From Pseudomonas sp. B21-028 (lineage in GTDB: Bacteria > Pseudomonadota > Gammaproteobacteria > Pseudomonadales > Pseudomonadaceae): a DNA stretch of 64,000 nt. Both the position numbers and the translations under genes were made by a program. The stretch's first letter is position 1. Every line of letters begins with the position of its first letter. The notes below the pieces were generated by a model. The model was not told the origin of the DNA. It ran no database searches and worked only from the letters and a program-made list of their open reading frames with translations. The stretch spans positions 6,429,932-6,493,931 of the forward strand of contig NZ_CP087184.1 in the NCBI RefSeq assembly GCF_024749045.1. The letters run 5' to 3'. Positions 1 to 64,000 of the stretch are shown here, piece by piece.

Positions 1-1311
1 CTCAAGGCCGCCAACGCCTTGATCGCCAACAACACCGGGCGCCTGGGCAAGGAATTGTGGACCGACGGCAGCGAAGGCGAAGCCATCAACCTCTACGCCG
101 CCTTCAACGAGCACGATGAAGCCCGCTACGTGGTGGAAACCATCGAGAACGCGCTGAAAACCGGCCTGGCCCGCAGCGACATCGCCATCCTGTATCGCTC
201 CAACGCCCAGTCGCGGGTATTGGAAGAAGCATTGTTGCGCGAGCGGATCCCCTATCGCATCTACGGCGGCCAGCGCTTCTTCGAGCGCGCCGAAATCAAG
301 AACGCCATGGCCTACCTGCGCCTGCTCGAAGGTCGCGGCAACGACGCCGCCCTGGAGCGGGTGATCAACGTACCGACCCGGGGCATCGGCGAGAAAACCG
401 TCGAAGCGATCCGCGATCATGCGCGTCACAGCCATGTCTCCATGTGGGAATCCATGCGTCTGCTGGTGGCCAACAAGGGCGTGACCGGTCGCGCCGCCGG
501 CGCTCTGAAGGCTTTCATGGACCTCATCGAGGACCTGGCCGCCAAATGCGCGGAGATGCCGCTGCACTTGATGACCCAGACCGTCATCGAACAGTCCGGC
601 CTGATTGCCTATCACGAAGCGGAAAAAGGCGAGAAAGGCCAGGCCCGGGTAGAAAACCTCGAGGAACTGGTCAGCGCCGCCCGCAACTTCGAGAACACCG
701 AAGAAGATGCGGACCTGTCGCCCCTGGCGGCCTTCCTCGGCCACGCCTCCCTGGAAGCCGGCGACACCCAGGCCGAGGAGCACGAAGACAGCATCCAGTT
801 GATGACCCTGCACAGCGCCAAGGGCCTGGAGTTCCCCTATGTGTTCCTGGTGGGCATGGAAGAAGGCCTGTTCCCCCACAAGATGAGCCTGGAAGAACCG
901 GGGCGCCTGGAAGAGGAACGCCGCCTGGCCTATGTCGGCATTACCCGGGCGATGCAGAACCTGGTGCTGACCTACGCCGAAACCCGACGCCTGTATGGCA
1001 GCGAGACCTACAACAAGGTGTCGCGCTTCGTACGTGAGGTGCCGAAAGGCCTGATCCAGGAAGTGCGTCTGTCCAACAGTGTCAGCCGTCCGTTCGGTGG
1101 CAGCCAACAGCACGGCACCAGCAGCCTGTTCGGCGGCAGCGACATCCCGGAGACCGGCTTCAGCCTCGGCCAGGCCGTGCGGCACTCGGTGTTCGGCGAT
1201 GGCGTGATCCTCAATTTCGAAGGCGCCGGCGCCCAGGCCCGGGTGCAGGTGAATTTCAGCGAAGGCAGCAAATGGCTGATGCTGGGGTATGCCAAGCTCG
1301 AGGCGATCTAG
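1..1311 (+). CDS. uvrD: DNA helicase II UvrD, C-terminal part (5' end outside window)
   Basis: Superfamily 1 helicase that unwinds DNA 3' to 5' in nucleotide-excision and mismatch repair. The frame is open from base 1, so about 430 C-terminal residues are seen and the Walker A half is missing. Visible parts are the 2A/2B region (DIAILYRSNAQSR, then PYRIYGGQRFFERAEIK), motif V (LMTLHSAKGLEF) and motif VI (EEERRLAYVGITRA). The C-terminal tail is tudor-like (VRHSVFGDGVIL to GYAKLEAI), as in UvrD and PcrA. Motif VI and the tail separate it from Rep. A REP hairpin follows the stop codon. Confidence 0.96.
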   Translation, partial: LKAANALIANNTGRLGKELWTDGSEGEAINLYAAFNEHDEARYVVETIENALKTGLARSDIAILYRSNAQSRVLEEALLRERIPYRIYGGQRFFERAEIKNAMAYLRLLEGRGNDAALERVINVPTRGIGEKTVEAIRDHARHSHVSMWESMRLLVANKGVTGRAAGALKAFMDLIEDLAAKCAEMPLHLMTQTVIEQSGLIAYHEAEKGEKGQARVENLEELVSAARNFENTEEDADLSPLAAFLGHASLEAGDTQAEEHEDSIQLMTLHSAKGLEFPYVFLVGMEEGLFPHKMSLEEPGRLEEERRLAYVGITRAMQNLVLTYAETRRLYGSETYNKVSRFVREVPKGLIQEVRLSNSVSRPFGGSQQHGTSSLFGGSDIPETGFSLGQAVRHSVFGDGVILNFEGAGAQARVQVNFSEGSKWLMLGYAKLEAI

Positions 1312-1331
1312 AAAGATTGCTCGATACTTTA

Positions 1332-1359
1332 TGTGGGAGCGAGCAGGCTCGCTCCCACA
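1332..1359. repeat. REP palindrome, single unit
   Basis: Perfect palindrome with 13-base arms, TGTGGGAGCGAGC and its complement, around a 2-base centre. It lies 20 bases after uvrD. The core is the typical P. fluorescens-group REP sequence and recurs at 5547, 29463 and 45894. The rest of the gap up to 1556 shows nothing else beyond a probable promoter for the next gene. Confidence 0.85.
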
Positions 1360-1556
1360 GTGACCTTTCGGCATCTGGCTGCTTTCCGATAGAACTTGTC
1401 CCCCTTTCCTACGGCCCAAAGCGAACAGGCCCTCCTGCGCCTCTGAAGCTGAACCTAAGCTGTCACGCAAAAGCCCGAAACACTCTGTCGCTAGCCAGCA
1501 ACAGTTCACCTGTGCAACATGGCGCGCGTGCTACTCACAAATGGGAATGCCTTTAT

Positions 1557-2429
1557 ATGAAACGTTTTCTGAGCATCGCCATGGCGTTGTGCATCGGCCT
1601 GACGATGGCCATCGACGCCAATGCCGCCAAACGCTTTGGCGGTGGTAAAAGTGCGGGCGCGGCCCCGACTCACCAGACCAGCCAGATGGCTCCGTCCTCG
1701 GCAGCCGGTCCGACTGCCGCCACCGCAGGCGCGGCCGGTGCCGCGGGTGCTGCCACCAAGGCCGGCGGTGCTTCGCGCTGGCTCGGCCCCCTGGCCGGCA
1801 TCGCCGCCGGTGGCCTGCTTGCCTCCATGTTCATGGGCGGCGGCTTCCAGGGCATGCAGATCTTCGACATCCTCATCCTCGGGGTCATCGCCTTCCTGGT
1901 GTTCCGCTTCATTGCCGCCCGTCGTCGCAAGCAGCAGGAACAATACGCTCCGGCCGGTCATGCGCCGATGCAGCGTGAAACATTCAACCAGCAGCCTGCC
2001 GGTGGCTCGATCTTCGGCGGCTCGGCACCCGTTGCCGCCCGTCCGGTGATCAACGCCCCCGCCTGGTTCAACGAAAAGAACTTCGTCGAAGCCGCGCGCA
2101 CCCACTTCCACTCCCTGCAGCAACATTGGGACGCGAACGAAATGGACAAGATCGCCGAGTTCGTGACCCCGCAACTGCTGGAGTTCCTCAAGCGCGAGCG
2201 CGCCGACCTGGGTGATGGCTACCAGTCCACCTACATCGACAACCTTCAGGTGCAGTTGGACGGTGTCGATGATCGTGCCGACAAGACCATCGCCACCCTG
2301 ACCTTCAGCGGTGTATCGAAGGACTCTCGCTTCGACCAGGGCGAAGCGTTCAGCGAAAGCTGGAACATGGAGCGTGCCCAAGGCGAAAACCAGCCTTGGC
2401 TGGTGGCAGGTATTCGCCAGAACGGTTGA
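1557..2429 (+). CDS. Tim44-like domain protein, exported or membrane-anchored
   Basis: Protein of 290 aa. It begins with a signal peptide (MKRFLSIAMALCIGLTMA, likely cut after DANA-A). An Ala/Gly/Thr-rich low-complexity linker follows (about residues 25-75), then a hydrophobic helix (LDAL-type stretch GMQIFDILILGVIAFLVF, about 100-118) followed by ARRRK. The C-terminal 150 residues match the Tim44/MPP domain pattern (FVEAARTHFHSLQQHWDANEMDKIAEF). The frame is open upstream to 1272, but ATG 1557 is chosen because the signal peptide starts there. Related Pseudomonas proteins are annotated as Tim44 domain proteins. The role is unknown and probably concerns the envelope. A strong terminator follows. 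Confidence 0.82.
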   Translation: MKRFLSIAMALCIGLTMAIDANAAKRFGGGKSAGAAPTHQTSQMAPSSAAGPTAATAGAAGAAGAATKAGGASRWLGPLAGIAAGGLLASMFMGGGFQGMQIFDILILGVIAFLVFRFIAARRRKQQEQYAPAGHAPMQRETFNQQPAGGSIFGGSAPVAARPVINAPAWFNEKNFVEAARTHFHSLQQHWDANEMDKIAEFVTPQLLEFLKRERADLGDGYQSTYIDNLQVQLDGVDDRADKTIATLTFSGVSKDSRFDQGEAFSESWNMERAQGENQPWLVAGIRQNG

Positions 2430-2453
2430 ACCTTTGCGCATTTCGCCTGTTGA

Positions 2454-2491
2454 AATAAGAGAACCCCGGCTCAAGCCGGGGTTCTCTTATT
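2454..2491. terminator. Rho-independent terminator after the Tim44-like gene
   Basis: A 17-bp perfect stem (left arm 2454-2470, right arm 2475-2491) with the loop TCAA. The stem holds a GC-rich middle and ends in TCTTATT on the + side and AATAAGA on the other, so it may work in both directions. Confidence 0.9.
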
Positions 2492-2570
2492 TCGCGGTTG
2501 CATCTATGGCGCGCTACTGTATAAACCGCCTCATGTAAAACCGCGCCATCGAGAACGAGGACACCTGGAC

Positions 2571-2978
2571 GTGGAAGAAATCATCGAACAATTGCGTGAA
2601 GCCAACGAACCGGTACCGGTTCCACTGGAGTTGCCCGACGAAGACTTGCTGGTAGAGATCGAAGAGCAGTTGTTCATCGATATCCCATTCGTCTTCAGGG
2701 AGTTTTTGCTGACCGTCAGCGATGTCATCTATGGCAGCCTGGAACCGGTCACCGTTACAGATCCCAATTCCCATACCTACCTGCCGGAAGTGGCCGCCAC
2801 TGCCTGGGATGCAGGTGTGGACCGCAGCCTGATTCCGATCTGCCAGGACGGCGACGATTATTATTGCGTCGAAGAAGACGGAACCGTGGTGCTCTGGCAA
2901 GCCGAAGAAGAACTGGTTGCCGAAGAAACCTGGGAGTCCGTCTGGCATTGGGCGCGGGACGTCTGGCTGGAAAGCTGA
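2571..2978 (+). CDS. SMI1/KNR4 (SUKH) family protein
   Basis: Acidic 135-aa protein with a GTG start preceded by GAACGAGG at 10 bases. It shows the SUKH layout: an N-terminal helix (MEEIIEQLREAN), then LPDEDLLVEIEEQL and a conserved IPFVFREFLLTVSDVIYGSLEP stretch (broken here at 20 residues for length), then a strand-rich middle and a Trp-rich C-terminal helix (WESVWHWARDVW). SUKH proteins are often immunity proteins for nuclease toxins, but many housekeeping orphans exist. No toxin gene adjoins it, and upstream lies a terminator, so it is probably monocistronic. Function is not assigned. Confidence 0.8.
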   Translation: MEEIIEQLREANEPVPVPLELPDEDLLVEIEEQLFIDIPFVFREFLLTVSDVIYGSLEPVTVTDPNSHTYLPEVAATAWDAGVDRSLIPICQDGDDYYCVEEDGTVVLWQAEEELVAEETWESVWHWARDVWLES

Positions 2979-2991
2979 TCAGCACCAGGGA

Positions 2992-4755
2992 TCAATGCCC
3001 GGACGACTCCTTGTGGTTGTCCAGGGTTTCCATCAAGGCCACCTGCATCCGTGTATGCAGGCGGACAAACCAGCGCCAGAGCAATGCCGCCACGGCTGTC
3101 GCCACCACGGCAATCAACACCAGCAACTTGTTGGTCGGCAGGATACTGGCCGACAAGGCTGCCAACAGCAGGAAAATCACCAGCAGCGAGAGGATAGGGA
3201 TCACTTCGGCGATCACCCGCCGCACCCGCTGGGTGTGACGACCGGCCATCTCGGCCTTCACGCCCATCTCCGCCAACAGCATCGACAATGCCTTGAGCTT
3301 GCGATAGGCCGCGATCAGGAAGGGCAGCGACAACAGCAGCGCCCCGCCCCAGATCAACGCCTTCCGCCAGCTCGGGTCACTGATCCAGTCCTGCATGTAG
3401 ACCGACATCCGCTCGGCGAAATACCCGCCCGACACAAAAATCGCGATCACCAGTGCCAGGTTGATGCCCACCTGCAGCAAGATCCGCCTGATCATCGACG
3501 CGACCAATGCTCCTTCGCCCTGAGGCTGGATGCTGCGCAGCCATTCACCGTACATGCCCAACACCCGCGTCAGCCGTTGCGGCATGACAGCCGCCAACTT
3601 GAGGGACAACGGATCGGCGGCACGGATCAAATAAGGCGTCAACAGTGTGGTCAGCACCGAGACGGCGACCGCTACCGGATAGAGGAAGTCACTGGTGACC
3701 TGCAGCGTCATCCCCAGTGAGGCGATGATGAAGGAGAATTCGCCAATCTGCGAAAGCCCCATCCCGACTCGCAACGAGGTGCGTCCATCGTTGCCGGCGA
3801 TAAAGGCGCCGAGGCCGCAGGACAACATCTTGCCCAGCACCACGGCCGCCGTGATCACGGCAATCGGCCAAGCGTACTGCAGCAATATGGCCGGGTCGAG
3901 CATCAGGCCTATGGCGACGAAAAAAATTGCACTGAACAGATCACGCACCGGCTCTACCAGCCGCTCGATTTTCAGCAACTGCCGGGACTCGGCCATGATC
4001 GCCCCGATCAGGAAGGCCCCCAGCACCATGCTGTATTCCAGTTTTACCACCAGCAGGCAGAAGCCGAAACACAGGCCCAACACGGTGATCAGCAGCATCT
4101 CGTTGCTGTCGAACTTCGCCACGTAGGCCAGCAGCCTCGGCACCAGCAGGATACCGACGACCAGCGCGACGATCATGAACAAAGACAGCTTGCCAACGGT
4201 GGAGAACACCTCGCCGGAGCTCACCGTTCCGCTGACGGCGATGCTCGATAACAAGGCGATGATGCCGATGCCCAGGATGTCTTCAACGATCAGCACACCG
4301 AAAATCAGCTGCGCGAAGCGCTCGTTCTTCATCTTCAGATCGTTGAGCGCCTTGACGATGATCGTGGTCGAGGAAATGGCCAGGATGGCGCCCAGGAATA
4401 GCGAGTCCATGGTATTCCAGTCGAACCAGCGACCGATTTCATAGCCGATCCAAATCATCAGCACGATTTCGAGGAACGCTGCGATAAACGCCGTGGCGCC
4501 AACCTTGAACAACTTGCGCAGGCTGAATTCCAGGCCCAGACAGAACATGAGGAAGATCACACCCAGCTCGGCGAGGGTCTTGATGGTGTCTTCGTCATGG
4601 ATGAAGCCGAATGGCGGCGTATGGGGGCCGATAAGAAAACCGGCAACGATGTAGCCCAACACCACCGGTTGCTTGAAACGATGGAAGAGCACGGTCACCA
4701 ACCCGGCCGCCATCATGATGATTGCCAGGTCTTGAATGAAATTGATGGCGTGCAT
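2992..4755 (-). CDS. CPA2-family cation:proton antiporter (KefB/YbaL-like), no RCK domain
   Basis: Inner-membrane monovalent cation/proton antiporter of 587 aa. The N-terminal Na_H_Exchanger domain has about 12 membrane segments. The family pattern is clear: LGYIVAGFLIGP, ELGVIFLMFCLGLEFSLRKL, then ISSTTIIVKALND and QIGEFSFIIASLG. After about residue 370 there is no TrkA-N/RCK Rossmann domain as in KefB, KefC or YbaL. Instead three or four more hydrophobic segments follow. The start at 4755 (MHAINFIQDL) is preferred over an in-frame extension to 4920 because AGGGAG precedes it and the hydrophobic domain begins there. It converges on the SUKH gene. The ion is not predictable. Confidence 0.88.
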   Translation of the reverse strand: MHAINFIQDLAIIMMAAGLVTVLFHRFKQPVVLGYIVAGFLIGPHTPPFGFIHDEDTIKTLAELGVIFLMFCLGLEFSLRKLFKVGATAFIAAFLEIVLMIWIGYEIGRWFDWNTMDSLFLGAILAISSTTIIVKALNDLKMKNERFAQLIFGVLIVEDILGIGIIALLSSIAVSGTVSSGEVFSTVGKLSLFMIVALVVGILLVPRLLAYVAKFDSNEMLLITVLGLCFGFCLLVVKLEYSMVLGAFLIGAIMAESRQLLKIERLVEPVRDLFSAIFFVAIGLMLDPAILLQYAWPIAVITAAVVLGKMLSCGLGAFIAGNDGRTSLRVGMGLSQIGEFSFIIASLGMTLQVTSDFLYPVAVAVSVLTTLLTPYLIRAADPLSLKLAAVMPQRLTRVLGMYGEWLRSIQPQGEGALVASMIRRILLQVGINLALVIAIFVSGGYFAERMSVYMQDWISDPSWRKALIWGGALLLSLPFLIAAYRKLKALSMLLAEMGVKAEMAGRHTQRVRRVIAEVIPILSLLVIFLLLAALSASILPTNKLLVLIAVVATAVAALLWRWFVRLHTRMQVALMETLDNHKESSGH

Positions 4756-5033
4756 CGGTCGGGCTCCCTGATCAAAATGACTCATCGCCAAGCTGGATAA
4801 GTCCACTTCCTTTGTAGGAAATGCCCTTGCGATGGGCTTTTGCAGGTTAACACCGCGACTTCCGACAAAAAGACGGTGCAATATATGGAAACAGATCCAT
4901 CGACGCGTGACGGCGGGCACAGGCGCAGCGTCCCGATATCGGTGGTTTTGAAAAACCTGATGGCCTATGGGCCAGCGACCAGCGTCCGCAGAGGCGCACT
5001 CCCTGAATTGCTGCCTTGAACCGTGAGTACGTT

Positions 5034-5519
5034 ATGGAACCCGGAAACGCCCAACTGTCGATGACGGTGTTGATGACCCCCGATATGGCCAACTTCTCTG
5101 GCAATGTCCATGGCGGTACCCTGCTCAAATACCTCGACGAAGTCGCCTACGCTTGTGCCAGCCGTTATGCGGGACGCTACGTGGTGACCTTGTCGGTGGA
5201 TCAGGTGATCTTTCGCGAGCCGATTCATGTCGGCGAACTGGTGACCTTCCTGGCCTCGGTGAACTACACCGGCAACACGTCGATGGAAGTGGGCATCAAG
5301 GTCGTGACCGAAAACATTCGCGAACGCTCGGTACGCCACACCAATAGCTGCTTCTTCACCATGGTTGCGGTGGATGACCAGCGTAAACCCGCGACGGTCC
5401 CGCCCTTGCAGCCACAGAACAGCGAAGCAAAGCGCCGCTACGAGCAAGCGCAGCAGCGCCGGCAGATCCGCCAGGAACTGGAGAGGCGTTACCAGGAGAT
5501 CAAGGCGGACGGGCCTTAA
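5034..5519 (+). CDS. Acyl-CoA thioesterase, hotdog fold (YciA/acyl-CoA hydrolase type)
   Basis: 161-aa cytoplasmic thioesterase that hydrolyses acyl-CoA to free acid and CoA. The hotdog helix with its catalytic Asp is seen as NVHGGTLLKYLDEVAYACA, followed by VDQVIFREPIHVGELV and the strand TSMEVGIKVVTENI. The C-terminal 40 residues are a highly charged Gln/Arg helix (EQAQQRRQIRQELERRYQ). ATG 5034 is used; an in-frame TTG lies at 5016. The chain-length preference cannot be read. Confidence 0.88.
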   Translation: MEPGNAQLSMTVLMTPDMANFSGNVHGGTLLKYLDEVAYACASRYAGRYVVTLSVDQVIFREPIHVGELVTFLASVNYTGNTSMEVGIKVVTENIRERSVRHTNSCFFTMVAVDDQRKPATVPPLQPQNSEAKRRYEQAQQRRQIRQELERRYQEIKADGP

Positions 5520-5546
5520 CCATTCAGCTTGTGGGACCGACTTGCG

Positions 5547-5623
5547 CCCTTCGCGAGCAGGCTCACTCCCACAGTATCTGAACCTACTCGGTCAACTGTG
5601 GGAGTGAGCCTGCTCGCGAAGGG
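5547..5623. repeat. REP doublet (inverted pair, BIME-like)
   Basis: Two 29-base arms (5547-5575 and 5595-5623) that are perfect reverse complements around a 19-base loop. Each arm contains the REP core with GTGGGAGTGAGCC. It sits between the convergent thioesterase and pdxY genes and could act as a shared transcript end. Confidence 0.9.
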
Positions 5624-5634
5624 GCCGGCATTGA

Positions 5635-6507
5635 TCAAAGATTGATCGGCACTGCCTCGAAGCGTACCCGCGGATGAGCGATCCGATCCTGGGCACGGAC
5701 CAGCTCCAGCTCATAGCTGGCGCAAGCCTGGGTTTCCAACAGCACCTCATGCACTGCAGCAGCGGTGAATTCGAAAGCCGCCACCAGGCTGTCTCCCAGC
5801 AGGATCCGCGCCAGGAACAACCCCGAGGTCAGGTCACCCACGCCCACTGGCTGGCGAGGGAAAGCCAGCAGGGGACGGCTCAGGTGCCAGCTGTCATCGG
5901 CAGTCACCAGCAACATCTCGAAGCGATCCTCGGGCTTGCCGGGGTAGGCCAAGTGCTTGACCAGGACAGCCTTCGGTCCGCGAGCCATGAGTGCGCGAGC
6001 CATGGCGAGGCAATCGAGCAACGACTGCGCCTTGCGCCCCGAGAAGCTGTCCAGCTCCAGTTGATTCGGGCACATGAGGTCAGCCACGGCCGCAGCCTCA
6101 TTCAACAGGAACTCACTGACCTCCGGCGCCACGATACAGCCCTTCTCCGGGTGCCCCATGACCGGATCGCACAGATACAGCGCCTTGGGGTTAGCGGCCT
6201 TGATCCGAGCCACGCCCGTCAGAATCGCCCGCCCCTGGGCGGCACTGCCCAGATAGCCGGACAGCACCCCGTCGCAATGACCCAGTTCACCAATCGCTGC
6301 AATGCCCTCGACCAATGCCGGTATCTGCTGCGATGCGAGCACCTCGCCAGCCCATTGGCCGTACTGGGTGTGATTGGAGAACTGCACGGTATTGAGCGGC
6401 CAGACATTCACGCCGATACGCTGCATGGGAAATACCGCAGCGCTGTTGCCTGCGTGACCGAATACCACGTGAGACTGGATGGCAAGCAGATGAGGCGTCC
6501 GTTTCAT
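5635..6507 (-). CDS. pdxY: Pyridoxal kinase PdxY
   Basis: 290-aa ribokinase-fold enzyme that phosphorylates pyridoxal with ATP in vitamin B6 salvage, cytoplasmic. Recognised by the N-terminal [20 protein letters not shown], by [15 protein letters not shown] and by the C-terminal anion-hole motif [15 protein letters not shown] (a variant of GTGD). Length matches PdxY (about 287 aa). It is a single gene between REP units and the divergent DUF3301 gene. Confidence 0.95.
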
Positions 6508-6627
6508 GGGGAGGGTTTTCCGTAAAACGATTGAAATTCAAGCCGCGCAGTATGCGACTAAACGCAGCCTGTACGACAGACCGGCGACACAGTTAAGCTG
6601 ACAGCAACTTGTGGGAGCACTTCGTTC

Positions 6628-7050
6628 ATGCTGACTCTTGGAAACATCTTCGTGCTGATGCTGCTGGCCACCGGCGGCGCCTGGTTGTGGCACAACCATG
6701 GTTTGCGCGAACGGGCCCTGGCGAGGGTCGTGCAGCATTGCGCCAACCTCAAGATCGAGCTGCTGGACGGTAACGTAGCGCTGAAGAAGATCGGTTTCGT
6801 GAAGGATGGCAGTGGTCGGCGAAGGCTGGCCCGTGTCTACAATTTCGAGTTCACCGTCACCGGCGAGTCCCGTCATGCCGGCACCATTACCCAGTTTGGT
6901 GCCCACAGCGCGCAGATTGAACTCGCGCCGTATCCGATGCCCTTCGAAGAACCCCCCGAAACGCCGGTTGGGCCGATCCAGACCAGACCCCGGGCCGAGG
7001 TCATCGAGCTAAGCCAGTGGCGTCAGGAACACAACAAGTGGAAGCCTTGA
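6628..7050 (+). CDS. DUF3301 domain protein, membrane-anchored
   Basis: 140-aa protein. An N-terminal hydrophobic segment (NIFVLMLLATGGAWLW, residues 6-21) is followed by HNHGLRERALARVVQHC, the typical DUF3301 signature, then LDGNVALKKIGFVKDG and a strand pair (VYNFEFTVTGESRHAGTI). The C-terminal 40 residues are Pro-rich. It is predicted to face the cytoplasm with one membrane anchor. The family has no known function. It converges on the following cobW gene. Confidence 0.85.
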   Translation: MLTLGNIFVLMLLATGGAWLWHNHGLRERALARVVQHCANLKIELLDGNVALKKIGFVKDGSGRRRLARVYNFEFTVTGESRHAGTITQFGAHSAQIELAPYPMPFEEPPETPVGPIQTRPRAEVIELSQWRQEHNKWKP

Positions 7051-7062
7051 AACAGGTCTGAC

Positions 7063-8028
7063 TCAGAAGCGCCGACAGTTCGCCAAGCCGGCTTGCAACG
7101 CTTCAACGTCTTGCGGCTGGCCGAAAATCAGTTCGAGCCGTGAATCCTGGCGCCATTCGCTGGCTTGCCAAGTCAGCGCCCCTCCATCCAATGCATTGGC
7201 TGACACCCAGCCGTCGTGACTGTGGATAACCAGCTTCGCCCGTTTCCAGTTCCCGCCTCGCAGCCATCCCGTCACGGCCGCAGTGTCGAAACGTTGACTT
7301 GGATGCCAACGCCAGCCGATGCTCCAACCCTCTTCTCGCTCCTGATACAGGCAGATCGGCAACGTTGGATCACTCCAGATCGCCGGCATCTGACCCACAT
7401 CCCTGGGCAGGCTCGAGTTATCCACAGCCCCACTCCCCCGCGCACCCCACCCCGGCAGCCTGCCGAGGGGCAATGCGGCCTGTTGCGTCCAGTGCTGCGC
7501 AAGGGGCGGTAGCTGGGCGGCGATGCGGGCGCGGTCGGTTTCACTGAGGCCTTCGGACTTGTTCAGCACCAGCAGCCCGGCATCGGCCAGCGCTTGCTGC
7601 TGCGCCTCGGGCAAAGGTTTGCCTTGGGCCAGCGCCTGGGCATCCAGGACCATCACGCAGGGCTGGACCGCCAGCACGCCGAGCCACGGCGGCTGTTGGA
7701 GCTGCAGCAGCAGTTGCGCAGGATGGCCCAGGCCGGAGGGCTCGATAAACAGCCGGTCCGGTCGCGCCTTGCGCAGCAGACGGCCGAGGCCGATCTGAAA
7801 CGGCGCGCCGTTGACGCAGCACAGGCAGCCCCCAGCCACTTCCCCCAGTGCGATACCATCGGCCGTCTGAGTCAACAAGGCGGCATCCAGGCCGATCTGG
7901 CCGAACTCGTTGATCAGCACCGCCCAGCGCTCATCGGCCGGGCGTTGGGCCAGCAATTGCCTGATCAGGCTGGTTTTGCCGGCTCCCAGGGAACCGGCAA
8001 TGACATGGGTGGGGATGTTCTGCAACAT
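7063..8028 (-). CDS. COG0523 (CobW/YjiA-type) GTP-binding metallochaperone
   Basis: 321-aa G3E-family GTPase. The P-loop is GSLGAGKTS (residues 12-20), the metal-binding CxCC is GCLCC (Cys68, Cys70, Cys71), the Walker B-like segment is DRLFIEPSGLGHP, and the guanine motif is NKSE. The C-terminal CobW_C domain is short. COG0523 proteins bind zinc and hydrolyse GTP; several are Zur-controlled. It is divergent from the small secreted gene at 8057 with only 28 bases between the starts, so its promoter probably overlaps that gene. No Zur palindrome is visible in that gap. It is a second COG0523 protein besides the ZigA-like one at 9221. Confidence 0.88.
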   Translation of the reverse strand: MLQNIPTHVIAGSLGAGKTSLIRQLLAQRPADERWAVLINEFGQIGLDAALLTQTADGIALGEVAGGCLCCVNGAPFQIGLGRLLRKARPDRLFIEPSGLGHPAQLLLQLQQPPWLGVLAVQPCVMVLDAQALAQGKPLPEAQQQALADAGLLVLNKSEGLSETDRARIAAQLPPLAQHWTQQAALPLGRLPGWGARGSGAVDNSSLPRDVGQMPAIWSDPTLPICLYQEREEGWSIGWRWHPSQRFDTAAVTGWLRGGNWKRAKLVIHSHDGWVSANALDGGALTWQASEWRQDSRLELIFGQPQDVEALQAGLANCRRF

Positions 8029-8056
8029 ACTCGGCGACTTTTGATGGAGGTGAACG

Positions 8057-8410
8057 ATGCGGATAATCGGTTGGTGCTTGTTGGCGCTGTTTTCGGACCA
8101 GGCACTGGCCCAGGCTTGCGTGGTTCACAGTCAAGCGGAGCGGCTCGATGTGAAAGTCTGCCAGCAGAACCGCAGTATCCCGCCCAAACTGTTCGCCGAC
8201 GGCTTCTGCCAACCGAACCTCGCCGGGCAGAAAGTCGACGTGCAATACGTCGATCAATGCCCCGGCGGTGCCTTTGGCATCTGCAGCAACGCCCAGGTTG
8301 CCAATATGCCTTACCGACAGGATATTCACTATTACGGCGTCGCCACCGATACCGCTTATCTCAAGCCGTTTTGTGAAGGCAAAAGCCAGGGTACCTGGCT
8401 CAAACCTTAG
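8057..8410 (+). CDS. Small secreted cysteine-rich protein, unknown function
   Basis: 117-aa protein with a signal peptide (MRIIGWCLLALFSDQALAQA). The mature part has six Cys (21, 35, 51, 68, 76, 106), which suggests three disulfides in the periplasm or outside. GGAGGT precedes the ATG at a good distance. No family is recognised. It lies among zinc-starvation genes, which hints at a link to metal supply, but that is inference from position. The last base of its TAG stop is also the first base of the MITE-like repeat at 8410. Confidence 0.75.
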   Translation: MRIIGWCLLALFSDQALAQACVVHSQAERLDVKVCQQNRSIPPKLFADGFCQPNLAGQKVDVQYVDQCPGGAFGICSNAQVANMPYRQDIHYYGVATDTAYLKPFCEGKSQGTWLKP

Positions 8411-8564
8411 GCTCTGTGTAAAAAGTCTTGAGACGCAGGTCAGGCAAGGCGAAAACAGCCGAGGAACGGCCGGGGTCGCGCTCGACTTTACGGGTTGTAA
8501 ATGAGCATTCCGAGGCTGTTTTCAACGCAGCATCACCGAGTATCAAGGCTTTTCATACAGAGCC
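8410..8564. mobile_element. MITE-like element with imperfect terminal inverted repeats
   Basis: A 155-bp stretch whose ends are inverted copies of about 25 bases: GGCTCTGTGTAAAAAGTCTT on the left, and on the right the complement of GGCTCTGTATGAAAAGCCTT. Inside, GAAAACAGCCGAGGAA is answered by a near-complement at about 8505-8524. It has no open frame for a transposase. The ends resemble IS5-type termini, so it is probably a non-autonomous remnant. No clear target duplication is visible. Confidence 0.6.
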
Positions 8565-8570
8565 CAGGTT

Positions 8571-9221
8571 TCAGGCCAGCCAGTCCAGCGTGAGGATCAA
8601 CCGGCGTTCGCCCGGGGCCAGCTCCGGCGAGCGATGAATCAGGCCGAAGCCTTCATTGCCCAGCCACTTCTCACCCTTGAGCAGCGCCACCTCGCCGCTG
8701 CAAAGCTGCTGGATCCTTTGCCGATCGCGGGGCTCGGCGTCAGGTTGAGCCAGCCACCGACGATCCATGGCGCCCTCCTCGAGCCATTCGCTGCCGGCAC
8801 CGGCATACGTCGTGATCAACCGCACCGGCACATGATCCACATGAAAGCGCGGGCACATGGCCTTGTCCAACGTCCGCAGGCGCAGGCCGACCCGCTTGGC
8901 GCCCAACAGGCAGGCGAAAGCGCTGACCAGCCAGGCGACATCGGCAACGAAGCCTTCGTAGCCGTGCAGGTCGCTGAAACCGGCGGCAAGCCCCTTCAGC
9001 TCAGGTTGAGTGTCCTCCTCAGGCATATCGAGCACCAGGGACTCAGCCAGCGGTTGATCCATCGAACGCACCAACGCCGCAAAATCACTGATATGCGCCG
9101 GAAGCTGACGCTGCCAGACCGCCAGGTTGGTGTCGTCCTTCAGGATCTGCGTCAGGGTCCGCGGGGTATCGCCCTGAACCTGCAGAACCTGGCGTTGCTG
9201 CTTCAGCGTAGGCGCCAGCAT
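8571..9221 (-). CDS. DUF1826 domain protein
   Basis: 216-aa cytoplasmic protein of the DUF1826 family, whose genes are usually next to COG0523 genes in Pseudomonas. Visible landmarks are VWQRQLPAHISDFAALV, then MCPRFHVDHVPVRLITTYAG (HxDxxxxR, reminiscent of an iron/2OG or cupin-like site) and LIHRSPELAPGERRLILTLDW at the end. Its ATG overlaps the stop of the upstream ZigA-like gene by one base (TGATG), so the two are co-translated and share the Zur-type operator at 10521. Enzymatic function is not established. Confidence 0.85.
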   Translation of the reverse strand: MLAPTLKQQRQVLQVQGDTPRTLTQILKDDTNLAVWQRQLPAHISDFAALVRSMDQPLAESLVLDMPEEDTQPELKGLAAGFSDLHGYEGFVADVAWLVSAFACLLGAKRVGLRLRTLDKAMCPRFHVDHVPVRLITTYAGAGSEWLEEGAMDRRWLAQPDAEPRDRQRIQQLCSGEVALLKGEKWLGNEGFGLIHRSPELAPGERRLILTLDWLA

Positions 9222-10429
9222 CAGGCCGCGACCTCGTCATGCCAGGAGCCGAAAGGGTCTGGCAGCAAGCGCCAACCCTCCATACCCAGGGCCATTTCCG
9301 CATCCGTGAGCAGGCATCCGTCCAGCTCTTCAGCGAGCTGATCGAAGTCGATGTTCTGCCCGATGAAGACCAATTCCTGGCGGCAATCCCCAGTGCCGGG
9401 CAGCCAGTTCTTCATGATCGCTGCGGTGCTTTCCGCGTCCTGGGGCCATTGATTCTTGGGTACGAACCGCCACCAGCGCCCGGCAAAACCATGCCGCATC
9501 AACCCGCCTGCCTGGGACCAACTACCCGCCTCTTCGGGTTTGCTGGCCAGCCAGAAGAAGCCTTTGGAGCGCAGCAACTTGCCGTTGAGCCAAGGTCGTT
9601 CGATCAGGTCAAAGAAGCGCTGGGGGTGGAAAGGCCCGCGCGCCCGGTAGACAGTCGAAGCGATGCCGTACTCCTCGGTTTCAGGCGAGTGCTCGCCGCG
9701 CAACTCTTGCAGCCAGCCGGGAGCTTGAGCTGCGCGCTCGAAATCAAAACGACCGGTGTCAAGGATTTCTCCCAGAGGCACCTGCCCCATGACCATGGGC
9801 ATAATCTTCGCGTGAGCGTTTAGACGCTTGAGGATAGCCACCAGCTCTTCCCGTTCGTGGCGGCTGATCAGGTCGATCTTGCTGATCAGAATCACGTCGG
9901 CGAACTCGATCTGCTCGATCAGCAGATCCGTGATCGAGCGTTCATCTTCCTCCCCCAAGGTTTCGCCCCGTGATGCCAGGTTCTCGGCGGCCTGGAAATC
10001 CGGCAGGAAATTTACGCCGTCGACCACCGTGACCATGGTGTCGAGCCGTGCGACATCGGCCAGGCTGCGACCTTCTTCATCGCGGAAGGTGAAGGTCTCA
10101 GCCACCGGCAAGGGTTCGGAGATCCCGGTGGACTCGATCAACAGGTAATCGAAGCGCCCCTCTCTGGCGAGTTGCCCGACTTCTTCCAGCAGATCTTCAC
10201 GCAGCGTGCAGCAGATGCACCCGTTGCTCATCTCCACCAGCTTTTCTTCGGCGCGGTTCAGGCTGACATCGCGCTGGATTTCGCTGCCATCGATATTGAT
10301 TTCGCTCATATCGTTGACGATTACCGCGACACGCAGGTTGTCACGATTTCGCAGGACATGATTGAGCAACGTGCTTTTACCGGCACCGAGGAACCCGGAG
10401 AGCACAGTTACGGGAAGACGATTGGGCAT
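9221..10429 (-). CDS. zigA: ZigA-like zinc metallochaperone GTPase (COG0523)
   Basis: 402-aa G3E GTPase thought to hand zinc to client enzymes during zinc shortage. The P-loop GFLGAGKST is at residues 12-20, the CxCC motif (GCICC) at Cys71, Cys73 and Cys74, [11 protein letters not shown] at about 105, and the guanine motif SKID at about 195. The CobW_C domain is large. ATG 10429 is chosen because GAGGA lies 8 bases upstream; an in-frame ATG five codons earlier lacks a site. A Zur-type palindrome lies 92 bases upstream and is shared with the divergent gene at 10579. The same gene order occurs in the zinc-starvation locus of P. aeruginosa. Confidence 0.9.
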
Positions 10430-10520
10430 CAGGTATATCCTCATCGGGCGGCCGTGTTGGAAGGTGTGTTTTGCGGCACGTTGGGTCAGGCTGCCGTTCG
10501 GTCAAGACGGCTCAGATTAT

Positions 10521-10533
10521 GTTATAGTATAAC
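10521..10533. promoter_or_regulatory. Zur-type operator between zigA and the secreted-protein gene
   Basis: Perfect palindrome GTTATAGTATAAC with single-base centre G, matching the gamma-proteobacterial Zur box core GTTATAnTATAAC. It lies 91 bases before zigA and 45 bases before the divergent gene, and should repress both when zinc is plentiful. Confidence 0.85.
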
Positions 10534-10578
10534 GATAAATGCTCGCTAGCTGAGAATTCAACTCTTTGAGAGTCATTG

Positions 10579-10968
10579 ATGCGCATTCTTTTGAAATTCA
10601 TATGTGCTGGTCTGACGCTGTCAATCGCCATGGAGACGTCCGCCCAGGCCTCGCTATTGGCAAATTGCACGCGTAGCGCGAACTTGCTGGCTTGTTCTGA
10701 CGAACAAGGAAATGCCTATAGCGTCATGACGGCCGGAAATACGGTGTATCTGCGCGGTTTCGAGGTGATGGGCAAGCGTCATTGGGCACAAACGACAAGC
10801 CGTTATGGGCAGTTGACCTTCTTCACTGGCTTGGCCTCCGACGGTGAAGCCTGGGTCGGCTACAGCCGACGTGTCGGGTGGACGACGTTGAATCGCTTCT
10901 CCAGTTCGGGTGGTGCAGCCGGCAAATTTATCTGCGGGCGCGTGAATGGCTGCCAGGATTCACGCTGA
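10579..10968 (+). CDS. Small secreted protein, probable zinc-starvation gene, unknown function
   Basis: 129-aa protein with a signal peptide (cleavage likely after SAQA, residue 24). The mature part has four Cys (30, 39, 119, 125), arranged as two close pairs at the ends, which would close the chain by disulfides. The middle is strand-rich with aromatic residues (VYLRGF, HWAQTTSRYGQLTFF, WVGYSRRVGW). No family is recognised. ATG 10579 is preferred to the TTG just before it, with GAGAG upstream. It is divergent from zigA over a Zur box, so Zur control is expected. Confidence 0.72.
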   Translation: MRILLKFICAGLTLSIAMETSAQASLLANCTRSANLLACSDEQGNAYSVMTAGNTVYLRGFEVMGKRHWAQTTSRYGQLTFFTGLASDGEAWVGYSRRVGWTTLNRFSSSGGAAGKFICGRVNGCQDSR

Positions 10969-10984
10969 TGTTTCACGTGGAACG
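10969..10984. other. parS: parS centromere site 1
   Basis: TGTTTCACGTGGAACG, one base off the perfect 14-mer GTTCCACGTGGAAC, directly after the stop codon of the preceding gene. ParB (gene at 54749) is expected to bind here. Confidence 0.88.
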
Positions 10985-11039
10985 AACAAGAAGGAAAGCA
11001 TGAAATTCTGTTCATGAAAAAGATCTGGTCGAATTTATT

Positions 11040-11052
11040 GTTACACTATAAC
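11040..11052. promoter_or_regulatory. Zur-type operator upstream of folE2
   Basis: GTTACACTATAAC, one mismatch from the palindrome GTTATAnTATAAC, in an AT-rich stretch ending 30 bases before the folE2 start. It probably controls folE2 and the ABC importer behind it. Confidence 0.82.
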
Positions 11053-11082
11053 ATTAAATTGACCCCATGACGGATCTTGACC

Positions 11083-11979
11083 ATGAACGCGTTTACGCTT
11101 CCGGACATTGCTGCCCAAGCTTCGCGCCAAGCCTTGCCTCTCGACTGGGTAGGTATGTGCGGCGTCGTCTTGCCTGTGTTGATCGATGGTCAACCACTGA
11201 GCGCCACCGCTGATCTTGGCGTCAGTCTCGACGATGGCGAAGCTCGCGGCATCCATATGTCCCGCCTGTACCTGGCACTGGAGATGCTCGAGCATTCACC
11301 ACTGTCACCTTCGCTGCTGCAACGTGTCTTGCTGCAATTCCTCGACAGCCATGAGGGCCTCTCCCACGCCGCATCCCTGACCATTCATACCGAACTGCTG
11401 CTCAAACGCCCTGCCCTCGTCAGCCCGTTATCGGGCTGGAAACGCTATCCGGTGAGTATCGAAGCTCAGCTGAAAAACGCTGTGTTCCACGTGGAACTGA
11501 ACGTCCAGATTCCTTATTCATCCACCTGTCCATGCTCGGCTGCCCTTGCCAGACAACTGATCCAGCAGCAATTCGTGGAGGACTTTGCCAATAAAGCCGT
11601 GGAGCACGGAGAAATTCTGGCCTGGCTGGGTTCCACAAAAGGCATTGTCGCCACACCCCACAGTCAACGCAGCGTCGCGTCCCTGAACGTTCGGTTGAAC
11701 GCAGATATCCACCACTTGCCACTGTCGCTGTTCATCAATCAGGCTGAAGCAGCCTTGGGCACCGCGGTACAAACCGCGGTCAAACGCGCCGATGAACAAG
11801 CATTCGCCCTCGCCAATGGCCAGAACCTGATGTTCTGCGAAGACGCCGCTCGACGATTGAGCCTGGCCTTGAGGCAGTCCCCCGACATCATCGCACTCAA
11901 TGTGCGCGTCGTTCACGCAGAAAGCCTGCATGCCCATGACGCAGTGGCGCAAAGCCGCTGGACCCGGGAGGCAGCATGA
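11083..11979 (+). CDS. folE2: GTP cyclohydrolase I type 2 FolE2 (GCYH-IB)
   Basis: 298-aa enzyme that converts GTP to dihydroneopterin triphosphate, the first step to folate and queuosine. Unlike zinc-bound FolE it works with other metals, so many bacteria induce it under zinc starvation. The family motif IPYSSTCPCSAALARQ, with the catalytic Cys149, is present, as are GIHMSRLY and YHxE-like features near the C-terminus. ATG 11083 is used; TTG 11077 is in frame. A parS site lies inside the gene. Its stop overlaps the start of the ABC ATPase (ATGA). Confidence 0.95.
   Translation: MNAFTLPDIAAQASRQALPLDWVGMCGVVLPVLIDGQPLSATADLGVSLDDGEARGIHMSRLYLALEMLEHSPLSPSLLQRVLLQFLDSHEGLSHAASLTIHTELLLKRPALVSPLSGWKRYPVSIEAQLKNAVFHVELNVQIPYSSTCPCSAALARQLIQQQFVEDFANKAVEHGEILAWLGSTKGIVATPHSQRSVASLNVRLNADIHHLPLSLFINQAEAALGTAVQTAVKRADEQAFALANGQNLMFCEDAARRLSLALRQSPDIIALNVRVVHAESLHAHDAVAQSRWTREAA
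11483..11498. other. parS: parS centromere site 2, inside folE2
   Basis: TGTTCCACGTGGAACT contains the perfect 14-bp palindrome GTTCCACGTGGAAC at 11484-11497. It is read as Val-Phe-His-Val-Glu-Leu codons of folE2. Confidence 0.92.
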
Positions 11980-12644
11980 TCAATTGCCAGGCTTTGCGCT
12001 GGGGCCCGCCCGGGCGCCCTCTGACACCCGAACTGAATCTGGAGCGCCCCACTGGCAGCCTGACAGCGATCATCGGTGCCAATGGCTCGGGTAAAAGCAG
12101 CTTGCTGAAGGTCCTCGCTGGGCTGCAAAAACCTCTGTCCGGAAAGCTCACGCTGACAGTTCCTCGTCGGGGTGGCGTGTCCTTCCTGGCGCAGCAGCAA
12201 CACCTGGATCGACAATTTCCCATCAGCCTGCAAGAGCTGGTGGCCGCTGGGGCTTGGGGCAGCCGACAAACAGCGGCCCAGCGAAGCCAGCGACTCGGAA
12301 CGGTATTGGAGAACTGGGCGTTGACGGGCCTGGAAAATCGTCCGCTCATGGCGTTGTCCGGAGGCGAATTGCAACGTGCCCTGCTCGCTCGCCTGAGCCT
12401 GGCCGAAGCGCCATTGCTGTTACTCGATGAACCCCACGCGGCACTCGACGAAGAAGGCCAGACACTGTTGTGGAAACATATTCATGGCTGGCATGCCGAG
12501 GGTCGTACCCTGGTGGTGGTGTGTCATGACCTTGCCGCTGTACGCCGGCATATTCCCCACACTTTGTTGGTAAGCCACATGGGCTGCACATTGGGGCGCA
12601 GCGTCGATGTGATCGCCCAACAACCCCATATGAAGGTGGCTTGA
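11976..12644 (+). CDS. Metal (zinc/manganese) ABC transporter ATP-binding protein
   Basis: 222-aa ATPase that powers a metal importer at the inner membrane. Walker A is GANGSGKSS (about residue 34-42), the Q-loop is SFLAQQQHLD, the signature is LSGGELQRALLARL, Walker B is LLLLDEPHAALDE and the switch His is VVVCHD. It resembles ZnuC but is shorter. It is translationally coupled to folE2 (ATGA overlap) and to the permease (TGATG overlap). Position after a Zur box suggests zinc as the substrate. Confidence 0.92.
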   Translation: MINCQALRWGPPGRPLTPELNLERPTGSLTAIIGANGSGKSSLLKVLAGLQKPLSGKLTLTVPRRGGVSFLAQQQHLDRQFPISLQELVAAGAWGSRQTAAQRSQRLGTVLENWALTGLENRPLMALSGGELQRALLARLSLAEAPLLLLDEPHAALDEEGQTLLWKHIHGWHAEGRTLVVVCHDLAAVRRHIPHTLLVSHMGCTLGRSVDVIAQQPHMKVA

Positions 12645-13510
12645 TGCTCGCGGCCACCCACCTCTGGCAGCCCTTCCAGGAATTCGTCTTCATGCGCCGG
12701 GCTTTGCTGGGCGGCCTGGTACTGGCCTGCAGCACGGCACCGTTGGGGGTATTTCTGATCCTGCGCCGCATGAGCCTGATCGGCGACGCCGTCGCCCATG
12801 GCATTCTGCCCGGTGCCGCGCTGGGCTTCTGGTTCGCCGGATTGAGCCTGCCAGCCTTGACGTTGGGAGGCCTCGGCGCGGGCCTGGGCATGGCCGGGCT
12901 CGCGGCTTGGGTGACGCGCCGAACCGGTCTGCGGGAAGACGCCAGCCTCGCGGCGATTTATCCCATCTCCCTGGCGGCCGGCGTGTTGATCCTCGGCATG
13001 GCCGGTAAACGTCTGGATCTGCTGCACCTGTTGTTCGGTTCGGCCTTGGCGGTGGACGGCCCGACACTCACCGGCATGCTTTGGGTATCGGCGGCCAGCC
13101 TGATTGCCATGGCGCTGATCTACCGACCTTTGTTGCTCGACACCCTGGATCCGTTGTTCCTGCAAACCGTCAGCCGTCTCGGCCCGTTGGCCCACGGTGT
13201 GTTCCTGACCCTGGTGGTGTTGAACCTGGTGATCGGTTTCCAAGCGATTGGCGCTCTCATGGTGGTCGGTCTGATGATGTTGCCAGCCGCCTCCTCGCGG
13301 TTCTGGAGCCGCCGCTTGCCGGCCCTGATGGCCATCGCGGCGCTGCTCGGTTGCCTCTCGGTCTGGTTCGGCCTGTTGCTGTCCTTCTATTTCTCCCTGC
13401 CCAGCGGCCCGGCCATCGTGCTGGTTGCGGGAGTGTTGTATCTGTTGTCCGTGATATTCGGTCCGGTGCACGGTCTGCTGCGCCGCCCGCCCTTGCTCAC
13501 ATCCCCATGA
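12644..13510 (+). CDS. Metal ABC transporter permease (ZnuB family)
   Basis: 288-aa ABC-3 family membrane protein with about 8-9 hydrophobic helices. Typical segments are RRALLGGLVLACSTAPLGVF, LRRMSLIGDAVAHGILPGAA (the family motif SLxGDAxxHxxLPG) and FQAIGALMVVGLMMLPAA. It forms the channel for the ATPase encoded just upstream and the binding protein downstream. ATG 12644 overlaps the previous stop. Nothing odd in length. Confidence 0.93.
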   Translation: MLAATHLWQPFQEFVFMRRALLGGLVLACSTAPLGVFLILRRMSLIGDAVAHGILPGAALGFWFAGLSLPALTLGGLGAGLGMAGLAAWVTRRTGLREDASLAAIYPISLAAGVLILGMAGKRLDLLHLLFGSALAVDGPTLTGMLWVSAASLIAMALIYRPLLLDTLDPLFLQTVSRLGPLAHGVFLTLVVLNLVIGFQAIGALMVVGLMMLPAASSRFWSRRLPALMAIAALLGCLSVWFGLLLSFYFSLPSGPAIVLVAGVLYLLSVIFGPVHGLLRRPPLLTSP

Positions 13511-13521
13511 GGTGTTCCCCG

Positions 13522-14397
13522 ATGCGCGCTCTGCTCGTGCTGTTCAGTCTGATGCTGTCGATGTCCTTGTCCGCCGCCGAGAAACTTCAGGTGGTCACCA
13601 GCTTCAGCATTCTCGCCGACATGACCCGACAGGTCGGTGGCGAGCATATCCAGATCACCAACATGGTCGGGCCGGATGCCGACGCGCACACATACGAACC
13701 AACGCCGGACGATGCCAAGGCATTGCTCGCTGCAAAATTGATCATCAAGAATGGATTGGGCTTCGAGCCGTGGCTGGATCGCCTGGTCACCAGCACGGAA
13801 ACCCACGCCCAAGTCATCAGCGCCAGTCGCGGCGTAATTCCGCGTTCGCTGGATGAAGACGGTGAGACCATCCCCGACCCTCACGCCTGGCATAATCTGG
13901 CGAATGCCGAGCTGTATATAAATAATATCGCCAAGGCGCTGGAAGCCGCCGATCCGGCCAACAAAGCCGACTATGAGCGCAACAGCCAAGCGTACCTGAA
14001 GAAGGTCTATGCGCTGCTCACAGATGCCAAGGCCAAGCTCGGCTCCCTGCCGCCTGGCAATCGCAAGATCGTGACGTCTCACGATGCGTTCGGTTATCTG
14101 GGTCAGGCCTATGGCATCGACTTCATGGCGCCACAGGGGTTGTCCACCGAACGCGAACCGTCAGCCGCCGAAGTTGCAGCGCTGATTACCCAGATTCGCC
14201 AGGCACACGTCAAAGCGGTGTTCATGGAAAACATCAAGGACGCGCGCCTGCTCAAGCAGATCGCCGATGAAAGCGGCGCTCACATCGGCGGCACATTGTA
14301 TTCCGATGCCCTCGCCGCCAGCGGTCCGGCCAGTACCTTCACCGGCCTGTTCGAATACAACCTCAATACGCTGTACGACGCGCTGTCCAAACCGTAG
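13522..14397 (+). CDS. Metal ABC transporter substrate-binding protein (ZnuA/PsaA family)
   Basis: 291-aa periplasmic cluster A-I binding protein. A signal peptide (MRALLVLFSLMLSMSLSAA) precedes EKLQVVTSFSILADMTRQVG. The four metal ligands are visible: His56 (ADAHTYEP), His121 (DPHAW), His187 (TSHDAFGY) and Asp262 (LYSDAL). The His/Asp-rich loop of classic ZnuA is missing, and only DEDGETIPD stands there. An alternative ATG at 13507 overlaps the permease stop, but GAGGTG just upstream favours 13522. Zinc is the likely substrate because of folE2 and the Zur box. Confidence 0.92.
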   Translation: MRALLVLFSLMLSMSLSAAEKLQVVTSFSILADMTRQVGGEHIQITNMVGPDADAHTYEPTPDDAKALLAAKLIIKNGLGFEPWLDRLVTSTETHAQVISASRGVIPRSLDEDGETIPDPHAWHNLANAELYINNIAKALEAADPANKADYERNSQAYLKKVYALLTDAKAKLGSLPPGNRKIVTSHDAFGYLGQAYGIDFMAPQGLSTEREPSAAEVAALITQIRQAHVKAVFMENIKDARLLKQIADESGAHIGGTLYSDALAASGPASTFTGLFEYNLNTLYDALSKP

Positions 14398-14421
14398 CCA
14401 TCCGTTTCATCTGCGCAGCGG

Positions 14422-14943
14422 TCATGCTCTCGGCTTGACCGTTCCGCAATCCTGCCCCAACCACACGGCACGGGTATCGAGGCTGCCATTCTGCTGGATG
14501 CCGGTGGCATTGAAGGTGCCATTGACCTTAGTGGTAAATTCCCGGTCGCTCTGGAATGTCGCGATTCCGTTGCCCTGGGCTTTAGGGCAACTGAAGCGAA
14601 ACTTCCACTGATTGCCGGTCCGCTCGGTGATCTGCTGTTTGCATCCCGATTGCGGATCTTGCAGTGGGATGTCATTGCTCTGGACCTGCGCCGGCGTCAG
14701 GCATACCCGGATCCCCTTCCCGCCCATGGTAATGCCCTGCTTTTCCAGCATCGCCCGTTGCTCTGGGGTGATCTGGTTCTGCAACTGGCCGAGAATAAGT
14801 TGCAGGTCTGGCAGGTTCTGGTTATCGACTTTCATATTGCTTGTAGTCAATTCCCACAAACCTGGCTGAAGCATCTGCGCCTGAGCCGCCACAGGAACTG
14901 ATAAGCCAACCGCCAAGGCCCAACCCAGCAGACGAACATTCAT
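14422..14943 (-). CDS. DUF3617 domain protein, periplasmic
   Basis: 173-aa protein with a signal peptide ([22 protein letters not shown]). The mature part opens with [16 protein letters not shown], the DUF3617 pattern. Two Cys pairs (CLTP with SGCKQQ, and FSCP with GQDCG) suggest disulfides. ATG 14943, with GGAG about 9 bases upstream, is preferred over an in-frame extension to 15084 because the signal peptide starts there. Family function is unknown. It is convergent with the metal transporter operon. Confidence 0.85.
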
Positions 14944-15082
14944 TGCAAGAACTCCAGAGGACAAGTGGCCGTTAGACGCCGCCCGCGGGCTTCGGTTCAG
15001 GCTCTGCGACAGTGAATTAAATAGCGACATTCGCCATGGAACATGGTCTGTTAGGCATTGGACTTCAGGAGCAAGGCTGCCC

Positions 15083-16522
15083 ATGGATTATTTTGGACCC
15101 CATGTTTTCGGTTACCTGATTGCGCTGCTTCATACCCTGGGTTCCATCGCCGCGGTGCATGCGGTGCTGACGGTACGCACCGCTCAAGGTTCGATCGCCT
15201 GGGCCCTGTCACTGGTGTTTATTCCCTACCTGACGTTGATCCCTTACCTGGTGTTCGGTCGTAGCACCTTCGACGGCTACATCAAGGCGCGCCGCCAGGC
15301 CAACGAAGAGATGCGCAAGGCCGTGTCCGAGCTGAACTGGCGCCCATGGGTGGAAGAGGCCCTGACTGCCCGTGCATCCCAGGCCTACGCCTCGCTACGG
15401 GCCATGCCCAAACTGGGCCGAACGCCCTGCCTGGCGAACAACGAAGTGCGTCTGCTCATCAACGGTCACGACACGTTCGAGGCCATTTTCCAGGCCATCG
15501 AAAACGCCCGGGAAGCTGTATTGATCCAGTTCTTCATCATTCATGACGACCGACTGGGTCAGCGCCTGCAAGCGTTACTCCTGAAGAAAGCCGCCGAAGG
15601 GGTTGCGGTGTATCTGTTGTATGACCGGATCGGCAGCCACTCCCTGCCCCATCGCTATGTCCAGGCATTGCGCGACGGAGGTATCCACGTCAAGGCGTTC
15701 GCTACCCGCAGTGGCTGGCTCAATCGCTTCCAGGTCAATTTTCGCAACCACCGCAAGATCGTTGCGGTGGACGGCGTATTGGGGTTCGTCGGTGGGCACA
15801 ACGTGGGCGACGAATACATGGGGGAGATGCCGCCATTGTCCCCATGGCGCGACACCCATGTCGAAGTGCGCGGCCCCGTGGTGGCGAGTATGCAGGAATC
15901 ATTTGCCGAAGACTGGTTCTGGGCCGCCCGTTCGCTGCCGCCCCTGATCCTGCCGGACACCTACCCCGAAGATGGCGTGCTCTGCCAGTTGCTGGCCAGC
16001 GGACCGGCCGATGCCCAGGAAACCTGCTCGCTTTTTTTTGTCGAAGCCATTCATGCGGCCAGCGAACGGGTCTGGATTACCACGCCCTACTTCATTCCTG
16101 ACGAATCGGTATTCGCCGCGTTGCGCCTGGCGGTACTGCGCGGGGTTGACGTACGCATCCTCCTGCCCTCACGACCGGACCATAAGATCGTCTACGCCGC
16201 CTCCAGCCTGTACGCATTCGAAGCGGTGCGGGCCGGTGTCCGTGTCTTCCGCTATGAGCCCGGGTTCTTGCATCAGAAAGTGGTACTGATCGACCGGGAA
16301 ATCAGCGCCATCGGCAGTGCGAACCTGGACAACCGTTCGTTCCGGTTGAATTTCGAAGTGATGCTACTGACGGTGGATATTCCGTTCGCCACCGAGGTCG
16401 AGCAGATGCTTGAAAAAGATTTCGCTCAAGCCCACGAAATCGCCAAAGAGGAAAGCCGGGAAACCCACCGCCTGCAGAAGGTCGGCATGCGGATCGCCCG
16501 GCTTATTTCGCCGATACTTTAA
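15083..16522 (+). CDS. clsA: Cardiolipin synthase ClsA
   Basis: 479-aa phospholipase D-type enzyme that joins two phosphatidylglycerols into cardiolipin and glycerol at the inner membrane. Two N-terminal hydrophobic helices (about 8-30 and 38-58) precede two HKD motifs: His223-x-Lys225-x4-Asp230 (HRKIVAVD) and His397-x-Lys399-x4-Asp404 (HQKVVLID). Length matches ClsA (about 480 aa). It ends 4 bases inside the convergent cfa gene. Confidence 0.96.
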
Positions 16523-17706
16523 GGTGTGTAGATATCGTCACGGGTCCAGGGCAAATCATGGCTGCCATCGGCGTAAGCCTTCACCGCCAGGATCTGATGC
16601 AGATTGATCCAGCCCTTGGCGAACGCATAGGCGCATCCGGCCAGGTACAGTCGCCAGATTCGTAGCGCCTGCTCCGGCACCTCTTTCGACGCGGCTTCCA
16701 GATTGTCTTCGAGCCGTTCACTCCAGTGATCCAGGGTCCGCGCGTAGTGCAAGCGCAAGCTCTCCACATCGACAATTTCCAACCCGGCCTCGCTGATCTG
16801 GGCTGAAATCATCGACAGGTGCGGCAGCTCGCCATTGGGGAACACATACTTCTCGATGAAGTCCCCGGCGCCACGGCCCACCGGACGGCCATCGGTATGT
16901 TTGGCCGTGATGCCATGGTTCATCACCAGCCCACCCTCGCGGACCGCGCCAAACAACGTCTTGCAGTATTGCTCCAGATTGGCGTGACCCACATGTTCGA
17001 ACATGCCGACGCTGACCACCTTGTCGAAGCGGCCATCCTGCGGGAGGTCCCGGTAGTCCAGCAACTGCAGCTCCACCCGGTCCTCCAGGCCCTCCGTTTT
17101 GACCCGCTCCCGGGCCAGGGCCAGCTGCGCCGTGCTCAAGGTGATACCGAACACCTTGACGCCGAATTCCCGCGCCGCGTAACGCGCCAACCCACCCCAT
17201 CCGCAGCCGACATCCAGCAGGTACTCACCGGGTTGCAGGCGCAGTTTTCGGCACAGGTGGCGGAACTTGGCTTGTTGGGCCTGCTCGATGGTTTCGCTGC
17301 CCGTCTCGAAATAGGCGCAGGAATAAGCCATGTCGCTGTCGAGCCACAACTGATAGAACGCGTTGGAAAGGTCGTAGTGATAAGAGATCGCCTTGGCGTC
17401 GGTTTCCTTGTCGTGGGCTGAACGTACCGGCAGGCTGTCGTCCTCCGCGTCCACCAGTGCCTGACTCCATTCATCGCAGACCCGGATCACTTCGCTGATC
17501 GAGCCTTCGAGCTCAAGCTTGCCTTCTACAAACGCCGCACCCAGTGCATCCAGGCTGGGATGGGTAAGTTTCGCGACCATCTGTGGGTCCTTGACCACGA
17601 TCGTGACGCTGGGATCGGCACCCAGCGTGAATTCATGGCCGTCCCAGAGCCGCAGCCGAAGCGGCAGTTGCAGATTCTGTAAGGCCGGTGGAAGTTGCGC
17701 GAGCAT
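16519..17706 (-). CDS. cfa: Cyclopropane-fatty-acyl-phospholipid synthase
   Basis: 395-aa SAM-dependent methyltransferase that adds a methylene bridge to unsaturated acyl chains in membrane lipids. The N-terminal SCP-like part (residues 1-100) precedes [25 protein letters not shown] and the SAM site [16 protein letters not shown] (about 165-180, split here for length), then [19 protein letters not shown]. The end overlaps cls by 4 bases; both make or modify phospholipids. The 171 bases upstream of it hold its promoter and nothing else recognised. Confidence 0.95.
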
Positions 17707-17877
17707 GAAATATCCCCCCTTGTTTCAGACGTCTGAAATGAGGGTAGACCATCGTAGAAAAATAGCAGGCTATCGAGTTTATAGCCTTCTTCTATTGTCG
17801 CCCGGAATCGCTCCTTGAGCCGGAACTGCCAACTGTTAACCCTCTTCACCATGGACTGCCAGAGCCACGCACAAGTT

Positions 17878-19785
17878 CTACCCTGGCTCCTGGACTTTGA
17901 GCAATGGCTCCTGAAAGCGTAGCAGTCTTCCGGCATTTCCCAGTACCAGCAAAGTGCTCAGATTATGCAGCAGGGCCGCGATCATCGCCCCCGCCGCGCC
18001 AAGCCAACCGAACGCAGCAAAAGCGACAATCGCCAGCGTCCAGCCCAGGCCGATGATCACGTTGACCTGAAGCGTACGCCGACACTGGCGGCTGAGGCGT
18101 ACGCAGGTACCGAGCCGCCTCAGGTCGCTGCCGATCAATACGATATCCGCCGACGCCAGGGCGATGTCCGCACCGCCCGCGCCCATCGCGACCCCCACCA
18201 CCCCGGCCTTGAGCGCCAGGGAGTCATTGATACCGTCGCCGACGACCATGGGCCGGAAGCCATTGTCGATTTCCGTCATGACCCGCTTGAGCTTGTCCTC
18301 CGGCAACGCCTGGGCCTGTACGTCGGTAATTCCCACTTCCCGCGCCAGCGTGCTGGCCACGCTCTGGCGGTCACCCGTGAGCAACAGTTGCCGCCCCAGA
18401 CCCAACGTCCGCAACTCAGCCATGGCGACCTGGGCTTCCGGCTTGACGCTATCGGCCAGCAGCAGCCAGGCGAGGAATTGTCCACCCAGCGCCAGCCCGG
18501 CAATCGGGCCGTCATGATCAGGTACCACCGACGTTTCGATACCCTGCTGAACAAACAACTCGGGCCGGCCCAGAGCCGCTTCGCCCTGGCTGGTCATCGC
18601 CACCACACCCAGGCCCTGGCGCTCGTGAATGTCCGTCAATGGCAGATATTTTTCCGGTTCCACCAACCCTGCCAATGCCCGGCTGACCGGATGGCTGCTG
18701 GCGGATCCAAGGCTCGCGGCCAACGACAACAGGGACGCCCGATCGCTCTGTGGGCTTTCGATGGACTGCAGGCGCAAAGCGCCATAAGTCAGGGTTCCGG
18801 TCTTATCGACCACCAGTGACGTCAAGTCCGCCAGCTCTTCCAGGAAAGCCGAGCTACGAATCAGGATGCCATGGCGTGCCGCTACCGCGATCCCTGCAAT
18901 AGCGGTCGCCGGCGCCGACAACACCAGCGCGCAAGGACAGGCCGCCACCAGCACCGCCAACATCGCCTGGGCATCGTTGGTAACGAACCAGGTCACCGCC
19001 GCCAGCAGCAACACCAGCACCAGATAGCTGCCGGCATAACGCTCCAGCAATCGGGTGATGGGCGGCTTCGAACGTTCGGCGTTTTGCATCAGCGCGATGA
19101 CCTTGCCCAGCGTCGACTCGTGGCCTGTGCGAGTCACTTCCAGACGCAGCAATCCATCGAGATTGATCGCGCCACCAAACACCTCGGTGCCCACCACCGC
19201 TTCCAGCGGCACCGACTCACCGGTAATGGGCGCGGTGTCGAGGCTGGCCTGGCCGGACAGCACCCGGCCATCGGCCGGTACGCGATCACCGGCACGCACC
19301 TCTACCGTGTCGCCGGGTCGCAGCGTGGCGTTGTCGACTTCAATGATCGAACCATCGGCCAACATCTTGCGTCCCAAACTACGTGTCAGTTGACCCAAGG
19401 CGTGGATGGCTTCCTGGGAACCGATGACGCTGCGCTCTTCCAGCACATGGCCAAAGATCATGATGATCGGCAGCAGCGCAGCCGTCAGCAGATCCCCCGT
19501 GGCCCAGGCCCCCAGCATCGCCAAGGCGATCAACTGGTCGGTGATGCCATGCAGGCTCGGATAACGCAGGCTGTACCAAGCCGACCGCATCACCGGCACC
19601 GCGACCAACAGCGAAGCGACACCCAGTAGCAACTGGCTGACCCCGGTCTGCTCCGGCGACCAGACGCGCCATACCAGACCCAACGCGAGCAGGCCGAGGG
19701 CGAGCATCGCCAGGGTCAACTGGCGGGCGGCCATACGTTGTTCGGCGCTAGACAACATTGGAACGGTGACGGTTTGCGCGCTCAT
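17878..19785 (-). CDS. P1B-type heavy-metal ATPase lacking an N-terminal metal-binding domain
   Basis: 635-aa inner-membrane pump. TGES-like TGE is at 188-190, the transmembrane metal site CPC at Cys283-Pro-Cys285 (ACPCAL), the phosphorylated Asp327 in DKTGTLT, and the hinge GDGINDS near 545. There is no HMA domain or His tail at the N-terminus. The last helix reads HNLSTLLVLGNAGRLL, where Zn/Cd pumps have Asp-Thr-Gly and Co-type pumps have His-Glu-Gly, so the subtype is unclear. It is the last gene of an operon with three SPFH proteins and overlaps the previous stop by 4 bases. Direction of transport and metal are not settled. Zn is suggested by the Zur-like box at 23899. Confidence 0.9.
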   Translation of the reverse strand: MSAQTVTVPMLSSAEQRMAARQLTLAMLALGLLALGLVWRVWSPEQTGVSQLLLGVASLLVAVPVMRSAWYSLRYPSLHGITDQLIALAMLGAWATGDLLTAALLPIIMIFGHVLEERSVIGSQEAIHALGQLTRSLGRKMLADGSIIEVDNATLRPGDTVEVRAGDRVPADGRVLSGQASLDTAPITGESVPLEAVVGTEVFGGAINLDGLLRLEVTRTGHESTLGKVIALMQNAERSKPPITRLLERYAGSYLVLVLLLAAVTWFVTNDAQAMLAVLVAACPCALVLSAPATAIAGIAVAARHGILIRSSAFLEELADLTSLVVDKTGTLTYGALRLQSIESPQSDRASLLSLAASLGSASSHPVSRALAGLVEPEKYLPLTDIHERQGLGVVAMTSQGEAALGRPELFVQQGIETSVVPDHDGPIAGLALGGQFLAWLLLADSVKPEAQVAMAELRTLGLGRQLLLTGDRQSVASTLAREVGITDVQAQALPEDKLKRVMTEIDNGFRPMVVGDGINDSLALKAGVVGVAMGAGGADIALASADIVLIGSDLRRLGTCVRLSRQCRRTLQVNVIIGLGWTLAIVAFAAFGWLGAAGAMIAALLHNLSTLLVLGNAGRLLRFQEPLLKVQEPG

Positions 19786-20834
19786 TGCTCAGCTCCCTGA
19801 ATAATCAGGCGGGAATCGTCTTTCGGGTCGACCGTGGTCACTGACCCGGCCTGACGGAGAATGGCGGGCATGCGCTCGCGGTATAAGCGCAACAGCAGTT
19901 GCGGATCAGTGTCCTTGGTCTTCGCCAGGCTGAGCACGGTAGCGGTGTCGGCCGAGGCCTTGGCGAGCCGTTCGCTGGCCTGGGCATGGGCCACTTGCAG
20001 AGTGCGGTCGGAATCCTGGCGAGCGGTCTGGGTCAGTTTCTCGGCTTCGGTGCGGGCATTGGCAACGGCCTTATCAGCTTGCTGGCTGGCCGTCAGCACC
20101 GCATTGAACGCGTTCACCGCCGGGCCCGGCAGACTCGACTGGACGTCGACCCGCACCACTTCGATCCCCAAGCCCTGCCCCGTTGCGGCAAGATCGGTCA
20201 GCCGTCGGTTGATGCCTTGCACGAGATCGCCGCGCAGGCGTTCGCGGCGTTCGGCGGCCTGGTTGTCACTGCCGATCAGCTCGGGACGGGCGACCAGAAT
20301 CGTGTCCAGGTCCCGAGCCGCTGCGAGGGTTACCGCGCTACGGGTGACCAGGCGATCCAGTGCCGGCAGAACATGCTCACCCTGCAAAACGAACGCATAG
20401 GGCTCGGTAACTTTGTAGAACACCCGCACATCCAGTTGCACCACTCCGGCGTCACCGGTCAATAAATAGCCAGAGCCGGCCAGGGCATCACTGACCGGCG
20501 AGGCAAAACTGGCGACCCGATCAGCCTGCAAGGCCGCATCCGAGCGCAGCAGGTTTTCCACGCGCCGCTCCAGGACTCGATCCGCGGCCGGCAGCAGGAT
20601 GACTTGTTCCACGGGACGCGGCCACGCCAATAGCAGCCCGGCATTTTGAATGCGATCCAGCGCGCCAAAGTGCAGCACCACGGCGCGGTTTTGAGGGTCG
20701 ATCTGTCGAACGTTGGAAAAGACCCAAGCCAACGCAGCCAGGATTGTGACTGCGTACAGAGCCAGAAACGCCACTCGCCCCGCTTGAATCCAAGGGCTGG
20801 ATAACTCATTTGTTCCACGTGGAACCAAACTCAT
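19782..20834 (-). CDS. SPFH/band 7 protein, HflK-like (paralogue, not the canonical hflK)
   Basis: 350-aa membrane protein. One N-terminal transmembrane helix (VAFLALYAVTILAALAWVF, about 20-38) is followed by the SPFH domain (IDPQNRAVVLHFGALDRI, then DVRVFYKVTEPYAFVL) and a long Ala/Gln/Glu coiled coil (QADKAVANARTEAEKLTQTA onward). It resembles HflK, which with HflC forms a cage around FtsH. The canonical hflKC pair sits elsewhere in Pseudomonas, next to hflX and hfq. A parS site is written into codons 3-8 (LVPRGT). It overlaps both neighbours by 4 bases. Confidence 0.85.
   Translation of the reverse strand: MSLVPRGTNELSSPWIQAGRVAFLALYAVTILAALAWVFSNVRQIDPQNRAVVLHFGALDRIQNAGLLLAWPRPVEQVILLPAADRVLERRVENLLRSDAALQADRVASFASPVSDALAGSGYLLTGDAGVVQLDVRVFYKVTEPYAFVLQGEHVLPALDRLVTRSAVTLAAARDLDTILVARPELIGSDNQAAERRERLRGDLVQGINRRLTDLAATGQGLGIEVVRVDVQSSLPGPAVNAFNAVLTASQQADKAVANARTEAEKLTQTARQDSDRTLQVAHAQASERLAKASADTATVLSLAKTKDTDPQLLLRLYRERMPAILRQAGSVTTVDPKDDSRLIIQGAEQ
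20811..20826. other. parS: parS centromere site 3, inside the HflK-like gene
   Basis: TGTTCCACGTGGAACC contains the perfect palindrome GTTCCACGTGGAAC at 20812-20825. It encodes Val-Pro-Arg-Gly-Thr near the protein N-terminus. Confidence 0.92.
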
Positions 20835-21871
20835 GGTTGTGTTCCACCTTTGAGTTCCACTGAAGGCGGACCATCAACCAACACCCGGAAAGGCGCCGCA
20901 TCGGTGCGCAGGATCAGTTTGGTGCCAGGGCTGACAATGGTGCCCAGGGTGTCCAGCGAACGCAGCAGGTTATACAGCTGGGGCGAACCGGCGTAAGCCT
21001 TGCCATAAATTTCAGCGGCCTCGACCCGGGACTGTGCCTCGATATCGGCCGCCTTCACCGTAGCATCCGCCTGCACGATCCGCGCATCGCGTTCGGCGGC
21101 CGAGCGAATTTGCGCGGCTTCGCGTTTACCTACGGCGGTGCGTTCGGTGGCGATGGTTTCCCGCTCGGCACGCATGCGATCCACCGTCGCGGTCAACGTC
21201 ACCGAAGGCAAGGTCAGACGCTCGATCCCCACTTGCAGCACCCGCACGCCGTAGGTGGCGAGCAGTTGCTGTTCAATCTGCTGGCGCAACTGCGCTTCGA
21301 AATCGCCGATGCGTACCTGGCTGGCGTCGGTGTTGACCAGATTCGCCAAGTCAAAACTGGCGGCCGTGGTTTCCAGGGCCGATCCCACGAACGTGCGAAT
21401 CTGCCGGGCGGCCTCGTCCGGTTGGTTCTGCACTGCGCGCATGAAACGCTGGACGTCGTCCGGATCACCCTGCACCTGCCACGCCACGTAGGCCTGGACA
21501 ATGATGCGTAAGCCGTCACGGGTGCCGACGTCCTGCAGACCGCTGGACGTCGTGCGCAGCCGCAAGTCCACCGGAATCGCCGCCTCGAACGGCGCCGGCC
21601 AACGCCAGCCCAGGCCGGGCTGCAACAATACCCGCGCCGGATTGCCGAAGCGGGTGATGACGGTCGCCTCCCCCGAGCGCACCTGGACCAGGCTCGCGGC
21701 CGCGACGGCAAAAGCTACCAGCAGCGCCGCCCAGCCCATTCGCCGCCAGGGAAACGGACCCGCTTCCTGTGGGTCGCCATGATGATGGTGGTGATGCCCA
21801 TGATGATGACCGGCATGGCCGTGGTCATGACCGGAGTGATCGTGATGATCGTGGGAAGAAGACTGGCTCAA
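20831..21871 (-). CDS. SPFH/band 7 protein, HflC-like, with His-rich N-terminus
   Basis: 346-aa membrane protein. The first 35 residues form a cytoplasmic tail of His, Asp and Gly (HDHHDHSGHDHGHAGHHHG, then HHHHHHGD) with more than 15 His, a likely zinc or other metal sink. One transmembrane helix follows (GWAALLVAFAVAAASLV), then an SPFH domain beginning VRSGEATVITRFGNPARVLL and a coiled coil (ERDARIVQADATVKAADIEAQ, split at 20). The C-terminal end is HflC-like (GTKLILRTDAAPF). The His tail next to a metal ATPase in one operon argues for a metal role rather than pure protease control. Confidence 0.86.
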   Translation of the reverse strand: MSQSSSHDHHDHSGHDHGHAGHHHGHHHHHHGDPQEAGPFPWRRMGWAALLVAFAVAAASLVQVRSGEATVITRFGNPARVLLQPGLGWRWPAPFEAAIPVDLRLRTTSSGLQDVGTRDGLRIIVQAYVAWQVQGDPDDVQRFMRAVQNQPDEAARQIRTFVGSALETTAASFDLANLVNTDASQVRIGDFEAQLRQQIEQQLLATYGVRVLQVGIERLTLPSVTLTATVDRMRAERETIATERTAVGKREAAQIRSAAERDARIVQADATVKAADIEAQSRVEAAEIYGKAYAGSPQLYNLLRSLDTLGTIVSPGTKLILRTDAAPFRVLVDGPPSVELKGGTQP

Positions 21872-23829
21872 TGGGCAGCTCCTGGCTGGATAAGGTTACG
21901 CGGCGATGCGGGATCTGCCGGAAGCGTGAAAGTGCGCAGGTCGATGGTCGGCGCGTTGCCGCTGCCGCCCAGACGGTGATCGAGGATCAGCAACTTGGCA
22001 TTGCCAAGGCCCCGGCTCAGTTGGCTGAGGTACTGCTCCAGCACAAAGGCGTGGCCGGCCGTGGCGTAGGCCTTGCGTTCAGCACTAAAGCGCAAGTCGG
22101 AAGCCTGGGCGGTGGCGTTGATTTCCCGGGCAGTGGCCTGGGCCTGGTCGTGGGCAATACTGGCTTGCAGTTGTGCCTGATTGGTCTGCTCCGCCGCCGC
22201 ACCGCGTTCCCGGGCAATCAATGCCTGGGCACCGATTTGTGCCGCTTGTACACCGTGATAGGCATTGGCCGCTCCCGCCGGCGGATGGATCGCCTCCACC
22301 ACGGTAGCCAGGATTTCCACGCCGCTGTCGAGCGTCTGCAAATCGGTTTGTACAGCCCGACCGATTTCATCGGCCAGGCTGACACGATCCGCGCCCAACA
22401 AACCGTCCAGCGTGCGCGAGGCGAACTCATGCACCAGAATGCGGCTGGCGGTACTGCGAATCAACGTGGGGATGTCGGCGCTGTTGTAGGTGGCTGCCAG
22501 CGCCGCCGCATCGGTAAGGCCAATGCGATAGACAAAGCGCACATCCATGTTGACGATCTGAAAGCTCTGCTGATCGGCACGACGGCTGGCAATCACTTGG
22601 GATTTATCGTTCACATGGCTGGCATCCCACAACCGATTGGCAATCGCCGGTGCCGGCCCTTCCGCTGAATCGGCCTCCGTGCTCGCACGGCTTTCGCTGA
22701 CGCTGGTGGCCAGTTCATGGACGATGCCATTTTCGACGTTCAGCACCCGACCCAACGGCCACGGCAAGCCGAACTGCAGGCCAGGACCGAACACCTCCAC
22801 CGGTTTTCCAAAACGCTCGTAAATGCCGCGCCCTTGCAGTGGTACTTCATGCACACCCGTGAGCAGCCAGCCCACCAGCGACACCAGCGCCAGCACCGGC
22901 AAAAAGGCCCGGCGCATGTAGCTGAATGCCCAGATCTGGCGCAGGTCAATGCCGAAACGGTTGTGCAATTCATGCTGCAGGGCCAACAAGGGTTGCGGTG
23001 GCCAGCGCAGCAGATCGGCGATGACGCTACGACCCAGCAAGGTCGGCTCCAGGGAGTCCCGGCGCGGGCTGAACAATGACAGCAGGGCCCGCAGCAGCAA
23101 CTCCACCGCCGCCAGCCCAGGCAACAACCCCATCAGCACTGCCAGGCGCACCGGCCAGATGGACGACTCATCAGCAAACAACAGGCACAGCGCGCCGAGC
23201 ACCAGCACGATAATCGCCAGGCGGGTCAGTTGCGCCAGCGGCGGCGCTTCCGGCCATTCAAGGGTGGATTGCTGAGCCAGTTGGCGTTCAAGTACCAACA
23301 AGCCGAACGCCAACAGCACTGAGAGCACTGCCCCCACATTGGCCGATGCGCCAAGCGTGGCCGCCGGCAGGGTCAGATCCCAGGCTTGCTCCAGACTCAG
23401 CAGCGCCAACCCTGCCCAACCGGCCAGCCACAACGTCGGCGCGCCGATCTGGTTCAGCAGGCCGATCCAGCGCGCGCCGATGCGCTCCAGCAATCGCTCA
23501 TACCAGCCGGATGGCTCTACCGGTTCGCGTTCGATGACCGGGATAACCGCCATCGGCAGCAATGCCCTGCTGCGCCACTGCGTCACCCACCAGGCAGATT
23601 GCAGGCCGGCCACCAGCACCAGCAATGCCGCACTTTGACTCGCCAACAAGGCCGGCCACATCGATTGCGGCGAAAACAGCCCGACAAAGAAGCCGGACAC
23701 CAACCCCAGACCCGCCAGGACAGCCAGGGCGAAAGCGATCCGCCGAAGGCGTCGCCCCTGGGACTGCGCCTGCTGAAAGCGTGGCCGCTCGGCCACTTGT
23801 GCTCCCTCGACATCAAGATCGACTTGCAT
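21868..23829 (-). CDS. Large polytopic SPFH protein (HflK-like domain behind a multi-helix membrane domain)
   Basis: 653 aa. The first 340 residues hold about seven hydrophobic helices (for example LAVLAGLGLVSGFFVGLF, LWLAGWAGLALLSL, GAVLSVLLAFGLLVL, LTRLAIIVLVLGALCLLF). A last helix (FLPVLALVSLVGWLLTGV) leads into an SPFH domain (LQGRGIYERFGKPVEVFGPG) with a coiled coil of Ala, Gln and Glu (TNQAQLQASIAHDQAQATAR). Canonical HflK has a single helix, so this is a fusion or expansion. The first gene of the operon. ATG 23829 is chosen; TTG 23853 is an in-frame alternative without a ribosome site. A Zur-like palindrome lies 70 bases upstream. Confidence 0.82.
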   Translation of the reverse strand: MQVDLDVEGAQVAERPRFQQAQSQGRRLRRIAFALAVLAGLGLVSGFFVGLFSPQSMWPALLASQSAALLVLVAGLQSAWWVTQWRSRALLPMAVIPVIEREPVEPSGWYERLLERIGARWIGLLNQIGAPTLWLAGWAGLALLSLEQAWDLTLPAATLGASANVGAVLSVLLAFGLLVLERQLAQQSTLEWPEAPPLAQLTRLAIIVLVLGALCLLFADESSIWPVRLAVLMGLLPGLAAVELLLRALLSLFSPRRDSLEPTLLGRSVIADLLRWPPQPLLALQHELHNRFGIDLRQIWAFSYMRRAFLPVLALVSLVGWLLTGVHEVPLQGRGIYERFGKPVEVFGPGLQFGLPWPLGRVLNVENGIVHELATSVSESRASTEADSAEGPAPAIANRLWDASHVNDKSQVIASRRADQQSFQIVNMDVRFVYRIGLTDAAALAATYNSADIPTLIRSTASRILVHEFASRTLDGLLGADRVSLADEIGRAVQTDLQTLDSGVEILATVVEAIHPPAGAANAYHGVQAAQIGAQALIARERGAAAEQTNQAQLQASIAHDQAQATAREINATAQASDLRFSAERKAYATAGHAFVLEQYLSQLSRGLGNAKLLILDHRLGGSGNAPTIDLRTFTLPADPASPRNLIQPGAAH

Positions 23830-23898
23830 ACCACCCCAGCATTTGGCGATCAAAAACCGGGCATGTGGACAGATTCCACAGCCTTTGCGTTATAGGGC

Positions 23899-23911
23899 GT
23901 TACCTTATAAC
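23899..23911. promoter_or_regulatory. Possible Zur box upstream of the SPFH/ATPase operon
   Basis: GTTACCTTATAAC: the right half TATAAC is perfect and the left half GTTACC differs by two bases from GTTATA. Centre base T. It lies 70 bases before ATG 23829, a normal operator distance. Weaker than the boxes at 10521 and 11040. Confidence 0.55.
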
Positions 23912-23982
23912 CATAGCTGTGAAATTTCTGTTTTTAATTCTTCATGCTGGATGCAAACCGGTGAAAATGAACAGGGGCCTTT

Positions 23983-24117
23983 GTGGCGAGGGGATTTATC
24001 CCCGCAGGGCTGCGAAGCAGCCCCTAGACCCTGACCCTCGCGGGTTACCAGACAAAGGGTGTGTTGACTGGTTTAAGGGCTGCTGCGCAGCCCAGCGGGG
24101 ATAAATCCCCTCGCCAC
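23983..24117. repeat. Long inverted repeat (REP-like doublet, second sequence class)
   Basis: Arms of 23 bases at 23983-24005 and 24095-24117 are perfect complements (GTGGCGAGGGGATTTATCCC at the left). Inside are further inverted pieces (GGGCTGCGAAGCAGCCC at about 24007 and AAGGGCTGCTGCGCAGCCC at about 24076). This is the other common P. fluorescens repeat type, with core GTGGCGAGGGG. It lies between the SPFH operon promoter and the next gene's end. Confidence 0.82.
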
Positions 24118-24139
24118 GAGATTTTCATATGGATCGAAG

Positions 24140-26299
24140 TCAGCCAGCCGACCTCTGCGCCTTGCGACGTCGATTGATCAACCCCAGCGCGCCCGCCACC
24201 ACCAGCACCACGCCACCGATCTGCAACCAGCGTTTGTAGGGACGCAACGCGGAACGAACCGGGTCGAGCGCCTGGGTGACGTAGCGTTTGTCCGCCTTGT
24301 TAAACTCGGGATAGGGGCACTGATGACCAAAATACCCGGCCCAAGCCACATAAGGACCTTCTTTCACGTAACGCTGATACAACGCGCTTTGTTCCTCCAG
24401 GCTCGAGTTGTACCCCACGGCCTTGCACAACACTGCCGCGAACGCCTGGCTGGTATGGGGCAGGTTGTCCGCAGCCTTGCTCGCCAGGGCAGTGGCGACA
24501 AAACGGTAGTGATAGCGCTCGTTCGGTTGCGCGGCGCTAGCCTGCTGGCGCTGCACCTCCCCCTCGGCCACCAACGGCCCGACCTTCAGTTCAACCGGTT
24601 CCAGGCTGTAGTTGCCTCCCATGGAGGCGTAGTCCGGCGCCATTTCGTAGCCGAGCAGCTCCATGCCCCATTCGCGCGCCACCCAGGATGCGTTGAAATA
24701 CGCCTCGGCCCGACGGGTAGGCCACCATTTGGACTCGGCCTCCTGGCGCAGTTGCCCATAGGTCCGGGCCTTGTTCTGTAGATCGGCGTTATCGAAGTAA
24801 GCCGGTGCCTCGTCATAGCGCCCTTCCCGCAACAAGCGGCGGCCCAGCAGGTTACGCAGCTGCGCGGCTACCGGCAGTTGCACGTAGTTGTCGCGATCCT
24901 GCTGGCTCAATGGGGGTGGCGCCGGGACTTGGGCGTCGACGTACTGTTTCAGTTCCTCGACCGTCAGTACCCGTTCGGCGACTGCAGCGGCGTCGTACCA
25001 ATAATTGCCCTGGCCGCGATAAAGCTGATCGAACGCTTGCAGATAATCGCCCCGTTGCAGGGCCAGGATCGCACTTTCGCCTTCAACCCGGCACTTGGGC
25101 TGAACCGTCTCGTAATCCCAATCCGGCGTACGCCGATTGCCCCAGGATTCATCCTTCGGAAACGCCTGGGCCGCCTTGGCATAGGCCGCAGCCGCAGCCG
25201 TCTTGTCACCATCACGCACGGCCAGCTTGGCCCGCAGCCACCAGGCCAATCCACTGTCGCCGGCTTTGTCCACAAAGGCTTTGGCGCTGGCGTAATCGCC
25301 GTGCTGATAGATCACCGCCGCCAGCCGATCGGCATCATCCAGATTGCCCTGACTGCTGGCTTGCAGCAGCTTGACCAGCCTCTTCTCACCGGATGGCTCC
25401 TCTCCATCCCACCAACTGATGTGGCTGAGCAAGTAGCTCGTCAACAACCGCTGCACGGCATCGGTCTTGAGCAACTCGCTCAGGCGATCATCCGGCTGGC
25501 CATTGAGGTCTGCCGCCAGGTACAGCAACGAGCTGTAACCGACCTCAGACCCGTGCAGCGACTGGGCTGCATACAGCGTGATCGCACTGTCCCAATCGTC
25601 AGCCGTATAGGCCACCCTAGCTTCTTCGCCGAGACTGGCGATGCCCAGCTCCAGGGGATCGCTGAAACCGGCCACGCTCAGGTCACGGGCCTGACGAAAC
25701 GCCGCTCGGGCCTGATCCCGCGATGCCGCCGGATCTTCGTTGCCCGCCTCGGTACTTACGGCAAACAAGGCCCGCCCCAGGGAATAGGCGGCCCAGGTAC
25801 TGCGCAACGGGCGCTGGTCCGCCGGCAACGCCAGCAACTCCTGGAATGCCTGCACAGCCCTCTGGTTTTCACCGGCACCAAAGGCTGCCGCGCCAATGGC
25901 ATACAACCGTAGCTCGGCAGGCAGGTTCGCCGCTTGCGCAGCGACCTCGTCGATATCATTCAACGCCCGCAACCGCTCCACCAACGCTTGCTGCGGCGGG
26001 GTCAGGCCAATCCGTTCAGCCTCGTTGCGCTGTGCCACGTAGGGAGACGAATCGTCGTAGTTGTAATCCGGGTTGCGCGTCGCCTCGCTGGCGAGCTTGA
26101 GTCCGGCAATGGCATGGCCCAGACGCTTGATCTCGAAGCGAAAGTTGCCTTCGGGTAATTCAGCTAACGATTGGGCGCGGTTGTCCAGCAAGCGCATCGG
26201 GAATTCCGGACCACAGGCCAGCGCCTGGCCCAACGGCAAGCCGAGGCTCATACAAAACACCGGGCAGACCAAACGACGAGGCCACTTACGGGTAGACAT
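24140..26299 (-). CDS. Large exported repeat protein, unknown function
   Basis: 719 aa. A signal peptide (LVCPVFCMSLGLPLGQALA, then CGPEFP) begins the protein. The body is almost all helical with Ala-rich segments that look like tetratricopeptide/SEL-type repeats (RAVQAFQELLALPADQRPLR, DYASAKAFVDKAGDSGLAWW, KTAAAAAYAKAAQAFPKDES). A C-terminal transmembrane helix (IGGVVLVVAGALGLI) is followed by RRRKAQR. ATG 26299 has AGGAG 7 bases upstream; the frame is open further to 26464. It overlaps the upstream DUF3142 gene by 14 bases, so they are a pair. Probably periplasmic and tethered at the C-terminus. Confidence 0.75.
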   Translation of the reverse strand: MSTRKWPRRLVCPVFCMSLGLPLGQALACGPEFPMRLLDNRAQSLAELPEGNFRFEIKRLGHAIAGLKLASEATRNPDYNYDDSSPYVAQRNEAERIGLTPPQQALVERLRALNDIDEVAAQAANLPAELRLYAIGAAAFGAGENQRAVQAFQELLALPADQRPLRSTWAAYSLGRALFAVSTEAGNEDPAASRDQARAAFRQARDLSVAGFSDPLELGIASLGEEARVAYTADDWDSAITLYAAQSLHGSEVGYSSLLYLAADLNGQPDDRLSELLKTDAVQRLLTSYLLSHISWWDGEEPSGEKRLVKLLQASSQGNLDDADRLAAVIYQHGDYASAKAFVDKAGDSGLAWWLRAKLAVRDGDKTAAAAAYAKAAQAFPKDESWGNRRTPDWDYETVQPKCRVEGESAILALQRGDYLQAFDQLYRGQGNYWYDAAAVAERVLTVEELKQYVDAQVPAPPPLSQQDRDNYVQLPVAAQLRNLLGRRLLREGRYDEAPAYFDNADLQNKARTYGQLRQEAESKWWPTRRAEAYFNASWVAREWGMELLGYEMAPDYASMGGNYSLEPVELKVGPLVAEGEVQRQQASAAQPNERYHYRFVATALASKAADNLPHTSQAFAAVLCKAVGYNSSLEEQSALYQRYVKEGPYVAWAGYFGHQCPYPEFNKADKRYVTQALDPVRSALRPYKRWLQIGGVVLVVAGALGLINRRRKAQRSAG

Positions 26300-27479
26300 T
26301 GAAAGCTCCTTGTTCAATTTTCGTACAACGCGCCCAGCCCATGGCCCGTTGGGCACCGGCGGCGAGACGGCCTTCCTGAATGCGGGTGAAGGTAAGCAGT
26401 CCGGGAGTTTGTTGCAACGTATAACCAAGCAAGGCATCGACCCCATCACATGCGCCGACGGCAAGCGTCACCCGTTGAGGCCAGGGGCTGTCGAGATTGC
26501 CTCGATTGGCCAACCGGATATCGTACAAACCGTCTTTTTCCTCCACCGTCAGGGCCAGGTGGCTGTCCAGTGTGTCTCCACGAGCCACCGCGCCGAGGGT
26601 GGTCAGGCTCCAGGCACGTCGGTCACCTGCCAGCGGCAGCCGAAACCAGATCAAGCCAGACAGGTGCTTTGGCGGTTCGGCGCGCAGAGTTGCGGCCAGC
26701 CCGGCCACTTGCTGCGGGTCTGCCAAGAGCTCCCGCCGTTCGCCTCCCCTATCGATCGGCACTTCGCTTTCAACCACCGGCACGCCGCTCTCCTGGGTCA
26801 ACAGCGCCACCCCATAAGCCGGCAGGGCCAGGTAGAACGGCCGCGTGGTGACCTTGCTCCAGCGTTCGGCCCAGTGCCGGGCCTGTTGCGGATCGAACAG
26901 CCCCTGTCGCGGGTCGCTCACCGCATGGACCTGTAACACGCTGCTGTCCACGGCTTCCAGCAGCCCGGGCAGCGCGGGGCTGTCGAGCCAGGCCGGCAAG
27001 GCCGTGATACTCAATCGCAACGTGGCTGGCAAGGTCAGGCGCAACCGTTTCAGGAACGTTCCGTAGGCCGGCAGTCGTGCGGTACCGGCATCATGGTCGA
27101 TCTCCACGCCCACCGGTGTCAGGCCTTGGGCTTGCCAGTCACTCAACACTTGCTGGATCTGTGTAATGACCTCGTCCTGATCCAGGGTTCCGAGCTGGCC
27201 GTCCAGGCGGATCACCGCGATCAGCGGCCGGCCATCGACCTTGAGCAAGGCCGGATCGATCCGCGCACGGCTCCAGCCCGCGCCGGGAAAAGCCTGCAAG
27301 GCCAGTACCCGCAAGCTCGAGAAGTCCTGATGGCTCTGGCGCAGCGCCAATGCGTGGGCCGGGGTCCACTGGCGTTGCCAGATATAGAGTTGTTGATCGA
27401 GAGGCGCGGCGGGCGGTGGCTCACAGCCCTGCAATAGCAACGCGACGAGTACCAGCGCTGTCCGGAAAAGAAAAGTCAT
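26286..27479 (-). CDS. DUF3142 domain lipoprotein
   Basis: 397-aa protein with a lipoprotein signal (MTFLFRTALVLVALLLQGC, lipobox LLQGC, Cys19). The mature part reads QLYIWQRQWTPAHALALRQ and then VIRLDGQLG and VGVEIDHDAGTARLPAYGTF, matching DUF3142, which looks like a TIM-barrel glycoside-hydrolase relative (the acidic VEIDHD position). Function is unknown. It is the first gene of a pair with the 719-aa exported protein (overlap of 14 bases). The 153-base gap before it holds its promoter. Confidence 0.83.
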   Translation of the reverse strand: MTFLFRTALVLVALLLQGCEPPPAAPLDQQLYIWQRQWTPAHALALRQSHQDFSSLRVLALQAFPGAGWSRARIDPALLKVDGRPLIAVIRLDGQLGTLDQDEVITQIQQVLSDWQAQGLTPVGVEIDHDAGTARLPAYGTFLKRLRLTLPATLRLSITALPAWLDSPALPGLLEAVDSSVLQVHAVSDPRQGLFDPQQARHWAERWSKVTTRPFYLALPAYGVALLTQESGVPVVESEVPIDRGGERRELLADPQQVAGLAATLRAEPPKHLSGLIWFRLPLAGDRRAWSLTTLGAVARGDTLDSHLALTVEEKDGLYDIRLANRGNLDSPWPQRVTLAVGACDGVDALLGYTLQQTPGLLTFTRIQEGRLAAGAQRAMGWARCTKIEQGAFNVYP

Positions 27480-27632
27480 GAACCTTCGTCACCCGCTAAA
27501 ACCCGGCAGATTACCGTGTCTTGCGCTGGACGGGCATAGGGCGAGGACATCGCACCGTAGTTTTCATGTGCCACAACCCGGTCAGGGCCGCGATATTGCC
27601 GAACGGCCCTTCCCGCGTGCTACAGGCTACCC

Positions 27633-28259
27633 TCAGACGGGCTTCTGCAAGCCGACAGCCGTACGCGGCATGCCCACGAACCCGGGCAGGGCCTCGACCC
27701 GCGCCAGCCACTCGCGGACATGGACGTAGTCCGCCAGCGACACGTTGCCCTCCGGCGCGTGGGCGATATAGGTGTAGCCGGCGACATCGGCGATGGTGGG
27801 CGCATCACCGGCGAGCCAGGTGCTGCTGCTTAAATGTTGATCGATGACTTTCAACAAATTGTGGGATCGAGCGATCACATCCTCGGCGTTATAAGGCGCG
27901 CCGAACACCGTGATCAGTCGCGCCGTGGCGGGTCCCGCATGGATTGGCCCGGCTGCCACCGACAACCAGCGCTGCACCCGGGCGGCACCCAACGGATCGC
28001 TCGGAAGCCAGCGGCCCTTGCCATATTTCTGCGCCAGGTACACCAGGATGGCGTTGGAGTCGGCCAGGACCACACCGTCATCGTCGATCACCGGTACTTG
28101 GCCAAACGGGTTGAGAGCCAGGAAGTCCGCCTGTTTGTGCGCTCCCTTGGCCAGATCGACGAAAACCACCTCGACCGGCAGTTCGAGCAGCGAAAGCATC
28201 AGTTGAACACGGTGGGCATGTCCGGAAAGCGGGAAGTGATAGAGCTTGATGGGGTTCAT
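27633..28259 (-). CDS. Glutathione S-transferase family protein
   Basis: 208-aa cytosolic GST. The thioredoxin-like N-terminal domain starts [20 protein letters not shown], with the cis-Pro segment [13 protein letters not shown] and the glutathione contact [12 protein letters not shown]. The C-terminal helical domain ends [21 protein letters not shown]. The catalytic residue is Ser11 in the first loop (PLSGHAHR) or a nearby residue. A LysR gene lies just upstream on the same strand and may control it. The substrate is unknown. Confidence 0.9.
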
Positions 28260-28384
28260 GGTCGACTCCGCTGAAAATGACGCCGTCAGCAGAACGGCAT
28301 CGAGGGCGTCATCTTCCCTCTCAGTTAAAAACTAGAGAATCACCCGTAAACGCAATCCATTATTTCTTTCAACGAAACAATCCG

Positions 28385-29287
28385 TCAGCCTCTCAAGGCC
28401 GGGTCTCTGCGCAGGGCACTGACCGTGAAATCGACAAAACTGCGGACCCGAGCCGGCGCATTGCGGCCCCCTTGGTAAATCACATGAATCGGCAGAGGCG
28501 GCAGTTCGAAATCGGCCAGGACGATTTCCAGCCCTCCATTGGCGATCTCCTCCGCCACTTGATAAGACAGGACTCGCGTCATGCCCAGCCCTTGGCTGGC
28601 GGCGGTAATGGCAGCCTGGTTGGCTGTGACCACCAGCCGGGGCACCGGTCGAACCGCCAATGATTGTCCGGCGTCGACAAAGGTCCAGTTTCTGATCTGG
28701 CCGATGGCCGAGGAGGCTACCACCAGCGAACGTTCCAGCTCTTGCGGATGCCGGGGCCGACCATGCTGTGCGAAGAACGCGGGAGAGCCGCAGACGACCT
28801 GCCGCACTTCGCCAACGCGGACGGCATGCTGGTTGCTGTCGGGCAGCTCGCCAATGCGCACGGCGACGTCTACGCCCTCCTCCACCATGCTGACATTACG
28901 GTCCAGCAGCAAGGCATTGATGCTCACTTCCGGATACTGCTGCAGGTACTGCACCAGCAACGGCGTGACGAATAACTGACCGAACAGCACCGGCGCGGTA
29001 ATCGTCAGTTGCCCCCTGGGCTGGGCATGGCTGCCGGCCGCCGAATCCTCGGCCTCCTGGAGGTCACCCAGGATCCGTCGACAATCTTCCAGAAAGCGCT
29101 GGCCAGCTTCGCTCAGGTACACGCTGCGGGTGGTGCGAACCAGCAAAGGCGTGCCGATGCGTTGCTCCAGCGCCGCCACCGCACGGGTCACACTGGCCGC
29201 CGACAGACCCAGGCGCCGCGACGCCGCCGAAAAACCCGACTCCTGGGCAACAGCGATAAACACCTGCATTTCCTGAAACCTGTCCAT
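28385..29287 (-). CDS. LysR-family transcriptional regulator
   Basis: 300-aa DNA-binding regulator. The winged helix-turn-helix is at the N-terminus (MQVFIAVAQESGFSAASRRL then LSAASVTRAVAALEQRIGTP), followed by TRSVYLSEAGQRFLEDCRRI. The effector domain is the substrate-binding type (GQLTITAPVLFGQLFVTPLL, CrgA/DmlR group). ATG 29287 is chosen because the helix-turn-helix begins directly after it; the frame is open to 29509. It probably acts on itself or on the GST downstream. Confidence 0.92.
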   Translation of the reverse strand: MDRFQEMQVFIAVAQESGFSAASRRLGLSAASVTRAVAALEQRIGTPLLVRTTRSVYLSEAGQRFLEDCRRILGDLQEAEDSAAGSHAQPRGQLTITAPVLFGQLFVTPLLVQYLQQYPEVSINALLLDRNVSMVEEGVDVAVRIGELPDSNQHAVRVGEVRQVVCGSPAFFAQHGRPRHPQELERSLVVASSAIGQIRNWTFVDAGQSLAVRPVPRLVVTANQAAITAASQGLGMTRVLSYQVAEEIANGGLEIVLADFELPPLPIHVIYQGGRNAPARVRSFVDFTVSALRRDPALRG

Positions 29288-29462
29288 CCATCCCCCGATG
29301 AGAAATCCTGATACAAGTTTTCCAAACACCGCAAAGCCAGGCCGCACGGCCATTGTAGGGCCTGGGCAAACGAACCGTAGCGTGGCGACCCGGTTGCAGT
29401 TGGCCAGCCTTGCTACCATCTTGCTCATCATTACCGTTTGATGACTAATAAACAGCACAGAA

Positions 29463-29556
29463 CCCTGTGGGAGCGAGCCTGCTCGCGATAGCGGTAAATC
29501 AGTCGCCACCTTATTACTGATCTATAGCTATCGCGAGCAGGCTCGCTCCCACAGGG
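29463..29556. repeat. REP doublet (perfect 30-base arms)
   Basis: Arms at 29463-29492 and 29527-29556 are perfect complements around a 34-base spacer and contain the GTGGGAGCGAGCC core. The 307-base gap 29288-29594 between LysR and the next gene otherwise shows only promoter-like AT-rich sequence near 29430-29450. Confidence 0.92.
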
Positions 29557-29594
29557 ATTTGTGCCGGTTGTAGACTCAGTACAAGGCCATTTTC

Positions 29595-31808
29595 GTGAAC
29601 GTTTTATACCGTGAATTGACCCGTCCCCTCGCCTCTTTGATCACCTTGGCCGGGCTGGTCCTGATCGTTCCCCTCGCCCTGCGTCTCGCACTGGGTTGGT
29701 CCGATCCGTTGGGCTACCTGTCCGACCTGGGCGTTGGCGGGTTGCTGCTCGCGCTGCTTTACCGGCGCCCCCTCTGGCTGGCGCTGCCTGTGCTGCTGGC
29801 CTGGACCGCACTGACGTTGGCCAACATCGAGCTGATCAGCGCCGTCGGACGCATGCCCAATCCCTCGGACCTGCGCTACCTGACCGATCCGCAATTCGTC
29901 GGAAACTCCAGCAGTGGCGGCTTCGCCCATCCCTGGTTGGCCGCGCTGCAACTGACAGCGCTGGCGATCTGGTTGATGGTCCAGTGGGCAGGCCGCTCAC
30001 GCCGCGCACCGCCCTTGCCGTGCCACGCCTGGGCATTGCCGGCGCTGCTCCTGCTGTTCCATGGCACCCTGCAATCCTGGCGTCCCACCGAGGCGGACCA
30101 ATGGAATGTGTTCAATCTACCCCATCAACTCGCCACGGCGGCGGTCGCAGCCGGGCAGGACCGGATCCAGCATTGGCTTGAAGGTGATGCCGGCGTCCAG
30201 GTGCCGCCGATGGAAGGCCTTACCCGGCTGGACCTTGATGGAGAGAAACTGCTGGCCGCGCCAGGCCAGGCGCGCAACGTGCTGGTCATCACCCTGGAAG
30301 GCATCCCCGGTGCCTATATCAGTGCCAACCGTCAGGCCCTGAACGCCGGCTATCAGGAAAACCCCATGCCGCGCCTCAGCGCCTGGGCCGAGCGAGGTAT
30401 GAATACGCCCGATTACGTCCTGCACAGCCACCAGACCATCCGCGGCCTGTACGCGATGTTGTGCGGCGACTACGACAAGCTCGACGACGGCACGCCCAAG
30501 GGCGTCGAAATGCTCAACCAGACCCAGCGCAACCTGGCCTGCCTGCCGGCCCAGTTGCGCCAGCATGGCTTTGTCACGCACTTCCTGCAGGGTGCGGGCC
30601 TGCGGTTCATGGCCAAGGACCGGATCATGCCCCACATCGGTTTCGACACGACCCTGGGCATGGAGTGGTTCACCCAACCCGCATACCTGGAATTCCCCTG
30701 GGGCAAGGACGACAAGACGTTCTTCGAAGGCGCACTGGACTATGTCGGGCAACTGCAACAAACGGACAAGCCCTGGATGCTCACCCTGCTGACCGTGGGC
30801 ACGCACCAGCCCTATTCTGCCCCGGATGACTACCTGCAGCGCTATGACACCGCCAAACAGGCCGCCGTGGGGTACCTGGACGATGCGCTGGACAGTTTCC
30901 TCATCGGCCTGGAACGCCAGGGCATCCTGAAAGACACCCTGGTGGTGATCACCTCGGACGAGTCCCATGGCATCGACGATGTACGCCTGGCGTCCTCCTG
31001 GGGCTTCAACCTGATGCTGGCGCCGGAACCCTTGCCGCGCATCAAGTCTGGGACCTATGGTCACGTGGACCTCACCGCCTCGATCCTCGACTACTTCGGT
31101 TTCCCGGTGCCTGCGTCGTTGTCTGGCCGTTCGATGTTGCGGCACTACACGACGGGCCGGGAAATCATGTCGTTCACCAATGGCATGCTGCGCTACCACG
31201 ACGGCAAGAACACGTTTACCGAATGCGACTTCCTGCAGCGTTGCCGCTATTACACCAGCGAAGGCTTCATCACTGACCGGGCGACCTATGGCGGGCACTA
31301 CAGCGGCCAGCGGGCCAGGCTGATCAGCGCACGGGCAACGGCCCTGGACCAGACGCTGCTGCGCACTCCCCTGAACCAGCATTATCAGTTCGGCAGCACC
31401 GAGAAAATTCCACTTCCAGCCCATGTGTCCAACGACTGGACCGACAACCTGATCGGCGCCCAGTACCTGGAAATGCCCAAGGGCTCACAAACCCGCGTCA
31501 GCCTGAGCATCCGAGCCATAGAGGCGAACCATACAGCCTACATTTCCCTCAAGGCCAAGGAGTTCGAGCGGGATGTGCCCATGGAACTGCCCACCGATGT
31601 AGCGGTGACGCCCGAACAACCGCTGGTGATGAACATCCGTTTCGATAACCCGCAGACACGCAAGGCGTTCTCCTTCCATTTGCTGGGTCACGGGGAAGGT
31701 GCCATCGAAATCACCGATTTCAGCGTCGTGACCGAACTGCCGGAGCAGGAGGACCAGCCCGAATACCTGGACGATATGCAGGACGACAGCCAGGCCCAGT
31801 CCAGTTGA
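29595..31808 (+). CDS. LTA synthase-like sulfatase-superfamily membrane protein
   Basis: 737-aa protein. N-terminal membrane domain of four or five helices (LASLITLAGLVLIVPLAL, GGLLLALLYRRPLWLALPVLL, WLAALQLTALAIWLMVQW) precedes a periplasmic sulfatase-fold domain (about 235-545): NVLVITLEGIPGAYIS, HQTIRGLYAMLCGDYD (nucleophile Thr by analogy with LtaS) and VVITSDESHGIDD (metal Asp/His). The last 150 residues form a strand-rich extra domain. Gram-negative relatives move phosphoglycerol or phosphoethanolamine onto periplasmic glucans. GTG start with ACAAGG at 8 bases. The acceptor cannot be read from sequence. Confidence 0.88.
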   Translation: MNVLYRELTRPLASLITLAGLVLIVPLALRLALGWSDPLGYLSDLGVGGLLLALLYRRPLWLALPVLLAWTALTLANIELISAVGRMPNPSDLRYLTDPQFVGNSSSGGFAHPWLAALQLTALAIWLMVQWAGRSRRAPPLPCHAWALPALLLLFHGTLQSWRPTEADQWNVFNLPHQLATAAVAAGQDRIQHWLEGDAGVQVPPMEGLTRLDLDGEKLLAAPGQARNVLVITLEGIPGAYISANRQALNAGYQENPMPRLSAWAERGMNTPDYVLHSHQTIRGLYAMLCGDYDKLDDGTPKGVEMLNQTQRNLACLPAQLRQHGFVTHFLQGAGLRFMAKDRIMPHIGFDTTLGMEWFTQPAYLEFPWGKDDKTFFEGALDYVGQLQQTDKPWMLTLLTVGTHQPYSAPDDYLQRYDTAKQAAVGYLDDALDSFLIGLERQGILKDTLVVITSDESHGIDDVRLASSWGFNLMLAPEPLPRIKSGTYGHVDLTASILDYFGFPVPASLSGRSMLRHYTTGREIMSFTNGMLRYHDGKNTFTECDFLQRCRYYTSEGFITDRATYGGHYSGQRARLISARATALDQTLLRTPLNQHYQFGSTEKIPLPAHVSNDWTDNLIGAQYLEMPKGSQTRVSLSIRAIEANHTAYISLKAKEFERDVPMELPTDVAVTPEQPLVMNIRFDNPQTRKAFSFHLLGHGEGAIEITDFSVVTELPEQEDQPEYLDDMQDDSQAQSS

Positions 31809-31854
31809 ACAATAAACCGTTGAATCATCGGGGCTGATCGCTACGTTTCAATAC

Positions 31855-32598
31855 TTATCCACAAGGCATCGCTTCACCGGCCGGAGCTACCTGCCAACTG
31901 GTACTGAGGATGATCCGTGTGGCGTTTCGCTGAATCGGCACCAGATGGTGCAGCGTGGTACCGGACTTGAGGAAATACACATCACCCTTGAGGTGGTGAC
32001 AGGCCTTGCCGGGGCTGTCCAGGCTGTATTCCCAGACGTGCAAGTCATCCTTGTTGTCGTTGCTGTAGGGCACGCATTGCAGGACATCGCCGCCCTCCGG
32101 GTCCTCCGGCGCCTCGATGATCCAGACCAGGGTGTAGGGATAATCGCCCCAATGCCAACCGTGGGTATCGTCTGGATGATTCAGCCGGCTGATCAGGTAC
32201 TGACCGCGATCCTGGCAAGACACCAGGTCTTCGCCTGCAATACTGCCGAGGAAGTGGCGTAGTGACTCGGAGTGATAAAGCGCCGGAACCACGGCTCCAC
32301 CCTCGGCAATCTGCGCTTGAGGGATCACATGGATCTGGCGGTGGGGATCATGGATAAACAGGACGGTCGCCTCGTGTCCTGCCGAATATTCATCGAGCAA
32401 CCCATGCACTTCGGCATGAAGCTCTTCCCACATCTCGCCAGGTAGAAATGAAAAGTCCTTGAAGTGGAAATAGCCATCCCGGCGAAACGCGTTGCGAACC
32501 TGCTTCATCCGGATTTCATTGTTGAGGAAATCCTGGAAGGGTCTGGAAAGGTCCTGTTCCACATCCATCAAGGCCCGACGTGCTTTTCGATTACTCAT
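31855..32598 (-). CDS. Fe(II)/2-oxoglutarate enzyme of the BesD amino-acid halogenase type
   Basis: 247-aa protein. The iron site reads HGWHWGDYP (146-154): His149-Trp-Gly151, with Gly in place of the Asp ligand, the hallmark of halogenases that leave room for chloride. The second His is 217 or 218 (TLHHLVPI), and Arg224 or Arg228 can bind 2-oxoglutarate. The spacing H-x2-H-x-G-D equals the substrate and iron residues I recall for BesD (His134, His137, Gly139, Asp140), a lysine 4-chlorinase. WIIEAPEDPEGGDVLQCVPY also fits this family. No bes pathway genes adjoin it. It converges on the LTA-synthase-like gene. Family placement is from memory; substrate is unknown. Confidence 0.72.
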   Translation of the reverse strand: MSNRKARRALMDVEQDLSRPFQDFLNNEIRMKQVRNAFRRDGYFHFKDFSFLPGEMWEELHAEVHGLLDEYSAGHEATVLFIHDPHRQIHVIPQAQIAEGGAVVPALYHSESLRHFLGSIAGEDLVSCQDRGQYLISRLNHPDDTHGWHWGDYPYTLVWIIEAPEDPEGGDVLQCVPYSNDNKDDLHVWEYSLDSPGKACHHLKGDVYFLKSGTTLHHLVPIQRNATRIILSTSWQVAPAGEAMPCG

Positions 32599-32827
32599 TC
32601 ATTGCTCCATCCATGGTCCGATTGTAGGACGATGGAACTGTTCGCTACAGTGCAACAGACGACAACAAACGGTAGTTTTACGCCAAATGCACACCTTTCC
32701 AGGGACCGTGCAATTCTCGTTTATGAGGCATCTGTCTATCAGGATGGGTATTGCGCTGGCGATATTCGGCCATGCCCACTGGTCTTTCGCCAAAGGCCTC
32801 GCTACGCCTACGGGCCGGGAGCTGAAA

Positions 32828-33424
32828 CTAACCCAGCAATCGATGCAACTTGGCGTACTGCAACAGCATGATGGTCTTGCCGTCGCAGATTTCCCCGCTC
32901 TCGATCATGCCCAGGGCCTGATCGAGCGGCAGTTCCAACACCTCGATTTCCTCGCCTTCTTCTTCCAGCCCACCGCCTTCGTGCCGCTTGTCTTCGTCGA
33001 AATACTCGCCGACGAAAAAATGCACCCGCTCCGTCACCGAGCCAGGGCTCATGAAGGCTTCGAAGACCTTGCGCACGTCCTGGACGATATAACCGGTTTC
33101 CTCCTGGGTTTCCTTGCGGATGCACGTATGTGGATCGTCGTTATCCAACAGGCCGGCGCAGGTTTCGATCAACAGGCCATCGTGCCCATTGACGAAGGCC
33201 GGGAAGCGGAATTGCCGGGTCAGCACGACGGTTTGCTTGGCCTTGCTATACAGCAGGATGGTCGCGCCGTTGCCGCGATCATAGGTTTCGCGGGTCAGCT
33301 CACGCCATTGGCCGTTGCGACCGAGGTAGTCGTAGGTGGTTTTGCGCAGGACGTACCAGTTGTCCGAGAGGACTTCGACGTTCTTGATACGCACGCGATC
33401 TTTCGTGGTGGTGACGTGTGACAT
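32828..33424 (-). CDS. nudK: NUDIX hydrolase, NudK (GDP-mannose pyrophosphatase)-like
   Basis: 198-aa enzyme of the ADP-ribose/GDP-mannose type that splits nucleoside diphosphate sugars. The NUDIX box is present: G-L-L-D-N-D-D-P then RKETQEETGYI, with the acidic metal residues. The N-terminus DRVRIKNVEVLSDNWYVLRK and RQFRFP are typical of NudK. ATG 33424 has GGAG close upstream; an in-frame ATG at 33436 is possible. A decayed copy of its 5' end is seen at 39692. The gap 32599-32827 upstream of the halogenase holds no gene. Confidence 0.88.
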   Translation of the reverse strand: MSHVTTTKDRVRIKNVEVLSDNWYVLRKTTYDYLGRNGQWRELTRETYDRGNGATILLYSKAKQTVVLTRQFRFPAFVNGHDGLLIETCAGLLDNDDPHTCIRKETQEETGYIVQDVRKVFEAFMSPGSVTERVHFFVGEYFDEDKRHEGGGLEEEGEEIEVLELPLDQALGMIESGEICDGKTIMLLQYAKLHRLLG

Positions 33425-33476
33425 TAACCACTCCATGCCTGGTGTTTGAGCAGCAGGCTAGCAGAGCCCGGCGCGG

Positions 33477-34910
33477 TCACTCCAGTACAGTGGCGAAGAC
33501 TTTGCCGGGGTTCATTAAGCCGGCGGGGTCCAGCGTGCGTTTGATGGCACGCATCAACTCGATTTCCACAGGGTCCTTGAAGCGGACTGCCGCCTCAGGC
33601 TTGGCTTGCCCCAGGCCATGTTCGGCGCTGATGCTGCCGTTGAAGGCACTCGTCATCCGGTAGATGACCTGCATGATCGCGTGTTCATGGGTCTTGAACG
33701 AGGCGTCCGTATCTCCGAGCGGTTTGCTGATGTTGTAGTGCAGGTTGCCATCGCCCATGTGCCCATAAGAAACAATGCGCACGCCAGGGAAGTCCTGTTG
33801 CAGGGCCTTGTCGGTGCACTCGATGAATTCCGGTATCCGGCTCACCGGCACGCTGATGTCATGCTTGAGACTCGGACCTTCATGATTCTGCGCCTCGGAA
33901 ATGCCCTCGCGCAGCGCCCAGAGCGCCGCAGCTTGTGCCTGGCTGCCGGCCAGTACCGCATCGTTGATCCAGCCGCGCTCCAAGGCGCTGGCCAGGGCGT
34001 TTTCAAGCAGCAGCGCCAGGGGCGCGTCGGGCACGGTGTCGCGCAATTCGATCAAGGCGTACCAAGGGTGCTTCGCAGCCAGCGGGTCGCTGCAGCCGGC
34101 CACATGGTCCAGGACAAAATCCAGGCTCTGGCGCGACATCATCTCGAAGCCCGTCAGGCGGTCGGCACACAAGCCGCGAACATGACCGATCAAGTTCACC
34201 GCTGCCTGCGGCGAAGGCAGCGCGACCCAGGCTGTCGCCGTGCTGTGGGTCATCGGGAACAGTTTGAGCACCGCCGCCGTGATGATGCCGAGCGTGCCCT
34301 CCGAGCCGATGAATAGATGCTTGAGATCGTAACCGGTATTGTCTTTGCGCAAGCCCCGCAACCCGTTCCAGACGCGGCCGTCAGGCAGCACCACTTCCAG
34401 GCCGAGGGTGAGCTCACGCATGTTGCCGTATCGCAGCACTGCCGTGCCGCCGGCATTGGTCGCCAGGTTGCCGCCCACCGTGCAGCTGCCCTCCGCTCCC
34501 AGTGAGAGCGGAAACAGGCGACCGGCCTGGTGGGCGGTCTCCTGTAATTGTTGGAGTATCACACCGGCCTCGACTGTGATGGTTTCGTTAGCCAGGTCGA
34601 TTTCACGGATACGTTTCATCCGGGTCAAGGACAACACCAGTTGGCTGCCAGAGGCGTCAGGGATCGAGCCGCCGCATAAGCCGGTGTTGCCGCCTTGCGG
34701 CACCAGGGCAACCTGGGCGTCATGACAGATGCGTACCACCTCGGCCACTTCTTCGGTCGTGGCCGGACGTACCACCAAGGCCGCCTGGCCTTGATAGGCG
34801 TTACGCCAATCCGTCAGATAGCCCTGCATCAGCTCAGGGTCGCGCACCAATCCTGCTTGCCCGACCACCCGCTCGATGCGTTGCAGCACCTCTAGGCTCA
34901 ATGATGGCAT
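33477..34910 (-). CDS. FAD-linked D-2-hydroxyacid dehydrogenase (GlcD/D2HGDH family)
   Basis: 477-aa flavoprotein. The FAD_binding_4 domain (about 35-215) contains VALVPQGGNTGLCGGSIPD and GAEGSCTVGGNLATNAGGTA; the FAD-oxidase C domain contains SYGHMGDGNLHYNI and ends SAEHGLGQAKPEAA and DPAGLMNPGKV. It oxidises a D-2-hydroxyacid such as D-2-hydroxyglutarate or D-lactate to the keto acid. It is the last gene of the tctCBA-dehydratase operon with an 18-base gap, which suggests a role in hydroxyacid or sugar-acid catabolism. The true substrate is unknown. Confidence 0.9.
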   Translation of the reverse strand: MPSLSLEVLQRIERVVGQAGLVRDPELMQGYLTDWRNAYQGQAALVVRPATTEEVAEVVRICHDAQVALVPQGGNTGLCGGSIPDASGSQLVLSLTRMKRIREIDLANETITVEAGVILQQLQETAHQAGRLFPLSLGAEGSCTVGGNLATNAGGTAVLRYGNMRELTLGLEVVLPDGRVWNGLRGLRKDNTGYDLKHLFIGSEGTLGIITAAVLKLFPMTHSTATAWVALPSPQAAVNLIGHVRGLCADRLTGFEMMSRQSLDFVLDHVAGCSDPLAAKHPWYALIELRDTVPDAPLALLLENALASALERGWINDAVLAGSQAQAAALWALREGISEAQNHEGPSLKHDISVPVSRIPEFIECTDKALQQDFPGVRIVSYGHMGDGNLHYNISKPLGDTDASFKTHEHAIMQVIYRMTSAFNGSISAEHGLGQAKPEAAVRFKDPVEIELMRAIKRTLDPAGLMNPGKVFATVLE

Positions 34911-34928
34911 CCTCTGTCCTCGACTGGT

Positions 34929-36086
34929 TTACGGACGCTGCCCGAACGCTGCCTGGTTCGCCGTCCAGCCAGCCATCCGCTCGCTCAAGGACAACCCAAG
35001 GCCAGGCCGGGTAGGCACTAACATGCGTCCATCGCGGGTCTGCATGCGTTCGTTGAACAGTGGCTCCAGCCATTCGAAATGCTCAACCCATGGCTCGCGG
35101 CTGTACGTGGCGGCCAGATGAATGTGCAGCTCCATGGCAAAGTGCGGCGCGATCATCAATCCCGCTTGCTCGGCCAAGGCCTGGACCTTGAGGTACGGGG
35201 TGATGCCACCGACACGGGGCGCATCGGGCATCAGGTAATCGGCGGCGCGCAGCTTGATGAATTCCCAGTGCTCGGCAACGCTGGTGAGCATTTCACCGGT
35301 CGCGATCGGCGTATCGAATTGCAGGGCCAGCGCGGCATGACCTTCGGCGTCGTAGCAATCCAACGGCTCCTCGATCCAGACCAGGTTGAACGGCTCGAGA
35401 CGTCGACACATTCGCTGTGCAGTAGGTCGGTCCCATTGCTGGTTAGCGTCGACCATCAGCGGAAAATCATCCCCCAAATGTTTGCGGATGGTGCTGACAC
35501 GGCGCAGATCCAGCGCCTGGTCAGGCTGGCCGACCTTGAGCTTGATGCCCCCGATGCCCTTCTCCCGGGAGAGGTCGGTATTGATCATTAATTGGTCAAG
35601 CGGTGTGTGGAGGAACCCACCCGACGTGTTGTAGCACTGAACGGAATCGCGATGGGCGCCCAGCAAGCGAGCCAGGGAAAGATTTGCCCGCTTGGCTTTC
35701 AGATCCCACAAGGCGACATCAAACGCACCAATCGCCTGGGTGGCCAGACCGCTGCGCCCCACCGAAGCACCGGCCCAGCAGAGCTTGTCCCACAACTTGG
35801 AGATGTCGCTGGGGTTTTCACCGATGAGGCTGGGGGCGACTTCCTGGGCATGGGCAAATTGCCCGGGACCACCGGCGCGCTTGGAATAGCTGAATCCCAG
35901 ACCCTGATGGCCGTCCCGGGTTTCGATTTCCACAAACAGAATGGCGATTTCCGTCATCGGCTTTTGCCGACCGGTGAGCACCTTGGCGTCGCTGATGGGA
36001 TTGGCCAGCGGCAGGAAGACCGAGGCCACGCGCACCCAGGCAATACGGTCGTCGTCGGCGGAAGGTAATGGAGGCGTGTCTTGCAT
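34929..36086 (-). CDS. Enolase-superfamily dehydratase, L-talarate/galactarate dehydratase-like
   Basis: 385-aa enzyme of the mandelate racemase subgroup. KxK is GIKLKVGQP, metal ligands are in VDANQQWD, WIEEPLD and ATGEML, and the His of the His/Asp dyad is in PHFAMELHIHLA with Asp in MPDAPRVGG. The wording fits talarate/galactarate dehydratase, which removes water from aldarates to give a 2-keto-3-deoxy acid. ATG 36086 has GGAG upstream; an extension to 36125 is weaker. Lies between tctA and the FAD dehydrogenase. Other acid sugars are possible. Confidence 0.85.
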   Translation of the reverse strand: MQDTPPLPSADDDRIAWVRVASVFLPLANPISDAKVLTGRQKPMTEIAILFVEIETRDGHQGLGFSYSKRAGGPGQFAHAQEVAPSLIGENPSDISKLWDKLCWAGASVGRSGLATQAIGAFDVALWDLKAKRANLSLARLLGAHRDSVQCYNTSGGFLHTPLDQLMINTDLSREKGIGGIKLKVGQPDQALDLRRVSTIRKHLGDDFPLMVDANQQWDRPTAQRMCRRLEPFNLVWIEEPLDCYDAEGHAALALQFDTPIATGEMLTSVAEHWEFIKLRAADYLMPDAPRVGGITPYLKVQALAEQAGLMIAPHFAMELHIHLAATYSREPWVEHFEWLEPLFNERMQTRDGRMLVPTRPGLGLSLSERMAGWTANQAAFGQRP

Positions 36087-36167
36087 GGCTATGCTCCGAA
36101 CGTCCGGGTTCAGCCGCTGCCGCACGGGCTCGTGTGACAGCGGCGTATACGCAGCAATGAAAACGGG

Positions 36168-37688
36168 CTAGCTGCGCATCAATTCGATAGCAGCGCTTTT
36201 CCTGTTGCGAATGACCGTCACCAAGTGCCAGGAAATAGACGCGGCGGCCAGGATGAGAAAGCCTGCTGAGATGGGGTTGGACAGGAAGCCGCCGAAGTTG
36301 CCATCGGACAGCATCAGGCCACGACGCAAGTTGGTTTCCGCCATGGGACCGAGGATGAAACCGATGATGAACGGTGCAATCGGCAGCCCGCTCTTGACGA
36401 ACCCGTAGCCCAGCAAGCCAAACAGCAGCACCGCCCAGACGTCGAAGATCCGGCTGTTCAGGCCAAATGCGCCGACCACACAGAGCACCAGGATGATCGG
36501 CAACAGAATGTGCTTGGGCACCGCCAGCAGTTTGATGAACATGCGCAGTCCGTAGAACTCGAGCACCAGCATCAGGACCGAAGCGAGGATCAGCGCGGCG
36601 AAGATCGTGTAGACCAGCGGCGCCTGGCTGATGAACAGCAGAGGACCGGGCTGGATGCCGTGAATCATGAAGCCGCCAAGCATCACAGCCGTGGTGGTAT
36701 CGCCGGGAATGCCCAGGGTCAACAGCGGAATCATCGCGCCGCCAATGCCGGCGTTGTTTGCCGTCTCGCTGGCAACCACGCCATCGATCTTGCCTTTGCC
36801 GAATTCTTCCGGGGTTTTGGAACGTTTCTTCGCCACGATATAGGAAACGATGTTCGAGGTACCGGCACCGATGCCGGGCAGGATACCAATGCCCAGGCCG
36901 ATCAGGGATGAACGGGTGGCATTGGGCAGTTGACCGACGAACTCCTTCATCGAAAAACCAAAACCTTTTACGCCTTTCATACTGACGTGCTGTGGTTTGG
37001 CCCGATGGCTCAGGCGTGCGCTTTCAGCAAATTTCAGCACTTCGGCCACTGCAAACATACCGATCATGACAGTGAGCATGGCGAAGCCGCCATTGAGGCT
37101 CGGCAGGTCAAACGTAAAACGGCGGATGGCCTCGACCGGGGCAATCCCCACGGTCGAAAAGGCAAAGCCCAGGGCTCCGGCGAACAAGCCTTTGACCAGC
37201 GAGCCGGTGGACAGCGTGGCGATCAACGTCAGCGAGAAAATCGCGATGGAAAAGTATTCGTGCGGGCCGAAACTCAAGGCCAGATCCGCCAGGATCGGAG
37301 CGATGAACATCAGCGCGGCGATACTGAAAATGGTGCCCAGGAACGAGAACACCACGCCGAGCCCCAGCGCCTTGACGCCCATTCCCTTCTTCATCAACGG
37401 CCAACCGTCGAACGTCGTGGCGATCGACGCCGGCGTTCCCGGTATGTTGAGCAATATCGCCGATATCAGCCCTCCCGAGGTCGCACCGACAAACAGCGCA
37501 ACCAGCAGCGATAGTCCCGCACCGGGCCCCATCGAGTACGTCAGTGGCAAGCACAACGCGATAGCCATGGTGGCCGAAAGCCCAGGCACCGCACCAAAAA
37601 CAATCCCCACCGCAACGCCGAGAGTGATGAGGAAAAACACGTAGGGAGTCAGTACGGCACCGAAGCCTTGCTGCATGAGTTCAATCAT
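36168..37688 (-). CDS. tctA: Tripartite tricarboxylate transporter large permease TctA
   Basis: 506-aa membrane protein with about 12 helices, the main channel of a TTT importer. Family landmarks are VPGLSATMAIALCLPLTYSM, GGLISAILLNIPGTPASIAT and the repeat-half AGIGGAMIPLLTLGIPGDTT. ATG 37688 has GGAG upstream. It follows tctB after 9 bases. The operon partners point to an organic acid, probably an aldarate rather than citrate. Confidence 0.95.
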   Translation of the reverse strand: MIELMQQGFGAVLTPYVFFLITLGVAVGIVFGAVPGLSATMAIALCLPLTYSMGPGAGLSLLVALFVGATSGGLISAILLNIPGTPASIATTFDGWPLMKKGMGVKALGLGVVFSFLGTIFSIAALMFIAPILADLALSFGPHEYFSIAIFSLTLIATLSTGSLVKGLFAGALGFAFSTVGIAPVEAIRRFTFDLPSLNGGFAMLTVMIGMFAVAEVLKFAESARLSHRAKPQHVSMKGVKGFGFSMKEFVGQLPNATRSSLIGLGIGILPGIGAGTSNIVSYIVAKKRSKTPEEFGKGKIDGVVASETANNAGIGGAMIPLLTLGIPGDTTTAVMLGGFMIHGIQPGPLLFISQAPLVYTIFAALILASVLMLVLEFYGLRMFIKLLAVPKHILLPIILVLCVVGAFGLNSRIFDVWAVLLFGLLGYGFVKSGLPIAPFIIGFILGPMAETNLRRGLMLSDGNFGGFLSNPISAGFLILAAASISWHLVTVIRNRKSAAIELMRS

Positions 37689-37697
37689 GGCCGTCTC

Positions 37698-38171
37698 CTA
37701 GAAATCCAATAGACCGACAGGCAGGAGCAAGTCGAAGCCATGGCGAAAAATGTAAAAAATCAACACCGACGAAACGACCGCGATAAACCCGTACAGGAGG
37801 TGCTTGACCTTCTGCTCCGCAGGGGTCAACACGATGAATTGGGCGTACAGATAAAGCACGGTCATGACGATGAATCCCGCGGGTTGGAGCAGCGCGGTGT
37901 AAAGCAATACCAACGCGAGGGATTTGAAGACCGTCGGATAGTCAATCGGCTCGGCTTTTTCAGCGGGCTCGGCAGGTTGATCCGGCAGCTTTCGCCAAGC
38001 CCATAATTGCAACGCGCCCAACAGGCACAGCGCAATGGCGAGCACCCAGGGTACAAACGCGGCATCGATGAAACTGCGGCGCGGCAGATTCAGGGTCAAC
38101 ACCAGATACGCTACGCCGGCACCGAGCATTGCCAATCCGGCAATCAGCTCTTTTCTTTTATAGGAATCCAT
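37698..38171 (-). CDS. tctB: Tripartite tricarboxylate transporter small permease TctB
   Basis: 157-aa membrane protein with four hydrophobic helices (GLAMLGAGVAYLVLTL, FVPWVLAIALCLLGALQL, LALVLLYTALLQPAGFIVMT, LYGFIAVVSSVLIFYIF) and a charged loop (DQPAEPAEKAEPIDYP). The length and layout are those of TctB. An intercistronic hairpin separates it from tctC. Confidence 0.9.
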   Translation of the reverse strand: MDSYKRKELIAGLAMLGAGVAYLVLTLNLPRRSFIDAAFVPWVLAIALCLLGALQLWAWRKLPDQPAEPAEKAEPIDYPTVFKSLALVLLYTALLQPAGFIVMTVLYLYAQFIVLTPAEQKVKHLLYGFIAVVSSVLIFYIFRHGFDLLLPVGLLDF

Positions 38172-38202
38172 ACAGGCTCCTCTTGCTGGGAAGGACTGGA
38201 CT

Positions 38203-38272
38203 CTCGGGTGCTAGTGGCCTGTGTGGCTAATTCGTGTACTCAAATCAACCGTACAGGCCACTAGCACCCGAG
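38203..38272. promoter_or_regulatory. Intercistronic stem-loop between tctC and tctB
   Basis: 20-base arms (38203-38222 and 38253-38272) are perfect complements around a 30-base loop. Like hairpins after binding-protein genes in other transport operons, it may protect the tctC mRNA end or cause partial termination, giving more binding protein than permease. It is unlike the REP types in this window. Confidence 0.7.
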
Positions 38273-38286
38273 CCCGTCATGCGGTG

Positions 38287-39258
38287 TTATTTGGCTTTAC
38301 GCATGTCGTCCTTGAACTGCATGAAGCTGTCGCGGGTTTTGTTCAGGGTGGCAATGGCTTCTTCGGTGCCCTGGAAACTGACTGGCTGCTTGAACGACTT
38401 CTTCAGCTCCTCGGCGTATTCCGGCTCTTCGGTGATTTTCTTCATCGTATCGGCCATTTTCTTGACGATGGCCGGGTCCGTACCCTTCGGGAAGGCCACG
38501 ACGTAAGGCTTGTCCAGAATCAGGTCCACGCCTTGTTCCTTGAAAGTCTTGACCTCACCCAGCAGTGCATTGCGCTCGGCGTTGGGTTGACCCAGGGCAG
38601 TCATTTTGCCGCTGGCGATGTAATCCTGGACCGAGCCATAGCTGATGGCGCCGAGGTCGATGCGCTTGCCCAGCAAGGCAACGATTTTTTCGGACACTGT
38701 GCCGCTGTCGACCATTTTCAGTTTCACGCCGGCCAGCTTCTCGAACATCAGCCCCTGGAGATGGGAGAAGTTACCCATCTCGGTACCGTAGGTGATGGTG
38801 CCGGGCTTGGCCTTGGCTTTTTCGATCAGTTGATCAAGGGTGTCGATGCCCGAGCTTTTCGCCGAGACAAACACCGCTCCTTTGTCGACGCCTGCGATGC
38901 AGGAGATATCAAATGCGTCAAAACGGTCCTCCGAGAGCCCTGCCACCTCGTTCACGATCAACTGGCCGGTATGAGTAAACAGGATCGTGTTGCCATCCGG
39001 CGCCGCGCTCTTGACCGCATCGGCGGCAATCGTCCCGCCCCCGCCGGCCATGTTGGTCACGACCATGGATTTGCCAGTGAGCTTGGTGAAGTACTTGGCC
39101 ATCATTCGGGCATTGAAATCCGTATCACCACCGGCGTTGGCAATGACCACCACCTGCACGGGTCGGCTTGGCCAGTCGCTGGCGTCGGCGGCCATTGCCG
39201 TGCCGGCGGTCAGGCTCAGAAAAGAGGCGATCAAAGAGGCGCAGAATGTTTTTTTCAT
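38287..39258 (-). CDS. tctC: Tripartite tricarboxylate transporter binding protein TctC
   Basis: 323-aa periplasmic receptor. Signal peptide MKKTFCASLIASFLSLTAGT ending AMA-A is followed by WPSRPVQVVVIANAGGDTDF, the Bug/TctC-type start. VTNMAGGGGTIAADAVK and ITYGTEMGNFSHLQG are typical. In these proteins the ligand is usually a dicarboxylate or similar acid. ATG 39258 has GGAG upstream. It is the first gene of the five-gene operon tctC-tctB-tctA-dehydratase-FAD dehydrogenase. A palindrome 270 bases upstream probably marks the promoter. Confidence 0.92.
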   Translation of the reverse strand: MKKTFCASLIASFLSLTAGTAMAADASDWPSRPVQVVVIANAGGDTDFNARMMAKYFTKLTGKSMVVTNMAGGGGTIAADAVKSAAPDGNTILFTHTGQLIVNEVAGLSEDRFDAFDISCIAGVDKGAVFVSAKSSGIDTLDQLIEKAKAKPGTITYGTEMGNFSHLQGLMFEKLAGVKLKMVDSGTVSEKIVALLGKRIDLGAISYGSVQDYIASGKMTALGQPNAERNALLGEVKTFKEQGVDLILDKPYVVAFPKGTDPAIVKKMADTMKKITEEPEYAEELKKSFKQPVSFQGTEEAIATLNKTRDSFMQFKDDMRKAK

Positions 39259-39526
39259 TATTGTTCTCCAGGTACTGCCATTCATTGGGGTGGAAATAAA
39301 GGAGGAAATGGACACGACCGCCGCCAATGCCTGGCTGGACAGGCGACGTCGCTTGAATGTCGATGGGGGAAAATTCGATGCACCTGCAAACCCGCATGAG
39401 GGTTTCCAGACAGTAATGAAGGCCGTTGGCGCACTGCGTAAAGGAGCGAGGCCGATGTATTACAGATTTGCCGGACTGCAAAGGTAGAAGGCATGTCTGC
39501 GCCTTTCGTTTTTATTATTTTCTGAT

Positions 39527-39546
39527 GTCATACGTTGTCGTATGAC
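39527..39546. promoter_or_regulatory. Perfect palindrome, candidate GntR/FadR-type operator for the tct operon
   Basis: GTCATACG and CGTATGAC (8 bp each) flank the spacer TTGT. On the minus strand TACGAC and AATAAT lie 17 bases apart across it, a plausible sigma70 promoter pointing at tctC. FadR-type regulators of sugar-acid genes bind sites of this kind. The regulator gene is not in the window. Confidence 0.55.
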
Positions 39547-39691
39547 TGAGTATCGTCACCTATGTCCCAGGTTGTCAACGCAGTTGTTCAACGGCTCGTC
39601 GTGAATACGACGAACAGGCTCCGGACAAGAGCGGGTTGGGTCTGCGTTCTGAGAGGAGTTGCGGGCGCCACCGAGCAGAGCGCGACCGCTA

Positions 39692-39756
39692 TTGCGCAGG
39701 ACGTCGACGTTCTGGATGCTTACGCGATCGTTGATACCGGTTGCCTGGTCATCCAC
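39692..39756 (-). pseudogene. Decayed 5' fragment of a nudK-like NUDIX gene
   Basis: On the minus strand the start MDDQATGINDRVSIQNVDVL aligns with NudK (32828-33424) SHVTTTKDRVRIKNVEVL, then a 7-residue gap, then RNS against RKT. In DNA, TTGCGCAGGACGT is identical (39692-39704 and 33342-33354). The next 28 bases differ at only six positions after a 21-base deletion. The rest of the gene is not recognisable; the frame ends at 39556 without a NUDIX box. The 726-base gap 39259-39984 holds this, the tct operator and leader sequence, and nothing else I can name. Confidence 0.55.
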
Positions 39757-39984
39757 TCCATTCGATACCAGACTTCCACTTGGTTTTCGTCAGCCCGGAC
39801 AGCGGCGCCAAGTCGCATGCGCCGTCGCTGAATTTAGTGAAGCCCCCCAGCACACACTTGATGCCATAAGAATTCCTACGACTGCCCATCATCTTTTCTA
39901 GTTCGACAAAACCTGCCCACTCGTCAAATCTTCGCCCAACCCTGGCGGGGACCTCATAAAAACAAGACCTGACGAGCGTGCTTC

Positions 39985-41874
39985 ATGGGCATCAGTATGA
40001 AATTCGGCCACAAGATCCTTCTCGGTGCCTGTGTCATCTCGGTGGCAGTATTCCTGTCGTTCTCACTGCTCAATGACCATCGACAACAAGCAAGTACCCG
40101 CGAAGCGCTGCACAGCAGCTTGCAGACCACGGGCAAGTTGCTCGGCGCCAACCTCGACAATTGGCTGGCCGGCCGACTGCTGCTGATCGAGGGCGCCGCC
40201 GAAACCATTGCCGCCGACCCCACCCCGGCTACCGTCAGCAGGATGCTTTCCCAAGAGATCATCACCAAGACCTTTATCGCCAGCTATGTCGGCTTCCAGG
40301 ACAGCCGTTTCTTTATTTATCCCGAGCGGGTGATGCCCGATGGCTACGATGTTCGTCAGCGCCAGTGGTACAAGGAGGCGGCTGCCTCCCTCAGCCCTGT
40401 GCTGACCGAACCCTACATCGGCGCCGGCATCGATTATCTGATCATGACCGAGGCGGTGCCGATCAAGATCAACGGCAAGGCAGCCGGAGTATTCGGCGCG
40501 AGCCTGAGCCTGGAAAAGCTCGCCAGCATCGTCAACTCCGTCGATCTCAACGGCATCGGCTATGCCTTCCTGGTCAGTGACGACGGCAAGATCCTGGTCC
40601 ATCCGGACAGCGCCTTGGTCACCAAGACTCTGGCCCAAGCATTTCCCGAAGGCGCGCCGGGTATCAACGGCAATCTGAATGAAGTACAGGAAAACGGCAG
40701 CCCCCGGATCGTCACGTTTACGCCGATCCACGGCCTGCCGTCGTTGCACTGGTCCATCGGCTTATCGGTGGACAAGGACAAGGCCTACGCCGCGCTCCAA
40801 GAGTTTCGCACCTCGGCCCTGATCGCCACGCTGATTGCGGTGCTGATCACCATCGCCTTGCTCGGCCTGTTGATCAACGCCCTGATGCGGCCATTACGCA
40901 ATATGGGCTTGGCCATGCAATCAATTGCCGACGGCGAAGGCGATCTGACTCAACGCCTGCAGAGCCTGTCCCAAGACGAATTTGGCGTAATGGCCGGCGG
41001 ATTCAACCGCTTCGTCGAACGCATCCAGCACTCGATACGCGAAGTACTGACTTCCAGTAGCCAACTCACCCAATTGGCCGCGCAGGTCAGCCAGGCGTCG
41101 CACTCGTCCCTGAAAAGCTCCGACACCCAGGCGGCGTTGACCCACAACATCGCCACAGCCATCAACGAACTGGGCGCCGCCGCCCAGGAGATCGCCCGCA
41201 GTGCCGCGCATGCGTCAAGCCGCGCCTCGGATACCAAGAACCAGACCCAGGAAGGCCAGCAGGTGGTGGAACGCAGTATCCGCGCCATGGCGCAGCTCTC
41301 ATCACAAGTGCTCAATACCCGTCAGGACATCGAAAGCCTGAATGAGAAGACGTTGAAAATCGGCCGTATCCTCGACGTGATCAAGGGCATTTCCGACCAG
41401 ACCAACCTGCTGGCCCTGAATGCCGCTATCGAGGCCGCCCGTGCCGGAGACGCCGGACGTGGTTTTGCAGTGGTCTCGGACGAAGTGCGCACCCTCGCCC
41501 ATCGCACTCAACAATCGGCGCAGGAAATTCACAACATGATCGAGGAGTTGCAAAGCGGTGCCGGCAACGCCGTCAACGCCATGCTTGAAAGCCAGCGCCA
41601 CAGCGACACCAACGTCAGTACAGCCAGGCTTGCCGGTGAACGGCTCAATCAGGTGCTGCAGGGCATTGGCGAGATCGACGAGATCAACCTATCCATGGCC
41701 ACCGCCACCGAAGAACAAACCTCGGTGGTGGACAATCTGGATCGCGATATCAGCCACATCAATGACCTGAACCAGAAAACCGTCGGCAATCTGCAATCCA
41801 CCTTGCAGGCGTGCAATGAACTGGAGAAGCAGTCGATCCGCCTGCAGCAGATGGTCAACACCTTCAAGATCTGA
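39985..41874 (+). CDS. Methyl-accepting chemotaxis protein with dCache sensor
   Basis: 629-aa chemoreceptor. An N-terminal helix ([19 protein letters not shown]) starts a periplasmic double-Cache domain (about 40-275). The amino-acid-type signature is partly visible as [12 protein letters not shown] and [11 protein letters not shown] second helix ([16 protein letters not shown], about 280-297) leads to HAMP ([20 protein letters not shown]) and the signalling tip [10 protein letters not shown] with [20 protein letters not shown]. It looks PctA-like. The C-terminus has no CheR pentapeptide. Start is ATG 39985 or the ATG four codons on. Converges on the next gene with a 7-base gap. Confidence 0.92.
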
Positions 41875-41881
41875 AGGTGAT

Positions 41882-43039
41882 TCAGGACAGGCCTTCGAGC
41901 AAGCCTGCATCCCGTAGCAGATCCACGATCACCTGCTCATCTACCGCATAGACTCCACGCGAAGCCTTCCAGACCAATTTCTTCTCCTGAAGGGCCAGAA
42001 GCGCTTGCTGAACGCCAGGCACTTCTACCTTTATGTCGCTCTCTGCAATACCGGCCTGCGCCATCGCTTTCGCATACAGGTTCATCGTAGGGGCTTCGAA
42101 GGGCGCATAACTTTCGCCTTTGGCGCTCATGACGCGGATGACGGCGGACTGGATAGGCGTCAGGCTATGGATCACTTTCTGCAGATCTGCGTTGAGTTCG
42201 TCAGCTTGCGCCCGCACCCGCAAGGCGAACCGCTGCGGGACGATTTGCGGGTCTAATGCAAAATCGAACCTGATTTCGTCTGCGGCAGCACCGAGCAACT
42301 CAGGTCGGTAGCCGCCCTCCTTGAACAACTCGAACACGTTGCAGGGATCGAGCGGGTGGGGAAGGTCAACATTGGCACAGAACCAGTTGATGAAATCTTG
42401 ATCCAGGGTTGGGAACGGCACCATAGAGGCTCCGAAAAACGCTTGATCCTTGCTGTTGCGCAGCATAGCCAACTTGTCCCGGTTTGATCCTGTACAAACG
42501 ATGCGCAGGCCATGATGCTTCGAACTATTGAGCTCGTCCCTCGCCGCTTTCAATGCGAACAGAGCCGCTACACCTTCATCGGTGGTGATCGCATGCTGAG
42601 CTTCGTCGATGATCAGGACAATGATCTTTTTTGATTCATCCGAGAGCGCTGCAAGCGCCGTGGTCAAATCAATATCTTTACCGAGTCCGATCTTGTCCAG
42701 ACTGAAGCTAAGGCCGCCAACGCTCACTTTCTCCATCCCGGCACTCTTCGCTAGACGCGTCACGAATCCTTCGCTGCGCCCAACAGCCTCCCGGACCGCC
42801 TGCACGATGACTAGACCTGGATTTTTTGTCTGGTCTTTCCAGAGATCGGCGTACAGGACAATCGCTCCCGCTTCTTCCAACGCAGGTCGCAAGTCTTCTC
42901 GGGCAAAGGTTGATTTGCCGGTACGTCGAGGAGCCGCGAGGAAGACACCCGAGCTGGCAGCGCTACCGATGGCGACTTGCATGATCAATTTTGAAAGGCG
43001 GGCAGCCAAAGCAGGGCGATGGTAGAACATTTCAGCCAT
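41882..43039 (-). CDS. Stand-alone AAA ATPase with a probable winged-helix C-terminus, at attTn7
   Basis: 385 aa. Walker A is APRRTGKS (36-43), Walker B LIIDEAQHA (Asp145-Glu146), sensor VCTGSNRDKL (about 181-190). The C-terminal 100 residues (LTPIQSAVIRVMSAKGESYA, ALLALQEKKLVWKASRGVYAV) look like a winged helix, as in Orc1/Cdc6- or STAND-type ATPases. No effector domain is seen. Its sequence is visibly less GC-rich than glmS. It stands alone between the chemoreceptor and glmS, preceded by AT-rich repeats. AGAGG precedes ATG 43039. The role is unknown; self-binding to the repeats or a defence function are guesses. Confidence 0.75.
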   Translation of the reverse strand: MAEMFYHRPALAARLSKLIMQVAIGSAASSGVFLAAPRRTGKSTFAREDLRPALEEAGAIVLYADLWKDQTKNPGLVIVQAVREAVGRSEGFVTRLAKSAGMEKVSVGGLSFSLDKIGLGKDIDLTTALAALSDESKKIIVLIIDEAQHAITTDEGVAALFALKAARDELNSSKHHGLRIVCTGSNRDKLAMLRNSKDQAFFGASMVPFPTLDQDFINWFCANVDLPHPLDPCNVFELFKEGGYRPELLGAAADEIRFDFALDPQIVPQRFALRVRAQADELNADLQKVIHSLTPIQSAVIRVMSAKGESYAPFEAPTMNLYAKAMAQAGIAESDIKVEVPGVQQALLALQEKKLVWKASRGVYAVDEQVIVDLLRDAGLLEGLS

Positions 43040-43064
43040 TGGAAGGGCCTCTTCTATAGGAAAC

Positions 43065-43162
43065 TATAGAGCGACTATAGACCAATTATTCGCCATGATT
43101 TCTTATCTATATAGAGAATTATAGAGAATTATAGAGCGACTATAGACCGATTATAGTCGCTC
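43065..43162. repeat. AT-rich direct and inverted repeats downstream of glmS
   Basis: A 25-base unit occurs at 43065-43089 and 43130-43154 with one difference (TATAGAGCGACTATAGACC then A or G, ATTAT). Between them AATTATAGAG repeats twice. At 43134-43162, GAGCGACTATA and its complement form a hairpin with a 7-base loop. The block sits 23 bases after the glmS stop and 26 bases before the ATPase start, where Tn7 inserts. It may be an operator, a transposon end or the glmS terminator. Confidence 0.8.
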
Positions 43163-43184
43163 ACGTCCGCAGCAGCCGCGCCTT

Positions 43185-45017
43185 TCACTCCACCGTCACA
43201 GACTTCGCCAGATTCCGCGGCTGGTCGACATCCGTCCCCTTGAGCACGGCCACGTAGTACGACAGCAATTGCAGCGGGATGGTATAGAGGATCGGCGCCA
43301 GGCTGTCGTGGATGTGCGGCATGTGCACCACGTGATTCCCTTCGCCATTGGTCATGCCGGCCTTTTCGTCAGCGAAGACGATCAACTGACCGCCACGGGC
43401 GCGCACTTCCTGGAGGTTGGACTTGAGTTTTTCCAGCAGCTCGTTGTTCGGCGCGACGGTGACCACCGGCATGTCGTTGTCCACCAGGGCCAGCGGGCCG
43501 TGCTTGAGCTCACCGGCCGGGTAGGCTTCGGCGTGGATGTAGGAAATTTCCTTGAGCTTCAAGGCCCCTTCCATTGCCACCGGGAATTGCGCACCACGGC
43601 CCAGGAACAGGGTGTGGTTCTTCTCGGCGAACAGTTCGGCAATTTTCTCCACGATGCTGTCCATCGCCAGGGCTTCACCCAGACGGGCCGGCAGGCGGCG
43701 CAGTTCTTCCACCAGTTTCGCCTCCACGCCCTCGGCCAGGGTCCCGCGCACCTGACCCAACGACAGGGTCAACAACAACAGGCCGACCAACTGGGTGGTG
43801 AAGGCCTTGGTCGAAGCCACGCCGATTTCGCGGCCGGCCTGAGTCAGCAGGGTCAAATCGGATTCACGCACCAGCGAGCTGATGCCGACGTTACAGATCG
43901 CCAGGCTGGCGAGGAAACCCAGGGCCTTGGCATTGCGCAGGGCTGCCAGGGTATCGGCGGTTTCACCGGACTGGGAGATGGTGACGAACAGCGTGTCCGG
44001 TTGCACCACCACCTTGCGGTAACGGAACTCACTGGCAACTTCCACCTGGCACGGAATACCGGCCAATTCCTCCAGCCAGTAACGGGCGACCATGCCAGCG
44101 TGATAGCTGGTGCCGCAGGCGACGATCTGCACATTGCGAACCTTGGCGAACAATTCGGCTGCCTGTGGGCCGAAAGCCTGGACCAATACCTGGCTCTGGC
44201 TCATGCGACCTTCCAGGGTACGTTGCACCACAGCCGGTTGTTCGTGGATTTCCTTGAGCATGAAGTGACGGAACTCGCCTTTGTCGGCGGCTTCGGCACC
44301 GTCTTGGTACTGCACGGTCTCGCGCTCTACCGCTTGGCCATCGAGATCCCAGATCTGCACGCTGTCGCGGCGGATTTCAGCGATGTCGCCTTCTTCCAGG
44401 TACATGAAACGGTCGGTGACCTGACGTAGCGCCAACTGGTCCGACGCCAGGAAGTTTTCCCCCAGGCCCAGGCCAATCACCAGCGGGCTGCCACTGCGGG
44501 CCGCCACCAGGCGATCCGGCTGTTTCGCGCTGATCACCGCCAGGCCATAGGCGCCGTGGAGTTCCTTGACGGTCGCCTTGAGGGCCACCGTCAGGTCCAT
44601 CAGTTCCTTGAGCTTGTGATTGAGCAGATGAGCGATGACTTCAGTGTCGGTGTCCGAGGTGAACACGTAGCCCAAGGCCTTGAGTTGTTCGCGCAGGGCC
44701 TCGTGGTTTTCGATGATGCCGTTGTGCACCACTGCCAGGTCGCCGGAGAAATGCGGATGGGCATTACGTTCGCACGGCGCACCGTGGGTGGCCCAGCGGG
44801 TGTGGGCAATGCCCAGGCGACCGATCAGCGGCTCGGCTTCCAGCGCCTGCTCCAGCTCACTGACCTTGCCCGGCCGACGCATGCGCGCAAGTTGCCCATC
44901 GTTAGTGAGCACTGCCACACCCGCACTGTCATAGCCACGGTATTCCAGGCGCTTGAGGCCTTCGAGCAGGATGGCTGTGATGTTGCGTTCAGCAACGGCG
45001 CCGACAATTCCACACAT
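43185..45017 (-). CDS. glmS: Glucosamine-6-phosphate synthase GlmS
   Basis: 610-aa enzyme that makes glucosamine 6-phosphate from fructose 6-phosphate and glutamine, the entry to peptidoglycan and LPS precursors. The N-terminal glutaminase has Cys2 ([12 protein letters not shown]); the two SIS domains contain [14 protein letters not shown] and [18 protein letters not shown], and the protein ends [13 protein letters not shown]. Its 3' end is the TnsD target, attTn7. GlmR is the gene 1 base upstream. No glmS riboswitch is expected or seen. Confidence 0.98.
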
Positions 45018-45018
45018 G

Positions 45019-45795
45019 TTATTTCTCCTGGCTGACAGATGCGCAGATCACCTGGATGCCACGCGCCTGAATCTGATCGCGGGCCTCTACGGGCAGGCGA
45101 TCATCGGTAATGAGGGTATGGACGCTGCTCCACGGCAGTTCCAGATTGGGGATCTTGCGGCCGATCTTGTCGGCCTCCACCATCACGATGACTTCACGGG
45201 CCACCTCAGCCATGACACGGCTCAGCCCCAGCAACTCGTTGAAGGTGGTGGTACCACGAACCAGGTCGATGCCGTCGGCACCGATGAACAGCTGGTCGAA
45301 GTCGTAGGAACGCAGGACCTGTTCGGCCACCTGGCCCTGGAAGGATTCGGAATGGGGGTCCCAGGTGCCGCCAGTCATCAACAACACCGGTTCGTGTTCC
45401 AGTTCGTTCAAGGCACTGGCGACGTACAACGAGTTGGTCATGACCACCAACCCCGGTTGCAGGCCGAGTTCAGGGATCATGGCGGCAGTGGTGCTGCCAC
45501 TGTCGATGATGATCCGCGCATGTTCGCGAATCCGCTTCACCGCAGCCCGGGCGATGGCTTGCTTGTACTTGGAAACGGTCTGGGCGTTATCGGCCACCAA
45601 CTCTTGCGGCATCGGGACCGCGCCACCGTAACGACGCAACAGCAGGCCATTGGTCTCCAGAGCGGCGAGATCCTTGCGAATCGTAACTTCCGAGGTTTCG
45701 AAGCGCTTGGCCAGCTCGTCCACACTGACCTCTCCCTGCTCCTGGAGCAAGGCAAGAATATTGTGGCGGCGTTGGGGGGTGTTGCGCTTTGACAT
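45019..45795 (-). CDS. glmR: DeoR-family regulator GlmR
   Basis: 258-aa repressor/activator. DeoR-type helix-turn-helix at the N-terminus ([36 protein letters not shown]), then the sugar-phosphate sensing DeoRC domain ([40 protein letters not shown]). It stands directly before glmS and in Pseudomonas is known to control amino-sugar synthesis. Start ATG 45795. Confidence 0.93.
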
Positions 45796-45893
45796 GGCGG
45801 CTTAAGTTTCGATTCGAAAGATAACGTAAGCAATCAAAACCTATTGTGCTGCGATCGTCAAGGCGAAGGGAGAAAAATTCAGAAAGAATGAGG

Positions 45894-45990
45894 CCCTGTA
45901 GGAGCGAGCCTGCTCGCGATGGCGTTGTGTCAGTCGATGACTACTTGGCTGATATAACCGCTATCGCGAGCAGGCTCGCTCCCACTGGGA
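45894..45990. repeat. REP doublet between glmR and glmU
   Basis: Left arm (about 45894-45924) and right arm (about 45959-45990) form an imperfect inverted pair with core GGAGCGAGCCTGCTCGCGAT. A DnaA-box-like TGTGGATAA follows at 45992. Confidence 0.85.
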
Positions 45991-46002
45991 GTGTGGATAA
46001 CT

Positions 46003-47370
46003 TCAGGATTTCTTGATTTTTTCCGGACGCTTCCAGCCGTCGATATTCTTCTGACGTGCGCGGCCCACGGCCAGTTGTCGGTTATCCACATTCTGGGTAA
46101 TGGTCGAGCCGGCTGCCGTAGTCGCACCGCTGGAGATATCCACAGGGGCGACCAAGGAGTTGTTGGAGCCGATGAACACGTCCTCGCCCAGCACCGTTTT
46201 CCACTTGTTCGCGCCGTCATAGTTGCAGGTGATGGTGCCGGCGCCAATATTGGTGCGGGCGCCGACTTCAGCGTCACCCAGGTAGGTCAGGTGACCAGCT
46301 TTGGCGCCTTCACCCAAGTGGGCGTTCTTCAGCTCGACGAAGTTACCCACATGGGCGTGGGCCTCCAGCACAGAGCCAGGACGCAAACGGGCAAACGGGC
46401 CGGCATCGCTGCCTTCACCCATCACCGCACCGTCCAGGTGACTGTTGGCCTTGATCACCACGCCCTTGCGCAGGGTGCTGTCCTTGATCACGCAGTTCGG
46501 GCCGATGATCACGTCGTCTTCGATGACTACCTTGCCCTCGAGGATGACGTTGATGTCGATGACCACGTCGCGGCCCACACTGACTTCACCGCGCACATCG
46601 AAACGGGCCGGGTCACGCAGGGTCACGCCCTGGGCCATCAGGCGGCGAGCGGCGCGCAGTTGATAGTGGCGTTCCAGCTCGGCCAGTTGCCGACGATCAT
46701 TGGCACCCTGCACTTCCATCGCATCCAGAGGCTGCTCGGTGGCAACCACCAGGCCGTCAGCCACCGCCATGGCAATCACATCGGTCAGGTAGTACTCACC
46801 TTGGGCATTGTTGTTCGACAGGCGACTCATCCAGTCACCCAGGCGCCCGGCAGGCAACGCCAGGATCCCGGTGTTGCCCTCGGTGATGGCGCGTTGGGCT
46901 TCGTTGGCATCCTTCTGCTCGACGATGGCGGTGACCTGGCCGTCGGCATCGCGCACGATGCGTCCGTAGCCGGTAGGGTCATCCAGCTCGACGGTCAACA
47001 GGCCCAGTTGTTGCGGGCCAACATGCTTGAGCAGGCGCTGCAACGTGTCCACTTCGATCAGCGGCACATCACCATAAAGAACCAGCACCGTGTCAGCGGT
47101 AATGAACGGCACTGCCTGGGCCACTGCGTGGCCTGTCCCGAGTTGTTTATCTTGCAGGACAAAATTCAGGTCATCGGCGGCCAGCCGTTCACGCACGGCA
47201 TCGGCACCGTGACCGATCACCACGTGAATGCGCTGTGGATCGAGTTGGCGAGCGCTGTGGATAACATGACCGAGCATGGAGTTGCCAGCGATCGGATGCA
47301 GTACCTTGGGCAGCGCCGAACGCATGCGGGTGCCTTGGCCGGCCGCGAGGATAACGATTTCGAGAGACAT
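46003..47370 (-). CDS. glmU: Bifunctional UDP-GlcNAc pyrophosphorylase/glucosamine-1-P acetyltransferase GlmU
   Basis: 455-aa enzyme. The N-terminal uridylyltransferase has [19 protein letters not shown] and YGDVPLI; the C-terminal left-handed beta-helix acetyltransferase has hexapeptide repeats ([20 protein letters not shown]) and the acceptor region [20 protein letters not shown]. It makes UDP-GlcNAc from the GlmS/GlmM product. ATG 47370 is used; the frame is open four codons further. The atp operon ends upstream with a terminator. Confidence 0.98.
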
Positions 47371-47430
47371 GACGGGTACCAATCCTGGGTGGTCAATGAC
47401 TGCGACCGGATGATGAGAGTCGCGAAAAGA

Positions 47431-47460
47431 AAAAAGGGTAGCCGAGGCTACCCTTTTTAA
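47431..47460 (-). terminator. atp operon terminator
   Basis: 13-base arms AAAAAGGGTAGCC and GGCTACCCTTTTT enclose two to four bases, with T and A runs on both sides. It lies 25 bases after the atpC stop. Confidence 0.88.
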
Positions 47461-47484
47461 TCAATCGCACAGAAAGCAGACGGC

Positions 47485-47910
47485 TTAACCGCCGAACTTC
47501 TTGCGGATCTGCTGGACGGTGCGCAGCTGGGCTGCGGCCTCGGCCAGACGTGCAGCAGCAGAACCGTAGTCGAAGTCTGCGCCTTTTTCGTGCAGGGCCT
47601 TCTCGGCAGCCTTGACGGCTTCCTGAGCGGAGGCTTCGTCCAGGTCGGCAGCACGTTGCACGGTGTCGGCAAGAACCTTGACCATGTTCGGCTGAACCTC
47701 GAGGAAACCACCAGAGATGTAGAACACCTCTTTTTCCCCGCCCTGCTTGGTCAGACTAATCGGACCTGGCTTCAAGCTGGTGATCAGCGGTGCGTGCCCC
47801 AGGGCGATACCAAGATCCCCCAGCTCACCATGCGCAACCACAAACTCGACCAGACCGGAGAAAATTTCCCCTTCCGCACTGACGATATCGCAATGGACTG
47901 TCATAGCCAT
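47485..47910 (-). CDS. atpC: ATP synthase F1 epsilon subunit
   Basis: 141-aa rotor-stalk subunit that also inhibits ATP hydrolysis. N-terminal beta-sandwich ([36 protein letters not shown]) and a helical C-terminal hairpin ([20 protein letters not shown]). Last gene of the atp operon, 45 bases after atpD. Start MAMTVHC; the second ATG two codons on is possible. Confidence 0.97.
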
Positions 47911-47955
47911 CTGATTGCCTCAACCTAAATTAGCGCCCGTTTCCGGGCGCCGGGA

Positions 47956-49359
<1,404 letters not shown>

Positions 49360-50220
49360 TTAAACCGCGGCAGCGCCGCCGACGATTTCCGAGATCTCTT
49401 GGGTGATCGCAGCCTGACGCGCCTTGTTGTAGATCAGCTGCAAATCGCTGATCAAATCACCGGCGTTGTCGGTAGCGTTCTTCATCGCGATCATCCGCGC
49501 GGCTTGTTCAGCTGCGTTGTTCTCGACCACCGCCTGGTACACCTGCGACTCCACGTAGCGGACCATCAAGCCGTCGAGCAGCTCCTTGGCATCCGGTTCG
49601 TAGAGGTAGTCCCAGTGGTGCTTGAGTTCCTGTTCCGGGGTCGCAACCAATGGAATCAACTGCTCCACGGTCGGCTGTTGCGTCATGGTGTTGATGAACT
49701 TGTTGGATACCACGGACAGGCGGTCGATCCGGCCTTCCAGGTAAGCATCCAGCATCACCTTGACGCTGCCGATCAGGTCATTGATCGACGGTTCTTCACC
49801 CAGGTGGCTGATAGCGGCGACGACGTTACCGCCGAAGTTGCGGAAGAAAGCCGCACCCTTGCTACCTACCACGCACAGATCGATCTCGACGCCTTGTTCG
49901 CGGTTTACCGCCATGTCCTTGACCAGGGCCTTGAACAGGTTGGTGTTCAAGCCACCGCACAGACCACGGTCACTGCTCACCACAACGTAACCGACGCGCT
50001 TGACGGCGCGATCGATCATGAACGGGTGGCGATATTCCGGGTTGGCGTTGGCCAGATGACCAATCACCTGGCGGATGCGCTCCGCATAAGGACGGCTAGC
50101 AGCCATGCGCATTTGTGCCTTGCGCATTTTGCTGACCGCCACTTTTTCCATGGCGCTGGTAATCTTTTGCGTGCTTTTGATGCTCGCAATCTTACTGCGA
50201 ATCTCTTTTGCGCCTGCCAT
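49360..50220 (-). CDS. atpG: ATP synthase F1 gamma subunit
   Basis: 286-aa central rotor shaft. N- and C-terminal coiled helices are visible: [20 protein letters not shown] at the start and [20 protein letters not shown] at the end, with the conserved [10 protein letters not shown] between. Lies 27 bases after atpD's upstream start in operon order atpA-atpG-atpD. Confidence 0.97.
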
Positions 50221-50270
50221 GTAACACCTATCAGGTTAGCAAGCGGGAGCCTTGCGGCTCCCGCTGCGGC

Positions 50271-51815
<1,545 letters not shown>

Positions 51816-51836
51816 TGCTCTGCTGCCCCTTCAAAC

Positions 51837-52373
51837 TCAAGATTTCAATGCTTCGGCAAGTTTCGCGATTTTGCCGCGAATCGAGCCATCGATAACCAGG
51901 TCGCCGGCGCGGATTACAACGCCCCCTATGAGGGACTTGTCTTCCTCGACTTGCAGGCGCACTTCCCGGTTGAGTCGTGCACTGAGAACCTTGGCGAGTT
52001 TGTCTTGCTGTTCTTGGTTCAATGCAAAAGCACTGGTGACTTCCACGTCTACCGATTTCTCCTGCTCGGCCTTGTACAGGTCGAACAGGGCGGCGATCTC
52101 CGGCAGAAGCGGGAGACGGTCGTTTTCAGCAACGACGTGGATGAAATTCTGTGCCTTGGCATCGAACTTGTCGCCGCACACGTCAATGAACGTGGCGGCC
52201 TTTTCTGCGCTCGTCAGTCGCGGGGCCTTGAGCACGCGCTGCATGGTGTCGTCTTGCGACACCGCTGCTGCCAGGCCGAGCATGGCTGACCAATTGGCCA
52301 GTTGCTGGTGGGCCTGAGCGTGCTCGAAGGCCGCCTTAGCGTAAGGTCGGGCCAACGTGGTCAGTTCTGCCAT
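51837..52373 (-). CDS. atpH: ATP synthase F1 delta subunit
   Basis: 178-aa stator subunit joining F1 to the b stalk. N-terminal helical bundle starts [20 protein letters not shown]; the C-terminal part ends [20 protein letters not shown], the usual delta/OSCP signature. 12 bases after atpF. Confidence 0.97.
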
Positions 52374-52385
52374 GATCGCCCTCGC

Positions 52386-52856
52386 TTAGATTTCAGCAGC
52401 CAGTTGGTTAACCAGCTCTGCGTGCGCGTTTTGATCGATTGTGGCACCCAGGATCTTCGAAGCACCGCCAACGGCCAGGCTACCCACTTGGGCACGCAGC
52501 GCGTCTTTGACACTGTTCAGTTCCTGTTCGATCTCGGCTTGAGCCTGAGCCTTCACACGGTCAGCTTCGACACGGGCCTGTTCACGGGCTTCGTCGACAA
52601 TCTGGGTACCGCGTTTCTTGGCTTGCTCGATGATTTCAGCTGCCTGAGCTTTCGCTTCGCGCAGTTGCTGACCCACTTTCTCATGGGCCAACTCCAGGTC
52701 GCGAGCTGCTCGGCTGGCAGCGTCCAGACCATCAGCGATCTTCTTTTGACGTTCGTGCAGCGCCGCAATGACCGGAGGCCATACGAACTTCATGCAGAAC
52801 AGTACAAAAATCAGGAACGCAACGGACTGGCCAATCAGGGTCGCATTAATGTTCAC
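52386..52856 (-). CDS. atpF: ATP synthase F0 b subunit
   Basis: 156-aa peripheral stalk. One N-terminal membrane helix ([20 protein letters not shown]) is followed by a long charged coiled coil ([20 protein letters not shown]). 156 aa equals the E. coli length. Confidence 0.97.
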
Positions 52857-52914
52857 GCCAACACCTCGCAGTTACGTTGTCCATCACACCAAACTACTCG
52901 AGAGATCCGAGTAA

Positions 52915-53187
<273 letters not shown>

Positions 53188-53260
53188 TTACGTCGTATGG
53201 TTTAGGTTTTTTTAATTTAAAGCGGTAAAACAAATCGTTTTGTCATGGCCTGTTCGGGCC

Positions 53261-53282
53261 CCTTCCCGTTTGACCGGGAAGG
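53261..53282. promoter_or_regulatory. Intercistronic hairpin between atpB and atpE
   Basis: CCTTCCCG and CGGGAAGG pair around a 6-base loop in the 134-base atpB-atpE spacer, which also has an AT-rich stretch before atpE. In other bacteria this spacer enhances atpE translation, as the c subunit is needed in many copies. Confidence 0.55.
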
Positions 53283-53306
53283 ACATCAGACTAGTCGAGA
53301 CTGGCC

Positions 53307-54600
<1,294 letters not shown>

Positions 54601-54748
54601 CGCTTTTGCTCTCCAATGGTCGGCTGCCTGAAATCAATAACTTGGCATAATTTGTGCCGACAAAATGCGCGCAGAGTATAGGGGCGGTTCTGCCCCTATT
54701 CAACTGCCAGGTAGTGATTTCCGACTGCACGCTACAAGAGCAATTGTT

Positions 54749-55621
54749 TCAACGAATGTGCGCGAGGACGCCTTGCAGCTCATCGAGGGAGTTGTAACCG
54801 ATTACCAATTGCCCCTTGCCCTTCTTGCCGTGGCGAATCTGCACCGTAGAGCCCAGCCGCTCGGCCAGACGCTGTTCCAGACGAGCGATATCCGGGTCCG
54901 CTTTGGGGGCTTCGACAGGGGCTGGTTTACCGCTCAACCATTGGCGAACCAGTGCCTCGGTTTGGCGCACGGTCAGGCCTCGTGCGACAACATGTCGCGC
55001 CCCTTCAACCTGTTGATTTTCCGGCAAACCGAGCAAGGCCCGGGCATGACCCATTTCCAGGTCGCCATGGGAGAGCATTGTCTTGATGACTTCCGGCAAT
55101 GCAATCAAACGCAACAGGTTGGCCACGGTCACGCGGGACTTGCCCACCGCCTCGGCGACCTGTTGCTGCGTCAGCTGGAACTCCTGTTGCAGGCGCTGCA
55201 GGGCGACCGCTTCCTCGATCGGGTTGAGGTCTTCACGCTGGATGTTTTCGATCAGCGCCATGGCGATGGCGGTTTCATCCGATACGTCGCGCACCATCGC
55301 CGGAATGGTTTCCTGTCCGGCCTGCTGACTGGCGCGCCAGCGGCGTTCGCCGGCAATGATCTCGAAGCGCCCGTTGCCGATCGACCGGACCACGATCGGC
55401 TGCATCACGCCTTGGGCCTTGATCGACTGGGCCAGTTCTTCCAGCGCCTGCGGGTCCATGTCCCGGCGCGGCTGGTATTTGCCGCGCTGGATCAGGTCCA
55501 GCGGCAGGTGTTGCAGCTCACGCTGATCGGCCTGTACGGCCTGGTCTTCCAGCGCGCTGACCGTGGGACCGCTGAGCAGCGCGTCCAGTCCACGTCCGAG
55601 ACCACGTTTCTTGACGGCCAT
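54749..55621 (-). CDS. parB: Chromosome partitioning protein ParB (CTP-dependent parS binder)
   Basis: 290 aa. N-terminal CTP-binding domain with KYQPRRDMD and GERRWRA, a helix-turn-helix (FQLTQQQVAEAVGKSRVTVA) for parS, and a C-terminal dimer domain. It loads on the parS sites, three of which are in this window, and with ParA segregates origins. Confidence 0.97.
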   Translation of the reverse strand: MAVKKRGLGRGLDALLSGPTVSALEDQAVQADQRELQHLPLDLIQRGKYQPRRDMDPQALEELAQSIKAQGVMQPIVVRSIGNGRFEIIAGERRWRASQQAGQETIPAMVRDVSDETAIAMALIENIQREDLNPIEEAVALQRLQQEFQLTQQQVAEAVGKSRVTVANLLRLIALPEVIKTMLSHGDLEMGHARALLGLPENQQVEGARHVVARGLTVRQTEALVRQWLSGKPAPVEAPKADPDIARLEQRLAERLGSTVQIRHGKKGKGQLVIGYNSLDELQGVLAHIR

Positions 55622-55630
55622 GGGGTTTCC

Positions 55631-56428
55631 TTAAGTTGGCTGGGCGGCAGCGGTGCGTGGGTTGCGGCGCTGACGGCGAACCATTTCGCCCGCCAGGGCC
55701 AGGTAAGCCAGCGCACCACGGGATTGTTTGTCGTAGGCCAGGGCCGGCATGCCGTAGCTCGGAGCTTCGGCCAAGCGGATGTTACGTGGGATGACCGTGT
55801 CGTAGAGTTGCTCGCCGAAGTGTTCCTTGAGCTGCACCGATACGTCGTTCATCAGGCTCAGGCGCGGGTCATACATGGTCCGCAGCAGGCCTTCGACCTT
55901 CAGGTCCGGGTTCAGCAATTCGGAGATGCGCTTGATGTTATCCACAAGGTCGCTCAACCCTTCCAGGGCGAAGTACTCGCACTGCATGGGGATAATGACC
56001 CCATCGGCGGCCACCAGGGCGTTGAGGGTCAGCATCGACAGCGACGGCGGACAGTCGATCAGGATGTAATCGTAGTTCTCCCGGATCGGCGCCAATGCGC
56101 TGCGCAGACGGCTTTCTTTCATCTGCATTTCCAGCAGCACCACTTCGGCCGCCGTCAGGTCACGGTTGGCCGGCAGCAGTTGATAACCGCCGTGCTCGGA
56201 AAAGTGCATGGCCTGGCCCAGATCGCATTCACCGATCAGGACATCGTAGATGGAGTTCTCCAGGCCATGTTTATCCACACCGCTGCCCATGGTGGCGTTG
56301 CCCTGTGGATCAAGGTCGATCAACAGCACCCGGCGCTTGGTGGCGACCAGGGATGCTGCGAGGTTGATGCAGGTGGTGGTCTTGCCCACACCACCCTTCT
56401 GGTTCGCTATCGCGAATACCTTAGCCAT
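55631..56428 (-). CDS. parA: Chromosome partitioning ATPase ParA (Soj)
   Basis: 265-aa Walker-type ATPase. The deviant Walker A is NQKGGVGKTTTCINLA, Walker A' is LLIDLDPQGNATMG and Walker B YILIDCPPSL. ATG 56428 (MAKVFAIANQK) is used; the frame is open six codons further. It is 9 bases before parB. It moves ParB-parS complexes over the nucleoid. Confidence 0.97.
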   Translation of the reverse strand: MAKVFAIANQKGGVGKTTTCINLAASLVATKRRVLLIDLDPQGNATMGSGVDKHGLENSIYDVLIGECDLGQAMHFSEHGGYQLLPANRDLTAAEVVLLEMQMKESRLRSALAPIRENYDYILIDCPPSLSMLTLNALVAADGVIIPMQCEYFALEGLSDLVDNIKRISELLNPDLKVEGLLRTMYDPRLSLMNDVSVQLKEHFGEQLYDTVIPRNIRLAEAPSYGMPALAYDKQSRGALAYLALAGEMVRRQRRNPRTAAAQPT

Positions 56429-56446
56429 TCTTGCTTGTGTTCCCAA

Positions 56447-57091
56447 TCATGCCGTGCGGCGCAGTATCAGCAGATGGCGTTGGCCTTGGCAACCGGGTAC
56501 GGCCAGGGCGTGTTCGCTATCGAGGTGGAAATCCGACGGCAATGCTACCAGCTCATCGGCCGGATGGACGCCCTTCATTGCCAGCCAGCGTGTTTCGACA
56601 TCGCCCAGGTGGCGAGTCCAGTTGCTGAAGTTCTCCATACTGCTGAATGCCCGGGAGATGATCCCGTTGAACGGCTGTGCAGGTTGAAACGCTTCGACCC
56701 GGCTGTGGATAACTTGCAGGTTGTCCAGCTTGAGCTCGAGTTTGACCTGGGTCAGGAAGCGGGTTTTCTTGCCGTTGCTGTCCAGGCAGGTCACTTGTGA
56801 GTCCGGAAACAGGATCGCCAGCGGGATGCCTGGCATGCCACCGCCGCTGCCCACATCGAGCCAGCGACCGTTTTCGATGAAAGACATCACGCTGAGGCTG
56901 TCGAGCAGATGCCTCGAGACCATTTCATCCGGATCGCGCACGGCGGTGAGGTTGTAGGCCTTGTTCCATTTGATTAACAACGCCAGGTAACCCAGCAGTT
57001 GCGCGTGCTGGGCTTCGTTCAGGCTGACCCCGAGTTGGCGGGCACCTGTGGATAACTCTTCGGCGTGTTGCGAGGTGACCATCGAACTCAA
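56447..57091 (-). CDS. rsmG: 16S rRNA (guanine-527 N7)-methyltransferase RsmG
   Basis: 214-aa SAM methyltransferase (GidB). The SAM site is [20 protein letters not shown], and [14 protein letters not shown] is typical. The start is a TTG at 57091 overlapping the mnmG stop; an in-frame ATG three codons later (57082) is an alternative. Loss in other bacteria gives low streptomycin resistance. Confidence 0.95.
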
Positions 57092-58983
57092 GCGCTTTGC
57101 TCCAACTGACGGCCCGCGCCGCGTTTTTTCAAGTGAATCATCAACAGGGAAATCGCCGCCGGGGTTACGCCAGGGATGCGCGACGCCTGACCCAGGGTTT
57201 CCGGTCGGGTTGTGCCGAGCTTGCTCTGGATTTCCTTCGACAGGCCGGAAATGACCGTGTAATCGATATCCACAGGCAGTTTGGTGTCCTCGCTGGCGCG
57301 CAGACGGGCAATTTCGTCCTGCTGGCGGTCGATGTAGCCGGCGTACTTGGTCTTGATCTCGACCTGTTCGGCGACCTGCGGATCATCCGCGCCCTGACCG
57401 GTCACTTCCACCAGCCCGGCGTAATCGATTTCCGGCCGGCTCAACAGGTTGAGCAAGTTGTATTCGTGCGTCAGCGGCGTGCCGAACTTTGCCGCGATGG
57501 CATCACCCTGTTCGGTACCGGGACGAACCCAGGTGCTTTTCAGCCGCTGTTCTTCCAGTTCGATCTCTTCGCGTTTTTTGCAGAACGCGGCCCAACGCAC
57601 GTCATCCACCAGACCCAGCTCGCGGCCTTTCTCGGTCAGGCGCAGATCGGCATTGTCTTCGCGCAGGATCAGGCGATATTCCGCTCGGGAGGTGAACATC
57701 CGATACGGTTCCTGGGTGCCCAGGGTAATCAGGTCGTCCACCAGTACACCGATGTACGCTTCATCGCGACGCGGGCACCAGCTGTCCCTGCCCTGAGCGC
57801 GCAAGGCAGCGTTGGTCCCGGCCAGCAAACCCTGGGCCCCGGCCTCTTCGTAGCCGGTGGTGCCGTTGATCTGCCCGGCAAAGAACAGGCCGCCGATGAC
57901 TTTGGTTTCCAGGCTGTACTTCAGGTCACGGGGATCGAAGTAGTCGTATTCGATGGCGTAGCCCGGACGAACGATGTGCGCGTTTTCCATGCCACGGATC
58001 GACTGCACGATCTGCAACTGCACATCGAACGGCAGGGAAGTCGAGATCCCGTTGGGGTAAAGCTCATGGGTCGTCAGGCCTTCCGGTTCGATGAAGACCT
58101 GATGGCTTTCCTTGTCGGCAAAGCGATGGATCTTGTCTTCGATCGACGGGCAATAACGAGGACCGACACCTTCGATCACACCGGAATACATCGGCGAGCG
58201 ATCCAGGTTGGCGGCAATGATCTCGTGGGTACGGGCATTGGTGTGGGTAATCCAGCAGCTCACCTGTTGCGGGTGCTGCTCTTTCGATCCCATGAAGGAC
58301 ATCACCGGGATCGGCGTATCACCCGGTTGTTCAGTCATGACCGAGAAATCCACGGACCGACCGTCAATTCGCGGCGGCGTACCGGTTTTCAGGCGACCTA
58401 CGCGCAGGGGCAATTCACGCAGACGCTGAGCCAAGGCAATCGACGGTGGATCGCCCGCGCGGCCGCCGGAGTAGTTCTGCATGCCGATGTGGATAAGTCC
58501 GCCGAGGAAGGTCCCGGTGGTCAACACCACGGAATCGGCGAAGAAACGCAGGCCCATCTGGGTGACAACACCACGAACTTGGTCCTGTTCGACGATCAGA
58601 TCATCGGCCGCTTGTTGAAATATCCACAGGTTCGGCTGGTTTTCCAGAATTTCGCGGACAGCCGCCTTGTACAAGACCCGGTCGGCCTGGGCACGAGTGG
58701 CCCGTACCGCGGGGCCTTTGCGGCTGTTCAACACGCGAAACTGGATACCGCCCTTATCGGTAGCCATCGCCATCGCCCCGCCGAGGGCGTCGATTTCCTT
58801 GACCAGATGGCTTTTGCCAATGCCACCGATGGCCGGGTTGCAGCTCATGGCACCGAGGGTTTCCACGTTATGCGTCAACAGCAGGGTTTTTACACCCATG
58901 CGCGCTGATGCAAGTGCTGCCTCGGTACCGGCATGACCGCCGCCGATGACGATCACTTCAAAACGGGAAGGGAAATCCACCAC
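57088..58983 (-). CDS. mnmG: tRNA uridine-34 carboxymethylaminomethyl synthase MnmG (GidA)
   Basis: 631-aa FAD enzyme that, with MnmE, modifies the wobble uridine of several tRNAs. FAD site [24 protein letters not shown]-like [19 protein letters not shown], and the C-terminal helical domain contacting tRNA ([18 protein letters not shown]). The gene is adjacent to the DnaA-box region at 58984. Its 3' end overlaps rsmG. Confidence 0.97.
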
Positions 58984-59515
58984 GCACCTCGTGCCTGCTT
59001 AATTCAGGTAATTCGGAAATAGGTTATGAGCCTGGTCCGAACGTTTTCTGGACCAGGTCGGCAAGTATAGGGACTTCCCCTTTCCTAAAGAACCCTTTGC
59101 ACAAAATTTAACCAGCTGTGGAGAACTCGCGGTTAAAAAAATAAAAAAGAAAGAAATTTATAAAATCTTTGTTTTTATGTTTATTCTTACTGCCCAACCT
59201 TTCTGTGGATAAACCTCTGTACGCCTTTATTTTCAATGTGTACAGAGATCCTGAACCCTGTGGTCATCTGGCGCTGAGGGGGTTGGATAACCGGTGTAAG
59301 CCTGTGGATTAAGTGATAGGTTATCCACAGAGCGGGTTGTCTTCACTTTTCGAGGGGGTTTATCAACTGAGCTCAACGTCAGTTACTCACAGGGCTTAAT
59401 CCACAAACGGAACGCAAATCCGCCCATGGGCAAGCCGCCATGAAAGGCAATCGAGAGAAAGAAAAGAGAAGCCGGGCCGCAGGGAACGCAATGTGCAGCC
59501 CGTTTGGAGGAGGAC
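58984..59515. other. Gene-free region with DnaA boxes and an AT-rich block (second origin-like region)
   Basis: The 532-base gap between mnmG and mnmE holds an A/T-rich block at 59131-59185. Perfect DnaA boxes lie at 59204-59212 (TGTGGATAA) and 59321-59329 (TTATCCACA). One-mismatch boxes lie at 59117, 59303 and 59397. In E. coli oriC lies beside mnmG in this way. The accepted Pseudomonas oriC is next to dnaA, so this may be an accessory or ancestral element. The mnmG promoter must also lie here. Confidence 0.6.
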
Positions 59516-60886
59516 TTACTTACCGATGCAAAAGCTGGAGAAAATCCGGCCCAACAAGTCATCGGAGCTGAAGGCGCCGGTGATTTCCCCCAGGAACTGC
59601 TGGGCCTGGCGCAAATCTTCGGCCAGCAATTCGCCGGCACCTGCCAGCGTCAGCTGTGCGCGACCGTGTTCCAGCGCGGCGCTGGCATGACGCAAGGCTT
59701 CGAGGTGACGACGCCGGGCGCTGAAGCTGCTTTCCGAGGTTTGCTCGTAGCCCATGCAGGCCTTGAGATGTTCACGCAGCAGTTCCAGGCCCTCTCCCGC
59801 GGCTTTTGCGCTCAGGCTGATGGTCACGTGGCCATCGGCACTGACCTCGAGGACGATCGCTTCGCCGGTCAGGTCGGCTTTGTTACGGATCAACGTGACT
59901 TTCGCCGGGTCCGGGCGCACTTCGAGGAACTCGGGCCACAGCGCAAAAGGATCATCCGCTTCCGGTGCCGTCGCATCGACCACCAGCAACACGCGATCGG
60001 CCTCGCCAATGGCCTTCAGTGCCCGCTCAACGCCAATCTTTTCCACCTGGTCATCGGTATCGCGCAACCCGGCGGTATCCACAACGTGTAGCGGCATGCC
60101 GTCGATGTGGATATGTTCACGCAAGATGTCCCGGGTGGTGCCGGCGATCTCCGTGACAATCGCCGCCTCACGGCCTGCGAGGGCATTGAGGAGGCTGGAT
60201 TTGCCGGCATTCGGTCGGCCGGCGATCACCACGGTCATGCCGTCGCGTAACAAGGCACCTTGTCCCGCTTCCCGCAGTACTGTGGATAACTCATCACGCA
60301 CTTTGTCGAGCAGGCTCAGTACATGGCCATCGGCGAGGAAGTCGATTTCCTCTTCGGGAAAGTCGATGGCGGCCTCGACGTAGATTCGCAGGCCGATCAG
60401 TTGTTCGGTCAGGCCGTGCACACGCTGGGAGAACGCGCCCTGCAAGGAGCGCAAGGCATTGCGGGCAGCCTGGGCCGAACTGGCTTCGATCAGGTCGGCA
60501 ATCGCTTCGGCCTGGGCCAGATCGAGTTTGTCGTTGAGGAAGGCCCTTTCACTGAATTCCCCCGGCCGGGCCAGGCGACAACCGAGTTCAAGGCAACGCT
60601 TGAGCAGCATATCCAGCACGATGGGTCCGCCGTGGCCCTGCAGTTCCAGCACGTCTTCACCGGTGAATGAATTCGGCCCCGGGAAATACAGCGCGAGGCC
60701 TTCGTCGAGCACCTGCTGGTCGTCACTGAAGAATGGGCCGTAGTGAGCAAACCGTGGCTTGAGCTCACGACCGCTGATGGCCTTGGCCGCGACACTGGCC
60801 AGGGGGCCCGAAATGCGGACGATGCCAACGCCGCCGCGACCTTGGGCGGTGGCAACGGCGGCGATGGTTTCACGAGGTGTGCTCAT
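59516..60886 (-). CDS. mnmE: tRNA modification GTPase MnmE (TrmE)
   Basis: 456-aa GTPase partner of MnmG. The N-terminal tetrahydrofolate-binding domain, a central helical domain with an embedded G domain ([18 protein letters not shown]) and the C-terminal CIGK signature are all present. ATG 60886 is used; the frame is open six codons further. TGTGGATAA at 60281 is inside the gene. Confidence 0.97.
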
Positions 60887-60917
60887 AAACCGGTATCCAG
60901 ACAAAAGTGACAGATAG

Positions 60918-60944
60918 CAAAACGCCCCACTAGGGGGCGTTTTG
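60918..60944 (-). terminator. Terminator between yidC and mnmE
   Basis: 11-base arms CAAAACGCCCC and GGGGCGTTTTG around ACTAG. On the minus strand the stem ends in GTTTTGC. A DnaA box TTATCCACA follows at 60950. Confidence 0.8.
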
Positions 60945-60965
60945 TGTGGTTATCCACAGTGCAAG

Positions 60966-62648
60966 TTACGCCTCGGCTTTCTTCGTAGCCGATTCGATCT
61001 TACGCGTGATGTACCACTGTTGAGTAATGGACAACACGTTGTTCACAACCCAGTACAGCACCAGACCGGCCGGGAACCACAGGAAGAAGAAGGTGAAGAT
61101 GATCGGCATCATCTTCATGACCTTCGCCTGCATCGGGTCCGGAGGCGTCGGGTTCAGCTGCTGCTGGATGAACATGGTGGCGCCCATGATGATCGGCAGG
61201 ATGAAGAACGGATCCTTGATCGACAGGTCAGTAATCCACAGCATGAACGGCGCCTGGCGCATCTCTACGCTTTCCAGCAGAACCCAGTACAGCGACAGGA
61301 ACACAGGCATCTGTACGAGAATCGGCAAGCAACCACCCAGCGGGTTGATCTTCTCTTTCTTGTACAGCTCCATCATGGCCTGGGACATTTTCTGCCGGTC
61401 ATCGCCATGTTGCTCTTTCAGAGCGGCCAGTTTCGGTGCCACGGCACGCATGCGAGCCATGGATTTGTAACTGGCGGCCGACAATGGGAAGAACAACCCC
61501 TTGATCAGCATGGTCAGGAAGATGATCGACCAGCCCCAGTTACCGACGATGCTGTGGATATGTTGCAACAGCCAGAAGATCGGCTGGGCAATGAACCACA
61601 GGAAACCGTAGTCCACGGTCAATTCCAGACCTGGGGACAGCTGTTTCAGTACAGCCTGGCTTTTTGGACCGGCATACAACGTAGCGCTGGTTTCAGCCTT
61701 GGCACCCGGCGCAGCGGTCAATGCAGGACCGGTGTAGCCAATGATGTAGTTGCCTTTGCTGTCCTTGCGGGTCTGGACGATATTGCTTTCGTCCTTCTGC
61801 GGGATCCAGGCGGTTACAAAATAGTGCTGCAACCAGGCAACCCAGCCACCTTGCACGGTTTCCTTGAGCTGCGCCTTGTCCATGTCTTTCATGGACACTT
61901 TCTTGTACGGCTCCGAACTTGTCCACAGGGCGGCGCCCAGGTAAGTCGCGGTGCCGGTGGCGGTGCTGGAGGAAGGATCGGCGCTGGCATCTCGCTTCAA
62001 CTGCGCGAACATCGCACCGGACCAGGGCTGGGCGCTCTGGTTGTCGATCAGGTAGGACACGACCACGTCGTACAGGCCACGTTTCAGGGTGAAACGCTTG
62101 ATGTAGTTGACGCCATCCTTGCTGAACTTCAGGTCCACGACCAATTGATCCTGACCGTCGGCCAGTTGATAACTCTTCTTCTCCGAAGCGTAGACCGGAC
62201 GACCGGCCGGGCTGGCGTCCGGACCATTGGCGCCGATCAGGCCGCTCTGGGCCAGATAGGTCCGCTCGTTACCGTTATCGAACAGCTGGAACGGAATGTC
62301 CGGATGATCCTGGCGACGTGGATAAAGCGGCAGCGTCAGTTGGGCGATGTCACCCCCCTGTGGATCGATTGCCAGCTGGAGCACGTCAGTCTTGATCTGG
62401 ATCAGATCCTTGCTTGCAGCCACCGGGGCTTCGGCAGGCGCACTGGTATCGCTCGCCGCGCGTGGAATGTCATCACTGCTGGCAGCGTTGGTACCGGAAG
62501 TGGTGTCCGGCAGGCTCGGTGCGGTATTGCTGGCTGCAACATTCTGAGTCGGCAGGGCAGCCTGGCCATAATCCTGGTTCCATTTAAGAACCATGACGTA
62601 GGACACGATTGCCAGGGCGACGATCAGGATCGTGCGTTTGATATCCAT
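60966..62648 (-). CDS. yidC: Membrane protein insertase YidC
   Basis: 560-aa inner-membrane insertase and Sec partner. An N-terminal anchor (TILIVALAIVSYVMVL) precedes a periplasmic P1 domain (about 60-350) and five core helices (WSIIFLTMLIKGLFFPLSAA, LPILVQMPVFLSLYWVLLES, FLWFPAGLVLYWVVNN). The Arg in the groove (helix 2) is in SYKSMARMRAV. It is 2 bases after yidD. Confidence 0.97.
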   Translation of the reverse strand: MDIKRTILIVALAIVSYVMVLKWNQDYGQAALPTQNVAASNTAPSLPDTTSGTNAASSDDIPRAASDTSAPAEAPVAASKDLIQIKTDVLQLAIDPQGGDIAQLTLPLYPRRQDHPDIPFQLFDNGNERTYLAQSGLIGANGPDASPAGRPVYASEKKSYQLADGQDQLVVDLKFSKDGVNYIKRFTLKRGLYDVVVSYLIDNQSAQPWSGAMFAQLKRDASADPSSSTATGTATYLGAALWTSSEPYKKVSMKDMDKAQLKETVQGGWVAWLQHYFVTAWIPQKDESNIVQTRKDSKGNYIIGYTGPALTAAPGAKAETSATLYAGPKSQAVLKQLSPGLELTVDYGFLWFIAQPIFWLLQHIHSIVGNWGWSIIFLTMLIKGLFFPLSAASYKSMARMRAVAPKLAALKEQHGDDRQKMSQAMMELYKKEKINPLGGCLPILVQMPVFLSLYWVLLESVEMRQAPFMLWITDLSIKDPFFILPIIMGATMFIQQQLNPTPPDPMQAKVMKMMPIIFTFFFLWFPAGLVLYWVVNNVLSITQQWYITRKIESATKKAEA

Positions 62649-62650
62649 GA

Positions 62651-62896
62651 TTACTCGGCCATCGAAGAAGAACGGGAGGTAGGGATAGGCGGAACCGGGT
62701 CATAACCGCCGGGATTCCACGGATGACAGCGACCTAAACGACGAAAGGTCAGCCAGCCACCGCGCAGAAGGCCATGATTTTCTATGGCTTCGTACGCGTA
62801 GCAGGAGCAGCTGGGGTAGAAACGACAGTGACTGGCCATCAGGGGACTAATGGCGTAGCGGTAAAACTGGATCGGAACGAGTGCCAGTTTACGCAT
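62651..62896 (-). CDS. yidD: Membrane protein insertion efficiency factor YidD
   Basis: 81-aa amphipathic inner-membrane protein. Cys-rich core [20 protein letters not shown] and [17 protein letters not shown] are the family mark. It overlaps rnpA by 8 bases and is followed by yidC, the usual order. Confidence 0.95.
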
Positions 62897-63290
62897 CGGG
62901 ACTGTCTACCCCTGCAGTTTCGGTGTTGACTGGTGTTGCTGGCTTGTTACGGGCCAGACGTTTCCAGAGTTTGCCGAAATGCTGAATCAGTTCAGGGTTT
63001 TCTACGTCCCCCAAACCTTTGCGCGCGACGATAACGATGTCCCATCCGACCAGTGAATCCTGATTCAGTCGGAACGATTCGCGCATCAGACGTTTGAGGC
63101 GGTTGCGCTGCACGGAGAGCTTGACGCTCTTTTTCCCGATAACCAGCCCGAGACGGGGGTGATCGAGATCGTTGCTGCGCGCAAGGAGCAGGAGATTTTT
63201 CCCCGGAACCTTGCCGGTAGGGGAGTCAAAGACTGCCTTGAAATGCCGGGGTGTAAGCAGACGCTTTTCCCGACTGAAGTCCTGACTCAC
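62889..63290 (-). CDS. rnpA: RNase P protein component RnpA
   Basis: 133-aa basic protein that helps the RNase P RNA process tRNA 5' ends. The RNR motif is [15 protein letters not shown]. The start is a GTG at 63290 (read as [17 protein letters not shown]); a longer open frame to 63386 runs through rpmH territory and is rejected. GGAG stands directly before the GTG. Confidence 0.95.
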
Positions 63291-63306
63291 CTCCAGTGCC
63301 GGATTA

Positions 63307-63441
63307 TCAAACTGCCAGACGCGCACGACCTTTGGCGCGACGACGCGACAGGACGGCGCGACCGTTCTTGGTAGCCATGCGAGCACGGAAACCGTGGGTA
63401 CGAGCGCGTTTGATAGTGCTTGGTTGGAAAGTACGTTTCAT
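63307..63441 (-). CDS. rpmH: 50S ribosomal protein L34
   Basis: 44-aa basic ribosomal protein, [20 protein letters not shown] onwards with the Arg/Lys-rich tail ending RARLAV. It is followed by rnpA after 16 bases. Upstream lies the dnaA/oriC spacer. Confidence 0.97.
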
Positions 63442-64000
63442 GTCGTGTTACCTGGTTCGTCCACAACGGGCCGGAATGGCCCCCGTTTTAAGAGACCGGG
63501 GATTCTAGAGAAAGCAAGCCCGTAGGTCAATTTCCAACCAACGTTTCCTTTAAATAGATGTTCAAGCTTCTGACCCTGGACCCCGTCGCGCAAGATATAG
63601 AAATAAAGAAGGGAATTATTTAAAGCTTTTTCTGTGAATCTTATAAAAGCTAGGCAGCCTCCTTTCTGTGGATAACTGCGTTTAGCCCTTTTAAATCGCC
63701 ATGTACAGAGAATGACAACTACAGGGGAAAGCAGTGCCAAGCCTGTGCTGCGGGGTCGGATAAGCTGTGTGTGGAAAGGCGGGTTATCCACAGGGCGCTT
63801 ATCCACCGAGTTTCCCCTCCACTTGTACAACGACCTCAGGGCCGGTTATCCACAGAGCTTATCCACTGACCACCTGTCGTCTTTTTAAGGGTTAACGCAT
63901 TGATAAATCGTGGATGAGGATGAACCTGCGTGTGGATAAGTGGACGCCTGCTCGCTACAATGGCCGCTTGTTTTTGCCTCACCGGCTTTCAACTTAGGGG
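63442..64000. other. oriC: Probable chromosomal oriC (rpmH-dnaA spacer) with DnaA boxes
   Basis: 559 bases without a gene. Perfect DnaA boxes are at 63667-63675 (TGTGGATAA), 63784-63792, 63846-63854 (TTATCCACA) and 63931-63939. One-mismatch boxes TTATCCACC and TTATCCACT are at 63799 and 63859. An AT-rich block (63590-63650) precedes them. In Pseudomonas the working oriC lies between rpmH and dnaA; dnaA should start just past 64000 on the + strand. The rpmH promoter is near 63442-63550. Confidence 0.85.

Follow-up and report, generated by a model that had tools for sequence, protein, structure and literature searches.

Why would three SPFH proteins be encoded in one operon with a metal-transporting ATPase, and what might they do there? 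This question arises from four genes in the window, the 64,000-nucleotide stretch of Pseudomonas sp. B21-028 DNA that we analysed. These genes, and all features located below within or beside them, lie on the minus strand. P1 (21868-23829) is a polytopic SPFH protein of 653 amino acids when read from its ATG, or 661 from an alternative TTG at 23853, and corresponds to PA2439/PaFlo5 of Pseudomonas aeruginosa. P2 (20831-21871; 346 amino acids, TTG start) is an HflC-type SPFH protein corresponding to PA2438/PaFlo6, and P3 (19782-20834; 350 amino acids) is an HflK-type SPFH protein corresponding to PA2437/PaFlo7. P4 (17878-19785; 635 amino acids) is an HmtA-type P1B-ATPase with a CPC motif and without an HMA domain. 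The first-pass annotation had described a four-gene operon with ATGA overlaps throughout; the overlapping operon stands, with 4 nt shared at each junction, and ATGA applies to P2/P3 and P3/P4, the P1/P2 overlap being TTGA. Pfam detects Band_7 in all three SPFH proteins, as that annotation had read them, with scores above the gathering threshold of 23.6 bits that place them in the SPFH superfamily (P1, 73.9 bits, E 2.2e-20; P2, 110.1 bits, E 1.7e-31; P3, 64.2 bits, E 2.1e-17). No nfeD gene, the neighbour that would mark an NfeD-linked flotillin, was found among the scanned window neighbours or in four annotated plasmid loci. A terminator-like stem-loop with a T-rich tail lies 3' of P4 (17767..17787); it is a consensus match only, with 6 such sites in the region against a shuffle mean of 5.4.

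By sequence comparison the operon is orthologous to the P. aeruginosa hmtA cluster, PA2439-PA2435. The same gene families follow one another in the same order, and P4 is 81% identical over 619 amino acids to an ATPase of the P. aeruginosa group. The two differ in that nine aeruginosa-type loci carry about 600-640 nt between P3 and P4 that are absent in the window, in three of them clearly a protein of about 150-175 amino acids with a likely signal peptide; the aeruginosa-group ATPase also has a His-rich N-terminal tail that P4 of the window lacks. The earlier statement that no system of this make-up had been described thus does not hold, as the cluster is already in print (PMC4542158, PMC8531726, PMC11761036). 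The available text of these papers ties it to zinc starvation through RNA sequencing, proteomics and Zur electrophoretic mobility shift assays (EMSAs), and the zinc link drawn in the first-pass annotation is confirmed by this induction on zinc depletion and by Zur binding. Specifically, PA2434-PA2439, comprising hmtA and three HflK/HflC-family genes, rose 5.6 to 14.4-fold in a znuA mutant (PMC4542158), the cluster proteins were raised in zinc depletion (PMC11761036), and the PA2439 promoter gave a complete Zur shift only with zinc (PMC8531726). In NanoString measurements hmtA transcript levels remained low and zinc did not repress them (PMC8531726), and a review, as far as its text was available, states that Zur bound uptake promoters except that of hmtA, in conflict with the EMSA text of PMC8531726. 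The HmtA system is also raised by calprotectin.

The window operon carries a Zur-like box of its own, a candidate counterpart of the Zur-bound promoter published for P. aeruginosa. The palindrome noticed at first pass, GTTATAAGGTAAC (23899-23911), is indeed present, some 70 nt ahead of the P1 ATG and with one mismatch to GTTATANNATAAC; the 6.49 Mb genome contains four GTTATANNRTAAC sites, of which this is one. Alone, such a box is weak: the window holds 7 strand-matches with at most two mismatches against a shuffle mean of 2.03, and 5 of 100 shuffles reach 7. We therefore scanned up to 300 nt upstream and 60 nt of the gene in 95 fetched loci and the window. A site with at most two mismatches lies near the P1 start in 93 of these 96 loci, compared with 45 of 1,920 mononucleotide-shuffled regions; as the loci are related, the 96 do not amount to 96 independent tests. 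This conservation makes the predicted site convincing. Three of the 96 loci (L053, L097 and L027) and all seven plasmid loci lack a box at this threshold, and in the aeruginosa-type locus L119 the closest match is a poor one at a distance of 264 nt. Zinc regulation of the operon is well supported. Elsewhere in the window are folE2, two COG0523 genes and a ZnuA-type ABC transporter, accompanied by Zur-like boxes at 10521 and 11040.

How tightly are the SPFH genes bound to the ATPase gene? The four-gene order recognised in the window recurs on one strand in all 95 genome loci and in all seven plasmid loci (seven of ten plasmid records were read). Of 149 genomes in the genus, one and the same set of 87 carries P2-type and P4-type genes, on the same contig and strand and 1025-1185 nt apart in every one; the module is absent from the other 62. 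The block is found in alpha-, beta- and gammaproteobacteria. P2 is 68% identical between genome G000 and a Rhizobium-type genome, compared with 33% for HflC of the same pair, which we count as a probable sign that the operon was transferred as a block. In distribution samples, the P1 query matched in 1 of 369 genomes of the class (its own) and in 11 of 398 of the phylum. With P2 queries the matches were 13 of 25 genomes in genus g273, 1 of 121 in the family of G460 (G460 alone) and 2 of 148 in the order of G608 (G608 and G550). In the scan of genome contigs for P2 relatives, the best 80 of 452 places were read, and other SPFH genes may be among the 452. A Paraburkholderia locus adjoins a gene for the copper chaperone PCuAC and metal ABC permease genes. 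Conserved order is evidence of shared function, not proof of a complex. Given co-occurrence in 87 of 87 genomes and an order kept in three proteobacterial classes, a partnership between the SPFH trio and the pump is likely.

The kinship of the trio to HflK and HflC, proposed at first pass, is upheld by a tree and by structure searches. In the SPFH tree, P2 stands next to HflC (90/79) and P1 and P3 group with HflK (96/89), each protein forming a clade apart from HflK/HflC (99-100); in the PDB, the P2 model matches HflC best (7vhq_G). Scores fall below the equivalog cut-offs, at 52.2 for P1 and 95.2 for P3 against 159.4 for TIGR01933 (HflK), and at 95.4 for P2 against 134.4 for TIGR01932 (HflC). 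All four genomes looked at also retain an hflK-hflC pair. The module thus resembles the Escherichia coli HflK/HflC-FtsH assembly (7vhp, 7wi3, 9cz1) in its HflC-type P2 and HflK-type P1 and P3; unlike that assembly, it has three subunits with sub-threshold scores, its P1 is predicted to carry additional membrane helices, and its partner gene encodes a metal ATPase in place of FtsH.

What kind of pump is P4? Reviews attribute HmtA import to work by Lewinson in 2009. One review, in the part available, holds that HmtA import still awaits confirmation, and likewise reports that HmtA overexpression raised cellular zinc and copper. In P4, Pfam identifies E1-E2_ATPase and Hydrolase domains and no HMA domain, in agreement with the first-pass reading of an ATPase without its own metal domain. 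The protein scores above the ATPase-IB cut-off (TIGR01525, 511.3 bits versus 346.25) and falls short of the ZntA equivalog cut-offs (NF033775, 280.6 versus 1240; NF008262, 310.9 versus 1005). With the P1B-2 zinc exporters (ZntA/CadA, 4umv) it shares the P1B core and the CPC transport-site motif (C283-C285; 18931..18939), in which both cysteines are invariant in 96 loci. It differs from them in lacking the HMA domain and in having Thr, His607 and His113 at the positions of the exporter Lys, Asp714 and Glu214. In ZntA, the membrane Lys and Asp characteristic of the zinc exporters are K693 and D714. In alignment with 4umv, H607 (17965..17967), invariant in 96 loci, occupies the D714 position, Thr the K693 position and an invariant His113 that of Glu214. 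The ZntA-like ATPase of the same genome (L146) has Asp where P4 has H607. With ZntA scores below cut-off and Thr and His607 in place of the exporter Lys and Asp, P4 does not carry the sequence signature of a ZntA-type exporter, and we rejected that reading.

The first-pass annotation had also described a His-rich tail on the HflC-like protein. The tail is real, and we place it at the N terminus of P2 (residues 7-31; 21779..21853), with at least six histidines in 95 of 96 loci. Because it is N-terminal and precedes the membrane helix, with the N-in topology expected from HflC, the run is predicted to be cytosolic. A tail on that side would not gather periplasmic zinc for an importer, and we rejected a role for it as a collector of periplasmic zinc. 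Its task would instead be to accept, buffer or sense metal once imported or, should P4 be an exporter, to supply the pump. Among 98 distinct operons, a His-rich N-terminal tail is present on P2 only in 66, on both P2 and P4 in 30, on P4 only in 2 and on neither in none. The idea that the tails are complementary was discarded: both operons with a tailless P2 have a P4 tail, but so do 32 of 98 overall, giving a joint chance of about 0.1, which is not significant. Annotated P2 relatives (P0123, P0143, P0217 and P0229) have no His tail, taking their starts as annotated.

In the AlphaFold2 model of P1, membrane helices are followed by a periplasmic SPFH domain and a long coiled coil. The predicted membrane domain (residues 21-324; 22858..23769) comprises six helices and a seventh ahead of the SPFH domain, with pLDDT mostly above 90 at residues 21-90 and 131-250; at pTM 0.47 for P1 and 0.51 for P2, the models are uninformative on assembly. 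A predicted periplasmic stretch (22255..22617) contains H405, H515 and H525, which are His in 103 of 103 loci, and four canonical HflK proteins have no His at the positions of H515 and H525; the three histidines could serve the entry side of the pump. In structural comparison of the membrane domain, the top 12 VIA-align rows were cation diffusion facilitator (CDF) proteins, and Foldseek listed CDF proteins weakly (E 0.1 and above). Homology to CDF proteins was rejected, as hhalign gave a probability of 0.2% against 18 CDF sequences, and the 25 Pfam families that were listed (E<=10) when 40 P1 proteins were scanned do not include Cation_efflux. A CDF-like fold of the modelled domain is only a lead.

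On balance we find it somewhat probable that the operon encodes a metal-import module under Zur repression, its pump organised or enclosed by an HflK/C-like hetero-oligomer. In this reading, Zur would leave the box at 23899 at low cytosolic zinc, and P1-P2-P3-P4 would be co-produced. P4, as an HmtA-type P-type ATPase, would move zinc, perhaps also copper, from periplasm to cytosol. HflC-type P2 and HflK-type P1 and P3 would form a hetero-oligomeric ring or cage, mostly periplasmic, with P4 as client instead of FtsH; the additional P1 helices may anchor or contact the pump, the invariant periplasmic P1 histidines would sit at the entry side, and on the exit side the cytosolic His tails of P2 (in some lineages those of P4 as well) would accept, buffer or sense the metal. 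The pattern suggests a dedicated protein cage for a metal importer; the physical complex, the cage and the histidine roles are what we infer. There is precedent in the available text of PMC12407830, in which HflK/C corrals FtsH and stomatin encapsulates AQP1 and UT-B. These stomatin domes (9zd2) likewise show an SPFH oligomer enclosing a transporter, and differ from the module in being homomeric, formed by a human erythrocyte protein and without a metal pump. We are more tentative about a fuller version, possible though rather doubtful, of a transferable import machine: a three-component SPFH cage around a P-type ATPase, with P1 histidines loading the pump, a CDF-like P1 domain in the cage floor and exchangeable P2/P4 His tails taking metal in the cytosol.

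The same kinship could mean that the trio modulates FtsH during zinc starvation, joining or replacing HflK/HflC to tune this zinc protease and merely sharing the pump's promoter. PMC9431628, in the text available, reads the induction of PA2437-PA2439 as FtsH modulation, and PMC11761036 hints likewise. We consider this quite unlikely: no ftsH-like gene is among the four, adjoins them in the window or occurs in the four annotated plasmid loci, P1, P2 and P3 all fall below the NCBIfam HflK/HflC cut-offs, the genomes looked at retain their hflK-hflC pair, and the trio is paired with the same ATPase in all 87 genomes and across three proteobacterial classes. Still less probable, in our judgement, is a role of the SPFH proteins confined to organising membrane lipids or protecting membrane proteins during zinc starvation, in which they would be co-regulated with the pump without acting on it directly. 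The roles of bacterial SPFH proteins are varied, and a PaFlo5-7 mutant formed slightly less biofilm and was attenuated in Galleria (PMC13086221, available text); that all copies read, plasmids included, adjoin a single ATPase lineage is hard to explain in this way.

A different cargo or direction for the same module is also unlikely, if less so than either of these. P4 might export, or handle copper rather than zinc, perhaps to supply metalloenzymes of the periplasm or membrane, with the P2/P4 His tails feeding the pump. Most P1B-ATPases export, the predicted cytosolic tails lie on the side where exporters collect metal, HmtA is described for both copper and zinc, its mRNA did not track zinc (PMC8531726), and the Paraburkholderia locus has both a PCuAC gene and metal ABC permease genes as neighbours. 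Against this, Zur repression and induction on zinc depletion fit import, as does the rise in cellular zinc and copper on HmtA overexpression, and Thr and His607 take the place of the exporter Lys and Asp.

If the preferred reading, an SPFH assembly around a metal importer, is right, it would join two literatures that have dealt with the same genes separately. In the parts available, the zinc papers note HflK/HflC-like genes by hmtA, and a 2026 SPFH paper deletes PaFlo5-7 (PMC13086221). There, PaFlo5-7 are PA14_33070, PA14_33080 and PA14_33110, which map to PA2439, PA2438 and PA2437 (PMC9431628). The PA14 deletion strain showed only slight phenotypes; the experiments apparently did not vary zinc supply, 'zinc' appears once in the main text, and that text, as available, does not mention the ATPase (PMC13086221). 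The literature searched contained no functional link between the trio and the pump. Should the trio act on HmtA, what an orphan SPFH set does and whether HmtA truly imports, now in doubt, would become testable together, and SPFH cages would gain a metal pump as a client, which, as far as the literature searched extends, would make this the first SPFH assembly of its kind.

Four genes on the minus strand of the window follow one another with 4-nt overlaps (TTGA at P1/P2, ATGA at P2/P3 and P3/P4). By ORF reading they encode a polytopic SPFH protein (P1, 21868-23829), an HflC-type SPFH protein (P2, 20831-21871), an HflK-type protein (P3, 19782-20834) and an HmtA-type P1B-ATPase (P4, 17878-19785). 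The first-pass annotation had described an overlapping run of three SPFH proteins and a metal ATPase without its own metal domain, and the ORFs and Pfam bear this out, with Band_7 in each of P1 to P3, E1-E2_ATPase and Hydrolase in P4, and no HMA domain found in P4 by the Pfam search; the ATGA overlaps that it gave stand at the last two junctions and not at P1/P2. NCBIfam places P4 among heavy-metal P1B-ATPases. A terminator-like stem-loop matching the consensus lies 3' of P4 (17767-17787), and the region holds 6 such sites where shuffles average 5.4. The genome is a single contig of 6.49 Mb with the window at its end, and the closest P1 relatives with a species name are from P. corrugata and P. 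mediterranea (93-94%).

Scanning ~85,000 species genomes, we found 452 places encoding a P2 relative, other SPFH genes possibly included. The best 80 of these were read and 15 further regions added. Conservation of the four-gene order had been proposed as a check, and P1-P2-P3-P4 on a single strand was kept in 95/95 loci, which with the window make 91 distinct operons; because they were picked by P2 similarity, these are closer relatives. For an unselected test we used 149 genomes of the genus, including the window's own, with limits of E<=1e-60 (P2-type) and E<=1e-180 (P4-type). P2-type genes were present in 87 genomes and P4-type genes in the identical 87, always on a common contig and strand with 1025-1185 nt spacing; 62 of the 149 had neither at these limits. 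Nine loci (L120, L096, L119, L124, L125, L030, L032, L025 and L026) carry ~600-640 nt extra between P3 and P4, which in L120, L124 and L032 encodes a protein of ~150-175 aa that probably bears a signal peptide and may resemble PA2436. Interrupted frames (stop, frameshift or sequencing error) were seen in P2 of L099 and P3 of L045 and L050.

A system of this make-up had been thought undescribed, a claim that falls with the published hmtA cluster of P. aeruginosa. Over 619 residues P4 shares 81% identity with an ATPase named for the P. aeruginosa group. PA2434-PA2439 includes hmtA (PA2435) and three HflK/HflC-family genes; its expression goes up by a factor of 5.6 to 14.4 when znuA is mutated, and the Zur site predicted for it is weak (PMC4542158). 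With purified Zur the PA2439 promoter is shifted, the shift being complete only when Zn is present, and in a NanoString series hmtA mRNA was low and without repression by Zn (PMC8531726). Proteomics under Zn depletion found PA2435 and PA2437-PA2439 higher, not all significantly (PMC11761036); calprotectin increased the HmtA system (PMC8557868), and N-acetylcysteine, which the authors take to cause zinc starvation, increased PA2437-PA2439 (PMC9431628). As far as these sources go, the induction and the promoter shift uphold the zinc link suggested on first pass.

The Zur-like palindrome noted at 23899 is likewise confirmed (GTTATAAGGTAAC, 23899-23911). Taking the best match to GTTATANNATAAC from 300 nt upstream to 60 nt inside the P1 start, we found at most 2 mismatches in 93/96 loci, which share ancestry, against 45/1920 mononucleotide shuffles. 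The best match in the aeruginosa-type locus L119 is poor and 264 nt away, which agrees with the weakness of the site described in PAO1, and 0/7 plasmid loci read had a site with <=2 mismatches around the P1 start. Three Rhizobium-type loci (L097, L153, L154) share a palindrome-like GATACGTAATAACGTAT upstream of P1, replacing the Pseudomonas-type box. Exact GTTATANNRTAAC occurs at four sites genome-wide: 10521, 11040, the operon promoter and L126. It is no commoner than a reversed control pattern (6 strand-matches each, whole genome); it is the places that are telling. The first two lie in a zinc-type island (7063-14397) with two cobW (COG0523) genes (7063-8028 and 9221-10444), a DUF1826 gene (8571-9221), folE2 (11077-11979), an ABC transporter (11976-13510) and a ZnuA-like binding protein ending at 14397. 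The perfect box at L126 (G000:C1:2746311) is near the 5' end of an ORF, within its longest frame; from its sequence the ORF reads as a putative TonB-dependent receptor, with an AraC-like ORF adjoining.

Candidate metal ligands are found in three of the proteins. The His-rich tail ascribed to the HflC-like protein is present in P2 (at least 6 His in 95/96 loci) and is located at the N terminus, conserved in composition and not in sequence. P4 has a His-rich N-tail of its own (at least 5 His) in 30/96 loci, the window's P4 being without one. At a limit of 5 His, 98 distinct operons divide into 66 with P2 tails only, 30 with both, 2 with P4 only and 0 with neither. In P1, H405, H515 and H525 are His in 103/103 loci and H371, H467 and H618 in 95-96% of the 103; canonical HflK (n=4), by contrast, has Arg, Gln or Ala at the H515 position and Asp or Glu at H525, and is gapped in the stretch holding H405. 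Invariant in 96 loci of P4 are the CPC cysteines, H79, H113, H305, H365, H424, C568 and H607.

P4 could be an exporter, or have a copper role; the Lys and Asp of exporters are, however, Thr and His607 in P4. Zur repression and starvation induction, together with the metal accumulation reported in a review on HmtA overexpression, point to import. HflC-like topology implies periplasmic SPFH bodies and cytosolic tails. The simplest device would be an HflK/C-like hetero-oligomer around or beside P4, P2 taking the positions of HflC and P1/P3 those of HflK; we infer all three of cage, contacts and metal path. HflK/C around FtsH is a precedent for SPFH assembly round a membrane client, and stomatin around AQP1 and UT-B for assembly round a transporter. 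The trio might instead modulate FtsH, or serve a general membrane role. PA2437-PA2439, also tabulated as PA14_33110/33080/33070 (PMC9431628), are PaFlo5-7 of a 2026 SPFH survey, whose deletion had slight effects on biofilm and Galleria (PMC13086221).

The block moves between classes as a unit, since identity between the genome of the window and one of Rhizobium type is 60% (P1, SPFH part), 68% (P2) and 61% (P3), compared with 33% for HflC and 36% for HflK. A P2 query found the operon on 10 plasmid records (Rhizobium, Burkholderia, Paraburkholderia, Klebsiella); the four genes were in order in 7/7 copies read. Two of these, L151 and L149, are on plasmids typed conjugative, from Klebsiella aerogenes and Burkholderia ubonensis, with Tn3 or IS genes close by. 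On a Paraburkholderia sprentiae plasmid (L150, 1-4310), the operon comes after a pair of permease genes for metal ABC transport and a gene for the copper chaperone PCuAC.

The survey reports that the trio and its surroundings occur in a limited number of species belonging to several classes, suggests horizontal transfer and finds the trio in 2/10 other Pseudomonas references; neither 'ATPase' nor PA2437-9 appears in its main text (PMC13086221). Our literature search, with preprints and subscription papers mostly outside its coverage, found no paper with both SPFH and HmtA and none giving the trio a part in HmtA function. The operon is already known; the probable partnership of the SPFH trio with the ATPase is unrecognised, and what is new beyond the survey is the ATPase linkage and the 87/149 count.
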